This document shows positions 1 to 64,000 of a DNA stretch of 64,000 bases, in pieces. The stretch comes from Armatimonadota bacterium (lineage in GTDB: Bacteria; Bacillota; Desulfotomaculia; Desulfotomaculales; Nap2-2B): assembly GCA_023511535.1 (NCBI GenBank), contig JAIMBK010000007.1, positions 1 through 64,000 on the forward strand, written 5' to 3'. The notes under the pieces were generated by a model. The model searched no databases and was not told where the DNA came from. It saw nothing but the letters and a program-made list of their open reading frames with translations. Made by a program: the position numbers and the translations under genes. Each line of letters opens with the position of its first letter. Within the stretch, counting starts at the first letter, position 1.

Positions 1-1
1 G

Positions 2-652
2 GTATGGAGTAAAAATTGCGGCCTGGCTTCAACCTTTTCCAACCACGACCACGAAGGGGGGCCGCCGGTATCCTCCGCGGGCTCTTTAATGACGAAAAGT
101 GCTTTCGAACTTTGCCGCCTGGCCAATTCCGAAAGTCTTTTAGAAAGATCCATCGGACTGGCCGCCATCAACTCTTTGTTGACCATTGAGTTGAACCGGT
201 GCAAAGAGGTTAACGCGGCCGAAATCCTTTTCACCAGGGGGGCCGGTAAAAAAGTGGCGGTGGTCGGCCACTTTCCCTTTATCCCCAAGCTACGGCAGGT
301 ATCGGCAAAATGCTGGGTGCTGGAAAAAAGGCCTCACTCCGGGGACCTTCCTGCCTGCGCAGCCCCGGAAGTGATTCCGCTGGCCGATGTAGTGGCGATT
401 ACGGGCACGGCCTTGATCAACGGCACCATGGGAGAGCTGCTGGGGCTTTGCCGCCGCGATAGCCTGGTGATGGTCCTGGGGCCGACGACTCCCCTGACTC
501 CTCTCTGGTTTGCTTATGGTGTCGATGTAGTATCCGGCAGCCGGGTGGTTGACGCTCCGCAGGTATTGCGTTTCGTTTCCGAAGGAGCAATTTTTACCCA
601 GTTGCACCGCCACGGCGTACGCTTGTTAACCATGCTGAAAGAGGGTGCTTAA
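2..652 (+). CDS. DUF4213/DUF364 (putative heavy-metal chelation domain) protein, 5' truncated by window edge
   Basis: Frame is open to the window start (VWSKNCGLASTFSNHDHEGGPP...); C-terminal part VAVVGHFPFIPKL...ADVVAITGTALINGTMGELL...VMVLGPTTPLTPLWFAYGVDVVSGSRVVD is typical of DUF364. Confidence 0.8.
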   Translation, partial: VWSKNCGLASTFSNHDHEGGPPVSSAGSLMTKSAFELCRLANSESLLERSIGLAAINSLLTIELNRCKEVNAAEILFTRGAGKKVAVVGHFPFIPKLRQVSAKCWVLEKRPHSGDLPACAAPEVIPLADVVAITGTALINGTMGELLGLCRRDSLVMVLGPTTPLTPLWFAYGVDVVSGSRVVDAPQVLRFVSEGAIFTQLHRHGVRLLTMLKEGA

Positions 653-654
653 GG

Positions 655-1089
655 ATGGATCCCGGGCAAATTATTGGCGTTAATCTCAGCACCCGGAAAG
701 GAACGAAGAAAACTAACGTCGGCGCGGGCTACCTGATTGCTGATCACGGCCTGCAAGGTGATGCCCACGCCGGAACCGACCGTCAGGTAAGCCTCTTTCC
801 GGCTGAAAGGGCGGAGGAACTGGCCGCCGGGTTGGGTCTTGTTGTTCAGCCGGGGGATTTTGCCGAAAACATTACCGTCCGCGGCCTCAATTTAAAAAAA
901 GTTGAACCGGGCGCCAGGCTTTTGGTAGGGGAAGCTATCGTTGAGGTTACCCGGATCGGGAAGCAGGATGGCGAGTTCCACACCTTTTCTTTCCACGGGC
1001 TGGCACCTTTGAGGACAGAAGGTATTTTTTGCCGGGTCGTCAAGAGCGGCCGGGTAAAAGAGGGAGATCGAGTATCCCTGATAGAGTAA
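655..1089 (+). CDS. MOSC domain-containing protein
   Basis: GLQGDAHAGTDRQVSLFPAE...PGDFAENITVRGLNL...GARLLVGEAIVEVTRIGK matches the MOSC fold pattern; closely follows the upstream ORF. Confidence 0.85.
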   Translation: MDPGQIIGVNLSTRKGTKKTNVGAGYLIADHGLQGDAHAGTDRQVSLFPAERAEELAAGLGLVVQPGDFAENITVRGLNLKKVEPGARLLVGEAIVEVTRIGKQDGEFHTFSFHGLAPLRTEGIFCRVVKSGRVKEGDRVSLIE

Positions 1090-1164
1090 TGTTTCAACTT
1101 TCGCCCTTAACAAACGGGCAATTATGCTGCCCGGGTTAATAAACATGAGTAACCGTTTGATGTG

Positions 1165-1308
1165 CGCGTACCTTTTTACCCGGTTGGGCCACAGCACCTC
1201 CGCCGCCTCCACCAGAACGGCGTCAAACTGCCTTGTCTTGTTGGCCGCAATTTCTTCCCGGCACTGCGGCCAGGAAAGCGCCCGCCGGTAAGGACGGTGG
1301 GAGGTCAT
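1165..1308 (-). pseudogene. HD-GYP domain C-terminal fragment
   Basis: MTSHRPYRRALSWPQCREEIAANKTRQFDAVLVEAAEVLW closely matches the C-terminus of the intact HD-GYP ORF at 2282..2932 (MTSERPYRPAITWRQCWEKVVANKAIQFDAVLVEAAEALW); no upstream HD half. Confidence 0.75.
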
Positions 1309-1500
1309 GGCTCCCCTGCCTTTGCACCTTTACCTGCGTCGATCTCGGCAAAAGCAGCCGGTCGCAAACGGTGGCGGCTTGCCTTATTTCGCGGGTCACC
1401 ATCAGGGTGGTCAGGCGGCGGGAAGGGCGACAAGGGTTGAAATGCGCAAGATTTAACTCTTTAGCTCCTATTAAGCAGCATGCTACCGTTATCACGACGC

Positions 1501-1990
1501 TTATTGAAGAGATTTACCAGCCGCTCTTTTAATAATATCCTGCGCCTCTTCCAATGTGTTGGCGGCAAACACTTCTTCCATGATTTCGTCCAGGGTTTCC
1601 GGGCTGTCCACCCGCTGGATTTTTTCCATCACTTCGCCGGCGTCGGTCTTAAATCTGCGCACCATGAATTTGCAGATGGCTTCCCGGGCCTTCTCAATCT
1701 TTCCTTCAATCTTTCCTTCAATCTTTCCCTTCTCATGCCAGCTGGTGGTAATCTGCATAATTAACTCAACCCCCTTTTGATCTATTCTGCCCAGTTCCTG
1801 GTAAAGCTGTTCTTCTTCCTGACGGTTTAGTTTGAGGTAGGTCTCGAAAAATCCGGCAATTAATTCCATCCGCGCGGGATCGCATTTCAGTCTGGTCAGC
1901 ATGCGCAAAAATTCCAGTTTTACCCGCACCTTCTCTTCTTCTTCTAGTTTACATTGGAAACGAAAGTCCGGCAATCTTTTTTTCATGTGT
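1501..1990 (-). pseudogene. C-terminal fragment of an Rpn/PD-(D/E)XK transposase-family protein fused to a FecB remnant
   Basis: KLEEEEKVRVKLEFLRMLTRLKCDPARMELIAGFFETYLKLN...GKIEGKIEGKIEKAREAI... resembles Rpn-family C-termini; the N-terminal nuclease half is absent and replaced by FecB-like residues. Confidence 0.6.
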
Positions 1991-2280
1991 TCCATATTTG
2001 CATTCCCCCAGCCGGAAATACTTTCGGCTACATTGCGGGCGCCGGTAGTTTCTATCCCGTCCAGGGCATAAATTATCAACGGCAGCGGCATGGGCAAAAC
2101 TACTATCCTGTTAACCTGAGCCGGGATTTCTACCGCTCTGCCCAGAGCTGGTCGACGATGGTTCTGGTTTGAGCTGCCGGTTTTGTTTCAAAGCGGCACC
2201 CTGCCAGCATACTGGATGCCAACATACTGGCCAGAAACAATATTAATATCGTTAACAATGTCTTCTGCCAGAACATTTTA
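1990..2280 (-). pseudogene. Remnant of a FecB/BtuF-type substrate-binding lipoprotein gene (internally deleted, frameshifted)
   Basis: LAGCRFETKPAAQTRTIVDQL, VVLPMPLPLIIYALDG and ETTGARNVAESISGWGNANME are near-identical to separated segments of the intact ORF 22859..23926. Confidence 0.85.
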
Positions 2281-2281
2281 T

Positions 2282-2932
2282 CTATCCCCTTTCCTGGCCA
2301 GCCTTTTTCGCCGGCCACCTTTTTTCCCACCTGGACCACAAGGCTTCCGCTGCCTCTACCAACACCGCATCGAACTGGATCGCTTTATTGGCTACAACCT
2401 TTTCCCAACACTGACGCCAGGTAATTGCCGGGCGATAAGGCCGTTCGGAGGTCATGGCATCAACGGCATCGCAAAGAGCAATAATCCGTGAACCTAAAGG
2501 AATGGCCTCTCCTTTTAAGCCCTCGGGGTAACCCTTGCCGTCCCAGCGCTCGTGGTGGTGAAGGACCATCGCCGCCACCATTTTAAGCTGCCGTGATTTG
2601 ACTAAGATGTTGGCGCCGATTTCCGGATGACGCTGAATTACCGCCCATTCGTGGGGTAAAAGCCGGCCCGGCTTGCGTAAAATTTGATCCGGAACACCGA
2701 TTTTGCCTATATCGTGCAAATGAGCCGCAATATGGACCATTTCCAGTTCCCGGCCCTTCAAGCCGACCAGCCGGGCCAGGTCCACCGCCATGTCCGCCAC
2801 GCGCCGGGAATGCCCGGAGGAATAGGGGTCCCGGGCCTCCAGGGCAGCCGCCAGGCATTCCACGGCATCGTGAAACAGGTGATCTAAACGGGGTTTAAGG
2901 GTTAACATTCCGGTTTTTACCGCCCTCCGCAA
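2282..2932 (-). CDS. HD-GYP domain protein (putative c-di-GMP phosphodiesterase)
   Basis: HSRRVADMA, HLHDIGKIGVPD, HPEIG, HHHERWDGKGYPEGLKGEAIPLGSRIIALCDAVDAMTSERPYR: complete HD-GYP signature. Confidence 0.93.
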   Translation of the reverse strand: MRRAVKTGMLTLKPRLDHLFHDAVECLAAALEARDPYSSGHSRRVADMAVDLARLVGLKGRELEMVHIAAHLHDIGKIGVPDQILRKPGRLLPHEWAVIQRHPEIGANILVKSRQLKMVAAMVLHHHERWDGKGYPEGLKGEAIPLGSRIIALCDAVDAMTSERPYRPAITWRQCWEKVVANKAIQFDAVLVEAAEALWSRWEKRWPAKKAGQERG

Positions 2933-2945
2933 ACGCCCCTCTTTG

Positions 2946-4241
2946 TTACTGAGCGATTCCCCCGTAGCTGGCCAGGATCCCGCTGATCAACGCCGAGGCG
3001 ATAAAGCCGACCAGCCCGCCAAGCACCACCAGGAGAGCAGGTTCAATCAGGCTGATCATTTTTTCTATTTTTGACTGCAGCAGTTTTGCGTAAATGTCCG
3101 CCACCATTGTCAGGGAAGAGTCCACGCCGCCCGTTTCTTCGCCCACCTTCACCATATTGCCGACCAGCGGGGGAAAGAAATTTTCGGCCCGCAAGAGCGG
3201 GTCGGAAAGGCTTTCCCCGTGCAATACACTGTCGGCCAGCCGGTCGATGACTTTTTTGATTGCCACGTTGCTGATCGTCTCGCGGGTGGCCTGCAACGCT
3301 TCCACGACAGGCACCCCGCTGCTGATTAACAAGGAAAAGGTCTTGGCGAAATGAACGATCAGAGCGGATTGAAAAACCGGCCCCAGGCCGGGGAGGCGCA
3401 TTTTGTACCGGTCAATCAACCCCCTGCCGGCAGGCAAACAATAGGCGCCGGCTACAACGGCCGCCAAACCGCCCAGGCCGGCGCCCAGCCTGGCCAGGTT
3501 CGCCGAAACGTTATCGGCAATATAAACAAGAACTCTGGTGTTCCAGGGCAGATCCCCGCCCATCATTTCCAGGAAAGGGACCATGTTGGGAATCACGTAG
3601 CTCACCATAAAAATGACTACCCCCACGGATACCAGCAGGACGATTGCCGGGTATACCGAGCTGGCGACAACCTTCCGCCAAAGGGCCAGCTTTTCTTCCC
3701 AGTAAGCGGCGACGCTTTCCATTGCCGTGTCCAGCAGGCCGCTGGTTTCTCCTGTCTTCAAAATGCTCGTCACCATTAAGGGGAATGTTCCGGGAAACTG
3801 CCGCATGGCGTCGCTTAAAGATTTTCCGGCCTCCACGTCGCGGCGGATGGAGGACAGGACGAACTTCAGCCGCCTGTTCCGGGACTGCTTTTCTAAGACA
3901 GAAAGGGAGGCCACGATAGAAACGCCTGCCTTGATCAGGGCGGCCATCTGCCAGAGCAAAATGACCACGTCGGACTGCTTGACCCGGCTTATTTTAACTA
4001 AAAAATCATTTAGATTGATAGAAGGTACGGGCAGCGCCTCTGCAGCCGAAGGCCGGTCCTTTTCTTTTAAGCTGGTGATGGTCAGGCCCTGCCTTCTCAA
4101 CACTGAAGCGGCTTCCGAAAGGCTGCCGGCCCCAAGTGTTCCCCTGGCGGCTTTGCCGTCGCGGCCGATAACTTCGTAGCTGTACTGAGGCATAAAATTC
4201 CACACCTGCCGTTTTAAAGCACTTTTAAATACCTGAAACAA
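2946..4241 (-). CDS. pilC: Type II secretion system F / PilC family inner-membrane protein
   Basis: Y.V.GRDGKAARGTL N-terminus, two T2SSF domains (LALWRKVVASSVYPAIVLLVSVGVVIFMVSYVIPNM; FAKTFSLLISSGVPVVEALQ); start may be internal at MPQYSYEV. Confidence 0.92.
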   Translation of the reverse strand: MFQVFKSALKRQVWNFMPQYSYEVIGRDGKAARGTLGAGSLSEAASVLRRQGLTITSLKEKDRPSAAEALPVPSINLNDFLVKISRVKQSDVVILLWQMAALIKAGVSIVASLSVLEKQSRNRRLKFVLSSIRRDVEAGKSLSDAMRQFPGTFPLMVTSILKTGETSGLLDTAMESVAAYWEEKLALWRKVVASSVYPAIVLLVSVGVVIFMVSYVIPNMVPFLEMMGGDLPWNTRVLVYIADNVSANLARLGAGLGGLAAVVAGAYCLPAGRGLIDRYKMRLPGLGPVFQSALIVHFAKTFSLLISSGVPVVEALQATRETISNVAIKKVIDRLADSVLHGESLSDPLLRAENFFPPLVGNMVKVGEETGGVDSSLTMVADIYAKLLQSKIEKMISLIEPALLVVLGGLVGFIASALISGILASYGGIAQ

Positions 4242-4250
4242 GGCGTGTGA

Positions 4251-5081
4251 CTATTTTTTAGCCTTCCATGAATAAACCAATCCCGAAACAAAAAGCAGGA
4301 ACACGGCGCTTGTAAACACGCCCGCCGCGACCGGAAACGGCTGCTTTATATCTTCAAAAAGTTCCCAGGGAGGAAGGGTCAAAAACCTTTCGGTAATTAC
4401 CGTCTGCTGCGCGGCATTTTGCTCAAACTCCCGGACCGTGGCGCGCTCCGGCACGCCGAAATTTACCTTTTTGCTCAGTTCGAAATAATTCCCTGAAAAG
4501 ACATCGTCTTTTACCTTAACCGTAAATGACTCGCCGGTCGACCGGCGAACAAAGGTAAATTGATAATTCTCCAGCGAAATATTTTTGGACAGTTCCTGCA
4601 GGTTTTTGTACGACGCGTCCTTTACTTCGGTCCCGTCCGGCAAAACGAGGCCGAAATCGCCTTTTGCCTTTACGCCGCGCACGTCAGGCCCGGCGCCGGT
4701 CAGGTATTGAAAAGAAACCACGGAAGTATATGAGGGAAGAGAGCTGACCACCTTGATGTCGTCTCTTTCTGGTGTTTCTTTGCCCCAAAGCGCTTCTATG
4801 CCTGCCTGCATGGCTCTGTAAGCGCACGCCACATCAACGGTGGACCCCGCTCCCCCCGTCTTTTCCCTGCAATAGCCGGCCACATCGGCAAGGGATATCT
4901 TGAGAAGAGTATCCCCGTCGTAGATTTCAACGGGAGGCAGGTCCAGGTGCCTGTTCAAAGCCGAATGAGCTTCTGCCGGACCGGCCGGCATGAACATTAT
5001 CCAGAGCACAAGCATTACCCGGATCAAAAATAAAGCGGCCGGAACCTTTCCGTTTCTGCGGGTATAATGCTCACATTTCAT
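4251..5081 (-). CDS. Secreted/membrane FmdE-like domain protein of unknown function within the pilus operon
   Basis: N-terminal signal sequence, C-terminal TM helix; YCREKTGGAGSTVDVACAYRAMQAGIEALWG and FTFVRRSTGESFTVKVKDDVFSGNYFELSKKV parallel the modules in ORF 24564..27536. Confidence 0.55.
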   Translation of the reverse strand: MKCEHYTRRNGKVPAALFLIRVMLVLWIMFMPAGPAEAHSALNRHLDLPPVEIYDGDTLLKISLADVAGYCREKTGGAGSTVDVACAYRAMQAGIEALWGKETPERDDIKVVSSLPSYTSVVSFQYLTGAGPDVRGVKAKGDFGLVLPDGTEVKDASYKNLQELSKNISLENYQFTFVRRSTGESFTVKVKDDVFSGNYFELSKKVNFGVPERATVREFEQNAAQQTVITERFLTLPPWELFEDIKQPFPVAAGVFTSAVFLLFVSGLVYSWKAKK

Positions 5082-5112
5082 TACATAATCCCCTCGCTTT
5101 AAAATTTTCCGC

Positions 5113-6753
5113 CTACCATTCCATAGTCGCCTTGAAGATATCGGAAGCGGTCGCCACCCCCCGGCGCAGCTTGATGATCCCGTCCTCGCGCAGGGTGCGC
5201 ATTCTGCCTTTTACGTGTTCTTTGATGACTGCCGTATCGGCGCCGCCGGCGACTAGTTTTTGCAGCCCCTGGTCGAGCACCAGGAGTTCGAAAATACCCG
5301 TTCTTCCCCTGTACCCCGTCCCCTGGCAAAAAGCACAGCCCTTGCCGGCGTAAAATTCCTCGCCGCGGCCGGGGCTCAAGCCCAGAGCCAACATTTCCTC
5401 CGGGGGCGGGGTATATTTCTGCCGGCACCGGGGGCAAATCACGCGCACCAGCCGCTGGGCCAGCACGGCCCGCAGGGCGGAACTCACCAGGTAGCGCTCG
5501 CAGCCCATGTCGACGAGCCGCTCAACTGCGCTGGCCGCGTCATTCGTATGGAGGGTGGAGAGCACCAGGTGGCCGGTAAGGGCGGCCTGCAGGGCCAGGC
5601 CGGCGGTCTCGCCGTCCCTGATTTCGCCCACCATGATGATATCGGGGTCCTGCCTTAAAATGGCCCGCAGGGCGCTGCTGAAGGTCATTTTTTTCGACGA
5701 ATAATCCACCTGGGTCTGGTTCACGCCCTCCATCTGGAGCTCGATAGGGTCTTCCACGGTAGTGATATTCACGCTGTCGCTGCGCAGGTACTTGAGCGCG
5801 GCGTACAAAGTACTGGTTTTGCCGCTGCCGGTGGGCCCGGTAACCAGGATCAGCCCGTGGGGCAGGTCGAGCAGACTGCGGAAGGACTCCTGCACATCTT
5901 TTTCCATCCCCAGGTCTTCGATTCCCAGGAGCCGTTCCTGGGAGGGCAAAAGCCTTAAAACGGCCTTTTCCCCGCCGGCGCAGGGCAGAGTGGAAGCCCT
6001 GATGTTTGTAGAATTGCCATTCTCATCCGGCCTGAACACAAAACCTCCGTCCTGGGGGCTGCGCCTATCGGCAATGTTCATGTTGCACAGGACTTTAATC
6101 CTTGAAATAAGCAGCGGCGCCATGGCGGCCGGTATCCGGTCCACGGTCTTGAGCGTCCCGTCGATGCGCAGGCGGACGCGCAGGCCGTCGCTTCCCGGCT
6201 CCAGGTGCAGGTCGGAAGCACGCTGGGCGACGGCTTTAAGGAGCAGCCCGTCCAAAAGTTTTATGGCGTCAGCCGCTCCTCCCGGGGCGTCCGGCCCCTC
6301 AACCGCCGGCGCCGCTTCCCCGCTGTCTTCGGAATAAGCCTGCCGCCGGACGGCGGCAAGCTCGGAGGAGCCCATGAGGACAAGGTGCACCCGTTTGCCG
6401 GTAAGCCTGCGCAAGTTCTCCAGGATTGCGCTGTTAACCGGTTCGGAACAGGCAATCAACAGGTCATTCTCCTTTAAAGCCACGGGGACGATGTTATGCT
6501 TGAGCGCAACCGGCCTGGGCACCATGGCCAAAACGTCGGGGGTGAGCAGGACCTCGTCGACCGGAAACGTCTGCAGGCCGAAAAATTCACCCAGCAAAGG
6601 GGTTAACCGGTCTTCCTCCAGGTACCCCTGCTCGACAAGCACCTCGCCCAGCTTTTTATTCGAACCGCGCTGGGCTCTCAGGGCGGCGGCCAGTTCCTGC
6701 TGGCTCAGCACGCCCCTGGCGACGAGAAATTCCCCCAACCTCTGCCTGGGCAT
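5113..6753 (-). CDS. pilB: GspE/PulE/PilB family type IV pilus assembly ATPase
   Basis: Walker A GPTGSGKTSTLYAAL, Asp/His boxes, Walker B DPDIIMVGEIRDGETA, CxxC zinc motif CPRCRQKY...CAFCQGTGYRGRTGIFELL, N-terminal MshEN domain. Confidence 0.95.
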   Translation of the reverse strand: MPRQRLGEFLVARGVLSQQELAAALRAQRGSNKKLGEVLVEQGYLEEDRLTPLLGEFFGLQTFPVDEVLLTPDVLAMVPRPVALKHNIVPVALKENDLLIACSEPVNSAILENLRRLTGKRVHLVLMGSSELAAVRRQAYSEDSGEAAPAVEGPDAPGGAADAIKLLDGLLLKAVAQRASDLHLEPGSDGLRVRLRIDGTLKTVDRIPAAMAPLLISRIKVLCNMNIADRRSPQDGGFVFRPDENGNSTNIRASTLPCAGGEKAVLRLLPSQERLLGIEDLGMEKDVQESFRSLLDLPHGLILVTGPTGSGKTSTLYAALKYLRSDSVNITTVEDPIELQMEGVNQTQVDYSSKKMTFSSALRAILRQDPDIIMVGEIRDGETAGLALQAALTGHLVLSTLHTNDAASAVERLVDMGCERYLVSSALRAVLAQRLVRVICPRCRQKYTPPPEEMLALGLSPGRGEEFYAGKGCAFCQGTGYRGRTGIFELLVLDQGLQKLVAGGADTAVIKEHVKGRMRTLREDGIIKLRRGVATASDIFKATMEW

Positions 6754-6766
6754 TCTCTCTCCCCCG

Positions 6767-7873
6767 TTATTTAAGGCCTAATTTTTCTTTTAACAGGGCC
6801 GGGTTGCGGGCACCCCTGAGCGCCGTAAAACGGTCGACGGCGCCTGCTTTGACCAGTTTTTCCAGGGACTGTTCCATGGTCTGCATGCCCGCTTTTATCC
6901 CGGTTTCTATGGCCAGGTGGATGTGCTCCTGCTTCCCGAGGCGGATCAGGTTGCTGACGGCCGGCGTCACCATCATCACTTCCGCGGCCAGGACCCGCCC
7001 TTTGCCGTCGGCGCGGGGCAGCAACTGCTGGGAAATAACCGCCTTCAGCGAGACGGACAGCTGCTGCCTCACCTGGCCCTGCTCCTCCGCCGGGAAAACG
7101 CCGATCATCCTGCTGATTGAAGAGACGGCGTCCCGGGAGTGAAGGGTGGAAAAAACCAGGTGCCCCGTTTCCGCCGCCATGATTGCCGCGCGAATGGTCT
7201 CCAGGTCGCGCATCTCGCCGACCAGGATGACGTCGGGGTCGGCCCGCAGGGCCGAGCGGAGGGCGTCGGCGAAGGATTCCACGTCCGTGTGCAGTTCCCG
7301 CTGGTTGACAATGCTCTGCCGGTTGAAATGGACATACTCAATGGGATCTTCGATGGTGATTATGTTGTACCTGAACTTTTCGTTGATCCTGTCGATAATG
7401 GCAGCCAGCGTGGTTGTTTTACCGCTGCCGGTGGCGCCCGTAACCAGGACCAGCCCGTTGGCCAGGCCGGGCAGGCCGTAAACGGACTCCGGCAGGCCGA
7501 GGTTTTCCAGGGAAGGGATGTCATCGGCAAGCCGGCGGATGACGCAGGTGATCGAGCCTCTTTGAAAGTAGGCGTTGACCCGGAACCGGCCGATTCCGCT
7601 CAAGCTGACGGCCAGGTCGACCGAAAATTTTTTCTCCAGGACTTCTCTCTGCCGGGGAGTCAGAATCTGGTCCAGAAGACGCCTGATCTCCCCCGGGGTC
7701 AGCGGCCGGTAACGGTCCAGGGCCGTCAGGCGCCCCGCCACCCGGAGCACCGGCGGCGTGTTGGCCGTCAGGTGCAGGTCGGAGGCATCCCGCTCCTTCG
7801 CCTCCTTAAGCAGTTCATCGACGTGAAAGACAAGCTCGCTTCCGGCGGCCGAAGCAAATGCCGGGCCCATCAA
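6767..7873 (-). CDS. pilT: PilT twitching motility ATPase
   Basis: GATGSGKTTTLAAIIDRIN, DPDVILVGEMRDLETI.AAI.AAETGHLVFSTLHS, AAEVMMVTPAVSNLIR. Confidence 0.95.
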   Translation of the reverse strand: MMGPAFASAAGSELVFHVDELLKEAKERDASDLHLTANTPPVLRVAGRLTALDRYRPLTPGEIRRLLDQILTPRQREVLEKKFSVDLAVSLSGIGRFRVNAYFQRGSITCVIRRLADDIPSLENLGLPESVYGLPGLANGLVLVTGATGSGKTTTLAAIIDRINEKFRYNIITIEDPIEYVHFNRQSIVNQRELHTDVESFADALRSALRADPDVILVGEMRDLETIRAAIMAAETGHLVFSTLHSRDAVSSISRMIGVFPAEEQGQVRQQLSVSLKAVISQQLLPRADGKGRVLAAEVMMVTPAVSNLIRLGKQEHIHLAIETGIKAGMQTMEQSLEKLVKAGAVDRFTALRGARNPALLKEKLGLK

Positions 7874-7885
7874 ACCCCCCCTCCT

Positions 7886-8518
7886 TTAAATAAGCAGCTC
7901 GATAGTGATCACGGGACCGCCGGCTTTGGCCGCGTCCTTGCCCGCGGTTTTAGCGCCGGCATCAATCTTGAGGTTTTTAATCAAGATCAGATACTCTGAT
8001 TTCATTAGCGCTTCCCCAAAGCGGGCAAGGCCGCCGGGATCCCCCTCCAGAACCAGGCGGTATTCCTGCCAGTTGTACAAACTTGCCCCTTCCGGCAAAA
8101 TCGAAACGGGTTTTTCCGCCTGTTTGGCGGGCCGGGCGTCTTTCTCCGCCTGCGCGGACACGGATTTCAGTTCAATCAGGTCCATTCCGCAGGCAAAGGC
8201 CAGGCGGTTGATTTCCGTTACGGCCCCGGTAACCTCGTTCTCCGCCTGCGCTTTTTTAAAAACGGGCGCAATGTTTAAATTATTTTCCAGTTCCGCCGCC
8301 TCTTTCTTTTTTTTCCTGATTTTTTCTTCCAGGAGGCTGCTCCCGGCGGCCATCTCCTGGCTCGCCACTTCTTCCCGCAAGGACCTCAACTCCTGGCTTG
8401 ATTTCTTGTATTCTTTCATTACCGGATCGTAGACCTTGTTCAGGTAAAAGTAAAAACCGCCGCTCAGAGCCACGATCAGGATTAAAATTTTTTGCATCCT
8501 GGTCAATTGCCGTTTCAC
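7886..8518 (-). CDS. pilO: PilO-like pilus assembly protein
   Basis: Single N-terminal TM, coiled coil, position directly downstream of the pilMN ORF. Confidence 0.65.
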   Translation of the reverse strand: MKRQLTRMQKILILIVALSGGFYFYLNKVYDPVMKEYKKSSQELRSLREEVASQEMAAGSSLLEEKIRKKKKEAAELENNLNIAPVFKKAQAENEVTGAVTEINRLAFACGMDLIELKSVSAQAEKDARPAKQAEKPVSILPEGASLYNWQEYRLVLEGDPGGLARFGEALMKSEYLILIKNLKIDAGAKTAGKDAAKAGGPVITIELLI

Positions 8519-8524
8519 ACTGCT

Positions 8525-10033
8525 TCAGGCCCCCTTACCGCGGGTGTCGGCGGGCCGGGCTTCAGCGTCCAGCAAAACCTTGATGCTGAACTCATAAACG
8601 TTGTTCGCCACCTCCGCGGTCATTTCTTTTTCCCCGCCCGAGCCGGCTATTTTTTCGGTTATTTTTTCGGTTGCCGTCCGCCGGGAAATGCTTTCTATGT
8701 TCACCTGCCTGCACCACTCCTTGCCCTGCAGGGTCATGGCCAGCACATTAACGGAGGCCGGGCTGGAGCATTCCCCCTGCACAGAATACAGGTCGTCGCC
8801 GAGCGGCTCGAATTTCTTTAAAGTGAAATCCGCCGGCCCGCTGCGTGCCAGCGTGGAAAGCAGCGCCCAGAGGACTTTTTCTTTATCCAGGGCGCTTCCC
8901 TGCAAAAAGTCCAGCTTTTTCTTCAAAGTTAAAATTTGTTTTTCTATCTCCTCGGCTTCGTTTTTCAGCCTGGAATAACTTTCCTTCTGCGCTTGCAGGG
9001 CGCCAACTTCCGCATTACAGCGGCTGAGCTGTTGTTTCAAGAAAACGTAGTGGCCGCAAAAGAGCACCACAACGGCCAGCACGGCCGCCACGGGAAGAAC
9101 CTGCACCCTTTGCCGGATCAGCCTGGCCAGTTCCACGCCGTCGTCAACGCCGGCGCTTTTCCAGCCCCCCCGAAGATAGATCTGGCGCAGGCCCGCCCCG
9201 AGGGCGGAAGCGAATGCGGGCGTAAAATCACCACCCGCCTGGAGGTGTAAAACGGCGGCGTCGGCACCCATTTTTTGCCGGAAGAATTCAACAACGCCCG
9301 CTTCAAGCCCGCCGGGCCCGGTAAGCAAAACTTTCCGGCCGGCAACCCCCCAGGCCTCAAAAATTTCTTTCAGCGAGGGCTCCGGTTCGGCAGAGGGCAG
9401 GCCGTCCAGGTGGGCGCGGCTCGCCGCCAGGCCCGCCGGCAGGGTCCGGAAGGCGGTGATCTTGCCGTCCTCAACCAGGGCAAACTTCATCGCCTGCCGC
9501 CCCACGTCGACAACCACCCAGTCTTTTTCCTTGCCGGCAAACACGGCCCCCACGGGAAAGCAAACGTCCGGCGGGTATACTTTTTTCAGCCTGAGGTTGC
9601 ATTCCGCAAACACTTTTTTCAGGCTCCGGTAATCCTCGTCCAGCATCACGGACACCCGGACCCCCGTCTGCCCTTCCCCGGTCTCAAAGCCCACCTCGTA
9701 GCCCACCAGGCTCTCCGCGGCGGGGATGACCATGTACGGCTCGGCTTCCCAGCGCAGTGCCTCTTTTAACCGGGACGACTTCAGCTTGCGCATCCTTTTG
9801 CTGTCCATGGCGAGCTCGATCACCGCCGCCAGGGGGCTGACCACCACAGCGCTTTTCGGGCATTTGGCGATCCGCGAGGTAATCATGGACAGCTCCGCCG
9901 CGGTGATCATCTCGCTTTCTTCCGCGCGGTCGAGCTGAAGGCAGTCGCTGACCGCAATACCTCTAAAATTTCGCCTGAGCACGGCCGCCCTCAAGGTCAT
10001 CCCGTCAATTTCAACGGCCAGCACGGAGAACAA
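8525..10033 (-). CDS. PilM-PilN fusion protein
   Basis: N-terminal actin-like PilM region (SSRLKEALRWEAEPYMVIP..., VVVDVGRQAMKFALVEDGKI) followed by TM plus coiled-coil PilN-like region (RQRVQVLPVAAVLAVVVLFCGHYVFLKQQLSRCNAEVGALQAQ). Confidence 0.75.
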   Translation of the reverse strand: MFSVLAVEIDGMTLRAAVLRRNFRGIAVSDCLQLDRAEESEMITAAELSMITSRIAKCPKSAVVVSPLAAVIELAMDSKRMRKLKSSRLKEALRWEAEPYMVIPAAESLVGYEVGFETGEGQTGVRVSVMLDEDYRSLKKVFAECNLRLKKVYPPDVCFPVGAVFAGKEKDWVVVDVGRQAMKFALVEDGKITAFRTLPAGLAASRAHLDGLPSAEPEPSLKEIFEAWGVAGRKVLLTGPGGLEAGVVEFFRQKMGADAAVLHLQAGGDFTPAFASALGAGLRQIYLRGGWKSAGVDDGVELARLIRQRVQVLPVAAVLAVVVLFCGHYVFLKQQLSRCNAEVGALQAQKESYSRLKNEAEEIEKQILTLKKKLDFLQGSALDKEKVLWALLSTLARSGPADFTLKKFEPLGDDLYSVQGECSSPASVNVLAMTLQGKEWCRQVNIESISRRTATEKITEKIAGSGGEKEMTAEVANNVYEFSIKVLLDAEARPADTRGKGA

Positions 10034-10087
10034 AGGGACCGCCTCCTCCTTCCAGACGTCGACCCGGCCAGGCGCCCGCCCGGCAGG

Positions 10088-12976
10088 TTATTCATCCCTT
10101 CTGACATATACAACCAGGCTTTCCTCCGCCGGGCACTGGCTCCCGCCGGCCCCGACAAATACCGCCGGCGGATACGCGCCCGCAATCTCCCCTGCTGTAG
10201 CCTGAATTTCAATCCGCCGCCTGCCGGCAAAAACATCGCCCGGAAGCGCAAACGTCCTGCTTTCGCCGGGGGGGACGGAAATGCTTGCCGTTAAAGGATC
10301 TCCTGCGGGCTGATGGTAAAGGGTGACCGTCACTTCGGCGGCCGGTGGCTGCCCCGCCTCCTGGTAATTAATACATTTTCCGTTCGGGTCCCACAGCGTG
10401 CATGCGTACTCCTTCGGGGTAAGGTTAACGACCCGGCCCTTTACGGCCATGCCGGCGGCCTTCCACGCGGAGTCTTCGACGGTTAACGCAATGTTGTCGT
10501 CCGCGGTATCGATCTTCTTGTCCCGCCCGGCGCTGGCAATAGTCAGGCGGGTCGCCTGAAGAAGATCCGGAGCGTCGTATTCAAAGTGCAAAGGCGTCCC
10601 CCAGGAGTCGCGTAAAACCTCGTTTTCCCCTTCCCCCCACGGCTTTGCGAGGTAGGGGCCGCGCCAGGCAAAACCTCTGGGCCCGGCAGGGGGGGGATCG
10701 GGGGGATCGTGATCGCTGTAACCTTCCGCGGGGTCCCAGGCCCACAGGCCGCGGGGCTGGCCCCCACCGGCAGCTGAAACCTCCCACCCGGCGCCGGTCC
10801 ACTGCCAGAGCTTCGGCCACTGGCCCATGTCGCCCAGATAACCCCCGACGAGGGGCCGGCCGCAAGTGTCGAAGGCGTCCGGCGGGCCGGTCAGCGCGCT
10901 CTTGATGCTTTCCAGAATCCGGCGGGTCTGTTCTTCCTGGACGTCCAGGTTGGGGGTGTACCATTCGTCGGGAGTGATTTCCAGGACGACGTTGTCCTTG
11001 TTTGCGGGGGCGTCTCTGGCGTAAGAACCCCTGCTCAACGGCCCCGGCGGGCTGCTTTCCGCCGGCAGGGCCACCTTGCCGTCCGGGCCGGCGCTGATTA
11101 CCAGCAGGTAAACGCCGCGGGCGTCCTGCTCCTTGATAAAAAACAGCGCCCGCCCCCAGGCGTCGGCCAGGATCCCTTCGGTCCTCCGCAGGGGGCTCAC
11201 GTCCTGGTTTGCGTTGTCGAACGCCGCCCGGGGGTAGGCCAGGTAGGGCCCCTTCCAGGAGGCCCAGTCAATACCGGTATCCCGGTCGAATTTTTCCCAC
11301 AGCCCGAGCGGCTGGCCGATAAAGGTAAAATCAACCCCGTCGCCGCCGCTGTAAACTTCCTCGCCCACCGCGGCGCCCTCCGGTTTTTGCCAGCGGTTTT
11401 CGCCGGCGTCCCAGGTAAACTTATACAGCCTGGGCAGGGCGTCCATGTCCCCCGCGTACCCCCGGACCACGCGCCGCCCCCGCTCGTCATAGGTGTTGGC
11501 CGGCCCGGCGACGGCGGCGCGGACGGCTTCCAGCCGCTCCCGGGTGGCCTTGACGCGGCCCGCTTTGTCCAGGTGGCCGATAAAGGGCACGAACATGGCG
11601 GCCAAAAAGCCCAGAACGGCGATGATTACGATCACTTCCAGCAGAGTAAATCCGCCCGCCCGGCGGACGTCCCGCAACACTTGTCGCTCTCCCCCCACGC
11701 CTGCCGCGGCAATATTTTCTTCCGGGGCCGCTGTTTCCCGGGCGGGCGCCGCCCTGCCGCCGCCGGCCGCAAGCATCCCCAGCACGATCCAGAACAGGGG
11801 CATGACCAGGATTGTCTCGAAGTGGAAAAGCCCCTGGACGAGGTAGACGGCGGCCATGGCCGGAAGCTCGGGGCGCGCCCGGAACCGGTGCCGCGCTTCC
11901 CATAAAACAAAACCTAAAAACGCCAGGTAGGCAATCAGGGCGAACATGCCCATGGTCACGGCCGTTTCCAGGTAAAGGCTGGGGGTTTTGTCCAGAAGAG
12001 AGGCAAAGGGCAGCATCCTGGCGACGTGCGTCAGGTGGTCGGGCCCCAGGCCGAAGGCCCAGCAGTGGGGCAGCAGCCGCAGGGCGCTTTGCCAGGCAGC
12101 CGCCTGCTCCAAAGGGCTGGTCACCCCCACTTTACCCGCGAGGCCCCAGAAAATTATCCCGGCCGCAAAGAGCAGCGTGACGCCCGGCAAAACCAGGGCG
12201 GGCGCCAGCCACGCCCTTTTCCTTTCCGCAGCGAAAGAATACCGGGCGACCACGGCCAGGCCGAAAACAGCTCCCATCCACGCGCCCCAGTTGAAGCTCA
12301 CCAGGAGCCCGGCGTAAATGACGGCCGCGGCGGCAAGCCAGGCCGGCCGGCGGCGGCCGGCGTAAACGGACAGGGCGGCGGGCAGGACAAAGGCGGCATA
12401 GGTACCGAGGTAGTCGGGGTTGCCCAGGGTGCCGTAAGCGGTCAAAGCCCGGCGGAAGGGCTCGTGGGGCACCGGGTTCAGGCCGCAGACCTGGAGCACG
12501 GCCAGGAAGGAGACGATCACCGCCGCGGCGGCCATGCAGGCCGGGAGCTTTTCGCTGTTGTCGGCCCGGGAGGCGAGAACGAACAAAACGGCGCAAAAAA
12601 GATAAGTGCAAAGGCCGGTGTAGCGCACGGGCGCGCCCACCCAGGCGGTCGCGGGGTAGGCGGCCAGCGCGGCGGCCGCCAGGGCGAAAAAGAAAAAGAA
12701 CCCCAGGGGGACGAACGCGCGGCCGCCGATCCTGGCCTTTTCTTTGAGCAGGACCGCCAGCGCCAGCAGGGACGCGGCCGCCAGGGCCAGGTACCGCGGC
12801 GCGTAAAAGTAATCCGGCGGGTGGTTCCCCAAAAAGGATAATTGGTTGGGCACGACCAGCAGGGGGTAGACGGCCGCCATAAAGTAAAGGATCAGATTTT
12901 TAAGGTCAGCCTGTCGGCATCCGCCGCGCCAGTTCTTCACGTTTAAGGCCAAAGCCGGTACCTCCACCCAGATCAC
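10088..12976 (-). CDS. O-antigen ligase/Wzy-like polytopic membrane domain fused in frame to a type IV pseudopilin with duplicated globular domain
   Basis: N-terminal ~400 aa polytopic with Wzy_C-like segment (YGTLGNPDYLGTYAAFVLPAALSVY); then GGFTLLEVIVIIAVLGFLAAMFVPF class III signal/N-methylation motif; C-terminal T2SG-like DAWGRALFF...SAGPDGK and DSWGTPLHF...SAGRDKKIDTADDN. Confidence 0.8.
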   Translation of the reverse strand: MIWVEVPALALNVKNWRGGCRQADLKNLILYFMAAVYPLLVVPNQLSFLGNHPPDYFYAPRYLALAAASLLALAVLLKEKARIGGRAFVPLGFFFFFALAAAALAAYPATAWVGAPVRYTGLCTYLFCAVLFVLASRADNSEKLPACMAAAAVIVSFLAVLQVCGLNPVPHEPFRRALTAYGTLGNPDYLGTYAAFVLPAALSVYAGRRRPAWLAAAAVIYAGLLVSFNWGAWMGAVFGLAVVARYSFAAERKRAWLAPALVLPGVTLLFAAGIIFWGLAGKVGVTSPLEQAAAWQSALRLLPHCWAFGLGPDHLTHVARMLPFASLLDKTPSLYLETAVTMGMFALIAYLAFLGFVLWEARHRFRARPELPAMAAVYLVQGLFHFETILVMPLFWIVLGMLAAGGGRAAPARETAAPEENIAAAGVGGERQVLRDVRRAGGFTLLEVIVIIAVLGFLAAMFVPFIGHLDKAGRVKATRERLEAVRAAVAGPANTYDERGRRVVRGYAGDMDALPRLYKFTWDAGENRWQKPEGAAVGEEVYSGGDGVDFTFIGQPLGLWEKFDRDTGIDWASWKGPYLAYPRAAFDNANQDVSPLRRTEGILADAWGRALFFIKEQDARGVYLLVISAGPDGKVALPAESSPPGPLSRGSYARDAPANKDNVVLEITPDEWYTPNLDVQEEQTRRILESIKSALTGPPDAFDTCGRPLVGGYLGDMGQWPKLWQWTGAGWEVSAAGGGQPRGLWAWDPAEGYSDHDPPDPPPAGPRGFAWRGPYLAKPWGEGENEVLRDSWGTPLHFEYDAPDLLQATRLTIASAGRDKKIDTADDNIALTVEDSAWKAAGMAVKGRVVNLTPKEYACTLWDPNGKCINYQEAGQPPAAEVTVTLYHQPAGDPLTASISVPPGESRTFALPGDVFAGRRRIEIQATAGEIAGAYPPAVFVGAGGSQCPAEESLVVYVRRDE

Positions 12977-13031
12977 TGGCGGAATCTTTCTCCCGCCGTC
13001 TTTCCCGCCGGAGGGTTTTCCGGCGGGAAGT

Positions 13032-13073
13032 TAAAACAGGGGCGGGGCGCCCGCCCCCACCCCTGTTTTAAGC
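13032..13073. terminator. Strong (bidirectional) hairpin downstream of prepilin gene
   Basis: ttaaaacaggggcgggg-cgcc-cgcccccacccctgttttaag inverted repeat between CDS 13089 and 12976. Confidence 0.75.
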
Positions 13074-13088
13074 GCCCGGATCAAGCTG

Positions 13089-14027
13089 TTAGAGAGTCGA
13101 CACGGCTGTGATCGTCCAGGCTTGCGGATCGTCGTTGCCCATCAGCTGGCAACCTTCGGGGCAAAAGGTGGTGAACTGCCACGCTTCCTGCGCCTCGGTC
13201 AGGTCGTACTCTTTTACCTCTCCGTTCTCGTGCGTGACGGTAATCCCGCCGACATCACCAGTTGCCAGCCTGTCTACCGTGGCCTGCAGCCTGGGCACGA
13301 TTACGTTGTAGTTGTTGTAGAGGAAGTGGTCGCCCCGCTTCATGCCGTTCGGGCAAAGGGCCGCGCTCTGGATCTGGCCTTCCCTGACCAGGTCGCTGTC
13401 GGGGCCGACGCCGAGCACGATACGGTAGACGAGGTCGGGGTTGCCGAAAGTATCGTTCTCCTCTAAGTCACTAAAATCCCAACTGCTGCCGTCATGTCCG
13501 GCGCCGACCATCAGGACGTTGACGCCCGCCTCGACAGCAACTTTCCTCATGTACGGCTGGCTGCTTTCCGTTCCGTGATAATCCGGGTCGACAGCTGTGG
13601 AGAGGTTGAGGTTGTACACCTCGGTGATCCCCAGATCGACGAGTTCTGTCGCCTCCTCCGCCGTCAGCGCGTGCAGGTGCAGGTGAACCATGTTATCCAT
13701 ATCTCTGGACAAAGCTTCTTTTCCGGTGTCCTTGTTGTTGTCGTCGACGCTCGGCTTTTCATAACCGGCAGCCGTTTCGGTGACCAGGTTCGTCAGGCGG
13801 CTGGGCAACTGCCCTTTGCTCTCCACGTAAGCCGCCAGGACCTGGCGCAGCCGTTGCTGGTTGGTGTCGCAAATGGCGTCCCCCGAGCCGCTGGCCACGT
13901 TGGCCAGGCGGGGAGCGATCATGGCCACCAGGAAGCCCATGATGGCGATGACGATGATCAGCTCGATCAGCGTGAAGCCGCCCTGACCTTTCACCCTTTG
14001 CAGCAAGCCCTTGATTTTCTTCCTCAT
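13089..14027 (-). CDS. Type IV prepilin-like protein with N-methylation/class III signal
   Basis: MRKKIKGLLQRVKGQGG^FTLIELIIVIAIMGFLVAMIAPRLANV; ATG at 14027 preceded by gaagggagatacc (SD). Confidence 0.92.
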   Translation of the reverse strand: MRKKIKGLLQRVKGQGGFTLIELIIVIAIMGFLVAMIAPRLANVASGSGDAICDTNQQRLRQVLAAYVESKGQLPSRLTNLVTETAAGYEKPSVDDNNKDTGKEALSRDMDNMVHLHLHALTAEEATELVDLGITEVYNLNLSTAVDPDYHGTESSQPYMRKVAVEAGVNVLMVGAGHDGSSWDFSDLEENDTFGNPDLVYRIVLGVGPDSDLVREGQIQSAALCPNGMKRGDHFLYNNYNVIVPRLQATVDRLATGDVGGITVTHENGEVKEYDLTEAQEAWQFTTFCPEGCQLMGNDDPQAWTITAVSTL

Positions 14028-14109
14028 CGGTATCTCCCTTCTTGTTTTGGTTTCCAAGAAGGGTTCACCCGCAGAACCGTCCTTCCTGGTCAGTTAATCA
14101 ATAATTATT

Positions 14110-14195
14110 ACTCGACAGCCCGGCCGCCTTAGCTTGCCGCTTCAGGCCCGCCGGCTTTGCGCCCCTGCCTCCCGGCGGGTTTGCCCTGATCGAGT
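14110..14195 (-). promoter_or_regulatory. Cyclic di-GMP-I (GEMM-I) riboswitch aptamer
   Basis: Minus strand: actcgatcAGGGCAAACCcgccgggaggcaggggCGCAAAGCCggcGGGCCTgaagcggcaagctaaGGCggCCGGGCTGtcgagt; matches GEMM landmarks (GGCAAACC, CGCAAAGCC, GGGCCU, terminal pairing CCGGGCUG) with an outer stem ACTCGA/TCGAGT. Confidence 0.85.
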
Positions 14196-14392
14196 AAACC
14201 CAGGCCCCGCGCCTGCGTTCAGGCTCGAAAAAACAAGCCCTTTTTCGCCTGCCCTTAAAGCAGGCTTACCCGCCGCTCACCACCTCCTTCGTCCGGCCGG
14301 GGGGATTTCACCCGCAGAAAACCACCCCGCAAATATTTAAGGATTATTTTTCCCCAGGCCCCGCGCCTGTGCAGAGAGACAATCTTTGAGGA

Positions 14393-14407
14393 TGATTCTC
14401 ATTTTCA
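14393..14407. promoter_or_regulatory. Fur-like box upstream of the prepilin leader
   Basis: TGATTCT-C-ATTTTCA (7-1-7-like; reverse TGAAAATGAGAATCA). Confidence 0.5.
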
Positions 14408-14432
14408 TTTTAGATCCACCAATTTCTTTTTG

Positions 14433-14714
14433 TCAATACCTGTTTTTTAATCCCGCTTCTTCCGGCTCGCTGCCAGGGCGCTCAACTTCGGCCACAGCCT
14501 GAACCAGCCTGTTTACTTCGCCAGGAGAAGGCGCGGTCCGGCCGGGATAATCCACCACATAGCGGTACTGCTTGCCGCAGTGGATGATGACTTCTTTCTG
14601 GCCCTTCTTCAAGATCTTCATCTCGACCTTCATCTCGCCGAATCCGTCGTGGCGGAAAAGGATTTCGTTGAGTTGCTGGATTTTCGCCAGGACCATTTCA
14701 TTGGTATGCTTCAT
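14433..14714 (-). CDS. Small conserved-looking hypothetical protein (93 aa)
   Basis: MKHTNEMVLAKIQQLNEILFRHDGFGEMKVEMKILKKGQKEVIIHCGKQYRYVVDY...; ATG 14714 preceded by ggaggt SD; longer ORF start at 14792 less likely. Confidence 0.6.
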   Translation of the reverse strand: MKHTNEMVLAKIQQLNEILFRHDGFGEMKVEMKILKKGQKEVIIHCGKQYRYVVDYPGRTAPSPGEVNRLVQAVAEVERPGSEPEEAGLKNRY

Positions 14715-14775
14715 AAATACCTCCGCCGTTCCTGACCGAACCGGATGTGATTTATCCAAACCCGCTTTCATGAGT

Positions 14776-14816
14776 ACGATTATCATTTTCAATGAATATG
14801 ACTTTCATTATCATTC
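14776..14816. promoter_or_regulatory. Overlapping Fur-like boxes upstream of CDS 14433..14714
   Basis: gattatcattttcaatgaatatgactttcattatcattc: AT-rich array of Fur-like hexamers (GATTATCATT, TTCATTATCATTC). Confidence 0.55.
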
Positions 14817-15442
14817 TACCTTATCAACTCTCCTCTGTCAAGACCAGTTTTAGAAATTTTTTTCAGGACCACCTCCCGGAACACAAGCGCCAACACCCAC
14901 CGGCACTTCTCCCCGGAACACCGAAACCAACGCTCCGCGGACAGAAAAGGCCCGCAGGGGACTGGTTCTTTGAGCTTTTTTAGCTTAATCCGGGCCGGCC
15001 CGGCCGGCGAACAGAAAACCGGGGCGGCAAGAACGGGACAACATATTTTGCCTGCCGTTTACCAGATCATCCATCTCCTGATTTTATTGAACTCCGGGCC
15101 GGGGTTTTTTATTTTAAGCTAATCATAACCAGAAGCCGACCACTATTATTGAACGGTTATATACCTGTGGCAGAAATCCAATATATCAGGCAAAAGGAAC
15201 TCCTGGGGCCTGGTCATGCGTTGTTATGCGCAAATGTTTTGTAAACAATTTTAACAAGGGGGAGGTGGTATTTACGGCAGGAGTTGGAAAATGATTAGTT
15301 ACAGGTGGTTAAAGCGGACGTACAGGTGTTAGTTGGCTGCATAAAGTATTTAAGGAAGGATCTCGGGTGTGCGTTGTTCTTACACAACGCAGGCAGTAAT
15401 GCCTGAATAAAAGTAGGCGCAAGGCTGACGAACTATGCAAAG

Positions 15443-15466
15443 TAGCCCGGCCCCGCCGGGCTTTTG
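15443..15466 (+). terminator. Rho-independent terminator with no upstream CDS
   Basis: agcccggc-ccc-gccgggct-ttt. Confidence 0.7.
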
Positions 15467-15541
15467 GGATGGAATTGCACTTCCTCCTGTTGTCAGAAAT
15501 AAATTCTTGCGTTATACTGAGGTAAAGGCGGGTGATTCGGA

Positions 15542-15772
15542 ATGGACACGATGCCGATCAGGCAGGAAATATTAAAAGAAATCGACTGTTTGCCCCCTCA
15601 CATTCAAAAGCGCGTACTCGATTTTGCCCGGATTCTTAGGTCCACCCTTTACGAGGGAGTGCCCGGTAGGGACTTGCTTCGTTTTGCCGGGTCTATTTCG
15701 CCGGCGGAAGGAGAGTTGATGAACCGGGCTATTGAGGAAGCGTGCGAACAGGTTGATCCAGGTGAGTGGTAA
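15542..15772 (+). CDS. DUF2281/VapB-like antitoxin
   Basis: 76 aa; IRQEILKEIDCLPPHIQKRVLDFARILR...; overlaps a PIN-domain gene downstream. Confidence 0.75.
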   Translation: MDTMPIRQEILKEIDCLPPHIQKRVLDFARILRSTLYEGVPGRDLLRFAGSISPAEGELMNRAIEEACEQVDPGEW

Positions 15773-16151
15773 GTATCTTCTGGATACAAACATTATCGTT
15801 GCTCTCTTCGCCGGAGACGGTTCCGTTCAGGAAAAACTGGCGGGAGCAAGCAGGGTGTTCGTGCCCAGTATTGTCTTGGGGGAGTTGTACTACGGCGCCC
15901 GAAAATCCGGCCAAACAGAGAAAAACCTTGCGCGGCTGGAGGAGTTCGCGGCCAGTAGCGCGGTGACTGCCTGCGACGCGGGCACGGCGCGCGAATACGG
16001 CATAATCAAAGACCAGTTACGAAAGAAGGGGCGGCCCATTCCCGAAAATGATATCTGGATTGCGGCTATCGTCCGGCAACACGATTTCGTTTTGGTAACG
16101 AGAGACAATCATTTTTCTGAAATTGAAGATCTGAAAACGGAAAAATGGTAA
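15762..16151 (+). CDS. vapC: PIN domain toxin (VapC family)
   Basis: YLLDTNIIVALFAGD, VPSIVLGELYYGA, PIPENDIWIAAIVRQHDFVLVTRDNHFSEI; GTG at 15762 overlaps the antitoxin stop. Confidence 0.92.
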   Translation: MSGKYLLDTNIIVALFAGDGSVQEKLAGASRVFVPSIVLGELYYGARKSGQTEKNLARLEEFAASSAVTACDAGTAREYGIIKDQLRKKGRPIPENDIWIAAIVRQHDFVLVTRDNHFSEIEDLKTEKW

Positions 16152-16169
16152 CATGTATATTGGCAAAAG

Positions 16170-16197
16170 CGCCCGGCCCCGCCGGGCTTTTTTGTTT
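16170..16197 (+). terminator. Rho-independent terminator after vapC-like gene
   Basis: gcccggc-ccc-gccgggc-ttttttgtttt. Confidence 0.8.
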
Positions 16198-16383
16198 TGC
16201 AGGCAGGGCCACGCAGGGTTTTCCGGTCGGAAAAATGTCCCGAGGATGATTTTAACATTTAGTTAACAGATAATTAACCGGGTGAAAAACTGGCCTTAAA
16301 ATAGCTTTAATCTTTGGCTGCTAAAATTGGATTGCTTAATGTCGGTCGAAGACGTCGAATTTTCTAAGCAGGGAGGAAGGCAA

Positions 16384-18015
16384 ATGCGGGAGGAAAAATT
16401 AAAAATTGTTCGCGGCGCAGTTTTTCTGCTGGTGGCGCTTTTTTTCGGCGCGGTTATTTTAGGGGGCTGTACTGGCGATTCGGGGCGAAGTGACCGGGCG
16501 GAAACCTATAAAGGGGAGCCGGCGAAATACGTTTTTTTGTTCATTGGCGACGGCATGGGGATGCCCCAGATTAACGCCGCAGAAATTTTTTTAGGGGCCA
16601 CGGCGAAAAAGGAGTACCCGCACCTGGAAAAGCTCGGCTTTACCCAATTTCCTTCTCAGGGGATGATGACCACCTACGCGGCCGACAGTTTCATCACTGA
16701 TTCGGCTTCGGCCATCACGGCGATGGCGGCGGGACACAAAACGAACGACGGCGTGATTAACATGGACCCGGGCAAAAAAGTAAAATACAAGAGCGTTGCG
16801 GAAATGGCCCGGGATAAAGGGATGAAGGTGGGGATAGTCTCCAGCGTTTCGATCGACCACGCCACGCCGGCCGGTTTTTACGCCCACCAGCCCAGCCGCA
16901 ATAATTATTACGCGATTGCGCAGGAACTGGTGGCCAGTAATTTTGACTTTTTTGGCGGCGGGGGCTTCAAGCAGCCGCAAGGGAGTGACGGCAAGCAGCA
17001 AGATGTCCTCGCCCTGGCCAGAAGCAAGGGGTACAAAGTAATAAATAAAGCGGAGGAAATAAAAGCCTTAAAACCGGGGGACGGCAAAGTGATCGCGATT
17101 AACCCGGTTTTAGACAAAGAAAAAGCCCTAACTTACGCAATAAATGCCCTGCGCGGGCAAGACCCGGGGCTTTCCCTGGCGGAGTACACCGCAAAGGCAA
17201 TTGAAATGCTGGACAACCCGAAAGGCTTTTTCCTGATGGTGGAGGGCGGGAAAATAGACTGGGCCTGCCACGCCAACGACGCCGCCACCGCTATCCACGA
17301 TACGCTTGATTTTGACCGGGCCGTGGCGGAAGCTGTCGAGTTTTCCAAAAAACATCCGAAGGAGACCTTGATTGTTGTTACGGGCGACCACGAGTGCGGC
17401 GGGATGACCCTCGGGTTTGCCGGCACCAAATACGAGACCTATTTCGATCTGCTGGCGCACCAAAAAATATCTTACGATGAGTTCGATCTGCTTGTGGAGC
17501 GCTACCGTCGGGAGCATACCGCGGAAAACGCGAAAATCGAGGACTGGTTGCCGGCGCTCAAGGAAAACTTTGGTTTGGAAGGGCTGTCCGGGAAGGACCG
17601 GGAGGAGTTGGTCAATAAAGCAAAAGCCGGGGATCGGGAAGCCGCCTCCCGCCTGCGCCTGGTTTTGGCTCCGGAAGAAGTGGAAGACCTGAAAAAAGCG
17701 CTGGCGCTCAGTATGCTGGAAAAGAAGGAGCGGCCCCAGGACGCCAGAACGTACCTTCTTTACGGTGGCTACGAACCATTAACGGTTACCGTGACCCACA
17801 TTTTAAACCAAAAGGTGGGCATCGGCTGGACCAGTTACTCGCACACGGGAGTGCCGATCCCGGTTTACGCCGTCGGGGCGGGCGCCGAAATGTTCAGCGG
17901 CTATTACGATAATACCGATTTGTATAAAAAAATGTGCCTGGCCCTGGGGTTCGACCCGGCCCGGGAAAATGTCCTGGCCTTTTTGCCCGGAAAAGCAAAA
18001 ATGCTGGCGGCGTAA
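16384..18015 (+). CDS. phoA: Alkaline phosphatase, lipoprotein
   Basis: KYVFLFIGDGMGMPQINAAEIF, TDSASAITAMAAGHKTNDGVINMD, MVEGGKIDWACHANDAATAIHDTLDFD, VVTGDHECGGMTLG; lipobox ILGGC; ATG 16384 with ggagg SD. Confidence 0.92.
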   Translation: MREEKLKIVRGAVFLLVALFFGAVILGGCTGDSGRSDRAETYKGEPAKYVFLFIGDGMGMPQINAAEIFLGATAKKEYPHLEKLGFTQFPSQGMMTTYAADSFITDSASAITAMAAGHKTNDGVINMDPGKKVKYKSVAEMARDKGMKVGIVSSVSIDHATPAGFYAHQPSRNNYYAIAQELVASNFDFFGGGGFKQPQGSDGKQQDVLALARSKGYKVINKAEEIKALKPGDGKVIAINPVLDKEKALTYAINALRGQDPGLSLAEYTAKAIEMLDNPKGFFLMVEGGKIDWACHANDAATAIHDTLDFDRAVAEAVEFSKKHPKETLIVVTGDHECGGMTLGFAGTKYETYFDLLAHQKISYDEFDLLVERYRREHTAENAKIEDWLPALKENFGLEGLSGKDREELVNKAKAGDREAASRLRLVLAPEEVEDLKKALALSMLEKKERPQDARTYLLYGGYEPLTVTVTHILNQKVGIGWTSYSHTGVPIPVYAVGAGAEMFSGYYDNTDLYKKMCLALGFDPARENVLAFLPGKAKMLAA

Positions 18016-18287
18016 AAGCCGGGGCGCGTAATGATTGGAAATCAAGCGGAAATCAGAGGCAAAACGGCGGGTCCTGCCCGCTGTTTTGAAGAGGTGCTGT
18101 CGCCTGACTACCCGGACGGCGGTGGTCATTGGTCCCGGCGCAACAAGACGCCGCCGGTTTGCCAGCCCCGGCAGCATCTTGTTGCGCTTCCGGTCCCCGC
18201 AAGATTGCTCTTCGGGGAGCCGCCGCCCGGAGAGCGCCCGGTCCGGCGATGGTATCCATATCAAGGTAAAAGAGGCGGGGGAAGGAA

Positions 18288-19454
18288 ATGCGTTTTTTGC
18301 GGCCGGCCTTTCGGGGAGCGGAAGGAAAAGACCTTTTTTTTGCCGGCTTCATCGGGGCGGCCTGTATTTTTTTGTTTTTCTTTCCCGCCGGCTTTTCCAA
18401 TCCGCATCCTCAGGGGACCTGCCGGGCGCAGGGGCTGATTCTGGAAGTAGATAATTCTCACGTTCAAAAAATGGGCCTCGTCAATACCGGCGCGCAGGGA
18501 TTAAAGGTGAAAATTTTAAGCGGCCCCTTTAAAGGGCGGACGGTGAACGCCGTTAACCATTTCAAGGGAATCCTGGAATTCGACAAGGTTTTTCAGGAAA
18601 ATGACCGGGCGCTGATTGTGGTCGATTACGCCGGGGACGAGATTTTGCACGTCAATACCATTGACCATTACCGTTTGCCCCAGGAAGCGGTCCTTTTTTT
18701 CCTGTTTCTGGCGATCCTTTTGGCCTTCGCCGGCTGGACCGGCGTAAAGGCGGCGCTTTCTTTTTTGTTTACCGTTCTTGTTATCTGGAAAATATTGTTG
18801 CCCGGCTTTCTCAAGGGGCTGGACCCGGTCTTTCTCGCTCTGGGCGTAGTAACCTTGCTTGTTTTTTGCATCTGTTTTCTGGTTGCCGGGTTATCTTTGC
18901 GGGGGGTGACGGCTTTCGCGGGCGCTCTTTCCGGTATTTTCCTGGCCTGTTTGCTGGCCGTTCTTTTCGGGAAAGGATTTAAGCTCCACGGGGCCGTGTT
19001 GCCTTTTACCGAGACCTTGCTTTATTCCGGCTACGGTCATCTGGACATCACCAGGATTTTTTTTGCCAGCGTTTTTATCGCCTGTTCCGGGGCCGTCACG
19101 GATGTTTCCGTGGACGTGGCCGCTTCAATCGCGGAGGTGGTAAGCAAAAAACCAGGCATTTCAACCAGGGAAGCCGTTTCTTCCGGGCTTTCCGTTGCTC
19201 GGGCGGTGGTCGGCACCATGGCGACGACCTTGCTTCTGGCTTATTCGGGAAGCTACCTGGGCTTGTTGATGGTTTTTATTGCCCAGGGGACGCCGGTAAC
19301 CAATATTTTAAATTTAAACTACGTGGCGGCCGAGTTAATGCATACCCTGGTGGGCAGTTTCGGGCTGGTGGTGGTGGGCCCGCTGACCGCGGTCATCGGC
19401 GGTTTTCTTTTCACCCGCCCGAGGGGCCCGGGCGGGGCGGGTAATTCTCATTAG
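18288..19454 (+). CDS. YibE/F family membrane protein
   Basis: Multi-TM protein with VNHFKGILEFDKVFQENDRALIVV and DVSVDVAASIAEV...GLSVARAVVGTMATTLLLAYSGSYLGLLMVF. Confidence 0.88.
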   Translation: MRFLRPAFRGAEGKDLFFAGFIGAACIFLFFFPAGFSNPHPQGTCRAQGLILEVDNSHVQKMGLVNTGAQGLKVKILSGPFKGRTVNAVNHFKGILEFDKVFQENDRALIVVDYAGDEILHVNTIDHYRLPQEAVLFFLFLAILLAFAGWTGVKAALSFLFTVLVIWKILLPGFLKGLDPVFLALGVVTLLVFCICFLVAGLSLRGVTAFAGALSGIFLACLLAVLFGKGFKLHGAVLPFTETLLYSGYGHLDITRIFFASVFIACSGAVTDVSVDVAASIAEVVSKKPGISTREAVSSGLSVARAVVGTMATTLLLAYSGSYLGLLMVFIAQGTPVTNILNLNYVAAELMHTLVGSFGLVVVGPLTAVIGGFLFTRPRGPGGAGNSH

Positions 19455-19617
19455 CCAGGTTGCGGATTGATTGAACGCTGTGATGACCTAAATCCCTTCC
19501 ACGCATTCCCCAATGACGCTGCCCGCATGATTGCCCGCCTCCTACAAGCCTCGTACTGCCTATGGAAGCCTTTCATCATCACGGCAAGAAATACGCCCGC
19601 CACGGGGACGCAGCATG

Positions 19618-19675
19618 TTAAGACAATGACCAGACCGGGCCTCTTTGGGGGACGTTTAACTTACCCGGCGCAATT
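19618..19675 (-). pseudogene. Short remnant similar to the DUF2325 gene
   Basis: gttaagacaatgaccagaccgggcctctttgggggacgtttaacttacccggcgcaat vs gttaagacaatgaccaggccggtcttctccggaatgcttaacttacccggagcaat at about 24199-24254. Confidence 0.65.
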
Positions 19676-20339
19676 AGCGATGTCCACGGACCCGGTTACG
19701 GGCCCAATGAAATACATTATCCAGGAATTTTTGTGTCTTTTTAACCACCCCGTAGCCGGCATGCACATCGGGATCCAGGGTTGTTGCCAAAATAACTCCC
19801 GGCGGGCAAGTCACGCCGTCAAGGTAAACAAGATCCGCCTCTTCACCGTATTTCAGCAACACCTCCGCCCCTCCGGGGGCATGAAAGATACCATGAAAAT
19901 GCCACTGCAAGTCTTCGATTTCCAGACCTTTAAATAAGGGGTGCTCCGGTTTAAGTAGCTTATAAGGCCTCCCGTCCAGTTTTCCTTTCTCCCAGACACA
20001 CCTACCAGAACAATTTCGCGGATTTTGCCCGGTTTCGCAAAACTTAAAGCGGGGATCCTTTTGCTCCCAAACGCAACCGGGGAGCCACGGCCTGGTTACT
20101 TCACCAAAAGAGATAACCAGGCCGCCACTTTCCAGAAATCGGTTAATTTTATCCTTTACTGCGAACAGCATTTCCTGATTGGATTCCCGGGGGATAACCA
20201 GCACATCAAAAATGGAAAAATCCTTTTTGGGTAAGTCGCACGCATGGATTATAAAGTCAAAAAAAGGACGATATTTTTCTGAGTGAAAAAGATCGGACTG
20301 CCATTTGCTGCCGGAGTAAATTACCGCGATCTTATTCAT
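19674..20339 (-). CDS. Unknown protein, paralog of the adjacent ORF (possible class I GATase/ThuA-like fold)
   Basis: IAVIYSGSKWQ...FDVLVIPRESNQEM...FLESGGLVISFGEVTRPWLPGCVW...; shares FGEVTRxWLPGCxW with the adjacent ORF. Confidence 0.7.
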   Translation of the reverse strand: MNKIAVIYSGSKWQSDLFHSEKYRPFFDFIIHACDLPKKDFSIFDVLVIPRESNQEMLFAVKDKINRFLESGGLVISFGEVTRPWLPGCVWEQKDPRFKFCETGQNPRNCSGRCVWEKGKLDGRPYKLLKPEHPLFKGLEIEDLQWHFHGIFHAPGGAEVLLKYGEEADLVYLDGVTCPPGVILATTLDPDVHAGYGVVKKTQKFLDNVFHWARNRVRGHR

Positions 20340-20988
20340 TCATCTTGCCCCCTTGCAACGCCGTTATCTCGGCCTCTATCCAGGCCAAGACATTGTCAAA
20401 AAGAATCTCCGCCGCGGCTATTCCGTGATAAGCGTGGCAAATAGCGTCAAGCTGACTGGCGGCCAGAATAACACCTTTTGTGGTTTGCCGGTCTATATAC
20501 ATCACCGGATGACCAATTTCATTGGTAACCAGGATCTCGGCACGGGGCGGAACGACAAAATGCCCGTGACAGCACCAGCCCGTCGCGCCTTTATGCCAGT
20601 GGAGGTCTTGCGCTCTTAACCCCGCCAAAACCGGATGCCCTTTTTGGATCGCCAACGGACCGTCGTCCGCGGGAACCACCCCGTCCCAGCGGCATCCCGG
20701 CAACCATTGTCTGGTAACCTCGCCGAAAGTAACAACGATTTTTCCGGCCTCAAGAAATTCCCTGATTTTTTCCCTTCCGGCGTACACCACTTCTTCATCT
20801 GTGCCCCGGGGAAAAATAAGGGCATCACAGGTCATCAGGTCTTCTTCCAAAAACCGGCAAACAGGCAGAATGATAAGTCTGTTCTTGTATTTGTCCTTTT
20901 CTAATACGCCCTGCTGGTAACTGATACCAGAATAAATCACACCAATTTTTACCTGCATTTGTTTCTTTACCGCCAATTTATCTGACAT
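20332..20988 (-). CDS. Unknown protein, paralog of the adjacent ORF (possible class I GATase/ThuA-like fold)
   Basis: IGVIYSGISYQQ...CDALIFPRGTDEEVVYAGREKIREFLEAGKIVVTFGEVTRQWLPGCRW...; overlaps the next ORF start. Confidence 0.7.
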   Translation of the reverse strand: MSDKLAVKKQMQVKIGVIYSGISYQQGVLEKDKYKNRLIILPVCRFLEEDLMTCDALIFPRGTDEEVVYAGREKIREFLEAGKIVVTFGEVTRQWLPGCRWDGVVPADDGPLAIQKGHPVLAGLRAQDLHWHKGATGWCCHGHFVVPPRAEILVTNEIGHPVMYIDRQTTKGVILAASQLDAICHAYHGIAAAEILFDNVLAWIEAEITALQGGKMNE

Positions 20989-21019
20989 TCTTCATCTCTC
21001 CAATCCCTGAATTTTACTT

Positions 21020-21829
21020 TCACCCAACCTGCTCTGCCAAAGGGAAAGGAACAACTGTCAGCATTTCCTTGCCTTCTCCGTTAAAGCTCAAGATCCTGGC
21101 CTTAATACCGAAAAAACTCCTTAAATTGTCTTCGGTAACCACTTCCTTTGTTCTGCCGACAAGGTGTCTCTTTCCCTTACCCAGCATTAGCGTTTGATCG
21201 GAAAGCCACAAAGCATGTTCAGGATAATGGGTATTAATAAGGCAAGAAATACCCCTTTCTTTGGCCAACTTTTCCAAAAGTCCCAGGACCAGCATCTGGT
21301 TTTTAAAATCCAGGTGGGATTCTGGTTCGTCCAGGACAAGGACGCGCGGTTCAGAAGCCAGGGCCCGGGCAATTAAGACAAGTTGCATTTCCCCGCCGCT
21401 AATTCTTGAACAGGGTTTGTCGGCCAGGTGAGAAGCCTCGACAACCTCCAGGGCCTTCCGGGCAACGGCGACATCCCGGGCGGAAGGTACCCTAAAAAGA
21501 CCCAGGTGGGGAGCTCTGCCCATCAGGACCATCTCCAGCACCGTATAAGGGAACACAACGCTGTGTCCTTGGGGAACATAACCAATCTTTTTCCAGACCT
21601 CGCCGTTCCTGCCATAATCAAGCGCTTGCCCGTCAATAATCGTTTGCCCTTTCCGCCACTTCAGGATACCGGTCAGGCATTTAATCAAAGTTGTCTTGCC
21701 GGCTCCGTTCGGCCCCAGGATCGTTAAAATCTCGCCTGCCTCCAAAGAAAAGGATAGATTTTCAAAAAGGGCTTCGCCAGCTTTATAGCCAAACTCTCCC
21801 TCGCAAACTTCCAACCTCATGTCCAACAA
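21020..21829 (-). CDS. Iron/cobalamin-type (FecE/BtuD family) ABC transporter ATP-binding protein
   Basis: GPNGAGKTTLIKCLTG, SGGEMQLVLIARALASEPRVLVLDEPESHLD. Confidence 0.93.
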   Translation of the reverse strand: MLDMRLEVCEGEFGYKAGEALFENLSFSLEAGEILTILGPNGAGKTTLIKCLTGILKWRKGQTIIDGQALDYGRNGEVWKKIGYVPQGHSVVFPYTVLEMVLMGRAPHLGLFRVPSARDVAVARKALEVVEASHLADKPCSRISGGEMQLVLIARALASEPRVLVLDEPESHLDFKNQMLVLGLLEKLAKERGISCLINTHYPEHALWLSDQTLMLGKGKRHLVGRTKEVVTEDNLRSFFGIKARILSFNGEGKEMLTVVPFPLAEQVG

Positions 21830-22929
21830 CCTCCAGTTCTTTTTAGCAAGAAGACAAAGAAGGGGGCACCACTTATCCCCGTCAGAATACCCAGCGGGAT
21901 TTCAGCGGCAGTCACCGTCCGGCCAATCAGGTCGATTAAAACCAGGAAAGTGGCTCCCAGCGAAACAGTAGCCGGCAATAAGGCCTTATGGTCCGGTCCA
22001 ACGATCATCCTGCCGAGATGGGGAATTACCAGACCCACCCAACCGATGATCCCGGTGACAGAAACCGCCGCTGCGGTCACCACAGTTACCGCCCCGATAA
22101 CCAGCCATTTTAACTGTTCAGTATTCACTCCCAGGGCACGGGCTTCCTCTTCGCCCAGGGATAAGATATTGATCTTCCAGCGGACCAGAAGAAGGACAAT
22201 TATCCCTCCCGTAATCGGTAATGCCACCAACCTTATATCTTCATAAGAGGTGCTGGCCAGGCTTCCCATCAACCAGTACGTGATTGCCGGCAGCTTGTCA
22301 TAAGGATCGGCAATATACTTGACCAGGGAAATTAAAGCAGTAAACACCGCGGAGATCACTATGCCGGCCAGAACCAACAGCAAGCGCGAATCCCCGTGGC
22401 TGGCCCTGCTTAGCCCGTACGCTATAAAAACACTGGCGATCCCAAAAGGAACGGCAAAGAACTGGACGAGGGCAGAGGGCCCGCCGAAGAGAATACAAAG
22501 GGTAGCGCCGAAAGCAGCTCCCGAAGTAACGCCAAGGATATCCGGGCTAACCAGGGGGTTTCGGAAAAGCCCCTGAAACGCGGCTCCCGAAACCCCCAGC
22601 CCCGCTCCTGCCAGCATGGCCAAAAGAACTCTCGGCAGTCTTTCCACAAGAATGACTGATTTTTCAATCGCCAGCGTCCCCGGCTGCACAGGAACGAGGG
22701 CGGAAAACAAAACCTTCACTACCTCGTTTGGCGTAATTGCATATCTTCCTACAAAAAGGGAAAGGATCAAAGCCAAAAAAGGGGCTAAAAGAAGGAAAAC
22801 CTTCCGCCACCCGCTACCGGGTTTATCTTCAGTTGTACTCAGGACGAACTTCCTCCTTTTATTCAACAACGGGATGGACAATCTGGAAAGCTTTTTCCAG
22901 GGAAAGATCATAGCCATAAAAGGAAGCAT
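21817..22929 (-). CDS. FecCD family ABC transporter permease
   Basis: LPRVLLAMLAGAGLGVSGAAFQGLFRNPLVSPDILGVTSGAAFGA, GWVGLVIPHLGRMIVG; true start probably nearer 22842 because the upstream ORF stops at 22859. Confidence 0.93.
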   Translation of the reverse strand: MLPFMAMIFPWKKLSRLSIPLLNKRRKFVLSTTEDKPGSGWRKVFLLLAPFLALILSLFVGRYAITPNEVVKVLFSALVPVQPGTLAIEKSVILVERLPRVLLAMLAGAGLGVSGAAFQGLFRNPLVSPDILGVTSGAAFGATLCILFGGPSALVQFFAVPFGIASVFIAYGLSRASHGDSRLLLVLAGIVISAVFTALISLVKYIADPYDKLPAITYWLMGSLASTSYEDIRLVALPITGGIIVLLLVRWKINILSLGEEEARALGVNTEQLKWLVIGAVTVVTAAAVSVTGIIGWVGLVIPHLGRMIVGPDHKALLPATVSLGATFLVLIDLIGRTVTAAEIPLGILTGISGAPFFVFLLKRTGGCWT

Positions 22930-23926
22930 AAAAATCTTTCAGCTCTTTCGCCACGGAATATTCAACAAAAAGGTCCGGATGATGAAGTTTGGCCAGCCAT
23001 TTTAACATCAAAGGCGATTCCACCGAAGGCGGGTCCCAGCGGTAGCCGGCCAGCGGGATCTTGTAAACGCGTTTATTTTTTACGGCACTGATCTGGCTCC
23101 AATCCTGCCCCTTGAGTTTGTTGCCGTAAAGATCTTCCGGTTGCAATTCGCAAAAGTTGCTGATATAGATGATTTCCGGGTTCCAGGCCAGGATCTGTTC
23201 CATATTTGCATTCCCCCAGCCGGAAATACTTTCGGCTACGTTGCGGGCGCCGGTGGTTTCTATCCAAAAATGGTTGTATGTCCCTTTACCCGCAGTACGC
23301 AACTGTTCGTTATAAAGGTACAGGACGCGGGGCCTTTTTTCTGGGGAGATGCCGGCGGTTTTCGCTTTGATATATTCGATCGTCCGGTGATGGTAAGCGA
23401 TTATTTGAGCAGCACGCTCTTGTTTGCCGAGAACGTCGCCGATAATCTCAAGCCAGCCTTCGAGATCCTCCTGGGTACCGTAACGGATAGCTATTACCGG
23501 TATTCCCGCCTTCTCAATTTTTTCAATCTCTTCTTTCTGATGGTCCCATTGGAAGACCACGTCGGGCTGGAGTTTAAGAAGCTCTTCCAGGTTAACGGTA
23601 AATTCTTGCTTGACAAAAGAAGTGGGGATATCTTTTAATTCAAGCGCCAGGGTACCCAGCAAACTCTTTTCCACGGCAGCCCTCGCCGTTGGGTGCATAC
23701 CGACGACTTTTTCGCCGCCGCCGTCCAGAGCATAAATTATCGACGGCAGCGGCATGGGCAAAACTACTATTCTGTCAACCCGCGCCGGGATTTCTACCGT
23801 TCTGCCCAGCTGGTCCACTATTGTTCTGGTTTGAGCCGCCGGTTTCGTTTCAAAGCGGCATCCTGCCAACATACCAGCTAGATACAATATTAATATCATT
23901 ATTGGTAATATTTTCTTGACAAACAT
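22859..23926 (-). CDS. FecB/BtuF-type substrate-binding lipoprotein
   Basis: Lipobox MLAGC; RTIVDQLGRTVEIPARVDRIVVLP...; LLKLQPDVVFQWDHQ; SISGWGNANMEQILAWNPEIIYIS. Confidence 0.92.
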   Translation of the reverse strand: MFVKKILPIMILILYLAGMLAGCRFETKPAAQTRTIVDQLGRTVEIPARVDRIVVLPMPLPSIIYALDGGGEKVVGMHPTARAAVEKSLLGTLALELKDIPTSFVKQEFTVNLEELLKLQPDVVFQWDHQKEEIEKIEKAGIPVIAIRYGTQEDLEGWLEIIGDVLGKQERAAQIIAYHHRTIEYIKAKTAGISPEKRPRVLYLYNEQLRTAGKGTYNHFWIETTGARNVAESISGWGNANMEQILAWNPEIIYISNFCELQPEDLYGNKLKGQDWSQISAVKNKRVYKIPLAGYRWDPPSVESPLMLKWLAKLHHPDLFVEYSVAKELKDFYASFYGYDLSLEKAFQIVHPVVE

Positions 23927-24025
23927 TTTATTTCCCCCTATCAGGAAGTCGATGGCACCGCGGATTAGCCGACAAAAAAGATTACTGTTTCTATAAAAAT
24001 CCCCTTCCCAAAAATACAGGGCCCG

Positions 24026-24058
24026 CCGCGGCAGGTCTTCCGCTGCCTGCCGCGGGGT
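24026..24058 (-). terminator. Hairpin between DUF2325 and fecB-like genes
   Basis: ccgcggcagg-tcttccgctg-cctgccgcgg perfect 10-bp stem; on the minus strand followed by gggccctgtattttt. Confidence 0.6.
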
Positions 24059-24080
24059 ACGTCCAAGAATTATCTCCTGG

Positions 24081-24356
24081 CTAAAGTTTAAGTTTCTGGC
24101 AAATCTGGGGCCAGGAACGCTTCGCGTAGACCACCGGGATATTTTTCTTGCCGGCCTGTTCTTTAATCATCGCAGCGATGGGATGACTGACGTAGTCCGT
24201 TAAGACAATGACCAGGCCGGTCTTCTCCGGAATGCTTAACTTACCCGGAGCAATCTTTTTCCGCCCCCGGAAATGGTAAACCGGATCAAACCCCAGTAAA
24301 GAGAGGTTGTGGGGGATTCTTCCCAGCCGGTCGCCACCAACAATGAATACGCCCAT
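24081..24356 (-). CDS. DUF2325 domain protein
   Basis: VFIVGGDRLGRIPHNLSLLGFDPVYHFRGRKK...TGLVIVLTDYVSHPIAAMIKEQAGKKNIPVVYAKRSW. Confidence 0.85.
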   Translation of the reverse strand: MGVFIVGGDRLGRIPHNLSLLGFDPVYHFRGRKKIAPGKLSIPEKTGLVIVLTDYVSHPIAAMIKEQAGKKNIPVVYAKRSWPQICQKLKL

Positions 24357-24371
24357 AACCTATCCCCTTCG

Positions 24372-24536
24372 TCATTCCCGGCCCCAGTTTTTGAGAAAAT
24401 CAAGTCCTTTGGTGGCCCATAACAAGTAGACAATTTTGTCTCCTTGCAGTCGATAGTTGATCAGCCACGGACCCTTTCGCAAGGACTTAACGAAGACCCC
24501 TTTCGGCTCCTCATCAAGAATGCGCACCTTTTTCAC
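24372..24536 (-). CDS. 54-aa hypothetical protein with GTG start
   Basis: MKKVRILDEEPKGVFVKSLRKGPWLINYRLQGDKIVYLLWATKGLDFLKNWGRE; SD aaaggggg upstream; 15 nt before DUF2325 start; missed in the ORF track. Confidence 0.6.
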   Translation of the reverse strand: MKKVRILDEEPKGVFVKSLRKGPWLINYRLQGDKIVYLLWATKGLDFLKNWGRE

Positions 24537-24563
24537 TTTTTCCCCCTTTGCCGTCTTTTCAGT

Positions 24564-27536
24564 CTACCTGTTTCTTACCGCGTCCAGCAGCCGGAGGATC
24601 ATCGCCGCCGCTTCCGCCCGCGTCATGGGTGTCTTTGCCCGGAAAGTGCCGTCGGGATAGCCGGCGACAATTCCCCTCGCCACGGCAGCGCCTACGCTTG
24701 CCCGCGCCCAGTCCGGGATGTTACCGGTGTCGGTGAACCCGAGCTCTGCCGGCGTTACGGTACCGATCTTCTTTTCCAGGATCCTTGCGCCGAGTGCGGC
24801 CATCTCCACCCGGGAAACCGGGCGATCAGCCTCAAAGGTAACCGTGCCGTCCGGCTGCGGGCAGCCCCTGACCAGCCCTTCTTTCGCCGCAGCCGCGACC
24901 GCTCCCCTGGCCCAGTCCGGGATCGAAGCATTATCTTTAAATTTCGGGTCCGGCGCGGTGCCTGCAGGGAGCTTCAGAGCACGGACCAGTATAGTGGTAA
25001 CTTCAACCCGGCTGATCTCGTTGTCGGGCCTGAAAGTGCCGTCCGCGTAGCCGGAGATGACCCCCATCCCGGCCAACCTACCCACGGTCTCCTCCGCCCA
25101 GTGGCCGGCCATGTCCTTGAAGGTGACCGATTCGGGCTTGGGCGCCTCCTTCGGTACGGCGAAGACGGCAAAGAGCGTCAGGTGGTCGACCGTCACCGTT
25201 ACGGTTCCCTTCTCGAGGTCAACGGTCCCCTCGCGGCGGACCCACCGGCCGTCCTTTTCGTCGCAGGAGAAGGCGGCCGGTTCCTGGTCCCCGGCGATCT
25301 TGCTCTTGTCGAAGGAGAGGGTGATGGTTATCTTGCCGGTCAGGGTGCCGTCCTTGAGGGTGACGTCCACGACCCTGCCGAGCAGGGGCATCCCCGCGCC
25401 CGCAGCCTTTTCGCTACCCACGACCGCAGCCTTGATCACGGCGTTCGCGCCGCTCACGGCCCCGGCCGGCACCTCGACCTTCACCTTACCGGGCACTTCG
25501 GCCTCGGTGGTCGCTCCCGCCTGCACGGGCTTTTCGACCCTCTCCGCGGACGGCGCCGGCGCTCCGCCGCCTCCGCCGCCATCACCGCCTCCGCCGTCGC
25601 CGTTACCGCTGTCGCCTTTCGTATACGTGCGGACGCTAAAGATTTCGTCGGTGGGCTTAAACAACAGCGACCAGGTCACCTGCTCCTTTAGTTCCTTCAG
25701 CCGCGCCTTCTCTTCGGGTGTCGCCGTGCCATTTTTCACCTTATCCCGCAGGGCGAAGAAGTCCTCCGGAAAGATTTGGGACTTGCCCTTGATAACTAAC
25801 GTCCGGGAGGTGTCTTTATCGGTCACCGCGTAGTAGAAGTCGCCGGCTTTGGGCGGTTCGCTCCCCTGAAGAATATAGTTCCCCTCACCGGCCACCAACT
25901 CCAGGGCTTCGCTGGTGCATTTCGTTACCCAGCCGGTGACCACTGTGAACTCGCCCCGCCGGGGCGCTCTTTCTCCGTAGAGAGTGGCAAAAGCCTCGCT
26001 AAGCGCCCGGAAGGCGAACGAACCGCACAGACAAAGCGTATCAGGCTCTACCGCGAGGTCCGCGTAGGAAAACTTCAGCGGCGCGCCGTCTGGGCCAGAA
26101 ATGCTGAGCGGGGAGACCTTTTTCCAGGTGAAAAGGGCTTCCGCCGGCCGGGTAAGGAGGTTTTTGAGTAACAGGTCGAGCCGCGCCTTCAAGGCCGCCT
26201 GTTCCTCTTCAGAGGCCCGGCCGTTTACCACCCTGTTGCGCAGATCAAAGAAATCTTCGCCGCCGAAGGTGTCCGGCTTGACGTGTACCCACACCATCTC
26301 GCCGGTGGCTTTGTTGGCGAAAATGAAGGTAGGGCTCACCGGAGTGATCTTTCTCCAGTTGCCCAGGTACTTGACGTCAGCCGGGCCGGCCAGGTAGTCG
26401 AAGACCGGCTTGCTGCCGGCCTCGGGCGGCAGCAGGCTGAACACCAGCAGGTCATCCTCCGCCGCCGCCGGACGGTCCGGCCACAGGGCGGGCAGAGCCA
26501 CGCCGGCCAGGCGGAAGGCCAGCACGGAGCAGGGGTACCCCTTGCCGGCGGCCCGGGCGATTTCCTGGCATCCGTCCAGAGTTAATTCCGTCGTTACCCC
26601 GTCCCTGCTCACCTCCGGCCGCGGCCAGAGTTCGGCGGCCGCCCGCCACTCCACAATACGGTTGGCGGAAGATTTTTGAAAGGTGATGAGCGCCCGCCGG
26701 CCGTTTTCCGGATACCGGTACGCGTCGTTCGGAAATTCCTTGAGAATTCCCGGAATCGTGCGCCCGGTGAAGTGACCCTCGCTGACCATCACCGGAACCA
26801 CCAGGGCGGTGGCCCCGTCGGTATAGACGGCTTCGTAAACGGCCTCCCGCAGAGAAGGGGTCAGACCTTCAAAAAGGAAGCCGTACTTTATATCTTTCAG
26901 CCTGTTGCTTCCCAGCCGTTCCTGGATCTGGCTTCCAAGGGAACGCAGGTTATCCACCCACCCGGCCTGGCCTTCGGCGGAGTCGCTGCCGTGCGCGGCC
27001 AGGACCCCTATTTCGCTGCCGGCGTCTTCAACCAGCAGCCCAATCTGTTCGGCAAGCACTTCGGCCAGCAAGGGGTGGTCGTCGACGGCCGGCGTTAAAA
27101 CCACTTCCCCTTGCGGTCTGGCCCTTTCCAGGGGCTCTCCGTGCTCTCCGCCCGGCAAGTCCTCCCTTAAACCCAGGATGTATTTGATCTCCTCGATGTG
27201 ATTGGAGTAACTGGCGATGAACAGCGGCACGGCCACAATTTTGTTGACCCCCGCCGCATTAAGTTGTTCCACCGCGGCCGGAATACCCGGCTCTACTTCT
27301 TCCAAAAACCCGAGGGCTACCGGATAAGGAAAGTTGTCCCTCAATTCGTAAGCCGCTTCCCACACGGGCGTGGTCCAGGTGGGGTCATTCGTCCCGTGGA
27401 CGACGATCAGTACACCGGGCTTTACCTCTTCGCCTGCCCAAGCAACCCCGTGGGGCGCCAGAGACAACAGGGAAAGGAGAAGAACCAGGAAAAGCAGGCC
27501 GGTAAGCCGCCTCTTTGCTACCTTGGGTTTCCACAT
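24564..27536 (-). CDS. Secreted multidomain protein: two CbiX-like halves, two FmdE-like modules, three C-terminal SLH domains
   Basis: Signal peptide; LIVVHGTNDP...VPLFIASYSNHIEEIKYILG and VLAAHGSDS...VPVMVSEGHFTGRTIPGIL; FmdE-like CGSFAFRALSEAF...CTSEALELVAGEGNYIL; SLH repeats MAGHWAEETVGRLAGMGVISGYADGTFRPDNEISRVE etc. Confidence 0.88.
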   Translation of the reverse strand: MWKPKVAKRRLTGLLFLVLLLSLLSLAPHGVAWAGEEVKPGVLIVVHGTNDPTWTTPVWEAAYELRDNFPYPVALGFLEEVEPGIPAAVEQLNAAGVNKIVAVPLFIASYSNHIEEIKYILGLREDLPGGEHGEPLERARPQGEVVLTPAVDDHPLLAEVLAEQIGLLVEDAGSEIGVLAAHGSDSAEGQAGWVDNLRSLGSQIQERLGSNRLKDIKYGFLFEGLTPSLREAVYEAVYTDGATALVVPVMVSEGHFTGRTIPGILKEFPNDAYRYPENGRRALITFQKSSANRIVEWRAAAELWPRPEVSRDGVTTELTLDGCQEIARAAGKGYPCSVLAFRLAGVALPALWPDRPAAAEDDLLVFSLLPPEAGSKPVFDYLAGPADVKYLGNWRKITPVSPTFIFANKATGEMVWVHVKPDTFGGEDFFDLRNRVVNGRASEEEQAALKARLDLLLKNLLTRPAEALFTWKKVSPLSISGPDGAPLKFSYADLAVEPDTLCLCGSFAFRALSEAFATLYGERAPRRGEFTVVTGWVTKCTSEALELVAGEGNYILQGSEPPKAGDFYYAVTDKDTSRTLVIKGKSQIFPEDFFALRDKVKNGTATPEEKARLKELKEQVTWSLLFKPTDEIFSVRTYTKGDSGNGDGGGGDGGGGGGAPAPSAERVEKPVQAGATTEAEVPGKVKVEVPAGAVSGANAVIKAAVVGSEKAAGAGMPLLGRVVDVTLKDGTLTGKITITLSFDKSKIAGDQEPAAFSCDEKDGRWVRREGTVDLEKGTVTVTVDHLTLFAVFAVPKEAPKPESVTFKDMAGHWAEETVGRLAGMGVISGYADGTFRPDNEISRVEVTTILVRALKLPAGTAPDPKFKDNASIPDWARGAVAAAAKEGLVRGCPQPDGTVTFEADRPVSRVEMAALGARILEKKIGTVTPAELGFTDTGNIPDWARASVGAAVARGIVAGYPDGTFRAKTPMTRAEAAAMILRLLDAVRNR

Positions 27537-27656
27537 AACTCAATTCCTCCTTGCAGTCAGGATTTTGAGGGGAGGGGCCTGGCGGGGGCTGCCGGACGGC
27601 AGCCTCCGCCAGGTTTCGGAGGTGTGTTTACTGCTCTCACCACAGGAATGGGTCCT

Positions 27657-27758
27657 TTATCGCGGCGTCTTCTCCGCACCCGCCGTGTTCTCCGGCGGGG
27701 GGCTCCTCGGTTGCCGGGTCAAGAGCCGGAGCAAGCCGCTCAGCCTTACCGCATCCAT
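27657..27758 (-). CDS. Possible 33-aa small ORF
   Basis: MDAVRLSGLLRLLTRQPRSPPPENTAGAEKTPR; aaaggggg SD; downstream of a Fur-like box and upstream of ORF 24564..27536. Confidence 0.35.
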   Translation of the reverse strand: MDAVRLSGLLRLLTRQPRSPPPENTAGAEKTPR

Positions 27759-27792
27759 TTGCACCCCCTTTCCAAATTCTTCTTTCCGCCAT

Positions 27793-27813
27793 AGAGAATG
27801 AATATCGTTCTCA
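27793..27813. promoter_or_regulatory. Fur-like box upstream of the CbiX-FmdE-SLH gene
   Basis: agagaatgaatatcgttctca; GAGAAtgaatatcgTTCTC. Confidence 0.55.
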
Positions 27814-27909
27814 ACGGCTGGCTTTTGAAAATCCCGGCTTTCCCGCTAACCGGCCAAGCCGGGATAAACGCGCGCCAACGGGATAAACGCGCGCGGGGGA
27901 ACCAGTTTT

Positions 27910-29997
27910 TTAGCCCAGCCCCAGCAAACGCCCGCCCTGGTAAATGAGCACGGCCACCACCCAGCCCAGCGCCAGGCTGTAGCCGATGGCAAAGGCCGTC
28001 CATTTCCAGGAGTTGGTTTCTCTTTTGATGGCGCCGATGGTTGCCGCGCAGGGGATGTAAATCAGGCACATGGCCATAAAGGCGTAGGCCGAAAGCGGGG
28101 TCCACTGCTGCCCGATAATTTGGGCCAGGCCTTCTCCTTCCTCCCCGACGCCGTAAATCACCCCTAAAGTGCCCACCACCACTTCTTTGGCCAGCAGGCC
28201 GAAGATCAGGGCAGCGGCGGCTTCCCAGGTACCGAAGCCGGCGGGGACAAAGACGGGGGCGAGAGCACTGCCCAGGCGGCCGATCAGGCTTTCCCGGGCG
28301 GCGTACTCCACGCCCCAGGGGAGCACGGAAAGAACCCAGATCAGGACCACCACGCCGAAAATGATTGTCCCTGCTTTGCGGATGAAGGCGCTCCCCCGCT
28401 CCCACACGTGGATGAGCGTGCCTTTTAAGGTGGGCAGACGGTAAGGGGGGAGTTCCATGACAAAGGGAGCGCTTTCCCCTTTAAACAGGAAAGTTTTAAA
28501 CAGCTTCCCCATGACGACGGCCAGGACGATGCCCAAAAGGTAAAGGGAGAAAATCACCCACCCCTGGCGGGCGCTGAAAAACGCCCCGGCAAAAAGGACG
28601 TAAACGGGCAGCCGGGCCGCGCAAGACATCAAGGGGTTGATTAAAATGGTAATCAGCCGGTCCTGCCGGTTTTCCAGGGTGCGCGTGGCCATAATGGCCG
28701 GCACGTTGCAGCCGAAGCCGATTAACATGGGTAAAAAGGACTTGCCGTGCAGGCCCAGGGCGTGCATGAAACGGTCCATAATGTAGGCCGCCCGGGCCAT
28801 GTAGCCGCTATCCTCCAGGAAAGAGATGGCCAGAAAGAGGAGAAAAATAAGGGGGATAAAAACGAGCACCGAGCCAACGCCGCCGATGATGCCGTCCACG
28901 GCCAGGGAAACGGTCCATTCCGGAGCGCCGGCGGCGCCGAGCGCCCCTTCGGTCACGCCGCCCAGCCACGCGAAGAAGGACTCGATCCAGCCTACCAGGG
29001 GATCGCCCAGCTTAAAGGTGAACTGGAAGACCGCCCACATAGCCAGCAAAAAGATGGGCAGGCCCAGGAAACGGTTGGTCACCACGCGGTCAATCCGGTC
29101 GGAAAGGGAAAGCCGCTGTTCCACGGTCTTCTTTCTGCTCACCGTCTGTTTGACGATCCCGCCGATGAAACCGTAGCGCCGTTCGGCGAAAAGGTTTTCG
29201 GCCTCTTCCCCGGCAATCTCCCGCAGGCGCCGGAGGCTCTTTTCCCGTCTGGCCAGCAAATCACCCACGTCGGGCGTCTTGCGGATTTCTTGCAGGAGGT
29301 GGTCGTCTTCTTCCAGCAGCTTAACCGCCAGCCAGCGCAGGGAATAGCGGTCCATCAACCGGGCGTGGGAGGCGATTACCGTCCCCAGGCTGCCGATTTC
29401 TGCTTCCACTTCCCGGCCGTAGTCAATTTTCAGCGCTTCCCGGGGCCCGGCGCCGGCCGCCGCCAGCGCCTGCCTGATGAGCTCCGGCACGCCTTTGTTT
29501 TTGGTCGCCACCGTGGGCACCACCGGCACGCCTAAAAGCCCCGCCAGTTTTTCCCGGTCAACGGTAATCTGGCGGGCCTGGGCCTCGTCCATCATGTTCA
29601 GGGCCACCACCACGCGGGCGCCCATTTCCAGCAGCTGGACGGTTAAATAAAGGTTGCGCTCGAGATTGGAAGCGTCCACCACGTTGATGATGACATCGGG
29701 TTTTTCGTGCAAAATAAAATTGCGGGCGATGATTTCGTCTTCCGAGTAAGCCCCCAGACTGTACGTGCCGGGCAGATCAACCACCCGGCAAGTCTTGCCC
29801 GCGGAAAGAAGCCGCCCTTCTTTTTTCTCCACCGTCACGCCCGGCCAGTTTCCCACGTGCTGCCGCGCCCCGGTCAGGCTGTTAAAAATCGTTGTTTTCC
29901 CGGAATTGGGGTTGCCCGCCAGAGCAATTACAATTTCCTTGGCGGGCGTCTTCTGCACCGCTAATTCACTGGCTGCTTCCATGTACTTACCCTCCAT
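27910..29997 (-). CDS. feoB: Ferrous iron transport protein B
   Basis: [94 protein letters not shown]. Confidence 0.97.
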
Positions 29998-30009
29998 TTC
30001 GAAAGAACA

Positions 30010-30024
30010 TGAGAATCATTTTCA
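30010..30024. promoter_or_regulatory. Fur-like box between feoA2 and feoB
   Basis: TGAGAAT-C-ATTTTCA. Confidence 0.5.
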
Positions 30025-30054
30025 TTGTCTGGGCAAAAAATAAATGAAAATCTT

Positions 30055-30273
30055 TTATTCCACCAGCACTTTTTGGGCCATGCCGCGCCCCAAGGCCAGG
30101 CGTGTCTCCCCCAGGGCGACAATCACCGGGCCGCAGGCGTTATTCTGGATCATGCGCAGCGCCTTTCCTTTCGTCACGCCCATGCCCCTTAGCCTCTCCC
30201 TGATCCCAATCCCGCCGGCAACTTCTTTAATTACTCCTGCTTCGCCGGGGGCCAGAAAACCTAAAGGCTTCAA
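30055..30273 (-). CDS. feoA: FeoA domain protein
   Basis: MKPLGFLAPGEAGVIKEVAGGIGIRERLRGMGVTKGKALRMIQNNACGPVIVALGETRLALGRGMAQKVLVE. Confidence 0.92.
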   Translation of the reverse strand: MKPLGFLAPGEAGVIKEVAGGIGIRERLRGMGVTKGKALRMIQNNACGPVIVALGETRLALGRGMAQKVLVE

Positions 30274-30320
30274 AGCTTTTCCCCCTCCTTGGGTTGCGCC
30301 AGTTCAATAAAAAGATAACG

Positions 30321-30560
30321 CTATCCAACTGTAACAAAAATACCGTTTGCCTCCTCCCGGCGCAAACTCAACCGGTAACCCTTCAGCGCAATCTCCATCG
30401 GGTCGCCCAGCGGAGCTTTGCCTTTGACCTCAAATTCAACCCCCGGCACCAGCCCCATCTCCAAAACACGGCGGCGCAAGTTACCTTGAAGATTGATTCT
30501 GACCACTGTCCCCCGCTCGCCGGGCTTTAAACTGCCGAGCACATTTGGGTTCACTGACAA
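30321..30560 (-). CDS. feoA: FeoA domain protein (second copy)
   Basis: LGSLKPGERGTVVRINLQGNLRRRVLEMGLVPGVEFEVKGKAPLGDPMEIALKGYRLSLRREEANGIFV. Confidence 0.94.
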   Translation of the reverse strand: MSVNPNVLGSLKPGERGTVVRINLQGNLRRRVLEMGLVPGVEFEVKGKAPLGDPMEIALKGYRLSLRREEANGIFVTVG

Positions 30561-30583
30561 ACCACCTCCTCCGTTAAATGAAA

Positions 30584-30600
30584 TTGAGAATAATTCTCAA
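30584..30600. promoter_or_regulatory. Fur box upstream of feoA-feoA-feoB
   Basis: TTGAGAAT-A-ATTCTCAA, perfect palindrome containing a 7-1-7 Fur motif. Confidence 0.8.
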
Positions 30601-30694
30601 CGGCTTTTTACAAGCATGCAATTGATTCTCGTTTTCAACCTATCACAATTCAAAACGTTTGTCAACCAGTTTTAAAAAATTCTTTAGCTGGTTA

Positions 30695-30723
30695 TTGACA
30701 TTTGTTCATAACCAGCATAAAAT
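30695..30723 (+). promoter_or_regulatory. Sigma70/A-type promoter for NifX-like gene
   Basis: TTGACA-N17-TAAAAT, followed by gataatga. Confidence 0.7.
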
Positions 30724-30749
30724 GATAATGAGGTTCTTTATCAGAAAGG

Positions 30750-31073
30750 ATGGTCGGCATGAAAGCAGCCCTGCCGGTGAAAATGGGCCGCGTCGATAAG
30801 TATTTTGAGCGGGCCAAAACCTTTCTCATCCTGGAAGTTGAAGGTCACACGATCAAAAACAAGCATTTCTTTTCCGTCAACCCCCACCAAAGCAACCACG
30901 GGCAGTTGATTAAGCCTTTTCAAAATACGGGAGTAAAACTAATCATTGTCGATAAAATAAGCGCGAAGGCCAATCAGGCCCTGAAAGAAAGCGGCTTTCA
31001 AGTAATCACCGGCGTCCGCGGCCCCGTTACGGAAGCCGTCCAGAGAATCATTCACGGCCGCCGGCTTTCCTGA
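30750..31073 (+). CDS. NifX/NifB-C-terminal family (dinitrogenase Fe-Mo cofactor) protein
   Basis: GRVDKYFERAKTFLILEVEG...GQLIKPFQNTGVKLIIVDKISAKANQALKESGFQVITGVRGPVTEAVQ. Confidence 0.75.
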   Translation: MVGMKAALPVKMGRVDKYFERAKTFLILEVEGHTIKNKHFFSVNPHQSNHGQLIKPFQNTGVKLIIVDKISAKANQALKESGFQVITGVRGPVTEAVQRIIHGRRLS

Positions 31074-31076
31074 TGT

Positions 31077-31490
31077 CTACAGCCATCTTTTGCACCGGCG
31101 CCCCCGGCCTCCCGCTCCCCGCTTTCCCCCCGGCCCCTTCCCGGCGGTAACCCACCGGCCGGCCAGGGCGGCCAGCCCTTCGATCACCACGGGCGCCAGG
31201 GCGGCCAGGGCGGCGGGCAGTGTTGTTCCCTTTCCCTTTTCTCTCAGAATTGCCGGGCCGGCTTTTTCTTCAGGAACGCGTGGCCGTCCGGCGGCCCTTG
31301 CCGCGGCAGGAGAAATCACCTCGACTTCGTAAATGGCGTTATTGCCGCAGACCTCCCGGCAAGCCCCGCAGCCGGCGCACAATTCCTGATCAATAAGGGC
31401 AGCCTTGCCGCTTACCCTGATCGCCTGCTGCGGACAGGCCTCTGCACACAAGCCGCATCCGTTGCACTTTTCCCTGTCTACGTAAAACAT
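31077..31490 (-). CDS. 2[4Fe-4S] ferredoxin-domain protein
   Basis: CNGCGLCAEACPQQAI and CAGCGACREVCGNNAI. Confidence 0.88.
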   Translation of the reverse strand: MFYVDREKCNGCGLCAEACPQQAIRVSGKAALIDQELCAGCGACREVCGNNAIYEVEVISPAAARAAGRPRVPEEKAGPAILREKGKGTTLPAALAALAPVVIEGLAALAGRWVTAGKGPGGKRGAGGRGRRCKRWL

Positions 31491-31601
31491 TAACTACCGC
31501 TCCTTTAAATTTGATTATGTACATACGTTTAATAATAATATACCACATCCTTTCTTTCAGACAAGCCCGCTTTGCCTTGTATTATTTTCCGCTTAAAAAT
31601 A

Positions 31602-31643
31602 TAAGGGCCCGTCCGCAATTTTCAAATTGAACGGCCGGGCCCT
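31602..31643 (-). terminator. Hairpin after HdrD-like gene
   Basis: aagggcccgtccg...cggccgggccctt inverted repeat. Confidence 0.65.
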
Positions 31644-31651
31644 TCTTGACA

Positions 31652-32905
31652 CTATTTCTTTTCCGGAAAAATTAACGCTTTGCTCACCAGGTGGTGAATG
31701 TGCGCCAGCTTTGCGTCAAGCTTGTAATATTTAATGATGTCGTTTAACTGGTCCCAACAGTTATGGCAGGGGGTGACGACGATTTTCGCGCCTGTTCTTT
31801 CAATCTGTTCGGCTTTTAATTTTCCTTTGGCCATCCGGTAAGGATAAATTTCGCTCCCCATGGAAAGGAGGCCGCCGCCGCCGCCGCAGCAGTAATTATA
31901 CTCCCGGTTGGGCCACATTTCACGAAAATCCAGGCAGGCGTGTTGTAAACAGTACCTGGGTTCTTCGACAATTCCTTCTTTGCGGACGGCGTTGCAGGGG
32001 TCGTGAAAGGTAACCGGTTCGGGGTTGCGGGTGGGGTCGAGCTTGATTCTCCCTTCTTTTATCCACTGGGCCTGGAGCTGCACGAAGCTGATCACCGGGT
32101 AATCCTTGTGGAGCCACACTTTCCGCCCCCACATCTGGGCATGCGTGGCGTGGCCGCACTCCGTCACCACCACTACTTTTGCCTTCAGGCGCACGTATTC
32201 CCCGTAAATCCGCTCCAGCATGATCCGGGACGCCTCGTCGTCGCCGCTGAAATAGGCATAGTGGGTGGCGTCCCACCACCGGCTGCTGCACGTCCAGTTG
32301 GCGCCGGCGGCCCACATGATGGTCAGGATGCTCTGGATGTCCTGGGGATAATATTTGATCTCCCGGGGGTCCCAGAGAAATAAATAATCCGCCCCCTCCT
32401 TGTCCACCTCAATTTTAATGTTGGGGTCGCCTATCTCGTTGGCCGTTTCCTCCGCCATCCACTCCAGGGTCTCCAGGTAATCTTCCTGCGTAACCTCCAT
32501 CTGGTTGCCGGTATTGATCTGGGCGTTCACCACGTCCTGCAAAAAGCCCGGGGCGTATACACCCTGACTGACCAGCATACCCCGCACGGTGCGCACGATG
32601 CCGGCGATATCCACGTTCATGGGACATTGCATGGTGCACCGCCCGCACATGGTGCAGGCCCAGATAAATTTTGAATTGAGGACTTCTTCGCGCATCCCCA
32701 GCAACACCTGCCGGATAAAGACGCGCGGGTCAGCGTTATCGTGGACGCCGTTATAAGGACAGCCAGCGCTGCACATGCCGCAAGTCAGGCAGTTGGTCAG
32801 ATCCCGCGGGTTCTTGTCCGTACAGAATTTAGCCATGATCTCTTCCCGAAAAGACGGGTCCAGTTTGGTGGCCAAAACCGATTCCAAATCTCTCCCTCCC
32901 CACAT
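31652..32905 (-). CDS. HdrD/DsrK-like (Fe-S)-binding protein, CCG domain
   Basis: CLTCGMCSAGCP, CTMCGRCTMQCP, FHDPCNAVRK...YCCGGGGGLL, VVTPCHNCWDQL; likely start MWGGRDLE at 32905. Confidence 0.82.
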   Translation of the reverse strand: MWGGRDLESVLATKLDPSFREEIMAKFCTDKNPRDLTNCLTCGMCSAGCPYNGVHDNADPRVFIRQVLLGMREEVLNSKFIWACTMCGRCTMQCPMNVDIAGIVRTVRGMLVSQGVYAPGFLQDVVNAQINTGNQMEVTQEDYLETLEWMAEETANEIGDPNIKIEVDKEGADYLFLWDPREIKYYPQDIQSILTIMWAAGANWTCSSRWWDATHYAYFSGDDEASRIMLERIYGEYVRLKAKVVVVTECGHATHAQMWGRKVWLHKDYPVISFVQLQAQWIKEGRIKLDPTRNPEPVTFHDPCNAVRKEGIVEEPRYCLQHACLDFREMWPNREYNYCCGGGGGLLSMGSEIYPYRMAKGKLKAEQIERTGAKIVVTPCHNCWDQLNDIIKYYKLDAKLAHIHHLVSKALIFPEKK

Positions 32906-33099
32906 ATAGCTATTAAAATAACTATATAATTGCAAGCTGTTTTGAGCAATCAGGAAAAAAAACCTCTTTTGGAGCAAATTATCTGAACCGACGTTGGATA
33001 TCTCATCTTTTCTTTATTTTATATAACTTCAGATCAATCAGTTAAAAATCTCAAAAAAATACCGGCCAGACGGCAAAGCGCCCGGCCGATCCTTCCTTC

Positions 33100-33375
33100 T
33101 TATTCTTCACCCAGTTCGCGCAGGCGTTTCTTTACTTCCGCCAGCGCTTCTTCCAGATAGGCGGCCTGTTCCTTTAAAAAATCAACTTCCATTTCCCGGC
33201 TGTACGGCGGAGCAAACTGGTACGGCGCCCCCGCCGGCGGGAAACCATAACCAGGCGGGGGAGGTCCCCAGTACGGATAGCTACCGGTCCAGGGAGGTCC
33301 CCAACTGCCGTAACCTCCGTAGCCATACCGCCAGGGACCACCGCCTCCCGGTCCCATCTTATTCCATCCAGGCAT
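33100..33375 (-). CDS. DUF5320-like Gly/Tyr/Pro-rich protein with C-terminal coiled coil
   Basis: MPGWNKMGPGGGGPWRYGYGGYGSWGPPW...FLKEQAAYLEEALAEVKKRLRELGEE. Confidence 0.7.
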   Translation of the reverse strand: MPGWNKMGPGGGGPWRYGYGGYGSWGPPWTGSYPYWGPPPPGYGFPPAGAPYQFAPPYSREMEVDFLKEQAAYLEEALAEVKKRLRELGEE

Positions 33376-33413
33376 TTAACCAACCTCCCCTCCTGACGAA
33401 GTTAAAAATAACC

Positions 33414-33704
33414 TTACCAAACCCACGGGTAAGGAACGGCAGGGTAAGGCGCGACCGGCGCCGGGTAACCGTACCCGAAGCCGTAAGGACGCCCGACCGG
33501 ATAGCCGGCTGCGTAAGGCATCACGCCCCGGCGACCTCTTCTGCCCAGTCCCCAAATACCTCTGCCGCGCCCCCAACCCCGGCCGAAACCGCCACCCCAA
33601 TAGGGATTGGCGAAACCAGGCGCCGGGAATCCGGCACAATAACCCATCGCCCGACCGGTCAGGGGACCGGCACCGTACGGACCAGTTCTATCTCCAGCCG
33701 GCAT
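33414..33704 (-). CDS. DUF5320-like protein
   Basis: MPAGDRTGPYGAGPLTGRAMGYCAGFPAPGFANP...: typical N-terminus. Confidence 0.8.
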   Translation of the reverse strand: MPAGDRTGPYGAGPLTGRAMGYCAGFPAPGFANPYWGGGFGRGWGRGRGIWGLGRRGRRGVMPYAAGYPVGRPYGFGYGYPAPVAPYPAVPYPWVW

Positions 33705-33849
33705 TTTAGAATCACCTCCTTATTATGGTCCTGCCTGTTCTCAAAAGTTAATCACCATATTATATACATTAACCATCACTAACGTTTTTTAACCAGCCAT
33801 TCCCGGATCAACCAGGGGAGCGCCGACCTTTCCTTAAGACAAGTGGAAT

Positions 33850-34248
33850 TCAGTCTTCCCTGCTGGAAAATAAACTTCTCCTTTTAGCGCTGCCGCGAAA
33901 GCGATGCCGGCAACCCCGGCAACCCGGCATGACAAACCTTTTCCAGTGCAAACGGTCGTGCAGGTAAGCCCGGAAAACATCCTCCACTTCCCCGGTTACC
34001 CAGGGAATTACCTGAATGCCCCGGGCCAGCAACTGCTGGTGTAAAAAACCGCTGATCCCCCCGCAAATGAGTGTTCCCACGCCCAGTCCGGCCAGAAAGT
34101 CAGCCCGGAAAGGGGGCGGCACATAACCGATGGATATATCCTGGCGCCCGGCAATCTCTCCTCCCCGTAATTCCCAAAGAGCGATTTGCTGAGCCGTATC
34201 AAAAAGGGGGGACACCCGCGTTCCCCACCGGGTGATCGCAACTTTCAC
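33850..34248 (-). CDS. NifX-family protein with cysteine-containing C-terminal tail
   Basis: MKVAITRWGTRVSPLFDTAQQIALWEL...GTLICGGISGFLHQQLLARGIQVIPWVTGEVEDVFRAYL. Confidence 0.82.
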   Translation of the reverse strand: MKVAITRWGTRVSPLFDTAQQIALWELRGGEIAGRQDISIGYVPPPFRADFLAGLGVGTLICGGISGFLHQQLLARGIQVIPWVTGEVEDVFRAYLHDRLHWKRFVMPGCRGCRHRFRGSAKRRSLFSSRED

Positions 34249-34365
34249 GATCAGTACCTTCCTCGCCCGGAATTAATGCCTTGCTTGACGGCCGGGCCGC
34301 CTGCGGCCCGGCAGACCAGGCAAGCGCGCTTTTAGCCGCGCGGCAGCTTTGTTCACCGTCCGCCG

Positions 34366-34776
34366 CTAGTGGGCGCATCCTCCGCGGCTCCCTTTTCCCT
34401 CTCCGTGACGGCAGGCGCCGGTTCCATCCCCGTGACCATGGCCATGTTCGCACGTACTCGCGCCGGTCACCAGGCGGTTGGCCAGAAAATCTTCGACCAC
34501 TCTGTCTACGGCGCCGCTTACTCCCACCACGGGAACAATCCCCTGCCCGGCAAAGAGTTCCTGGGCGCGCTGGCCCATCCCGCCGGCAAGAATATGCGTA
34601 ACCCCCTTTTGGGCCAGGTAGCCGGGCAAAAACCCCGGCTGGTGACCCGGGTTGGGAATGATCGTTTTCTCATTGATTTTTCCGTCCGGACCGACTGTAA
34701 ACAAAACAAATTCCGCGCAATGCCCGAAATGGGCGGAAACAACACCCTGTTCGCTGGCTACGGCAATCTTCATCAA
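34366..34776 (-). CDS. NifX-family protein with His-rich C-terminal tail
   Basis: MKIAVASEQGVVSAHFGHCAEFVLFTV...LAGGMGQRAQELFAGQGIVPVVGVSGAVDRVVEDFL; tail CEHGHGHGDGTGACRHGEGKG. Confidence 0.88.
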   Translation of the reverse strand: MMKIAVASEQGVVSAHFGHCAEFVLFTVGPDGKINEKTIIPNPGHQPGFLPGYLAQKGVTHILAGGMGQRAQELFAGQGIVPVVGVSGAVDRVVEDFLANRLVTGASTCEHGHGHGDGTGACRHGEGKGSRGGCAH

Positions 34777-34841
34777 CCAGATACCTCCTTAACTTTCTTT
34801 TCACATGATCATTTTTCCAGTCTGCCGCTACTTTTATAACA

Positions 34842-34857
34842 TGCAATTTTCGTGCCA
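34842..34857 (-). promoter_or_regulatory. Sigma54 promoter (-24/-12)
   Basis: Minus strand TGGCACG-AAAA-TTGCA, consensus match 66 bp upstream of the NifX-like CDS start. Confidence 0.88.
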
Positions 34858-34909
34858 TAAACAAAAAGCCGGATTTTAACGGATTTTTTGTTCCAGAGGA
34901 AAGAAAAAA

Positions 34910-34955
34910 GGTGCAACATGCACCTATTTTCGAATTGTAAAATTGCATTTTGCAA
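34910..34955. promoter_or_regulatory. Candidate upstream activator sites for the sigma54-dependent regulator
   Basis: Two palindromes, GGTGCA-ACA-TGCACC (34910-34924) and TTGCA-TTT-TGCAA (34943-34955), sharing TGCA half-sites upstream of the sigma54 promoter. Confidence 0.55.
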
Positions 34956-35022
34956 CCCTGCCTGCACTTTAAGCTTTTATCCCGCCGGCAGTTTGTTTGT
35001 ACCGCCTGTTTTGCACCCCGGC

Positions 35023-36375
35023 CTACGGCCTTTTTTCCGGCGGCGCCTTTATCCCGTAGCGCTTCATTTTTCGCCAGAGCGTGGTTTTATCGATGCCCAG
35101 TTCGCGGGCGGTGGCCAGACGTTTGAAGTTGTGGCGGGCCAGCGCGTCGGAAATCACCTTTGCCTCAATTTCGGCCAGGGTTTGCCCGCCGGCCGGAACT
35201 ACCCCTGCCTTTAATGTTGCATTTTGCAAATAATCGGGCAGGTGCTCGGGCTCAATTATTCCTCCCCTGGCCAGAATAAAGGTGTGTTCAATAATATTTT
35301 CCAGTTCCCGGACGTTGCCGGGAAAATCGTGACGCATTAAAATGGCCAGCGCCTTTTCGGAAATTCCGGCGATATCTTTTCCCTTTAAGATATTGAAACG
35401 AGCAATGAAGTGTTCAACCAAAAGGGGGATATCTTCCCGGCGTTCGACCAGCCGGGGCAGACGCAACGTCAGGACGTTAATCCGGTAATACAGGTCACGG
35501 CGAAACAAACCCCTTTCGACCAGTTCCTCCAGATTTTTGTTGGTCGCCGCCAGCACCCGCACATCGGCCTTGACCGGCCTGGTGGCGCCCAGCGGCTCGT
35601 ATTCTTTTTCCTGCAGCACCCGCAATAGCTTGACCTGCAGGGCCGCCGAAATATCGCCAATCTCGTCCAGGAACAGGGTGCCGCCCTGGGCGCGCGCAAA
35701 ACGGCCGGGCTTGCTTTTTTTAGCGTCGGTAAAGGCGCCCGCTTCGTAACCGAACAGCTCCGCCTCCAGTAAAGTGTCGGGAAGGGCGGCACAATTTACG
35801 GCCACCAGGGGGCCGCTTGAGCGCGGGCTTAAATTGTGGATCGCTCTCGCCAGCAATTCTTTTCCGGAACCGGTGGGCCCTGTAATTAAAACCGTGCTGT
35901 CGCTTTGCGCTACATCCGGCAAAATTTTAAAAATCTGCTGCATCTGGTAATTTTTGCTGATGATATCAGCAAAAGTATACCTGCCGTGCAGTTCTTTGCG
36001 TAATTCCTCCACCAGACTTAAATCCCGGAAAGTTTCTACTCCGCCGATCACCTGCTTTTGCCCGTCTCTTAAAATACCCGTGCTGATACTGATCGGGATT
36101 CTTTTCCCCGCCGCATTCACCACGTAAATTGCTTTGTTCACCACCGGCCGCCCGGTTTCCAGGGTTTGCTTCAACGCACAATCCGTTTCGCAAATACTGG
36201 CCCGGAAAACCTCCCAGCAAAATCGTCCCAGGGCCTCTTGGCGGGAAATTCCGGTAATTTTCTCCGCCGCCTGGTTAAAAGAAGTCACCCGCCAATTGCG
36301 GTCCACCGTAAAAACACCGTCGGATATACTCTCCAGAATGATTTCAGTTGCCTCGATCGCGCTCTTCCTGCTCAT
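35023..36375 (-). CDS. Sigma54-interacting transcriptional regulator (PAS-AAA+-Fis)
   Basis: PAS region, GPTGSGKELLARAIH, GAFTDA, GGTLFLDEIGDIS, C-terminal Fis-type HTH (LATARELGIDKTTLWRKMKRYGI). Confidence 0.95.
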   Translation of the reverse strand: MSRKSAIEATEIILESISDGVFTVDRNWRVTSFNQAAEKITGISRQEALGRFCWEVFRASICETDCALKQTLETGRPVVNKAIYVVNAAGKRIPISISTGILRDGQKQVIGGVETFRDLSLVEELRKELHGRYTFADIISKNYQMQQIFKILPDVAQSDSTVLITGPTGSGKELLARAIHNLSPRSSGPLVAVNCAALPDTLLEAELFGYEAGAFTDAKKSKPGRFARAQGGTLFLDEIGDISAALQVKLLRVLQEKEYEPLGATRPVKADVRVLAATNKNLEELVERGLFRRDLYYRINVLTLRLPRLVERREDIPLLVEHFIARFNILKGKDIAGISEKALAILMRHDFPGNVRELENIIEHTFILARGGIIEPEHLPDYLQNATLKAGVVPAGGQTLAEIEAKVISDALARHNFKRLATARELGIDKTTLWRKMKRYGIKAPPEKRP

Positions 36376-36451
36376 TACGCCTCAACCTTTTTTTACAATA
36401 TATCATAACCATGTCCAGAAAACAATCCGTTAAAAAGTTTCCTTAAATTAC

Positions 36452-36480
36452 TTGACATATTTAAAAAACAAATATAAAAT
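36452..36480 (+). promoter_or_regulatory. Sigma70/A-type promoter for NifX-like gene
   Basis: TTGACA-N17-TAAAAT followed by gataatga. Confidence 0.7.
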
Positions 36481-36524
36481 GATAATGAACATAAGTCCGT
36501 TATAGAGCAAGGAGGTTCTTTTCA

Positions 36525-36896
36525 GTGAAAGTTGCTATCTGCGCGCAGGGCAACAGCCATACCGCCCCCCTCGACCCCCGCTTCGGAAGATGCGGCTTTT
36601 TTGCCATCGTCGATACGACCCAAAATAAATGGGAATTTATCCCCAATCCAGGCGCCACCAGTGGCGGCGGAGCCGGCATCCAGGCCGCCCAGGAACTTGC
36701 CAAAAGGGGAGTCAAGGCAATCGTTACCGGCCGGGTGGGACCAAATGCAATGGCCGTGCTGCAGTCGGCTGGAATCGAAGTGTACACCGCCGTGGGGGAA
36801 ACGGTTCAAGAAGCGTACCAAAATTTTCAAAACAAGAACACAACGCCTTTAGAAAAAGCCAACGCTCCTTCCCACGCCGGGATTAAGCAAAAGTAG
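36525..36896 (+). CDS. NifX-family protein
   Basis: MKVAICAQGNSHTAPLDPRFGRCGFFAIVD...GIQAAQELAKRGVKAIVTGRVGPNAMAVLQSAGIEVY. Confidence 0.88.
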   Translation: MKVAICAQGNSHTAPLDPRFGRCGFFAIVDTTQNKWEFIPNPGATSGGGAGIQAAQELAKRGVKAIVTGRVGPNAMAVLQSAGIEVYTAVGETVQEAYQNFQNKNTTPLEKANAPSHAGIKQK

Positions 36897-36918
36897 GGAA
36901 AGGCAGGGATTTCACCTC

Positions 36919-37764
36919 ATGATGATTGCCGTTGCCAGCGGCAAAGGCGGCACCGGCAAGACCACGGTAGCCGTCAGTCTGGCGCTGGCTTTGGCCGACC
37001 GGCAGAAAATCCAGTACCTGGATTGCGACGTGGAGGAACCCAACGGTCATATCTTATTGAAACCGCGACTGCAGAAAAAAACACCGGTAACTGTTCCGGT
37101 CCCCCGGCTCGATCAGGCAAAATGTACCTTTTGCGGGCGTTGTGCGCAAATTTGCGCCTATCACGCGCTGGCCGTTTTACCGGCAAGCGTGCTGATCTTT
37201 CCGGAGATGTGCCATAACTGCGGCGGCTGCTGGTATTTCTGCCCGGAAAAAGCGCTTACTCCTGCTCCCCGGGAAATCGGCCAGATCGAGGAAGGAGGGG
37301 TGGGCGGAATAGAATTTGTGCACGGGCGCCTGAATGTAGGCGTGGCCATCAGTCCCCCCCTGATCCGGGCCGTCAAAGAGCGCCGCAGAAAAGATGTTCC
37401 GGCCATCGTCGATGCGCCCCCGGGAACGTCCTGCCCGGTAATCGAAGCAGTCTCGGGCGTTGACTTTTGCTTGCTGGTGACCGAACCCACCCCTTTCGGA
37501 CTGCACGATCTGGAGCTGGCGGCCGAAATGACCAAAGAATTAGGGATTCCGGGGGGAGTTGTGGTCAACCGCTCCGCTGGACACGATCAAGAAGTAGAAA
37601 AGTTCTGCCGGGATAAAAACCTTCCGCTGCTGCTTAAGATCCCCCTGGATCGCGAAGTGGCCGCGGCGTACTCCCGGGGGTGGCCTCCCTTGACCGTGCG
37701 CCCCCGGTGGAAAGAAGATTTTTTAACCCTTTGGGAAAAATGCCGGGAGGTGGCCCGCCCGTGA
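36919..37764 (+). CDS. MinD-superfamily P-loop ATPase with ferredoxin insert
   Basis: VASGKGGTGKTTVAVSLALAL, CTFCGRCAQICAYHAL, CHNCGGCWYFCPEKAL, VDAPPGTSCPVIEAV. Confidence 0.93.
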   Translation: MMIAVASGKGGTGKTTVAVSLALALADRQKIQYLDCDVEEPNGHILLKPRLQKKTPVTVPVPRLDQAKCTFCGRCAQICAYHALAVLPASVLIFPEMCHNCGGCWYFCPEKALTPAPREIGQIEEGGVGGIEFVHGRLNVGVAISPPLIRAVKERRRKDVPAIVDAPPGTSCPVIEAVSGVDFCLLVTEPTPFGLHDLELAAEMTKELGIPGGVVVNRSAGHDQEVEKFCRDKNLPLLLKIPLDREVAAAYSRGWPPLTVRPRWKEDFLTLWEKCREVARP

Positions 37765-38618
37765 AAGAACTGGTCATCATCAGCGGCAAGGGCGGCACCG
37801 GCAAGACCTCCCTGGCCGGCGCCTTAGCCGTGCTGGCCGGGAACAAAGTGCTGGTGGACTGCGACGTGGACGCGGCAAATTTACACCTTCTCCTGAACCC
37901 CCGGGTAGAAAAAGAAGAGCCTTTTTACGGCCTTCCCAAAGCAGTAATCGACCGCGAGCAATGCCTGGAATGTGAGCTCTGTATGGAGCTCTGTCAATTT
38001 GGCGCCATCCGCAATTTTACCGTGAGTGAGCTGGCCTGCGAAGGGTGCGGCGTATGTTTTCACGCCTGCCCCGACCGGGCAATCCGCATGGTCGAGCACC
38101 AGGCGGGGCGGCTTTACGTTTCCAGCACCCGTTACGGTCCTCTGGTCCACGCCCAACTGGGCATCGCCGAGGGAAATTCGGGCAAGCTGGTCAGCGCCGT
38201 CCGCCAGCGGGCAAAAGAAATAGCCGAAAAAGAAGGTTACGGATTGATCATCACGGACGGCCCGCCGGGGATCGGCTGCCCGGTGATCGCCTGTCTTTCG
38301 GGGGCAGACGTGGTTTTGGTGGTAACCGAGCCAACTTTATCGGGACGGCATGATCTGGAACGGGTTCTCCGGCTGGTCGAACACTTTCAAGAAAAGGCAG
38401 CCGTTTGCGTCAATAAATGGGATTTAAGCCCGGAAAATACCCGGGAAATTGAAAATTTTTGCCGCCAAAAAGAAATTGCCTTGATCGGAAAAATACCCTA
38501 TGATCCGGCCGTAAACGAAGCCGTCCGCCAAAAAGTACCGGTAGTCCTACATAATTCCGGTGCGGCCGGGGAAGAGATCGTTAACCTGTGGGATAATCTG
38601 GTGAAAATGTTATCTTGA
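37761..38618 (+). CDS. MinD-superfamily P-loop ATPase with ferredoxin insert (second copy)
   Basis: VIISGKGGTGKTSLAGALA, CLECELCMELCQFGAI, CEGCGVCFHACPDRAI, DGPPGIGCPVIACL; GTGA overlap with upstream stop. Confidence 0.93.
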   Translation: MKELVIISGKGGTGKTSLAGALAVLAGNKVLVDCDVDAANLHLLLNPRVEKEEPFYGLPKAVIDREQCLECELCMELCQFGAIRNFTVSELACEGCGVCFHACPDRAIRMVEHQAGRLYVSSTRYGPLVHAQLGIAEGNSGKLVSAVRQRAKEIAEKEGYGLIITDGPPGIGCPVIACLSGADVVLVVTEPTLSGRHDLERVLRLVEHFQEKAAVCVNKWDLSPENTREIENFCRQKEIALIGKIPYDPAVNEAVRQKVPVVLHNSGAAGEEIVNLWDNLVKMLS

Positions 38619-38640
38619 TCAAAAACAGGGGGGATGAAAA

Positions 38641-38919
38641 ATGCCGATTTATGAATATAAATGCCAGAACTGCGGTAACCGGTTCGAAGTTTTGCAGGGC
38701 GTAGGCGAAAAACCACCCGGGACGGAGCCGCTTTGCTGCCCCCGGTGCAAAGGGACGGCCCTGACCAGGGTGATGTCGGCGGCGTTCACCCCCCAAAGCA
38801 AGTTCCGGGACTCCGGCCCCGGCCCTTCCGGTTGCACCGGGGACGAAAAAGACGGCGGTCCCCCCGGAGAATCCGGCGGCAACTGGCCGGATAACGACGA
38901 TTACGTAAAGTTGCCCTGA
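38641..38919 (+). CDS. FmdB-type zinc ribbon protein
   Basis: MPIYEYKCQNCGNRFEVLQGVGEKP...CPRCKGTALTRVMS. Confidence 0.9.
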   Translation: MPIYEYKCQNCGNRFEVLQGVGEKPPGTEPLCCPRCKGTALTRVMSAAFTPQSKFRDSGPGPSGCTGDEKDGGPPGESGGNWPDNDDYVKLP

Positions 38920-39050
38920 AAATACCTTCGCCAATCCTTTGCCGGGGCGTGTTTGCAGCATGGGTGTCTACCTTGTGGAGAGTAACTCCTTTTTATTCCA
39001 TGTCTGGAAGGCAGGAAAAAGAAAATTCCGGTGGATTACATTTAAGTCAG

Positions 39051-39079
39051 GCCGGTGTTTCTCAAAACACTGGCTTTTT
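39051..39079 (+). terminator. Rho-independent terminator
   Basis: gccggtgttt-ctca-aaacactggc-ttttt. Confidence 0.8.
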
Positions 39080-39153
39080 ACTTTTGGTATTGAAAAACAG
39101 AAATATTTGTAATAAACTATTTAAGAGATTTATTGTATGAAAGGAATAAAAGC

Positions 39154-39705
39154 ATGATCAACCTGACGAATCTGGATCACGAATTTTCTTCCCTGGTCAA
39201 AGAAAAAAGCGGCCAGTCCATTGAGTTGTGCTTCCAGTGCCAGAAATGCGCTTCCGGGTGCCCAATGGGGGAGCTTACTGACTACTACCCGCATCAAATC
39301 ATCAGGATGGTGCAATTTGGAATGCGGGAGCGCGTTCTGCAAAGCAAGGCGATCTGGCTCTGCCTGAGCTGTGAAGCCTGCTCAGTTCGCTGCCCGAACG
39401 AGATCAAAATCCCAGCGGTAATGGACGTCTTACGGGCAATGGCCGAAACAAAAACTTCCGGGCGGGAGAAAAACGCGCCTGTTTTCCATAAAATCTTTCT
39501 CAATTCCATAAAATCCAGCGGCCGGGTGCACGAGGCGGTAATGATGGTTAAATACAAGCTGAAAACCGGTGATTTATTTTCCGATATTCCCCTGGGACTG
39601 CGCATGTTCCGGAAGGGAAAACTACCTCTGATCAGCAAAGGGGTAAAAAACAAGCGGGAAATTAAAAAGATATTTAACAGGGTAGAACAAAAGTATAGTG
39701 AATAA
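39154..39705 (+). CDS. hdrC: Heterodisulfide reductase subunit C-like
   Basis: CFQCQKCASGCPMGE, CLSCEACSVRCPNEI. Confidence 0.88.
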   Translation: MINLTNLDHEFSSLVKEKSGQSIELCFQCQKCASGCPMGELTDYYPHQIIRMVQFGMRERVLQSKAIWLCLSCEACSVRCPNEIKIPAVMDVLRAMAETKTSGREKNAPVFHKIFLNSIKSSGRVHEAVMMVKYKLKTGDLFSDIPLGLRMFRKGKLPLISKGVKNKREIKKIFNRVEQKYSE

Positions 39706-39730
39706 AAAGAAGTAGGAAGGGAGAGGAAAA

Positions 39731-40582
39731 ATGCGTTTTTTTTATTACCCGGGCTGTTCTCTGGAAGCCACCGCCAGAGAATATGACCATTCCGCCCGCT
39801 CGGTATGCCGCAACCTGGAAATTGAGCTGGCGGAAAGCAAGGACTGGTGCTGCTGTGGCGCCACTTCCGCGCACAGCTTAAACCACCTTCTTTCCATCGC
39901 TCTGCCCGCCCGCAACATTGCCCTCGCCCAGGAAGCGGGAGCCGACATCGTCGCCCCCTGTTCAGCATGTTTCAACCACCTGAAAAGGGCCGACAAAACC
40001 TTACGCGAAAATGAAAAAGTCCGCCGCGAAGTAGAAGAGATTGTCGAATTTAAATACACCGGAGCAATCAACATTTATTCCCTTTTAGAAGCTTTGGTCA
40101 ATATCTACGGTCTGGAACAAATCGCCGCCCGGGTAAAAAAACCGTTAAACGGCTTGAAAGTGGCCTGTTACTACGGCTGTATGCTGGTGCGCCCGCCCGA
40201 AATAACCAATTTCGACCGGCCGGAAAATCCGGTTACCATGGATCAGTTAATGAGCAGACTGGGCGCCGAACCAAAGTTATGGTCCTACAAAACGGAGTGT
40301 TGCGGAGCCCACCAGGGGATCGTGAACGAAAAGTTCACCACCCGCCTGGTGAATACGTTGCTGGAAATGGCCGTGGAGGCCGGGGCGCAGGCATTGGTTA
40401 CCAGCTGCCCGTTGTGCCAGGCCAACATAGAGATGCGCCGGAACCGCACGTGTACGCTTCCGTCTTTTTACTTTACCGAGCTGATGGAAATCGCCCTGGG
40501 CGTTCCCGTGCAAAAAATCTGGTTCAAAAAGCATCTGATCAATCCGCTCCCTCTGCTGGAATCGCTTTCCCTGGTAGGTTAA
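39731..40582 (+). CDS. hdrB: Heterodisulfide reductase subunit B-like
   Basis: YYPGCSLEATAREYD, WCCCGATSAH, CSACFNHLKRAD, YYGCMLVRP, CCGAHQGIV, CPLCQANIEMR. Confidence 0.93.
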   Translation: MRFFYYPGCSLEATAREYDHSARSVCRNLEIELAESKDWCCCGATSAHSLNHLLSIALPARNIALAQEAGADIVAPCSACFNHLKRADKTLRENEKVRREVEEIVEFKYTGAINIYSLLEALVNIYGLEQIAARVKKPLNGLKVACYYGCMLVRPPEITNFDRPENPVTMDQLMSRLGAEPKLWSYKTECCGAHQGIVNEKFTTRLVNTLLEMAVEAGAQALVTSCPLCQANIEMRRNRTCTLPSFYFTELMEIALGVPVQKIWFKKHLINPLPLLESLSLVG

Positions 40583-40621
40583 AGCAACCGGCAAAACTTT
40601 GGTAGATGGAGGGTAACTTCC

Positions 40622-43600
40622 TTGTTAAACGTTGCCAAAGATCATCCCGTGGGTGCCGTGATGGTGGTGGGCGCAGGGATCAGCGGCATTCAATCGGCCC
40701 TGGACCTTGCCGAAAGCGGTTTTAAAGTTTACCTGGTGGAAAAGTCGCCGGCCATCGGGGGAACCATGCCCATGCTGGACAAGACTTTTCCCACTAACGA
40801 TTGCTCGATGTGCATCCTTTCCCCCAAACTTGTCGAGTGCGGACGCCACCGCAATATTGAGGTGCTTACCCAAACGGAAGTAGTCGACCTCCGGGGCGAG
40901 CCGGGGAACTTTGTAGTTACCGTCAAAAAACACCCCCGTTTTGTCGATCTTAAGAAATGCCTGAGCTGCGGCTCCTGCGCCGAAGAATGCCCGGAGGAGG
41001 TACCCTGCGAATTCAACCAGGGGTTGGGCGTCCGGAAGGTAATTTACAAACCGTACGCCCAGGCCTTCCCCAATGCCTACGTAATCGACAAAGAACATTG
41101 TCTGGAATGCCTGGCCTGCGTGGAGGCCTGTCCGGCAAACGCCATTGACCATGAGATGGAGGAGGAAACTCTCGAAATACCGGTCGGCGCACTGATTATT
41201 AACCCGGGGTTCACCCTGGTGGAACCGTCTTTACGGGGCGAGTACGGTTATGGCATTTACGATAATGTGATCACCAGCCTGCAGTTCGAACGCATGTTAA
41301 GTGCTTCGGGCCCATTCCAGGGGCACATCCAGAGGCCTTCGGACGGTACCGTACCGAAAAAGATCGCCTTTATCCAGTGTGTCGGTTCCCGGGACATTTC
41401 CATCGGGAACGGCTACTGCTCCGGAGTCTGCTGCATGTACGCCACTAAAGAGGCAATCATCGCCAAAGAGCACGAGCCGGATGTGGAGGTTACGATTTTT
41501 TACATCGATCTTCGCGCTTACGGTAAAGATTTTGAAAAGTACTACCAGCGGGCTCAAGAAAACTATCAGGTCCGCTACGTCCGGGCAATGATCTCTTCGG
41601 TAAAAGAATTGCAGCAGACAAAAGACTTGCGCCTGCGCTACCGGAACGAAAAAGGACAGCTTACCGAGGAAGATTTCAGTCTGGTTGTTCTCTCCGTCGG
41701 CTTAAGACCGGCGGAGGACGCCGCGCGTTTGAGCGCTGTGCTGGACATAAAATTAAACGGATATAACTTCTGCCAGCCGGAAGAATTAAGCGGGGTGGGG
41801 GGCTCACGCCCGGGCGTTTTTGTCTCCGGCGCCTTCGGGGGGCCGAAGGACATTCCCGAAACGGTTATGCAGGCCAGCGCGGCAGCGGCAGACGCGGCTA
41901 CCCTGCTGGCCGCGGGGCGAAACACACTGGTGACGGAAAAGACTTACCCGCCCGAAAGGGACGTTCACAACGAGGAGCCCCGGATTGGGGTTTTCGTCTG
42001 CCACTGCGGGATCAATATCGGCAGCGTGGTAGACGTGCCGGCAGTGACCCAGGCAGCTAAAAAGCTGCCCTACGTCGTTCACGCGCAGGATTACCTCTAC
42101 GCCTGCGCCCAGGACAGTCAGTCGGCGATGAAAGAAATCATCGCCGAAAAAGGATTAAACCGCGTGGTGGTGGCTTCCTGCAGCCCGCGTACGCACCGGC
42201 CGCTTTTCCAGGAAACCATGCGCGAAGCGGGACTAAACCGCCACCTTTTCGAAATGGCCAATATCCGTGACCAGTGCTCCTGGGTCCACATGAACGAGCC
42301 GGCAAAGGCTACAGAAAAGGCCATCGACCTGGTCAGGGCGGCTGTCAGCAAGGCGGCGCGCCTAACTCCCATCGCGACGCAGGAAACTGCAGTAACCAAA
42401 GCTGCTCTGGTTATCGGCGGCGGAGTGGCGGGATTAACCGCAGCACTGGAAATAGCCCGGCAAGGCTACCGGGTTGACCTGGTGGAAAAAAGCAACCGGC
42501 TGGGCGGAACGGCCGAACGGCTCAAAAACGGATTACAGGGTGAAAATGTGGCTGGTTTTTTAGCGGAGTTAATCAAAAACGTGACCAATCACCCGCTGAT
42601 CAACGTCCACCTTGCCGCCGAAATTACCGAAGTGGCCGGCCATACCGGCAACTTCACCAGTAAACTAAATAGCGGTGAAGAAATCAGGCACGGGGTAGCC
42701 ATTATCGCCATCGGCGGCAGGGAAGCGCAGCCGGCGGAGTACCTGTACGGCCAGGACGAGCGGGTGCTGACCCAAATGGAACTGGAGGAGTTTCTCGCCG
42801 GCGCCGGTGACCGGCTGAAAAATTTAAAAAACGTGGTTTTCATTCAGTGCGTGGGTTCGCGCGAAGAGGACCGCCCGTACTGCAGCCGGATTTGCTGCAG
42901 CAAAACTATTAAACTTGCCCTGGCGCTGAAAAGGATAAACCCGCAAGTGAACATCTTTGTCCTCTACCGCGACATTCGCACTTATGGTTTTTTCGAAGAC
43001 CTGTACCGCGAAGCGCGCCGGCAGGGAGTTATCTTTATCCGCTACGAAAAAGAACACAAGCCGCAAGTGAAAAAAACCGGCTTAAACGGGCTTTCCCGGT
43101 TGCAGGTAACCCTTCGTGAGCCCGTTTTGAACGAGGAAGTCGAAATTGAGGCCGACCTGCTGGTCCTGGCGCCGCCGATTCTGGCCCCCGCGGACAATCA
43201 AAAAATCTCCCAGCTTTACAAGCTGCCTTTAAATGCCGACGGCTTCTTCCTGGAAGCCCATATGAAATTGCGGCCGGTGGATTTCCCCGCCGACGGAATT
43301 TACCTGTGCGGCCTCGCCCACGGCCCTAAAAACCTCGAGGAAAGCATTACCCAGGCCAAGGCGGCGGCCGGGCGGGCGCTCCCCATTTTAAGCCGTGAAA
43401 AGCTGGAAACGAAAGGCGTAACAGCCGTTGTCTTTCCTGAAAAGTGTGCGGCCTGCCTCACTTGCGTCCGCCTTTGCCCGTTTAACGCACCGCGGATCAA
43501 CCCGCACACCCATAAGGCGGAGATTGAGGCGGTCCAGTGTCAGGGCTGCGGCACCTGCGCCGGAGAGTGCCCCAATAAGGCGATCCTCCTTCAGGGATAC

Positions 43601-43648
43601 TCCGACGAACAACAAAGAAGTGCCGTGGAAGGTTTGTTTTTAAATTAA
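40622..43648 (+). CDS. hdrA: Heterodisulfide reductase subunit A-like, long tandem form (1008 aa)
   Basis: [55 protein letters not shown]; second HdrA half from [19 protein letters not shown]; C-terminal 2[4Fe-4S]. Confidence 0.93.
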   Translation: [1008 protein letters not shown]

Positions 43649-43649
43649 A

Positions 43650-43690
43650 ATTAAGCGAGGCAATCTTTTTTTTGGATTGCCTCGCTTAAT
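43650..43690. terminator. Bidirectional terminator between hdrA and metF (convergent)
   Basis: attaagcgaggcaatc-ttttttttg-gattgcctcgcttaat, 16-bp perfect stem. Confidence 0.92.
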
Positions 43691-43696
43691 GTCTTT

Positions 43697-44638
43697 TTAT
43701 TCAACTTTCGGCCGCGGGTGCAGACCGGCGCGCTGCACAATCTCCGGCACCACTTCTTCCCAGGCGATCGCCATGATATGTACGCCGTGTACGCCGGGAA
43801 TATGCTCGCGGATATACCTGATTTGCTCGATGCAGATTTCCACGCCTTCTTTTTTCGGATCCTCGGCCTTCTTCAACCGCTCCACGATCTCGTCGGGCAC
43901 GATCATGCCGGACACGCTGGTCTGCAGATACTTGGCGGCCCGCCAGCTTTTTAAGGGAGTGACTCCGGCCAGAATATACGCCCTTTCGTGGAGCCCCCGC
44001 TCCCGGACCATCTCCATAAACCGCTCGAAACGCTCCATGTCGTATATACACTGCGTCTGGATGAACTCAGCGCCAGCGTTAATTTTCTTCTCCAGACGCA
44101 TCACCCGGAACTCAAAGGGATCGGCAAAGGGATTGGCCACGGCGCCGATAAAGAAGCGGGGCTCGTGTTCCTTTATTTCCTCGCCGCAGAAAAACTTCTT
44201 CTCGTCCCGCATCCGCCGCATCAGATTGATCAACTGAATGGAATCAATATCGTAAACATTTTTAGCGGTCGGGTGGTTGCCGAATTTCTGATGGTCGCCG
44301 GAGAGGCAGAGCAGATTCCTGGCCCCCAGACTGTAAGCCCCGAGCAAATCACTCTGCATGGCGATGCGGTTCCGGTCCCGGCAGGTCATCTGCACAATCG
44401 GCTCGACGCCGCAGCTTAAAATGTGCACCGCCGCCGCTATGCTCGACAGGCGGACGATGGCCGTCTGGCAATCGGTAATATTGGTGGCGTCCACGTAATC
44501 TTTCAGCATCCGGGCGTGGTGTCTGATCCCGTCGGCGGAAGCGTGCTTGGGCGGACCGATTTCCGCCGTCACCACAAATTCGCCCCTGGCCAGCAGTCTT
44601 TCCAGTTTGCTTTCCGTTTTTACTTCCCGTTCAGGCAT
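43697..44638 (-). CDS. metF: Methylenetetrahydrofolate reductase
   Basis: FVVTAEIGPPKHASADGI...ATNITDCQTAIVRLSS...QMTCRDRNRIAMQSDLLGA, NLLCLSGDH, GAEFIQTQCIYDMERFE. Confidence 0.93.
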   Translation of the reverse strand: MPEREVKTESKLERLLARGEFVVTAEIGPPKHASADGIRHHARMLKDYVDATNITDCQTAIVRLSSIAAAVHILSCGVEPIVQMTCRDRNRIAMQSDLLGAYSLGARNLLCLSGDHQKFGNHPTAKNVYDIDSIQLINLMRRMRDEKKFFCGEEIKEHEPRFFIGAVANPFADPFEFRVMRLEKKINAGAEFIQTQCIYDMERFERFMEMVRERGLHERAYILAGVTPLKSWRAAKYLQTSVSGMIVPDEIVERLKKAEDPKKEGVEICIEQIRYIREHIPGVHGVHIMAIAWEEVVPEIVQRAGLHPRPKVE

Positions 44639-45305
44639 CGATAATCACATCCTCCCTGACCGCCCGGCGCGGCCCGCCGTCCCTGGCCGTGGACCAATCT
44701 TTCGGAGGCATGATCTCCATCAGCCGCTCGAGTTTGCCCAGCGCCTTCATCCGGTCGTAAATCAACTGCCAGGCGCAATCCACGTCCCTGGCGATCTCGC
44801 ATTTACCATCCTGCGAACCGCCGCAGGGGCCGTTTAAGATGCTCTTCGAACAGCGGATGACCGGGCAGATGCCGCCCGTTAAATGCAGGATGCAGTTTCC
44901 GCACAAACCGCAACGCTCCGCCCAAACTCCCTGTTCCAGGGAACCGCCGGCAAATTTTGTGTCCAGAGCGGGGACCACCCATTTATGCGGGTAACGCTCG
45001 GCAATGTACTGCACACCCACGCCGCAGGCCAGGGAAACCACGGCATCCACATCCCCAATCAGATTATCCAGAGGGAGCAGGTATTCCGGATCACACTGGC
45101 GCGTACAGGTGAAGGTAACCGTTTCCAATGGATTCCCTTCCAGCTGGCGCTTGATGCGCAGAGCGGAAGCCAGAAATTCAGTTTCCTTTTCCCCGCCGGC
45201 CAGGCAAACGGTAACACAGCCCGCGCAACCGACCAAAAGCACTTTTTGGCAATCGTTAATCAGGCGGGCAATCTCTTCCAGCGGCTTTTGCTGAGCGACG
45301 ATCAT
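44631..45305 (-). CDS. metV: Methylenetetrahydrofolate reductase C-terminal/zinc-type MetV
   Basis: KVLLVGCAGCVTVCLAGGEKE..., CGLCGNCILHLTGGICPVIRCSKSILNGPCGGSQDGKCEI. Confidence 0.9.
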   Translation of the reverse strand: MIVAQQKPLEEIARLINDCQKVLLVGCAGCVTVCLAGGEKETEFLASALRIKRQLEGNPLETVTFTCTRQCDPEYLLPLDNLIGDVDAVVSLACGVGVQYIAERYPHKWVVPALDTKFAGGSLEQGVWAERCGLCGNCILHLTGGICPVIRCSKSILNGPCGGSQDGKCEIARDVDCAWQLIYDRMKALGKLERLMEIMPPKDWSTARDGGPRRAVREDVIIDA

Positions 45306-45727
45306 TTCTCCTCACCCTTCCTTCGTAAAGGACTGGGGCCTAGTTTTTTAATCCTTTCGGTCATCTCGTTGGCAATTTCCGCAAAACGCGGCCCCATGGC
45401 TGCCGAAAGGTTAAAAAACTCCAGCCTTTCGCTTTCCAGACCAATTTCGGCGAGTACCTTTTTGACGTAATTAACCCTCTTTTTGGCCCGGTAATTGCCT
45501 TTCAAAAAATGGCAGTCCCCTTCCATGCATCCCGCCACGTACACTCCGTCGGCACCTTTTTCAAAAGCATCCAGGATCACCCGGTGGTCAATGGTACCGG
45601 AACAGGGCATTTCCACGATCCGGATATTTGGAGGATACTGCAATCTCATTGAACCGGCCAGGTCGGCCGCCGAATAGGCACAGTAATGGCAACAAAAAGC
45701 GACGATTTTTGGCTCAAATTCTTCCAC
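45302..45727 (-). CDS. mvhD: MvhD-family hydrogenase iron-sulfur subunit (Cys form)
   Basis: EPKIVAFCCHYCAYSAADLAGSMRLQYPPNIRIVEMPCSGTIDHRVILDAFEKGADGVYVAGCMEGDCHFLKGNYRAKKRV. Confidence 0.93.
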   Translation of the reverse strand: MEEFEPKIVAFCCHYCAYSAADLAGSMRLQYPPNIRIVEMPCSGTIDHRVILDAFEKGADGVYVAGCMEGDCHFLKGNYRAKKRVNYVKKVLAEIGLESERLEFFNLSAAMGPRFAEIANEMTERIKKLGPSPLRRKGEEK

Positions 45728-45732
45728 TTTAC

Positions 45733-48700
45733 TTATGACACCTCCTCAAACAACCCGTCGACCATCCGCATAAACATACGGTCGCTGAATCCCTGCAGAG
45801 TAATGGCCTTGTTCGGGCACTCGCCGGCACAGGTACCGCACCCCTGGCACAAAACGGGTTCGATTACCGCCACGTTGTCTTTAATCCGGGGCGCGTTAAA
45901 CGGACAGAGACGGACGCAGGTAAGGCAGGCCGCGCACTTTTCCGCTTCCACCACAGCCACCACGCCCTTTGATTCGAGCCGCTCTTTGCTCAAAACCGTA
46001 CAGGCCCTGCCGGCGGCCGCTTTGGCCTGGGTAATGCTTTCCTCGATTGTTTTCGGCCCGTGCGCAAGGCCGGCCATAAACACGCCTTCCGAGGCAAAAT
46101 CCACCGGGCGCAGCTTCATGTGCGCCTCCAGGAAGAAACCATCCTCGTTTAAGGGGAGCTTAAACAGCTGGCTTAACCGGGAGTTTCCTTCCGCCGGCAC
46201 AATCGCCGCCGCCAGGCCGACGAGGTCGGCCTCGATAACCAGGGGAATGTTTAGCACGTGATCTTTTACCGTAACTTTTAAAGTGTCCCCTTCGCCCTCC
46301 ACCACCGGTTTTTCTTCCTGCCGGTAGCGGACAAAAATAACTCCTTTCTGCCGGGCTTCCTGGTATAGCTCCTCGTAAAAACCATAGGTCCGGATGTCAC
46401 GGTAAAGCACGTAAACGTTAACGGCCGGGTTTATTTTCTTCAAATCCAGCGCTATTTTCATCGACCTGGTGCAGCAGACCCGGCTGCAGTATGCGCGTTC
46501 CTGATCGCGCGAACCAACGCACTGGATCAACACAACATTTTTCGCCCCGGTCACCCGCGGGTCGCCGGCCTCCAGGGCTTCTTCCAGCTCCAGCTGGGTA
46601 AAAACGCCCGGATGCTGCCCGTACAGGTATTCCCGGGGCCTGTATTCCGCCCCGCCGGTAGCCACGATCGTCACCCCGTGCCGTAATTCCTCGCCGGTGC
46701 TTAAGACGGTCACAAAATTGCCCAGGTAACCACTCACCGTTTTGATCTCGGCACCCGGGTAGGTGTCAATCCGGGGGTGCGCGCTTACTCTGGTGACCAG
46801 ATCTTCTACGGCGGCTTGAATATTTTCGTCTCTTAGCCCGTGTTTCATTCGCCGGGCGATGCCGCCTAACGTTTCCGATTTCTCCACCAGGTGGACGCGA
46901 TAACCCTGCTCCGCCAGGGAAAGGGCGCTGGTCATTCCGGCCACCCCACCTCCGATCACCAGGGCGGATTTTGTTACCTCAATCGCCACCTGTTTTACGG
47001 GACGAAGCAGAGCGGCTTTCGCCACGGCCATCCTCACCAGATCCATCGCCTTTTGCGTTGCTTTTTCAGGAACAAACATATGCACCCAGGAGCACTGATC
47101 GCGAATGTTGGCCATCTCAAATAAACTCCGGTTCAGGCCCGCCTCCCGGATGGTTTCTTGAAAAAGCGGGCGGTGCGTGCGCGGGCTGCAGGAAGCCACC
47201 ACTACCCGGTTCAGTCCGAGTTCCGCGATTTTCTCCCGGATGCGCAACTGCGTATCCTGAGAACAGGTATACAGATTATCTTCCGCGTAAACCACGTACG
47301 GCAGCTTCCTCGCCATTTCCACCACCGCCGGCACGTTTACCACGCCGCCGATGTTTATCCCGCAGTGGCAAACAAAGACACCGATCCGCGGCTCCTCCCC
47401 ATCAACCTCCCGCTCAGGGGGGAACTCTTTTTCGGAAACCAGTTCACCGCGCGCTTCGGCCAGCAGGCTTCCGGCGGCGCCGGCAGCGGCGCTGGCCTGC
47501 ATTACCGTCTCCGGAATATCCTTCGGACCGCTAAAGGCTCCGGCCACGTAAATGCCCGGCCGGTTGGTACCGACTCCTGTCAAGGGTAGCGGGGCGGCAA
47601 AACCGTAACGGTTTAACTCCAAACCTAAACGCCGGCCCAGTTCAACAACGCCCGCGGCCGGTTCCAGACCGATGGACAGCACCACCAGATCAAATTCTTC
47701 GGTGTTCACTGTCCCGTCCTCGTCAACGTAACGGACCAACACGTTTTTATCGTTAGTCTCTTCCAGGGCATAGATGCGCGAACGGATAAACCGGACACCG
47801 GCCTCATTTTTCGCCCGTTCGTAATATTTTTCAAAACCTTTCCCATACGTGCGCATATCCATAAAGAAGATTGCCGTGTCCAGGGGTTCCTTGCTATGTT
47901 CTTTGGCGATAATCGCTTCCTTGACGGCGTACATACAGCAAACCGAAGAACAGTAGCCGTGCTCCTCCCGGTAGTTCCGGGAGCCGACGCACTGAATCCA
48001 GGCAATCTTTTTCGGCTCTTTGTGGTCGTAAGGACGCACCAGGTGCCCCTGGTAAGGCCCCGAAGCGCTTAACATCCGTTCAAACTCCAGGCTGGTCAAA
48101 ACATTGGGGTATTTTCCATACCCGTAATATTTCAACAACGAAGCGTCGAATTTTTCAAAGCCGGGGCAGAGGACAAGCGCGCCCACCGTTAGCTCCAGCT
48201 CTTTTTCGGTCATCAGATGGTCGACGGCGCCGGCCTTGCAGGCCCGCACACACTCCATACACTCGGAGCAAACACCACAGTTCAGGCAGCGCTCCGCCTC
48301 CCGGCGGGCATCTTCGAAGGTATAACCCGGGCTAACTTCAGCAAAGCTTTTCGCCCGTTCAGCCGGCCTGGCGTGTTGAACCGCGGGCGCCGCACAGACC
48401 GGGATCTCCCCTTCCTTGAACCGGAAAGAAGCCACTTCTTCGTCAGGAACCTTAAAGGTGCGTCCTTCTCTTAAGTCCCGGCCGTTCAAATAACGGTCAA
48501 TGGACTCGGCCGCCCTTTTGCCGGCCGCAATTGCCTCCACCACCGTCTTCGGGCCGGTAACCGCATCCCCGCCGGCAAATACTCCGGACACGGCAGTGGC
48601 CAGCGTTTCCGGATCGGCCGCCAGCGTGCCGCCTTTCGTTTTTTCCAGGGAAATACCTTCCAGGCCGGGCTTCTGGCCGACGGCCAGAATTACTGTATCC

Positions 48701-50181
48701 ACTTCCAGGAAAAATTCGCTCCCGGGTACCGGTACGGGCCGCCGGCGCCCGCTTTCGTCCGGCTCGCCAAGTTCGTTTCGCAGGCACTCCAGGCTGACCA
48801 GCCTCCCATTTTCACCGTGGAAAGCCTTGGGGCTGGCCAGCATTAAAAACTCTACGCCTTCTTCTTTTGCTTCGGCGATTTCCTCGGGCAGGGCGGTAAT
48901 TTCCGCCTCCGTCCGCCGGTAAACAATCGTTACTTTTTCCGCGCCCAGCCTTAAGCAACTGCGGGCGCAATCCATGGCGGTGTTTCCGCCGCCGATTACC
49001 GCCACGCGTTTGCCAACCGTCACTTTCTCGCCCAGCGCTAATTTCCGCAGCAATTCCACCCCGTGGACGACGCCGTCCAAATCCTCGCCCGGAACGTTCA
49101 CGCTCGTGCCGCGGTGGGCGCCCACCGCGACAAATACCGCCTTGTAGCCATTCGCCAGCAGACCATCAACGGTAAAGTCCCGGCCCAGCCGCTGGTTGTA
49201 TTTTATTTCCACACCCAGCTTTTCCAAAAGACCCACTTCCAGGTCAACCCACTTTTTGGGCAGGCGGTATTCGGGGATACCCACCCGCAGCATCCCGCCG
49301 GCTACGGGCAGCGCTTCCAGAACGGTTACCCGGTAGCCCTTTTTGACCAGCTGGTAAGCGCAGGAGAGTCCTGCCGGTCCCGCACCGATCACGGCCACTT
49401 TTTCTTCCCGGGGAGCGGGAAGCGTGGGTAGCGGAATCTTCTCCGGATCACTGTAAACGTAATCCGCCGCCGCTCTTTTGAGCAGCATTATCTTCACCGG
49501 CTCATCCACCCGGCTGCGATAGCACTCCCTCTGGCACGGGTGCGTGCATACGCGGCCGCAAACAGCCGGGAAGGGATTATCCCGGTAAATCAATTCCCAG
49601 GCTTCCTTAAACTTACCCAGTTTGATCAGCTGGACGTAACCCTGGGCGTTGACTTGTGCCGGGCAGGCCGCCCGGCAAGGAGAAAGACCGCGCTTATCAA
49701 TGGCGAATGCGTTTGGAAAAGCCTGGGCGTAAAGTTTATAAGCCGCTTTTCGGCTGTCTAAGCCCTGGTTGAATTCATTTTCCACGGTCACCGGGCAGGC
49801 CTGGGCACATTCACCGCAACCCGTGCACTTCTCCAGGTCGATGTAACGGGCCCGCTGCCTTACCTTTACCTTAAAATTTCCCGGCTCACCGTCAACCGCC
49901 AGCACTTCTGCGTCCGGATAGGTTTTAATGTTTAAATGGCGGCCACATTCCACCAGCTTGGGGGAAAGAATACACATGGAACAGTCGTTGGTGGGAAAGG
50001 TTTTATCCAGCATGGGCATGGTGCCTCCGATCGCCGGCGAATTTTCGATCAGGTGCACGTAGTAACCCGCCTCGGCCAGATCTAAAGACGCCTGGATGCC
50101 CGCTATGCCGGCGCCCACCACCAGCACTGCCCCAACTTTTTCAGACACAGTCACCCCTCCCTTCACTTGAGCAAAGCTCAT
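45733..50181 (-). CDS. HdrA-like tandem flavoprotein with inserted GltD/NfnB-like NAD(P)H oxidoreductase domain (1482 aa)
   Basis: HdrA motifs ([55 protein letters not shown]), internal GltD-type segment ([18 protein letters not shown]...[15 protein letters not shown]...[28 protein letters not shown]...[22 protein letters not shown]), second HdrA half. Confidence 0.93.
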   Translation of the reverse strand: [1482 protein letters not shown]

Positions 50182-50194
50182 TTTCTTTTCTTGC

Positions 50195-51034
50195 TTAGTA
50201 TTCGGGCGGTAGTTTGTTCAACTGGGCTTTTGAGAAGACCGGCCCGTCTTTGCAGACAAATTTGTTCCCCACGTTGCACCGGCCGCACATTCCGATGCCG
50301 CACTTCATCCGGTTTTCCAGGGACAGAATAATCCGCTCCGGCGGGAAGCCCAGTTCTTCCAACACCGGAATAGTAAACCGGATCATTACCGGCGGGCCGC
50401 AGACTACGGCGTAGGCGTCAGCGGAGCTGGGCGCCACTTCTTTGGTCACTGCCGGCACAAAGCCCACCTTCTTCTGCCAGCCGTCGGCAGGGGCGTCAAT
50501 TGTGCAGATCAGGTTTATGTCGGAGCGCTTCTCCCACCCGGCTAACTCGTCTTTGTACAGCAGCAGGCCCGGATTGCGCGCCCCGTAAATAACGGTCAGC
50601 TCGCCGAAATCCCCCCGGTTGTCGGGATGTAGAATGTAAGTGGTCAGCGACCGCAGGGTGGTAAAGGCAAAACCGCCGCCGATAATCACCAGGTTTTTGC
50701 CTTTGAACTCCTCCAGCGGATAGCTGTTGCCCAGCGGCCCCCGCACCCCCAGAATGCTTCCTTCCGGCATCTCGTGCAGAGCACTGGTGACCACCCCCAC
50801 GCGGGCCACGGAAAATTTCAAAATGCCGGGCTCCGTAGGCGAAGAAGCCATCCCGAAAGGAGATTCCCCTTTGCCGAAAACGCAAACCTCCGCAAATTGC
50901 CCGGGTCTGTATACAAAAGCTTTTTCGTCCTCTTCCTTTAAAAACTGGAAAGTAAAGGAATGAATCAGGTTGTCGTCAGTCTCCACGACATGCCTGACCA
51001 GCTTTACCGGCGCCGGCACGTACGGATTTTTCAC
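50195..51034 (-). CDS. flxA: FAD/NAD(P)-binding oxidoreductase, FlxA/sulfhydrogenase gamma-like
   Basis: YRPGQFAEVCVFGKGESPFGMASSP, VRGPLGNSYP, IGGGFAFTTLRSLTTYIL, CGIGMCGRCNVGNKFVCKDGPVF. Confidence 0.85.
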   Translation of the reverse strand: MKNPYVPAPVKLVRHVVETDDNLIHSFTFQFLKEEDEKAFVYRPGQFAEVCVFGKGESPFGMASSPTEPGILKFSVARVGVVTSALHEMPEGSILGVRGPLGNSYPLEEFKGKNLVIIGGGFAFTTLRSLTTYILHPDNRGDFGELTVIYGARNPGLLLYKDELAGWEKRSDINLICTIDAPADGWQKKVGFVPAVTKEVAPSSADAYAVVCGPPVMIRFTIPVLEELGFPPERIILSLENRMKCGIGMCGRCNVGNKFVCKDGPVFSKAQLNKLPPEY

Positions 51035-52050
51035 TGCTGATCACCCCCGGCTTGACTGATCTGCTCGATTACCTGGCGGATGTCAAGATTCACCGGGCAG
51101 CTCAAAATACAGCGGCCGCACCCCACGCAGGCAATCGTCCCGTAGTTATCCACAAAGTACTTGAATTTATGCATGATTCGCTGCCGAAACCGTTCCTTAC
51201 CCGTCGGGCGGGGGTTGTGACCGGAGCCGTGGAGGGTAAAGAGCGGGAACATGCAGGCGTCCCAATTGCGGATCCGGCAGCCTTCCTTGCCGGCCGCCTC
51301 GTCGACGATGTCAAAACAGTGACACGTGGGACAGGTGTAAGTACAGGCAGCACATCCCAGGCATTTCTCGGCGAGCAGGGCCCAGATTGGATCGTCAAAA
51401 TTAACGTCCAGCCGGTACTTCAACCCTCCCAGGTCAACCAGGGTGGAGCAGACAGCGCTCTCTTTAACCGCCCGGGCGGCTTCCTGCGCTTCCTGGCCGG
51501 CGACAGGCAGTTCCATTCCAGAAAGCAATTCTTTGCCCCGCTCCGTTACCACCTCCACCAGGTATTGGTCACCGATGTCCACAAAGAGAAGATCCAGGCC
51601 TTCGGCGGAAAAGGGACCGCCGCTCAGGGAGGTGCAAAAACAGGTAGCCGCCGGCTGATTACACCCCAGTCCCACCAGGACGGTATTGTTTCTTCTGGTC
51701 AAGTAGTACGGGTCCACGTACTGATCTCCGTTAAAAACCTTGTCCAGCAAAAGAAAACTTTTGGCGTCGCAAGGTCTTACCCCGACGACGACTTTCTTGC
51801 TTTCGTCAACCTGCTCTGTTAATTGCACGCCGCCGGTTTCACAGCGATAGCAGAAGAGCTTCTCCGAACGGGGGAAAAGAATCTCTTTGGGCGGAATCCT
51901 GGAATTGGTATAATTCAGGACTGCCTGCTCGCCGGATCTGATTTGTTGAAAGCAAAAATAATCACCTTCTTTGACCGGAGCAAATACCTGGTAAGCCGGT
52001 ATTAATTTATTTAACCAGCTGGTTATCTGGTCCTTATTTAAAAGCAACAC
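51031..52050 (-). CDS. flxB: 4Fe-4S protein, FlxB/sulfhydrogenase beta-like
   Basis: VGVRPCDAKSFLLLDKVF, CLGCAACTYTCPTCHCFDI, CVGCGRCILSCPVNLDIRQVIEQI. Confidence 0.83.
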   Translation of the reverse strand: MLLLNKDQITSWLNKLIPAYQVFAPVKEGDYFCFQQIRSGEQAVLNYTNSRIPPKEILFPRSEKLFCYRCETGGVQLTEQVDESKKVVVGVRPCDAKSFLLLDKVFNGDQYVDPYYLTRRNNTVLVGLGCNQPAATCFCTSLSGGPFSAEGLDLLFVDIGDQYLVEVVTERGKELLSGMELPVAGQEAQEAARAVKESAVCSTLVDLGGLKYRLDVNFDDPIWALLAEKCLGCAACTYTCPTCHCFDIVDEAAGKEGCRIRNWDACMFPLFTLHGSGHNPRPTGKERFRQRIMHKFKYFVDNYGTIACVGCGRCILSCPVNLDIRQVIEQISQAGGDQQ

Positions 52051-52071
52051 CTCTTACCCTTCCCTCCTTAA

Positions 52072-53010
52072 CTAGGTTAAACTGATCGGAGCAGCCAGCG
52101 GAGGCTTTTCTTCCAGACTGACTCCGGCGGTATAACCAAACACCTCCTGAACGTCCTTCGTCATTTTACTGGTTAAAACATGTAAATTAATCCCCATCGG
52201 ACAGGCCCGGTCGCAGGCCCCGCAGTCCACACAGCGCCCGGCCAGGTGAATCACCCGGACGGCCTGGAAAAATACGTTGTCCTGAACATTTAAGGACGAT
52301 CTGCTGAGCCATTCGGGTACGGAGCAATCGGCAAAACATTCTTCGCAAAAGCACATGGGGCAGGCCTGCCGGCAGGCGTAGCAACGAATGCAACGGGACA
52401 ATTCGGCAAACAGGTAAGCCCGCTTTTCGGCCGGCGCCTTTGCTTCCCAATCCACTTCGCCGGCTTTGGATCTGGAGTCGGCTCCTTTGGCGGGAACCGG
52501 CTCACCCAGCAGGATGTCATATAACACCGGATTGGGGTGCGGACAGGTTAAACACGAATCGTGGAGCAATTGCTCCAGAAGGACGGTCTCCTGAAAATCC
52601 CTTCCTTTCAAACGAACCTGTCCGTCATTTACTTCCGCCTCCAGCAATTCCTTTCCCGCCAAAAGACGGTTTACTTTCCGGCGATCAATCATTCCCCGGC
52701 AGGGTACACCGATGATCACCAGCTTTTCGCGGTTAATCTGGTTTTCTTTGATCAGCTCCACGATCGAGCGACTGTCGCAACCCTTGGCCACCACGGCCAG
52801 CTTTTCCGGCCTCCGGCGTAAAAATACGGCCAGGTTGTTTTCGCAGCCGTAGCCCCAGACCAGGTTTTGCGCCTCGTGCGGCCGGCGGATAAAGCAGGGC
52901 GTGTTGCGCAAAGGAAGACTCCCGGCGGCAAACCCTACCACCAGCTCCACTTCTTTATCCCGCAAAAGCCTTTCGGCCGTTTCCTGAATCGCCCCCGTCA
53001 ATTCACGCAC
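52072..53010 (-). CDS. flxC: 4Fe-4S protein, FlxC-like
   Basis: VVAKGCDSRSIVELI, CIRCYACRQACPMCFCEECF, CVDCGACDRACPMGINLHVLTSKM. Confidence 0.8.
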   Translation of the reverse strand: MRELTGAIQETAERLLRDKEVELVVGFAAGSLPLRNTPCFIRRPHEAQNLVWGYGCENNLAVFLRRRPEKLAVVAKGCDSRSIVELIKENQINREKLVIIGVPCRGMIDRRKVNRLLAGKELLEAEVNDGQVRLKGRDFQETVLLEQLLHDSCLTCPHPNPVLYDILLGEPVPAKGADSRSKAGEVDWEAKAPAEKRAYLFAELSRCIRCYACRQACPMCFCEECFADCSVPEWLSRSSLNVQDNVFFQAVRVIHLAGRCVDCGACDRACPMGINLHVLTSKMTKDVQEVFGYTAGVSLEEKPPLAAPISLT

Positions 53011-53438
53011 TTCTCTAACCCCCCCGCATCTTTCGCGCCCAGTGGGTTGGGACCCAGCGCCTTCAGCTGATTGGTGAAATCAGTTGCTATTTCCGCAAAC
53101 CGGTCCCCCTCCGAGGCGGAAACCCATTCCAGCCGGAACCGCCCGGGTTCAATGCCCAGCGTTTGCAGGTGCCGCTGCACGATCCTGGCGCGCCTTTCGG
53201 CGTTATAATTGCCACTAACATAGTGGCAGTCCCCGGGGTGTCACCCGCCGACCAGCACGCCGTCCGCGCCGGTGAAAAAGGCTTTCAGGATAAACATAGG
53301 GTTAACCCTTCCCGAGCAGGGCACTCTGACGACCGTTACGTTCGGGGGATACTGAAAACGCAGGGACCCGGCCAGGTCGGCGCCGGCGTAACTGCACCAG
53401 TTACAAAGAAAGGCGATTATTTTTGGTTCAAATTGCAT
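52998..53438 (-). CDS. flxD: FlxD/MvhD-family iron-sulfur subunit, probable selenoprotein (in-frame UGA at 53243..53241)
   Basis: [95 protein letters not shown]...; UGA aligns with Cys of ORF 45302..45727 (VAGC-MEGDCHF). Confidence 0.88.
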
Positions 53439-53530
53439 GCCCGTTTCTCACTCCTTTGGTTACCTATGCTGAGTATGGGTTTCGAGTTATCCTGATCAAT
53501 TCGGATTCTCTGTACCCGCAATTCACATAA

Positions 53531-54421
53531 TTATTCTTTCCTGACCCTGTCGATAAAACTCCTTACGTTCGTCTCGGCCAGCCCGGCCACCTGCTCCGGA
53601 TCGGCACCCAGACACAGCGCCAGAAGCTGCATATAGTGCAAAACGGGAATCTCAAATTTAATTTTCTTGTCTTTTTGCAGGAATTTCTGGGCGGTGTCAA
53701 ACTGCAGCAGGCAAGAGCTGCAACCGGTCACCAGCAGGTCGGGGTTAACCTCTTCCTTCATGGAAACAAGCTTTTTCTCCACCAGATGGAAGGATTTTTC
53801 CATGTCGGCGCTCCGCATGGCGCCCATCCCGCAGCAATCGAGCAGGCGCGTATAGTAGCCAACGGTTGCCCCCAGGGCTTCACACATTTCTTTTAACACC
53901 CGGGGGTGAAAGGTATCTTCTTCCTTATCGAAATATACCTTGCTGGGCCAGAGGCTATGGCAGCCCGGCTGCAGGGCGATGGTAAAACCATCGAGTTTAT
54001 ATTTAAGGGCCTCCCTGATTCTGTCCGGACCCAGTTCGTGATCCAGATAATAGTGAGCAAGCCTGACCTGGCTGGTCCCCTTATATTCCCGGCCGATATT
54101 CCGGAGGAGTTCGTTAACCCTGGTTTTTAACTCCGGGTCGTGATCCAGCTTGTATTTTGCCTCGGCCAGGCTGCCGTAACAACTCCCGCAGACAGTAACA
54201 ATATCCAGCCCCTTTTCCTCGGCGAGGGCAAGATTCCTGGCTCCTACGGCGCACCAGCCCGCCACATCCACGGAAGGCAGCGTCCCCCAGCTGGGGCAGC
54301 AGGACTGCCCATCCAGGTTATCCAGTTCCACCCCCAGGGCGGGAAGCGCATACCGCACCGCCTGCTCGAGATCGGGCCGGTTAAAGGCTGTGTTGCAGCC
54401 GACAAAAAACCCTATTTTCAT
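53531..54421 (-). CDS. hdrB: Heterodisulfide reductase subunit B
   Basis: IGFFVGCNTAFNRPD, CCPSWG, CGSCYGSLAEAKY, LQPGCHSLWPSK, CCGMGAMRSA, CSSCLLQFD. Confidence 0.92.
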   Translation of the reverse strand: MKIGFFVGCNTAFNRPDLEQAVRYALPALGVELDNLDGQSCCPSWGTLPSVDVAGWCAVGARNLALAEEKGLDIVTVCGSCYGSLAEAKYKLDHDPELKTRVNELLRNIGREYKGTSQVRLAHYYLDHELGPDRIREALKYKLDGFTIALQPGCHSLWPSKVYFDKEEDTFHPRVLKEMCEALGATVGYYTRLLDCCGMGAMRSADMEKSFHLVEKKLVSMKEEVNPDLLVTGCSSCLLQFDTAQKFLQKDKKIKFEIPVLHYMQLLALCLGADPEQVAGLAETNVRSFIDRVRKE

Positions 54422-54424
54422 TCG

Positions 54425-55006
54425 CTACACCTCGCAAGTCTCGCTTACGCCCGTCTCGCCCATAGGGATAATCCCCAGGTCGGCCAGGGCGGAATTCCGG
54501 ATAATTGTTTGGAGTTCCTGTAAAGCCTTTTTGCTGGCGACCGTAGAGGGCGGCTTTTCCGGCAGGCCCACTTTCGCCCGCGTATTTCCTGCGCCGGCCA
54601 GATAAACGGCATGGCCGGTATCGTAAAGCGACTTCAGGCCTTCCACGGAAAGGGTGGGCAGGGCAAATTCCCTGATCGCCACCCGGCGCATGGCCTGAAC
54701 AACCTCAAAAGGATTAACCTCCCGCGGACACACTTCGGTGCAACGATTGCAAGACTGGCAGGCCCAGATGCTTGAGTCGTCCAGCAGTTCCTCGCGCAGC
54801 CCCAAAAGAATCGCGTGAATCACTTTTTTATTAAAAAAGGAAAAGCCAGCCAGCACCATCGGGCAGGCGGCGGCGCACTTGGCGCACTGGATACATTCCA
54901 GCAATTCCGCACCGCCCAACTCTCTGATTTCTCCCGCCAGAGCGGGATCGCCCGCCGAGAGATTAACAACTCCCGTTACCGCTTGCATCTCAGACACTAA
55001 TCTCAC
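54425..55006 (-). CDS. hdrC: Heterodisulfide reductase subunit C
   Basis: CIQCAKCAAACPMVLA, CQSCNRCTEVCPREVNPFEVVQAMRRVAI. Confidence 0.92.
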   Translation of the reverse strand: MRLVSEMQAVTGVVNLSAGDPALAGEIRELGGAELLECIQCAKCAAACPMVLAGFSFFNKKVIHAILLGLREELLDDSSIWACQSCNRCTEVCPREVNPFEVVQAMRRVAIREFALPTLSVEGLKSLYDTGHAVYLAGAGNTRAKVGLPEKPPSTVASKKALQELQTIIRNSALADLGIIPMGETGVSETCEV

Positions 55007-55015
55007 CCCCGGATT

Positions 55016-57025
55016 TTAGGAAGCTAAGGCTTTAATCTGCGCGCTGATTTGGGCGTTGGTGAATCCGTGCAGCGTAATCGCTCCCGACGGGCAGGCCGCC
55101 GCGCATACACCGCAGCCGGCGCACAGGGCTTCGTCGATGTGCGAACGCAGCCTTCCTTTATCCTCCACCAGTTTAATCGCCGAGTACGGGCAAAGCTTTT
55201 CGCAAGTACCGCAGCCGGAGCACTTCCGCTGGTTTACCTCCGAAATCAATGGTTCGACCACGATCTTGCCGAAGGTGAGGGGGACCGCCGCTGCCGAAGA
55301 AGCCGCCCGCGCCTGGGACACTGCCTCGGGGATGTCCTTGGGACCCTGCGCACAGCCGGCGATGTAAACGCCCCGCACCGGCGTTTCCACCGGATAGAGT
55401 TTGGTGTGCATTTCCTTCAAGAATCCCTCGCTGCCGCACGTAATGCCCAGTTTCCGGCCCAGTTCGGCAAGACCCGGCGCAGGTTCGATGGCCGTGGCCA
55501 GGACCACCAGATCGGCCTCCAGTTCCACCGGCGCCCCCAGGTCAACGTCGTAAGCGCGGACTCTTAACCGGTCACCCGGCAGTTCGTCTACTCCCCCGAC
55601 GCGGCCGCGCAGCATCTTGATGCCCAGGTTGCGGCAGTAGTTGTAGTATTCCTCGAAGTCTTTCCCGGCGGTACGAACGTCAATGAAGAAAATATAAATA
55701 TCGGTCTCCGGATACTTTTCCTTGATTAACCGGGCTTCCTTCAACATGTACATACAACAGACCTTGGAACAATAGGTATGGTGCCTTTTATCCCGGCTGC
55801 CCACGCAGGAAACGAAAGCGATCGTTTTGGGCTTTTCCTTGTCCGACGGGCGCTCGAAGTGACCTGCCGTAGGCCCGGTGGCCGAGAGGATGCGTTCCAG
55901 CTGCATGGCCGTGACAACGTTGGGCGATTGCGGCGAGTACTCCTTAAACGGCGCTTTGTCCATCACCCGGTAGCCGGTGGTCACGATAATGGTGCCGACG
56001 GCGAGCTCAATAATCTCGCCTTCCGGATCATACGCCTTTGAGCGGTCACAGGCACCGGTCTTGCACGCTCTTTCGCACGGGGCCAGGATGGGTTTGCCGG
56101 TTTTGGAATGGATTCTGGGCGCGGTTCCGATGGTCCGCTTCCCGCAATTAAGACAGTGTTCGAGATCCACCACCGCCTTTTTTGGTACCGCCTGGGGAAA
56201 CTCAATATATACGGCCCTGCGGTTATCCATTCCTTCGTTGAACTCGTTGGGGATCCTGGCCGGACAGGCATTCACGCAATCGCCGCACCCGGTGCACTTA
56301 TCCCAGTCAATGTACGTCTGTTTCCTTCTTACCTTCACTTTGAAGTTCCCGAAGGATCCCTCGACCGATTCCACTTCGGAATAGGTCAGCAGCTTGATCT
56401 TCGGATGGGTTCCCACCCGCACCATAACCGGGGTCAGGATACAGGCGGAACAATCGTTGGTGGGGAAGGTCTTGTCGAGCTTGGCCATGTTGCCCCCGAT
56501 CGACGGATTTTTTTCCACCAGGTAGACCTGATAACCCATCCCCGCCAAATCAAGCGCGGCAAACATGCCGGCCACGCCGCCGCCGACCACCAGCGCCGCC
56601 GGCGTTACTTCCACGAACCTGTCTTCCAGCGGTTCCAGGAAAGCGGCCTTCGCCACGGCGCTGGCCACCAGCTTCTTCGCTTTGGCGGTGGCCCCCTCCT
56701 TATCGTGCCAGTGCGCCCAGCTGTCCTGGTCACGGATGTTCGCCATTTCAAAAAGATACTTGTTAAGCCCCGCCTCCGCCACCGCCTCCCGGAAAATCGG
56801 CTCGTGCGTGCGCGGCGTACAGGCCGCCACCACCACCCGGTCCACGAGGCCGGCTCTTATATCCTGCTTAATTAATTCCTGGCCCGGATCAGAACACATG
56901 AAAAGGTAGTCCCGGGCAATCGCTACCTCCGGGAGCTGCTCAGCGTATTTTCTAACCTCTTCAACATTCACAGCGCCGGCGATATTCTCGCCGCAATGGC
57001 AGATGTAGACGCCAATCCTGGGCAC
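55016..57025 (-). CDS. hdrA: Heterodisulfide reductase subunit A
   Basis: MPRIGVYICHCGENIAGAVNVEEV..., VVGGGVAGMFAALDLAGMGYQVYLVEKNPSIGGNMAKLDKTFPTNDCSACILTP, C-terminal 2[4Fe-4S]. Confidence 0.95.
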   Translation of the reverse strand: MPRIGVYICHCGENIAGAVNVEEVRKYAEQLPEVAIARDYLFMCSDPGQELIKQDIRAGLVDRVVVAACTPRTHEPIFREAVAEAGLNKYLFEMANIRDQDSWAHWHDKEGATAKAKKLVASAVAKAAFLEPLEDRFVEVTPAALVVGGGVAGMFAALDLAGMGYQVYLVEKNPSIGGNMAKLDKTFPTNDCSACILTPVMVRVGTHPKIKLLTYSEVESVEGSFGNFKVKVRRKQTYIDWDKCTGCGDCVNACPARIPNEFNEGMDNRRAVYIEFPQAVPKKAVVDLEHCLNCGKRTIGTAPRIHSKTGKPILAPCERACKTGACDRSKAYDPEGEIIELAVGTIIVTTGYRVMDKAPFKEYSPQSPNVVTAMQLERILSATGPTAGHFERPSDKEKPKTIAFVSCVGSRDKRHHTYCSKVCCMYMLKEARLIKEKYPETDIYIFFIDVRTAGKDFEEYYNYCRNLGIKMLRGRVGGVDELPGDRLRVRAYDVDLGAPVELEADLVVLATAIEPAPGLAELGRKLGITCGSEGFLKEMHTKLYPVETPVRGVYIAGCAQGPKDIPEAVSQARAASSAAAVPLTFGKIVVEPLISEVNQRKCSGCGTCEKLCPYSAIKLVEDKGRLRSHIDEALCAGCGVCAAACPSGAITLHGFTNAQISAQIKALAS

Positions 57026-57105
57026 TCTATCCCCTCCCTAAAGAGATATCGAATTATCGCTTGCCGGTCCATTTTGACCTGCGGCTTTTCCAGGAACCCG
57101 CTCAA

Positions 57106-57903
57106 CTACCGTTGCCGGAAGGTTTTGGTAAACGAATCGCAGTAAATATCCTTGTTTAACAGGATATTGGCCGCGGCGACGGCATCCAGCAAAGCGTCGT
57201 CGTCCAGGTCGACGATGGCGGAATCCAGCCCGGCCGCCATGGACATGACCAGGAAGGTGCGGTTGAGCAGGTGCCGGTCGGCGCAACGCTGGGATACGTT
57301 GCTTAAGCCCATGGTCGTCTTGGGCGGGGGATCGGCCAGCATCTTAATCTGCCGCAGGGCCTCCAACACTTCCGGGCCGTGCTCCTGGCCTACGTTGCAG
57401 GGGAGGACCAGCGGGTCGATGTAGAGATCTTCCATGGGAATCCCGTTGGCGTCGGCGTTGACTACGATTTCCATGGCCAGGGCGGCGCGGTCGGCGGCGC
57501 TCTTGGGCACGCCCTTTTCGTTCATGGCCAGGCCGATAACGGCTGCTCCGTATTTAGCCGCCATGGGCAGGTAGATATCCATTTTCCACTGGTCGGCGGT
57601 GGTGGAATTAATCAAAGCCTTTCCTTTATGGACCGCCAGACCCGCCTCGATGGCCTCCGGATTGGTGGAATCGAGGCAACAGGGGAGGTCGACCGTTTCC
57701 TGGGCGATTTTCACCAGCCATTCCATGACGGCCGGCTGATCCTTGGCGTCGACCGTGGGGCCGGTATTGATGTCCAGAAAAGCGGCGCACCGCTCAAACT
57801 GGCGTTTCGCCCAGTAGCGGATGGGCTCCGGATCGCGGTTCAAGATGGCTTCCCGGATATCTTTAAACATTCCGTTGATTCGCTCGCCGATTAAAATCAT
57901 CAA
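57106..57903 (-). CDS. acsE: 5-methyltetrahydrofolate:corrinoid/iron-sulfur protein methyltransferase
   Basis: MILIGERINGMFKDIREAI, DINTGPTVDAKDQPAVMEWLV, CLDSTNPEAIEAGL, GLSNVSQ; position in acs cluster. Confidence 0.95.
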   Translation of the reverse strand: MMILIGERINGMFKDIREAILNRDPEPIRYWAKRQFERCAAFLDINTGPTVDAKDQPAVMEWLVKIAQETVDLPCCLDSTNPEAIEAGLAVHKGKALINSTTADQWKMDIYLPMAAKYGAAVIGLAMNEKGVPKSAADRAALAMEIVVNADANGIPMEDLYIDPLVLPCNVGQEHGPEVLEALRQIKMLADPPPKTTMGLSNVSQRCADRHLLNRTFLVMSMAAGLDSAIVDLDDDALLDAVAAANILLNKDIYCDSFTKTFRQR

Positions 57904-57931
57904 ACTGGCCTCCTTATCAAATTTTTATTTT

Positions 57932-58882
57932 TTAATACACATTCGGCTCCATCATTTTCGCGATGTGCGCCCGGAACTGTTTCATGGATTCCGGATGCCG
58001 CATCACCATGATGGCACCGCCCGCCTGAGCGAAGGAAGTCGCCGTCAAGGTCTCCCAGAGAATGGCGCGCCGGACCTGGTCGCCCCATTCCGGAGCTTCT
58101 TCCGCCGTGCTCTTGGCTTCTTTGGTCTTCCAGACTTCCTGACCCACAAAACAAATCACCGGCATGGCCAGCATTTTATCACCCGTTAAAGCACCGATTC
58201 TGGCCCGCTCCATAATCGAATAAGCGTATTCCAGGCCGTAGCCCAACGCCCCGACCAGGGGGTCGATGGCAATCCGGTCGGCCGCCAGGTTCATTTCCAT
58301 GATCAAAATGTTCAGCTGCTTGGCCAGATTGATGTCCAGCGGCGACGAAGCGATGATGCTGTGACCGTGAACCAGGCAGGTGGCCGTAATGGTTTTATAG
58401 TTTTCCGGTTTGGCGCACCCCAGCAGGCAATTTTTCCCGCTCAAGGCCTCGCCCACCGCTTCAATCACTTCCGCGTCCTTGGCCTCCACCCCGGAGCCGA
58501 CAACAATCAGGGGCCTGTTCACGGCTTCCGCTACAGCTTTCGCCGTAGCAGCGCACTCGGCGGGGCTGCTGTTTTTATTGTCCGGATGCGAGCTCAGCAA
58601 GCTCAGGCAGATTAAATCCGCCCCGTATTCTTCGCATTTTTTCGCCCAGGCCACCGGATCGTTCAAGACGCCCTCAAAAGCGGAGGTAAGCACCGCGGGC
58701 CAGCCCTCGGGTTCCATGTCCCACACTTCCAGGGCCACCACGGGCCGATGGGGAATCCGGCCTTCAAAATGCAGGAAAGGCAGGGCAGCCTCACCGCCCA
58801 CCTTGACAACGTTGGGTTCAGTGCCGATCACCAGCTCGCTCACCTGGCTGGTCCATTTTTCTTTCGCAATCGTAACCGCCAC
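57932..58882 (-). CDS. acsD: CODH/ACS complex corrinoid iron-sulfur protein small subunit
   Basis: VVKVGGEAALPFLHFEGRIPHRPVVALEVWDM..., DLICLSLLSSHPDNKNSS, IDPLVGALGYGLEYAYSIMERARIGAL. Confidence 0.95.
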   Translation of the reverse strand: MAVTIAKEKWTSQVSELVIGTEPNVVKVGGEAALPFLHFEGRIPHRPVVALEVWDMEPEGWPAVLTSAFEGVLNDPVAWAKKCEEYGADLICLSLLSSHPDNKNSSPAECAATAKAVAEAVNRPLIVVGSGVEAKDAEVIEAVGEALSGKNCLLGCAKPENYKTITATCLVHGHSIIASSPLDINLAKQLNILIMEMNLAADRIAIDPLVGALGYGLEYAYSIMERARIGALTGDKMLAMPVICFVGQEVWKTKEAKSTAEEAPEWGDQVRRAILWETLTATSFAQAGGAIMVMRHPESMKQFRAHIAKMMEPNVY

Positions 58883-58906
58883 GATGATCTCTCCCTTCCA
58901 GAAAAA

Positions 58907-59665
58907 TTAAAGAATTGCTGTCTTCCGCATAATTCCAGTGACCGCCGCCACCACCGGCGAATTGTCGGGCAGGTCCAGCAAAGGTTTGCTGTTCAGGTCG
59001 TATTCCGCCACCTGGTCGTCCGCCGGGATGGTGCCGATCAATTCCAGCCCCGTCCGCGCGATCTCTTCCTGCAGTGCTTCTGCCGAACCGTTGGTAACCC
59101 TGCTCAAAACCAGGTACATCTTTTTGATGTCCAGACTTAAACTTTCCACCAGCTGCTTGATCCGTCCGGCGGAGCGAACACCGCGGGCCGACGGGTCGCT
59201 GGTGACAAAAAGAATGTCGACGTTGCTGGTGGTGCGCCGGCTCAAGTGCTCCAACCCGGCCTCGTTGTCCATCACCACGTAGGGATAGTTGCCGGCCAGC
59301 TGCTGCATAAAACCTTTCAACAAATTATTGGCGTAACAATAACAGCCTGGTCCCTCCGGACCACCCATGACCAGCAGGTCAAAGTCGTCCCCTTCCGCCA
59401 GCGACTGGTGTACGCGGTAAGCCACGTACTGGTCTTTCGTCATCCCGGCCGGCAGGGGCTCCAGGTTATTGTTTATGCGGGCCAGCATTTCAGCGATGGT
59501 ATCTTCGATTTCGATTCCCAGCGCTTCGTTCAAGTTGGCGTTGGCGTCGGCGTCCACAGCCAGCACGGGTCCCTTTTTCGCCCGGATTAATTGCCTGATC
59601 AGCAGGGCCGCCAGCGTTGTTTTTCCTGTCCCGCCCTTACCGGCAATAGCTAAGGTTATTGCCAT
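58907..59665 (-). CDS. cooC: CooC/AcsF-type CODH nickel-insertion ATPase
   Basis: AIAGKGGTGKTTLAALLIRQL, VDADANANLNEALGI, VVMDNEAGLEHLSRRTTSNVDILFVTSDPSARGV; likely start MAITLAIAGKGG. Confidence 0.93.
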   Translation of the reverse strand: MAITLAIAGKGGTGKTTLAALLIRQLIRAKKGPVLAVDADANANLNEALGIEIEDTIAEMLARINNNLEPLPAGMTKDQYVAYRVHQSLAEGDDFDLLVMGGPEGPGCYCYANNLLKGFMQQLAGNYPYVVMDNEAGLEHLSRRTTSNVDILFVTSDPSARGVRSAGRIKQLVESLSLDIKKMYLVLSRVTNGSAEALQEEIARTGLELIGTIPADDQVAEYDLNSKPLLDLPDNSPVVAAVTGIMRKTAIL

Positions 59666-59777
59666 CACAATCACTTCCCCGCTCTTTTTTCTCCAAGTCA
59701 TTCTGTTCAGGCGGGCCGCTGATCATAAACCCAACATGTTCAACTTCTCACTTCCAACCTCTCACTTCTCACTTCTC

Positions 59778-61106
59778 CTACGCGCTCCAGCGCTGCTTGA
59801 TGAACGAAGGAATGGCCGAAGATTCCCGCGGCCCCACAATGACTTCCCAGCCGGAGAGCTCCTGCAACTTACCGCTCAAAACGGCCACGCCGCCCGGGAT
59901 AATCACCTTCCGGTGCTGCACCTTGTCGGCAATGCCCGAGTTCTTGAGCATGTCGGTAATCTTTTCCGGTGTGAACTTGCCGGCGGCCCAGCCGGTTAAT
60001 ACGGAGATGCCGTCCGTGTCGACGGGCAGGATGTAGCCCGGCACCCGGGAGGCTTCCACGTCGCCGGCCACGCAGAAATAGGTCAGCGAGAAGTTGGTGG
60101 TTACGTAGACGGGCGAGTCGGCGCCGGGAGTACCGATCTCGTAAATCTTGGATTCCACGGCAATGGGCTTTTGCGGGTCCGTGTAAATGTTTAAACGCAA
60201 AGTAATCAAAGGCAGGATATCGGCCGGATCGGCGGTGGGCAAAACCACGATGCCGGCGTACTTGGCAATGTACAGCCCGGCGTCCACCACTGCCTGGATG
60301 GGATCCTCGTTCACGGCGTAAGTGATGGTCGGGTAGCCGAAAGGCCGGAAGCGTTTTAAGGCCTGGCGGCGGATCTGCGTCTGGTCGGCCAGCACTTTAT
60401 TTGCTTCCCGCGCTCCGGAATCCAGGATCAACTGCCTGTGCCCGAGGGCCACAACTTTTTCCACCAGTTCGGCCAGTTCATTAAGGTTGCTACCTTTGAC
60501 TACCAGTGGTACCTCGTACTTTTTCGCCAGGTTGGTCATTGCTTCGTAATTGGCGGCCGTGGCCGAAGCTACCAGTGGTTTTTTCGCTGCTACAGCCGCC
60601 AGCGCTTTTTCTGCCGCAGCCGGGTCTTCGCTCATCAAAATCAGTGGAAAATCGGTAACGCCGGCGGCCGTTTGCGCCGCTTCGGCAAATTTGGCGGCAT
60701 CCCCGGAGGCGTTCTGCAGGGCCACCAGGTTTACGTTGTGCACCTGGCCAACGCGGTCGAAAACGAGCCTGTTGATCTGGGCCACTTTCGCCGCCACGTC
60801 TTCCGTGTCCGCCACGGAAACGGCGATCCCCGTGGGATGTTCGAACCGCTTATCGTGGCGGAACAGCACCATTTCGTTGCCCAGCTGCAATTCACGGCTG
60901 CCCGTCCCGATCTTGACCAGGGCGATGGGCGGCGCCGAGGCGGCGTCGAGCGCTTCCCTGGCCGCCTGGCTGACGTGCGGGCACTGGTCCAGGCTGGCCT
61001 TCCCGCTGGCCAGAGCCATGGCAAAGGCCAGGCAGGTGGGGTGGCCGCAATCCTTGCAGTTTGTTTTGGGGAGCTGTTTAAAAATTTCCAAACCGGTTAA
61101 ACCCAT
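59778..61106 (-). CDS. acsC: CODH/ACS corrinoid iron-sulfur protein large subunit
   Basis: MGLTGLEIFKQLPKTNCKDCGHPTCLAFAMALASGKASLDQCPHVS...: 4Fe-4S P-type cluster motif; C-terminal corrinoid region. Confidence 0.95.
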   Translation of the reverse strand: MGLTGLEIFKQLPKTNCKDCGHPTCLAFAMALASGKASLDQCPHVSQAAREALDAASAPPIALVKIGTGSRELQLGNEMVLFRHDKRFEHPTGIAVSVADTEDVAAKVAQINRLVFDRVGQVHNVNLVALQNASGDAAKFAEAAQTAAGVTDFPLILMSEDPAAAEKALAAVAAKKPLVASATAANYEAMTNLAKKYEVPLVVKGSNLNELAELVEKVVALGHRQLILDSGAREANKVLADQTQIRRQALKRFRPFGYPTITYAVNEDPIQAVVDAGLYIAKYAGIVVLPTADPADILPLITLRLNIYTDPQKPIAVESKIYEIGTPGADSPVYVTTNFSLTYFCVAGDVEASRVPGYILPVDTDGISVLTGWAAGKFTPEKITDMLKNSGIADKVQHRKVIIPGGVAVLSGKLQELSGWEVIVGPRESSAIPSFIKQRWSA

Positions 61107-61153
61107 TTCTCCTGCTCCTTTCTCCAAAGTTTTCTTTATGCTTTACCATATCC

Positions 61154-61186
61154 GGAGGACACCTGTTTTTTGAACAGATGTCCTCC
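61154..61186. repeat. Hairpin just upstream of acsC
   Basis: ggaggacacctgtt-tttt-gaacagatgtcctcc: 14-bp arms with one G-U-compatible mismatch. Confidence 0.7.
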
Positions 61187-61203
61187 TCCCAAACGGGCTC
61201 TTT

Positions 61204-61463
61204 GCTTGGCTGTTCGTTTGCCGTCGCTCCGATGCTCCGGGCCGACGAGACATCGGCTTGGTTCGGAGCGAACCAGGCAGCGCTGCAAAATGCGCGTGGT
61301 ACATTAGTTTTCTTTCCTTGATAAATCCTACCAGCGGTTACTGTCGGTTTTCTACCACGATGTTACCTGCGCGTTTCGCGCTGCCGGTTCGCTAACCTCA
61401 CCTGCGCCGTGTCTCGTTGCCGGCCCTACGCATATGTCGCTCCTTGCAAACGAACAGCCAAGC
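61204..61463. repeat. Approx. 260-bp element bounded by an 18-bp perfect inverted repeat between acsB and acsC
   Basis: gcttggctgttcgtttgc (61204-61221) / gcaaacgaacagccaagc (61446-61463), with nested inverted repeats inside. Confidence 0.75.
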
Positions 61464-61511
61464 CGAAAATTTTCCGTTTCTCCACGGAGAGAACACAAGC
61501 TCACTAGAGCA

Positions 61512-63713
61512 CTACATCAACGGATCCATGGTCAGCGCCGGGTGCCCTTTTTCCTCCAGGAAAGGCAGGATCTCCTCGCCGGTGACGCCGACGGTCTCGT
61601 CCGCGATCTTGTCGACGAAGTCCTTCCCCAGGCCCCAGTACTGCTCGGCGGCTTCTTCCAGCATGGGCCGCAGCTGCTCTTTCAAGGCTTTGGGCATCCA
61701 GACTACCCGCCCTAAGCCGCCGTCGGCCGGGACGAACTTCCGGGAGCCCAGGTACGATTTCCCGATCCCCATGAAACCGGGCATTTGCGCGCCGCCGCCG
61801 ATCATGCCGGCCATGGTGGAGAAGGTCATGCCCGAGGGGGTCATCCCCGGGTGCTCCCGGTTGACTACCATAAAGCCGTTGCATTCCGGCACCATGGTCA
61901 GGATGCACTCGAAGCAGCCGCAGGAGGTCATCGGGTACTCCATAATCGTGTAGAAGTTGACCCTTTCGATGGTGCGCTGCGAATTCTTGTAAGTAAATTC
62001 GTTGAAGGCTTCCCACTGCCCCTTAACCTCGTCGATCACGCCTTCCTTCGGGATCGGCTGGTTCACGCCGTGCGGGTTAATCTCATAGGCCGCCTTGGCA
62101 TCCAGCCAGCTCACCGCGCCGCACAGGCCCACCCGCTCGGGGGCGATGACGCAGACGTGCGTGGGCGCAAAGGACTGGCAGAGCAGGCAGGAATAGAAGG
62201 TGTCGATGGTTTCGTCCCGCAGCTCTTTTAAGCGGTCGTCGCGCTTCTTGTAGTACTGGCGGGCCAGTTCCCGCATTTCCAGGACTTTTTGTTCGTCCGT
62301 ATAAATGGTCACCTGGATGCGGTCGACCACGGCGGCGAACTCCGCCTTAAATTTGGCGTAGAGGATGTTCCCGATATGTTTTAAGCGGAAGCCCTTCGCA
62401 AAGGCCTCCTTGCTGATCCGCACCCACATGATGTCCCGCTGGGCCACGTGCCAGAGGCCCTCGCCGTAGTTCGTAAAGTAGTGGATGCGGCGCTCTAAAA
62501 CGGGTTCAAAGTCTTCCTGCATCTTGCGGCCGTAAACGTCCACCACGATCCCGAGAGGCATGGCGTTGCCCACTTCGACGGTGTCGATGTCGGGGCCGAC
62601 GACTTCCACTTTCCCGTCTTCCACTTCGTCTGCCCCGACCATGCGGACCAGTTCGAAGCCGGGCGTCCGGGTGCCGCCGAACTCCACGTACATATCTTTT
62701 TTGCGGATGCTCTCGCCCTCGAAGGCCGGGCCGACGGTGATGGGTGCGTCGATTTCCACCGCGGTAATCTTGATTTCGCGAAGCTCCAGACCGAGCTGGA
62801 TGGCCTTATCGAGATCCGGTTCGTAAACAAACCAGTCTTTAATCTGCTCGTCTTCCGCCAGCGGCTGGTCGGTGATGATGGGAATGCCGATATTAATCGC
62901 CCCCAGGCAGGCGGCCGTTTTCACCATGTCGTGTTCGCCTAAATAGAGCACGAAGGCCCGGATCCGCCGGCGCTGGTAGTCGCGCTGGGCGTCCCTTTGC
63001 CCGGCGGGAATGCCGCCGAACATCATGCCGGCGCGCAGGGCGTAGTTGGCGCAATGCACCACCTGGGTAAAGTTCCCCAGCGGGTAGGCGATCATGTCAA
63101 CGCCCAGCTTTACGCCTTCGTCCAGGAGCTGCTCAATTACTTCGTCGCACAGGAAAAGCATGAACCCCATGCCCATCAATTTGTTCACGGCTTTGGCCAG
63201 CTCTTTGGGATCTCTGGCCCGGCCGATAATCAGAACCTCGCCCGGGATGGTCCAGTCCACCATCTTGGTCCCGTACTGGCGGACGATCGGGTCGCCCAGA
63301 AAGCCCGTCCAGGGAGGGGTGTGCAGCGGGTTTTCCGGCGTGTTCCGCAGGTAGCGGATCGCCTCGATAATGTCGGCGGCGTACCAGGTGGCTTCCCCCC
63401 ACTGCCGGGCGTTTTCGAAAGTCTTCGCTTCTTTCATGGCGGCACGCTGCCGGTTCAAGGGGGCCACGCAGTCCCCCAGGGTGCGGATCTCTTCGCCGCT
63501 CAAGCAACGGATCACCGGCAAATGGTAGGCGGTATCGGGGTAGCCGACCGGGTGATCCTTGCCGTACCGGCGGATGGCCTGGTTAAGCAGGATTTCGGCG
63601 TAGCTGACGGCGGTGACGGCACCTTCGTAAGCTTCCTTAAAAAGCTTTTTGGGTTCCTTACCCGGCTCAATCGCACCTTCAAAGATTTTATCGAAATTAA
63701 TGGCTTCGGCCAT
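61512..63713 (-). CDS. acsB: Acetyl-CoA synthase, CODH/ACS subunit beta
   Basis: MAEAINFDKIFEGAIEPGKEPKKLFKEAYEGAVTAVSYAEILLNQAIRRYG..., CLLCQSFAPTHVCVIAPERVGLCGAVSWLDAKAAYEINP, YPMTSCGCFECI, GGLGRVVWMPK. Confidence 0.97.
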   Translation of the reverse strand: MAEAINFDKIFEGAIEPGKEPKKLFKEAYEGAVTAVSYAEILLNQAIRRYGKDHPVGYPDTAYHLPVIRCLSGEEIRTLGDCVAPLNRQRAAMKEAKTFENARQWGEATWYAADIIEAIRYLRNTPENPLHTPPWTGFLGDPIVRQYGTKMVDWTIPGEVLIIGRARDPKELAKAVNKLMGMGFMLFLCDEVIEQLLDEGVKLGVDMIAYPLGNFTQVVHCANYALRAGMMFGGIPAGQRDAQRDYQRRRIRAFVLYLGEHDMVKTAACLGAINIGIPIITDQPLAEDEQIKDWFVYEPDLDKAIQLGLELREIKITAVEIDAPITVGPAFEGESIRKKDMYVEFGGTRTPGFELVRMVGADEVEDGKVEVVGPDIDTVEVGNAMPLGIVVDVYGRKMQEDFEPVLERRIHYFTNYGEGLWHVAQRDIMWVRISKEAFAKGFRLKHIGNILYAKFKAEFAAVVDRIQVTIYTDEQKVLEMRELARQYYKKRDDRLKELRDETIDTFYSCLLCQSFAPTHVCVIAPERVGLCGAVSWLDAKAAYEINPHGVNQPIPKEGVIDEVKGQWEAFNEFTYKNSQRTIERVNFYTIMEYPMTSCGCFECILTMVPECNGFMVVNREHPGMTPSGMTFSTMAGMIGGGAQMPGFMGIGKSYLGSRKFVPADGGLGRVVWMPKALKEQLRPMLEEAAEQYWGLGKDFVDKIADETVGVTGEEILPFLEEKGHPALTMDPLM

Positions 63714-63743
63714 TTGGATCCTCCTTTCAGGCACTCTTCGCGT

Positions 63744-64000
63744 CTACCAGTTCTGGCAGAGGGCGGTCTCCAGGTCTTCGGCCACCCGCTTGTGCACGCG
63801 CAGCTTCCAGGTCCGGTATTCCAGAGCGTTCAAGAGTTTTTTAATGGCCACCTGGATGTCCGGCTCCAGAATAAAGTAGCCCCCGTACACGTCGCTGGCG
63901 ATCTGAGTCAGGATACTGTAAATAAGGTCGCAACCCTCTACCGGCGGCATGGTCCCGACGTGGGTGGGGAAGCCGATGGTCACGCACCAGGTGCCGATGC
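63744..64000 (-). CDS. acsA: Carbon monoxide dehydrogenase catalytic subunit, C-terminal part (truncated by window edge)
   Basis: IGTWCVTIGFPTHVGTMPPVEGCDLIYSILTQIASDVYGGYFILEPDIQVAIKKLLNALEYRTWKLRVHKRV; frame open to window end on the minus strand. Confidence 0.88.
   Translation of the reverse strand, partial: IGTWCVTIGFPTHVGTMPPVEGCDLIYSILTQIASDVYGGYFILEPDIQVAIKKLLNALEYRTWKLRVHKRVAEDLETALCQNW

Follow-up and report, generated by a model that had tools for sequence, protein, structure and literature searches.

The window analyzed here is a stretch of 64,000 nucleotides (contig JAIMBK010000007.1, positions 1 to 64,000), and the genes of interest lie on its minus strand in the order hdrA-hdrC-hdrB-flxD-flxC-flxB-flxA (Table 1). 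Profile matches and the conserved gene order bear out the initial annotation in calling this a FlxABCD-HdrABC-like operon. The closest relatives with the same in-frame UGA in flxD keep this hdr-flx order (L052, L211, L212), and more distant ones have the rearranged order hdrC-hdrB-hdrA-flxD-C-B-A. Directly downstream of the flx genes, at 43697-50181, there is a MetF-MetV-MvhD(Cys)-HdrA cluster. Its HdrA is 1482 aa long with an inserted glutamate-synthase-like domain recognized by eye, and is about the size reported for the HdrA of Moorella (PMC9430772).

Table 1. Features of the hdr-flx locus and of the paralogous mvhD in the window
Feature	Coordinates	Strand	Basis or remark
hdrA, 669 aa	55016..57025	−	NF040770, 810 bits; conserved beside flxD in relatives
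hdrC	54425..55006	−	TIGR03290, 104 bits
hdrB	53531..54421	−	TIGR03288, 241 bits; PF02754 CCG
flxD/mvhD	52998..53438	−	One gene, 146 codons plus terminal UGA, predicted Sec at codon 66
In-frame UGA, predicted Sec66 codon	53241..53243	−	UGA in 63 homologs, Cys in 117/181
bSECIS hairpin UGCCACUA-UGU-UAGUGGCA	53210..53228	−	8/8 pairs in 63/63 UGA genes; fits bSECIS model
flxC-like Fe-S/FrhB_FdhB_C protein	52072..53010	−	Conserved order
flxB-like Fe-S protein (sulfhydrogenase-beta/AsrA-like)	51031..52050	−	NF040829, 208 bits; conserved order
flxA-like FAD/NAD(P)-binding protein	50195..51034	−	PF00175, PF10418; NF006220, 212 bits
Paralogous mvhD, Cys at the aligned position, beside MetVF	45302..45727	−	PF02662, E = 5 × 10−54; 52% identity

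The main point of interest is flxD, which ORF calling with the standard table 11 cuts in two, as the initial annotation had foreseen. Read from 53438 to 52998, the frame has 65 codons in all from its ATG, a UGA at 53243-53241, 80 further codons, and a terminal UGA (codon 147, 53000-52998) that overlaps the start of flxC, the GTG of which at 53010 gives an overlap of 13 nt with the end of flxD (52998-53010). The 2 ORFs, 53241-53438 and 52998-53180, had been proposed to lie in one frame and they do so, with the UGA as the sole interruption; the second begins at an internal GTG and is without standing of its own. Read through, they make up a single PF02662 protein with E = 3 × 10−55 and 185.9 bits against a curated cut-off of 22.3, matching at residues 7-129 over positions 1-123 of the 123 in the profile, so that the homology extends to either side of the UGA. 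The read-through product also matches NCBIfam VhuD and the MvhD part of HdrA2. It was also correctly noted that the UGA falls on a paralog Cys, which is present both in the paralog of the window and in about 100 homologs. From the sequence, the apparent stop is almost certainly read as selenocysteine (Sec), giving one intact electron-transfer protein.

To place this UGA among its relatives, homologs were searched in 398 genomes comprising the phylum, the same family, and named MAGs. A UGA is found exactly at codon 66 in 63 distinct genes, spread over 27 families of the phylum plus a Desulfovirgula MAG and a Peptococcaceae MAG, and in the phylum survey every TGA-bearing gene that was fetched has its TGA at this codon. 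Across the 181 genes compared, codon 66 is Cys in 117 and Ala in 1, so Cys or Sec occupies the position in 180/181. The exchange can also be seen within one genus. Genomes G001 and G003 have UGA66 with an intact hairpin (the RNA element described below), and G004 of the same genus has UGC at codon 66, one broken hairpin pair, the same hdr-flx operon, and 88-89% identity in flxD; as gene entries, this comparison sets G004:C50 (L168) against L166 and L167. The G004 gene fits a recent change from Sec to Cys that left a SECIS remnant, a course described for other genes (PMC1794560). A protein tree made by a quick method on 131 columns needs about 12 changes between UGA66 and Cys, and since its strongly supported branches force only 2 of them, no number of switches is claimed from it.

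Outside this group, Desulfobacterota MvhD genes have UGA66 but different hairpins at shifted positions, and in Asgard archaeal genes both codon 15 and codon 66 are UGA, without a hairpin at +15 to +33. The SECIS of Asgard archaea has been placed in the 3' UTR (PMC11227280). By the look of these genes, other lineages use the same residue 66 with other signals.

Downstream of UGA66, the mRNA has an 8 bp stem with a 3-nt UGU loop, as proposed in the initial annotation, and folded alone it has −10.1 kcal/mol. The published bSECIS model (PMC13188914) asks for a loop of 3-9 nt, a stem of 4-16 bp, a distance of 16-37 nt from the UGA, G in one of the first 2 loop positions, and a minimum free energy of −7.5 or lower. 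The hairpin of the window lies within every one of these limits, with G as the second nucleotide of the loop and its apical loop 20 nt downstream of the UGA, a distance already judged suitable when the hairpin was first noticed. An Rfam scan of the region gave no match to a SECIS family, and the Rfam hits that it did give there are attributable to chance. As a control, the stretch after the terminal UGA folds at −10.3, but into a long imperfect stem that includes the UGA itself and is not SECIS-like.

Taken on the window sequence alone, the hairpin is only modestly unexpected, as it also arises in 1.1% of sequences that encode the same peptide with synonymous codons. This is a weak signal, and therefore the comparison across genes carries the case. 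All 8 pairs are present in 63/63 UGA66 genes, always spanning +15 to +33 as counted from the U of the UGA, versus 0/102 of the Cys66 genes that align without gaps across the hairpin, a difference far beyond chance. Nine sequence variants of the hairpin occur among the 63, and the stem substitutions, found in 8/63, are only from Watson-Crick to G-U and so preserve the pair as a wobble. Because the 63 genes are related, these counts are not independent; their weight lies in the spread over 27 families with no broken stem. The loops are UGU, UGG, or UGC, with UUC in the remaining 3 genes (L166, L167, L190), where the Ser codon is TCT, the first 2 loop positions lack G, and the stem is fully paired. 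Hence the bSECIS model does not cover every case, as these 3/63 relatives fall outside it.

Codon 75 is AGT (Ser) in 63/63 UGA66 genes, whereas the Cys genes have Ser in 26 and AGT in 2/102, and codon 73 is TAT in 63/63 versus 47/102. This pattern points to a constraint that acts on the RNA and not on the protein.

The genome assembly (3.18 Mb in 136 contigs, 92% complete) was then asked for Sec machinery, which had been named as a check on the initial annotation, and selA, selB, selC, and selD are all present. The selB gene (385 bits) adjoins selA on contig 44, and contig 71 has both selD and the tRNA-Sec with anticodon UCA, which is selC. Further selenoprotein genes were sought family by family. 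SelD is itself one of them, with UGA at the catalytic position (SGUAAK) and a hairpin downstream, and an FdhA gene has UGA at its catalytic position (TUHAP) with a downstream hairpin having a GGUCU loop. There is also a second MvhD (contig 67:4217-4588, L169) with UGA at codon 15, in a CxxU motif, and Cys at codon 66. It lies directly after an HdrA-like gene and is present in genomes of the same family too, so the family of the window has a distinct paralog with UGA at codon 15 instead of 66.

A separate observation concerns contig 120, where positions 2052-2143 (L010:1501-1592, L225) encode a tRNA-Sec-like gene with the Cys anticodon GCA, scoring 51 bits against the Rfam tRNA-Sec model. It has an 8-bp acceptor stem, a long variable arm, an encoded CCA, and A at position 33, was missed by ARAGORN, and lies 30 nt upstream of an ORF for a YedE selenium transporter (493 bits). 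Homologs are found in 7 other genomes of 199, most of them called tRNA-Cys(GCA) by ARAGORN. In G014 and G061, the homolog is about 2 kb before mvhD, and an hdrA-mvhD pair was read in G014.

Putting these findings together, we consider flxD to be a bacterial selenoprotein gene with SelB/SECIS decoding of UGA66, its product being the linker of HdrABC-FlxABCD, with a probability of about 0.97. The unity of the gene, the conserved UGA/Cys exchange, the conserved SECIS, the Sec machinery, and the operon are established, and from them the events at the ribosome can be proposed: SelB carrying Sec-tRNA-Sec would bind the hairpin and insert Sec at UGA66, and translation would then run on to the second UGA that overlaps the flxC start.

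The alternative that survives best adds to Sec decoding and does not replace it. The UGA could also be a selenium-responsive switch, in which FlxD without selenium ends at residue 65, flxC is translated less, and the Cys paralog takes the place of FlxD. The overlap with flxC goes along with this, since translation of flxC could also be lower if UGA66 were left undecoded, and there is the existence of the paralog and the selenium-dependent isoform switching of Methanococcus (PMC11097638) to consider. However, the paralog belongs to the MetVF cluster and, at only 52% identity, may serve another complex, so we regard such a switch as rather improbable. Far less credible is that this organism has UGA reassigned to a standard amino acid (Trp or Cys), or that it suppresses UGA with no involvement of selenium. 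Several genes of the genome do have a read-through UGA, but flxD itself terminates in UGA, the genome has tRNA-Sec(UCA), selA, and selB, the UGA sites are catalytic or Cys-equivalent positions of known selenoproteins, and the aligned residue is Cys and not Trp; we give this reading hardly any weight. Another reading takes the UGA for a genuine stop or for an error of sequencing or assembly, leaving a pseudogene or 2 ORFs. It has in its favor the split made by standard ORF calling but is refuted by conservation and has next to no chance of being right. Independent genomes from many families share this UGA, which excludes the sequencing error for which a check had been advised; the frame is undamaged, the hairpin is invariant and confined to UGA genes, and a 65-aa product would be broken, as it would end before the conserved Cys71.

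Returning to FlxD as a Sec-containing linker, the next question is where the Sec would sit. The AlphaFold model has a mean pLDDT of 87 and matches MvhD of PDB ID: 5ODH (5ODH_D) with E = 4 × 10−20, a TM score of 0.84, and 57% identity. Its strands are E7-12, E34-39, and E60-65, with C12/C15, C41, and U66/C71 each following the end of a successive strand, so that the model has Sec66 immediately past the third beta strand, on a Cys-rich edge made of C12, C15, C41, U66, and C71. FlxD retains Cys at 12, 15, 41, and 71, with Sec predicted at 66; across the 181 genes, C12, C41, and C71 hardly ever or never vary, and a few genes have another residue in place of C15. Because of the strand-end placement in the model and the Cys or Sec in 180/181 genes, residue 66 would lie at the [2Fe-2S] cluster site, possibly as one of the ligands.

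In the mechanism that we propose, FlxD is the predicted [2Fe-2S] linker subunit of the HdrABC-FlxABCD complex and would hand electrons from the NAD(P)H-oxidizing FlxABC module to HdrA, where an FAD is the expected point of bifurcation, with a high-potential acceptor on one branch and ferredoxin on the other. Sec66 is probably a cluster ligand or the neighbor of one, next to and perhaps on the cluster that feeds the bifurcating HdrA. The stronger version, in which Sec66 is itself a ligand, is one that we hold tentatively, at somewhat under even odds. In that case, families of Bacillota by the dozen, together with Desulfobacterota and Asgard archaea, would naturally make an Fe-S cluster with a selenolate ligand as part of the linker of an electron-bifurcating complex, its potential tuned by Sec/Cys exchange.

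These findings repair a gene split by annotation, and they would make selenium a requirement for a subunit central to electron transfer in many anaerobes. Conservation of the SECIS is strict enough to fix codons and even amino acids (Tyr73, Ser75). The Sec/Cys siblings within one genus offer a natural comparison, and with residue 66 at the cluster-binding edge, what Sec does in an Fe-S electron carrier can be put to the test.

The initial annotation knew MvhD/VhuD selenoproteins from methanogens. The family is indeed a known one, but it is not limited to them, as bacterial members including those of Firmicutes have been on record since 2006 (PMC1794560, PMC2702500). The first of these papers lists Sec-FrhD/MvhD in the Firmicutes/Clostridia Moorella thermoacetica, Carboxydothermus hydrogenoformans, Desulfotomaculum reducens, and Syntrophomonas wolfei, and in Syntrophobacter too; the second has Sec-MvhD in Desulfobacterium autotrophicum. 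The Firmicutes entries of 2006 may well be of the same codon-66 kind. In the literature searched, mostly without subscription papers, we found no description of the codon-66 position or of the invariant SECIS for bacterial FlxD. The flxD of the window is a very well supported addition to an already known selenoprotein family, and no priority is claimed.

With the Sec-FrhD/MvhD/VhuD proteins of bacteria and archaea (PF02662), flxD has in common the family, the Sec/Cys exchange, and the operon with HdrA. A 2026 review (PMC13188914) gives the motif as CxxU with 2 Sec in its representative sequence, which agrees with the pairing of UGA codons 15 and 66 in the Asgard genes. Its CxxU corresponds to codon 15 here, whereas the flxD of the window would have Sec only at codon 66 (U-x4-C). 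The FlxABCD-HdrABC of Desulfovibrio vulgaris (Ramos et al. 2015, as cited in PMC6687939) is presented there with the same gene set, namely, HdrABC with NAD(P)H-binding FlxA, Fe-S proteins FlxB and FlxC, and an MvhD-like FlxD; relative to that account, the difference in the window is the predicted Sec at residue 66. The MvhD/ElpC chains of solved Hdr complexes (5ODC/5ODH, 7BKB, 8RVU) have the same fold, 56-62% identity over the chain, and the 5 Cys aligned, and MvhD/ElpC carries a [2Fe-2S] cluster beside HdrA (PMC12350162). All of the solved chains aligned have Cys at residue 66 (Cys67 in 5ODC numbering), where FlxD of the window would have Sec.
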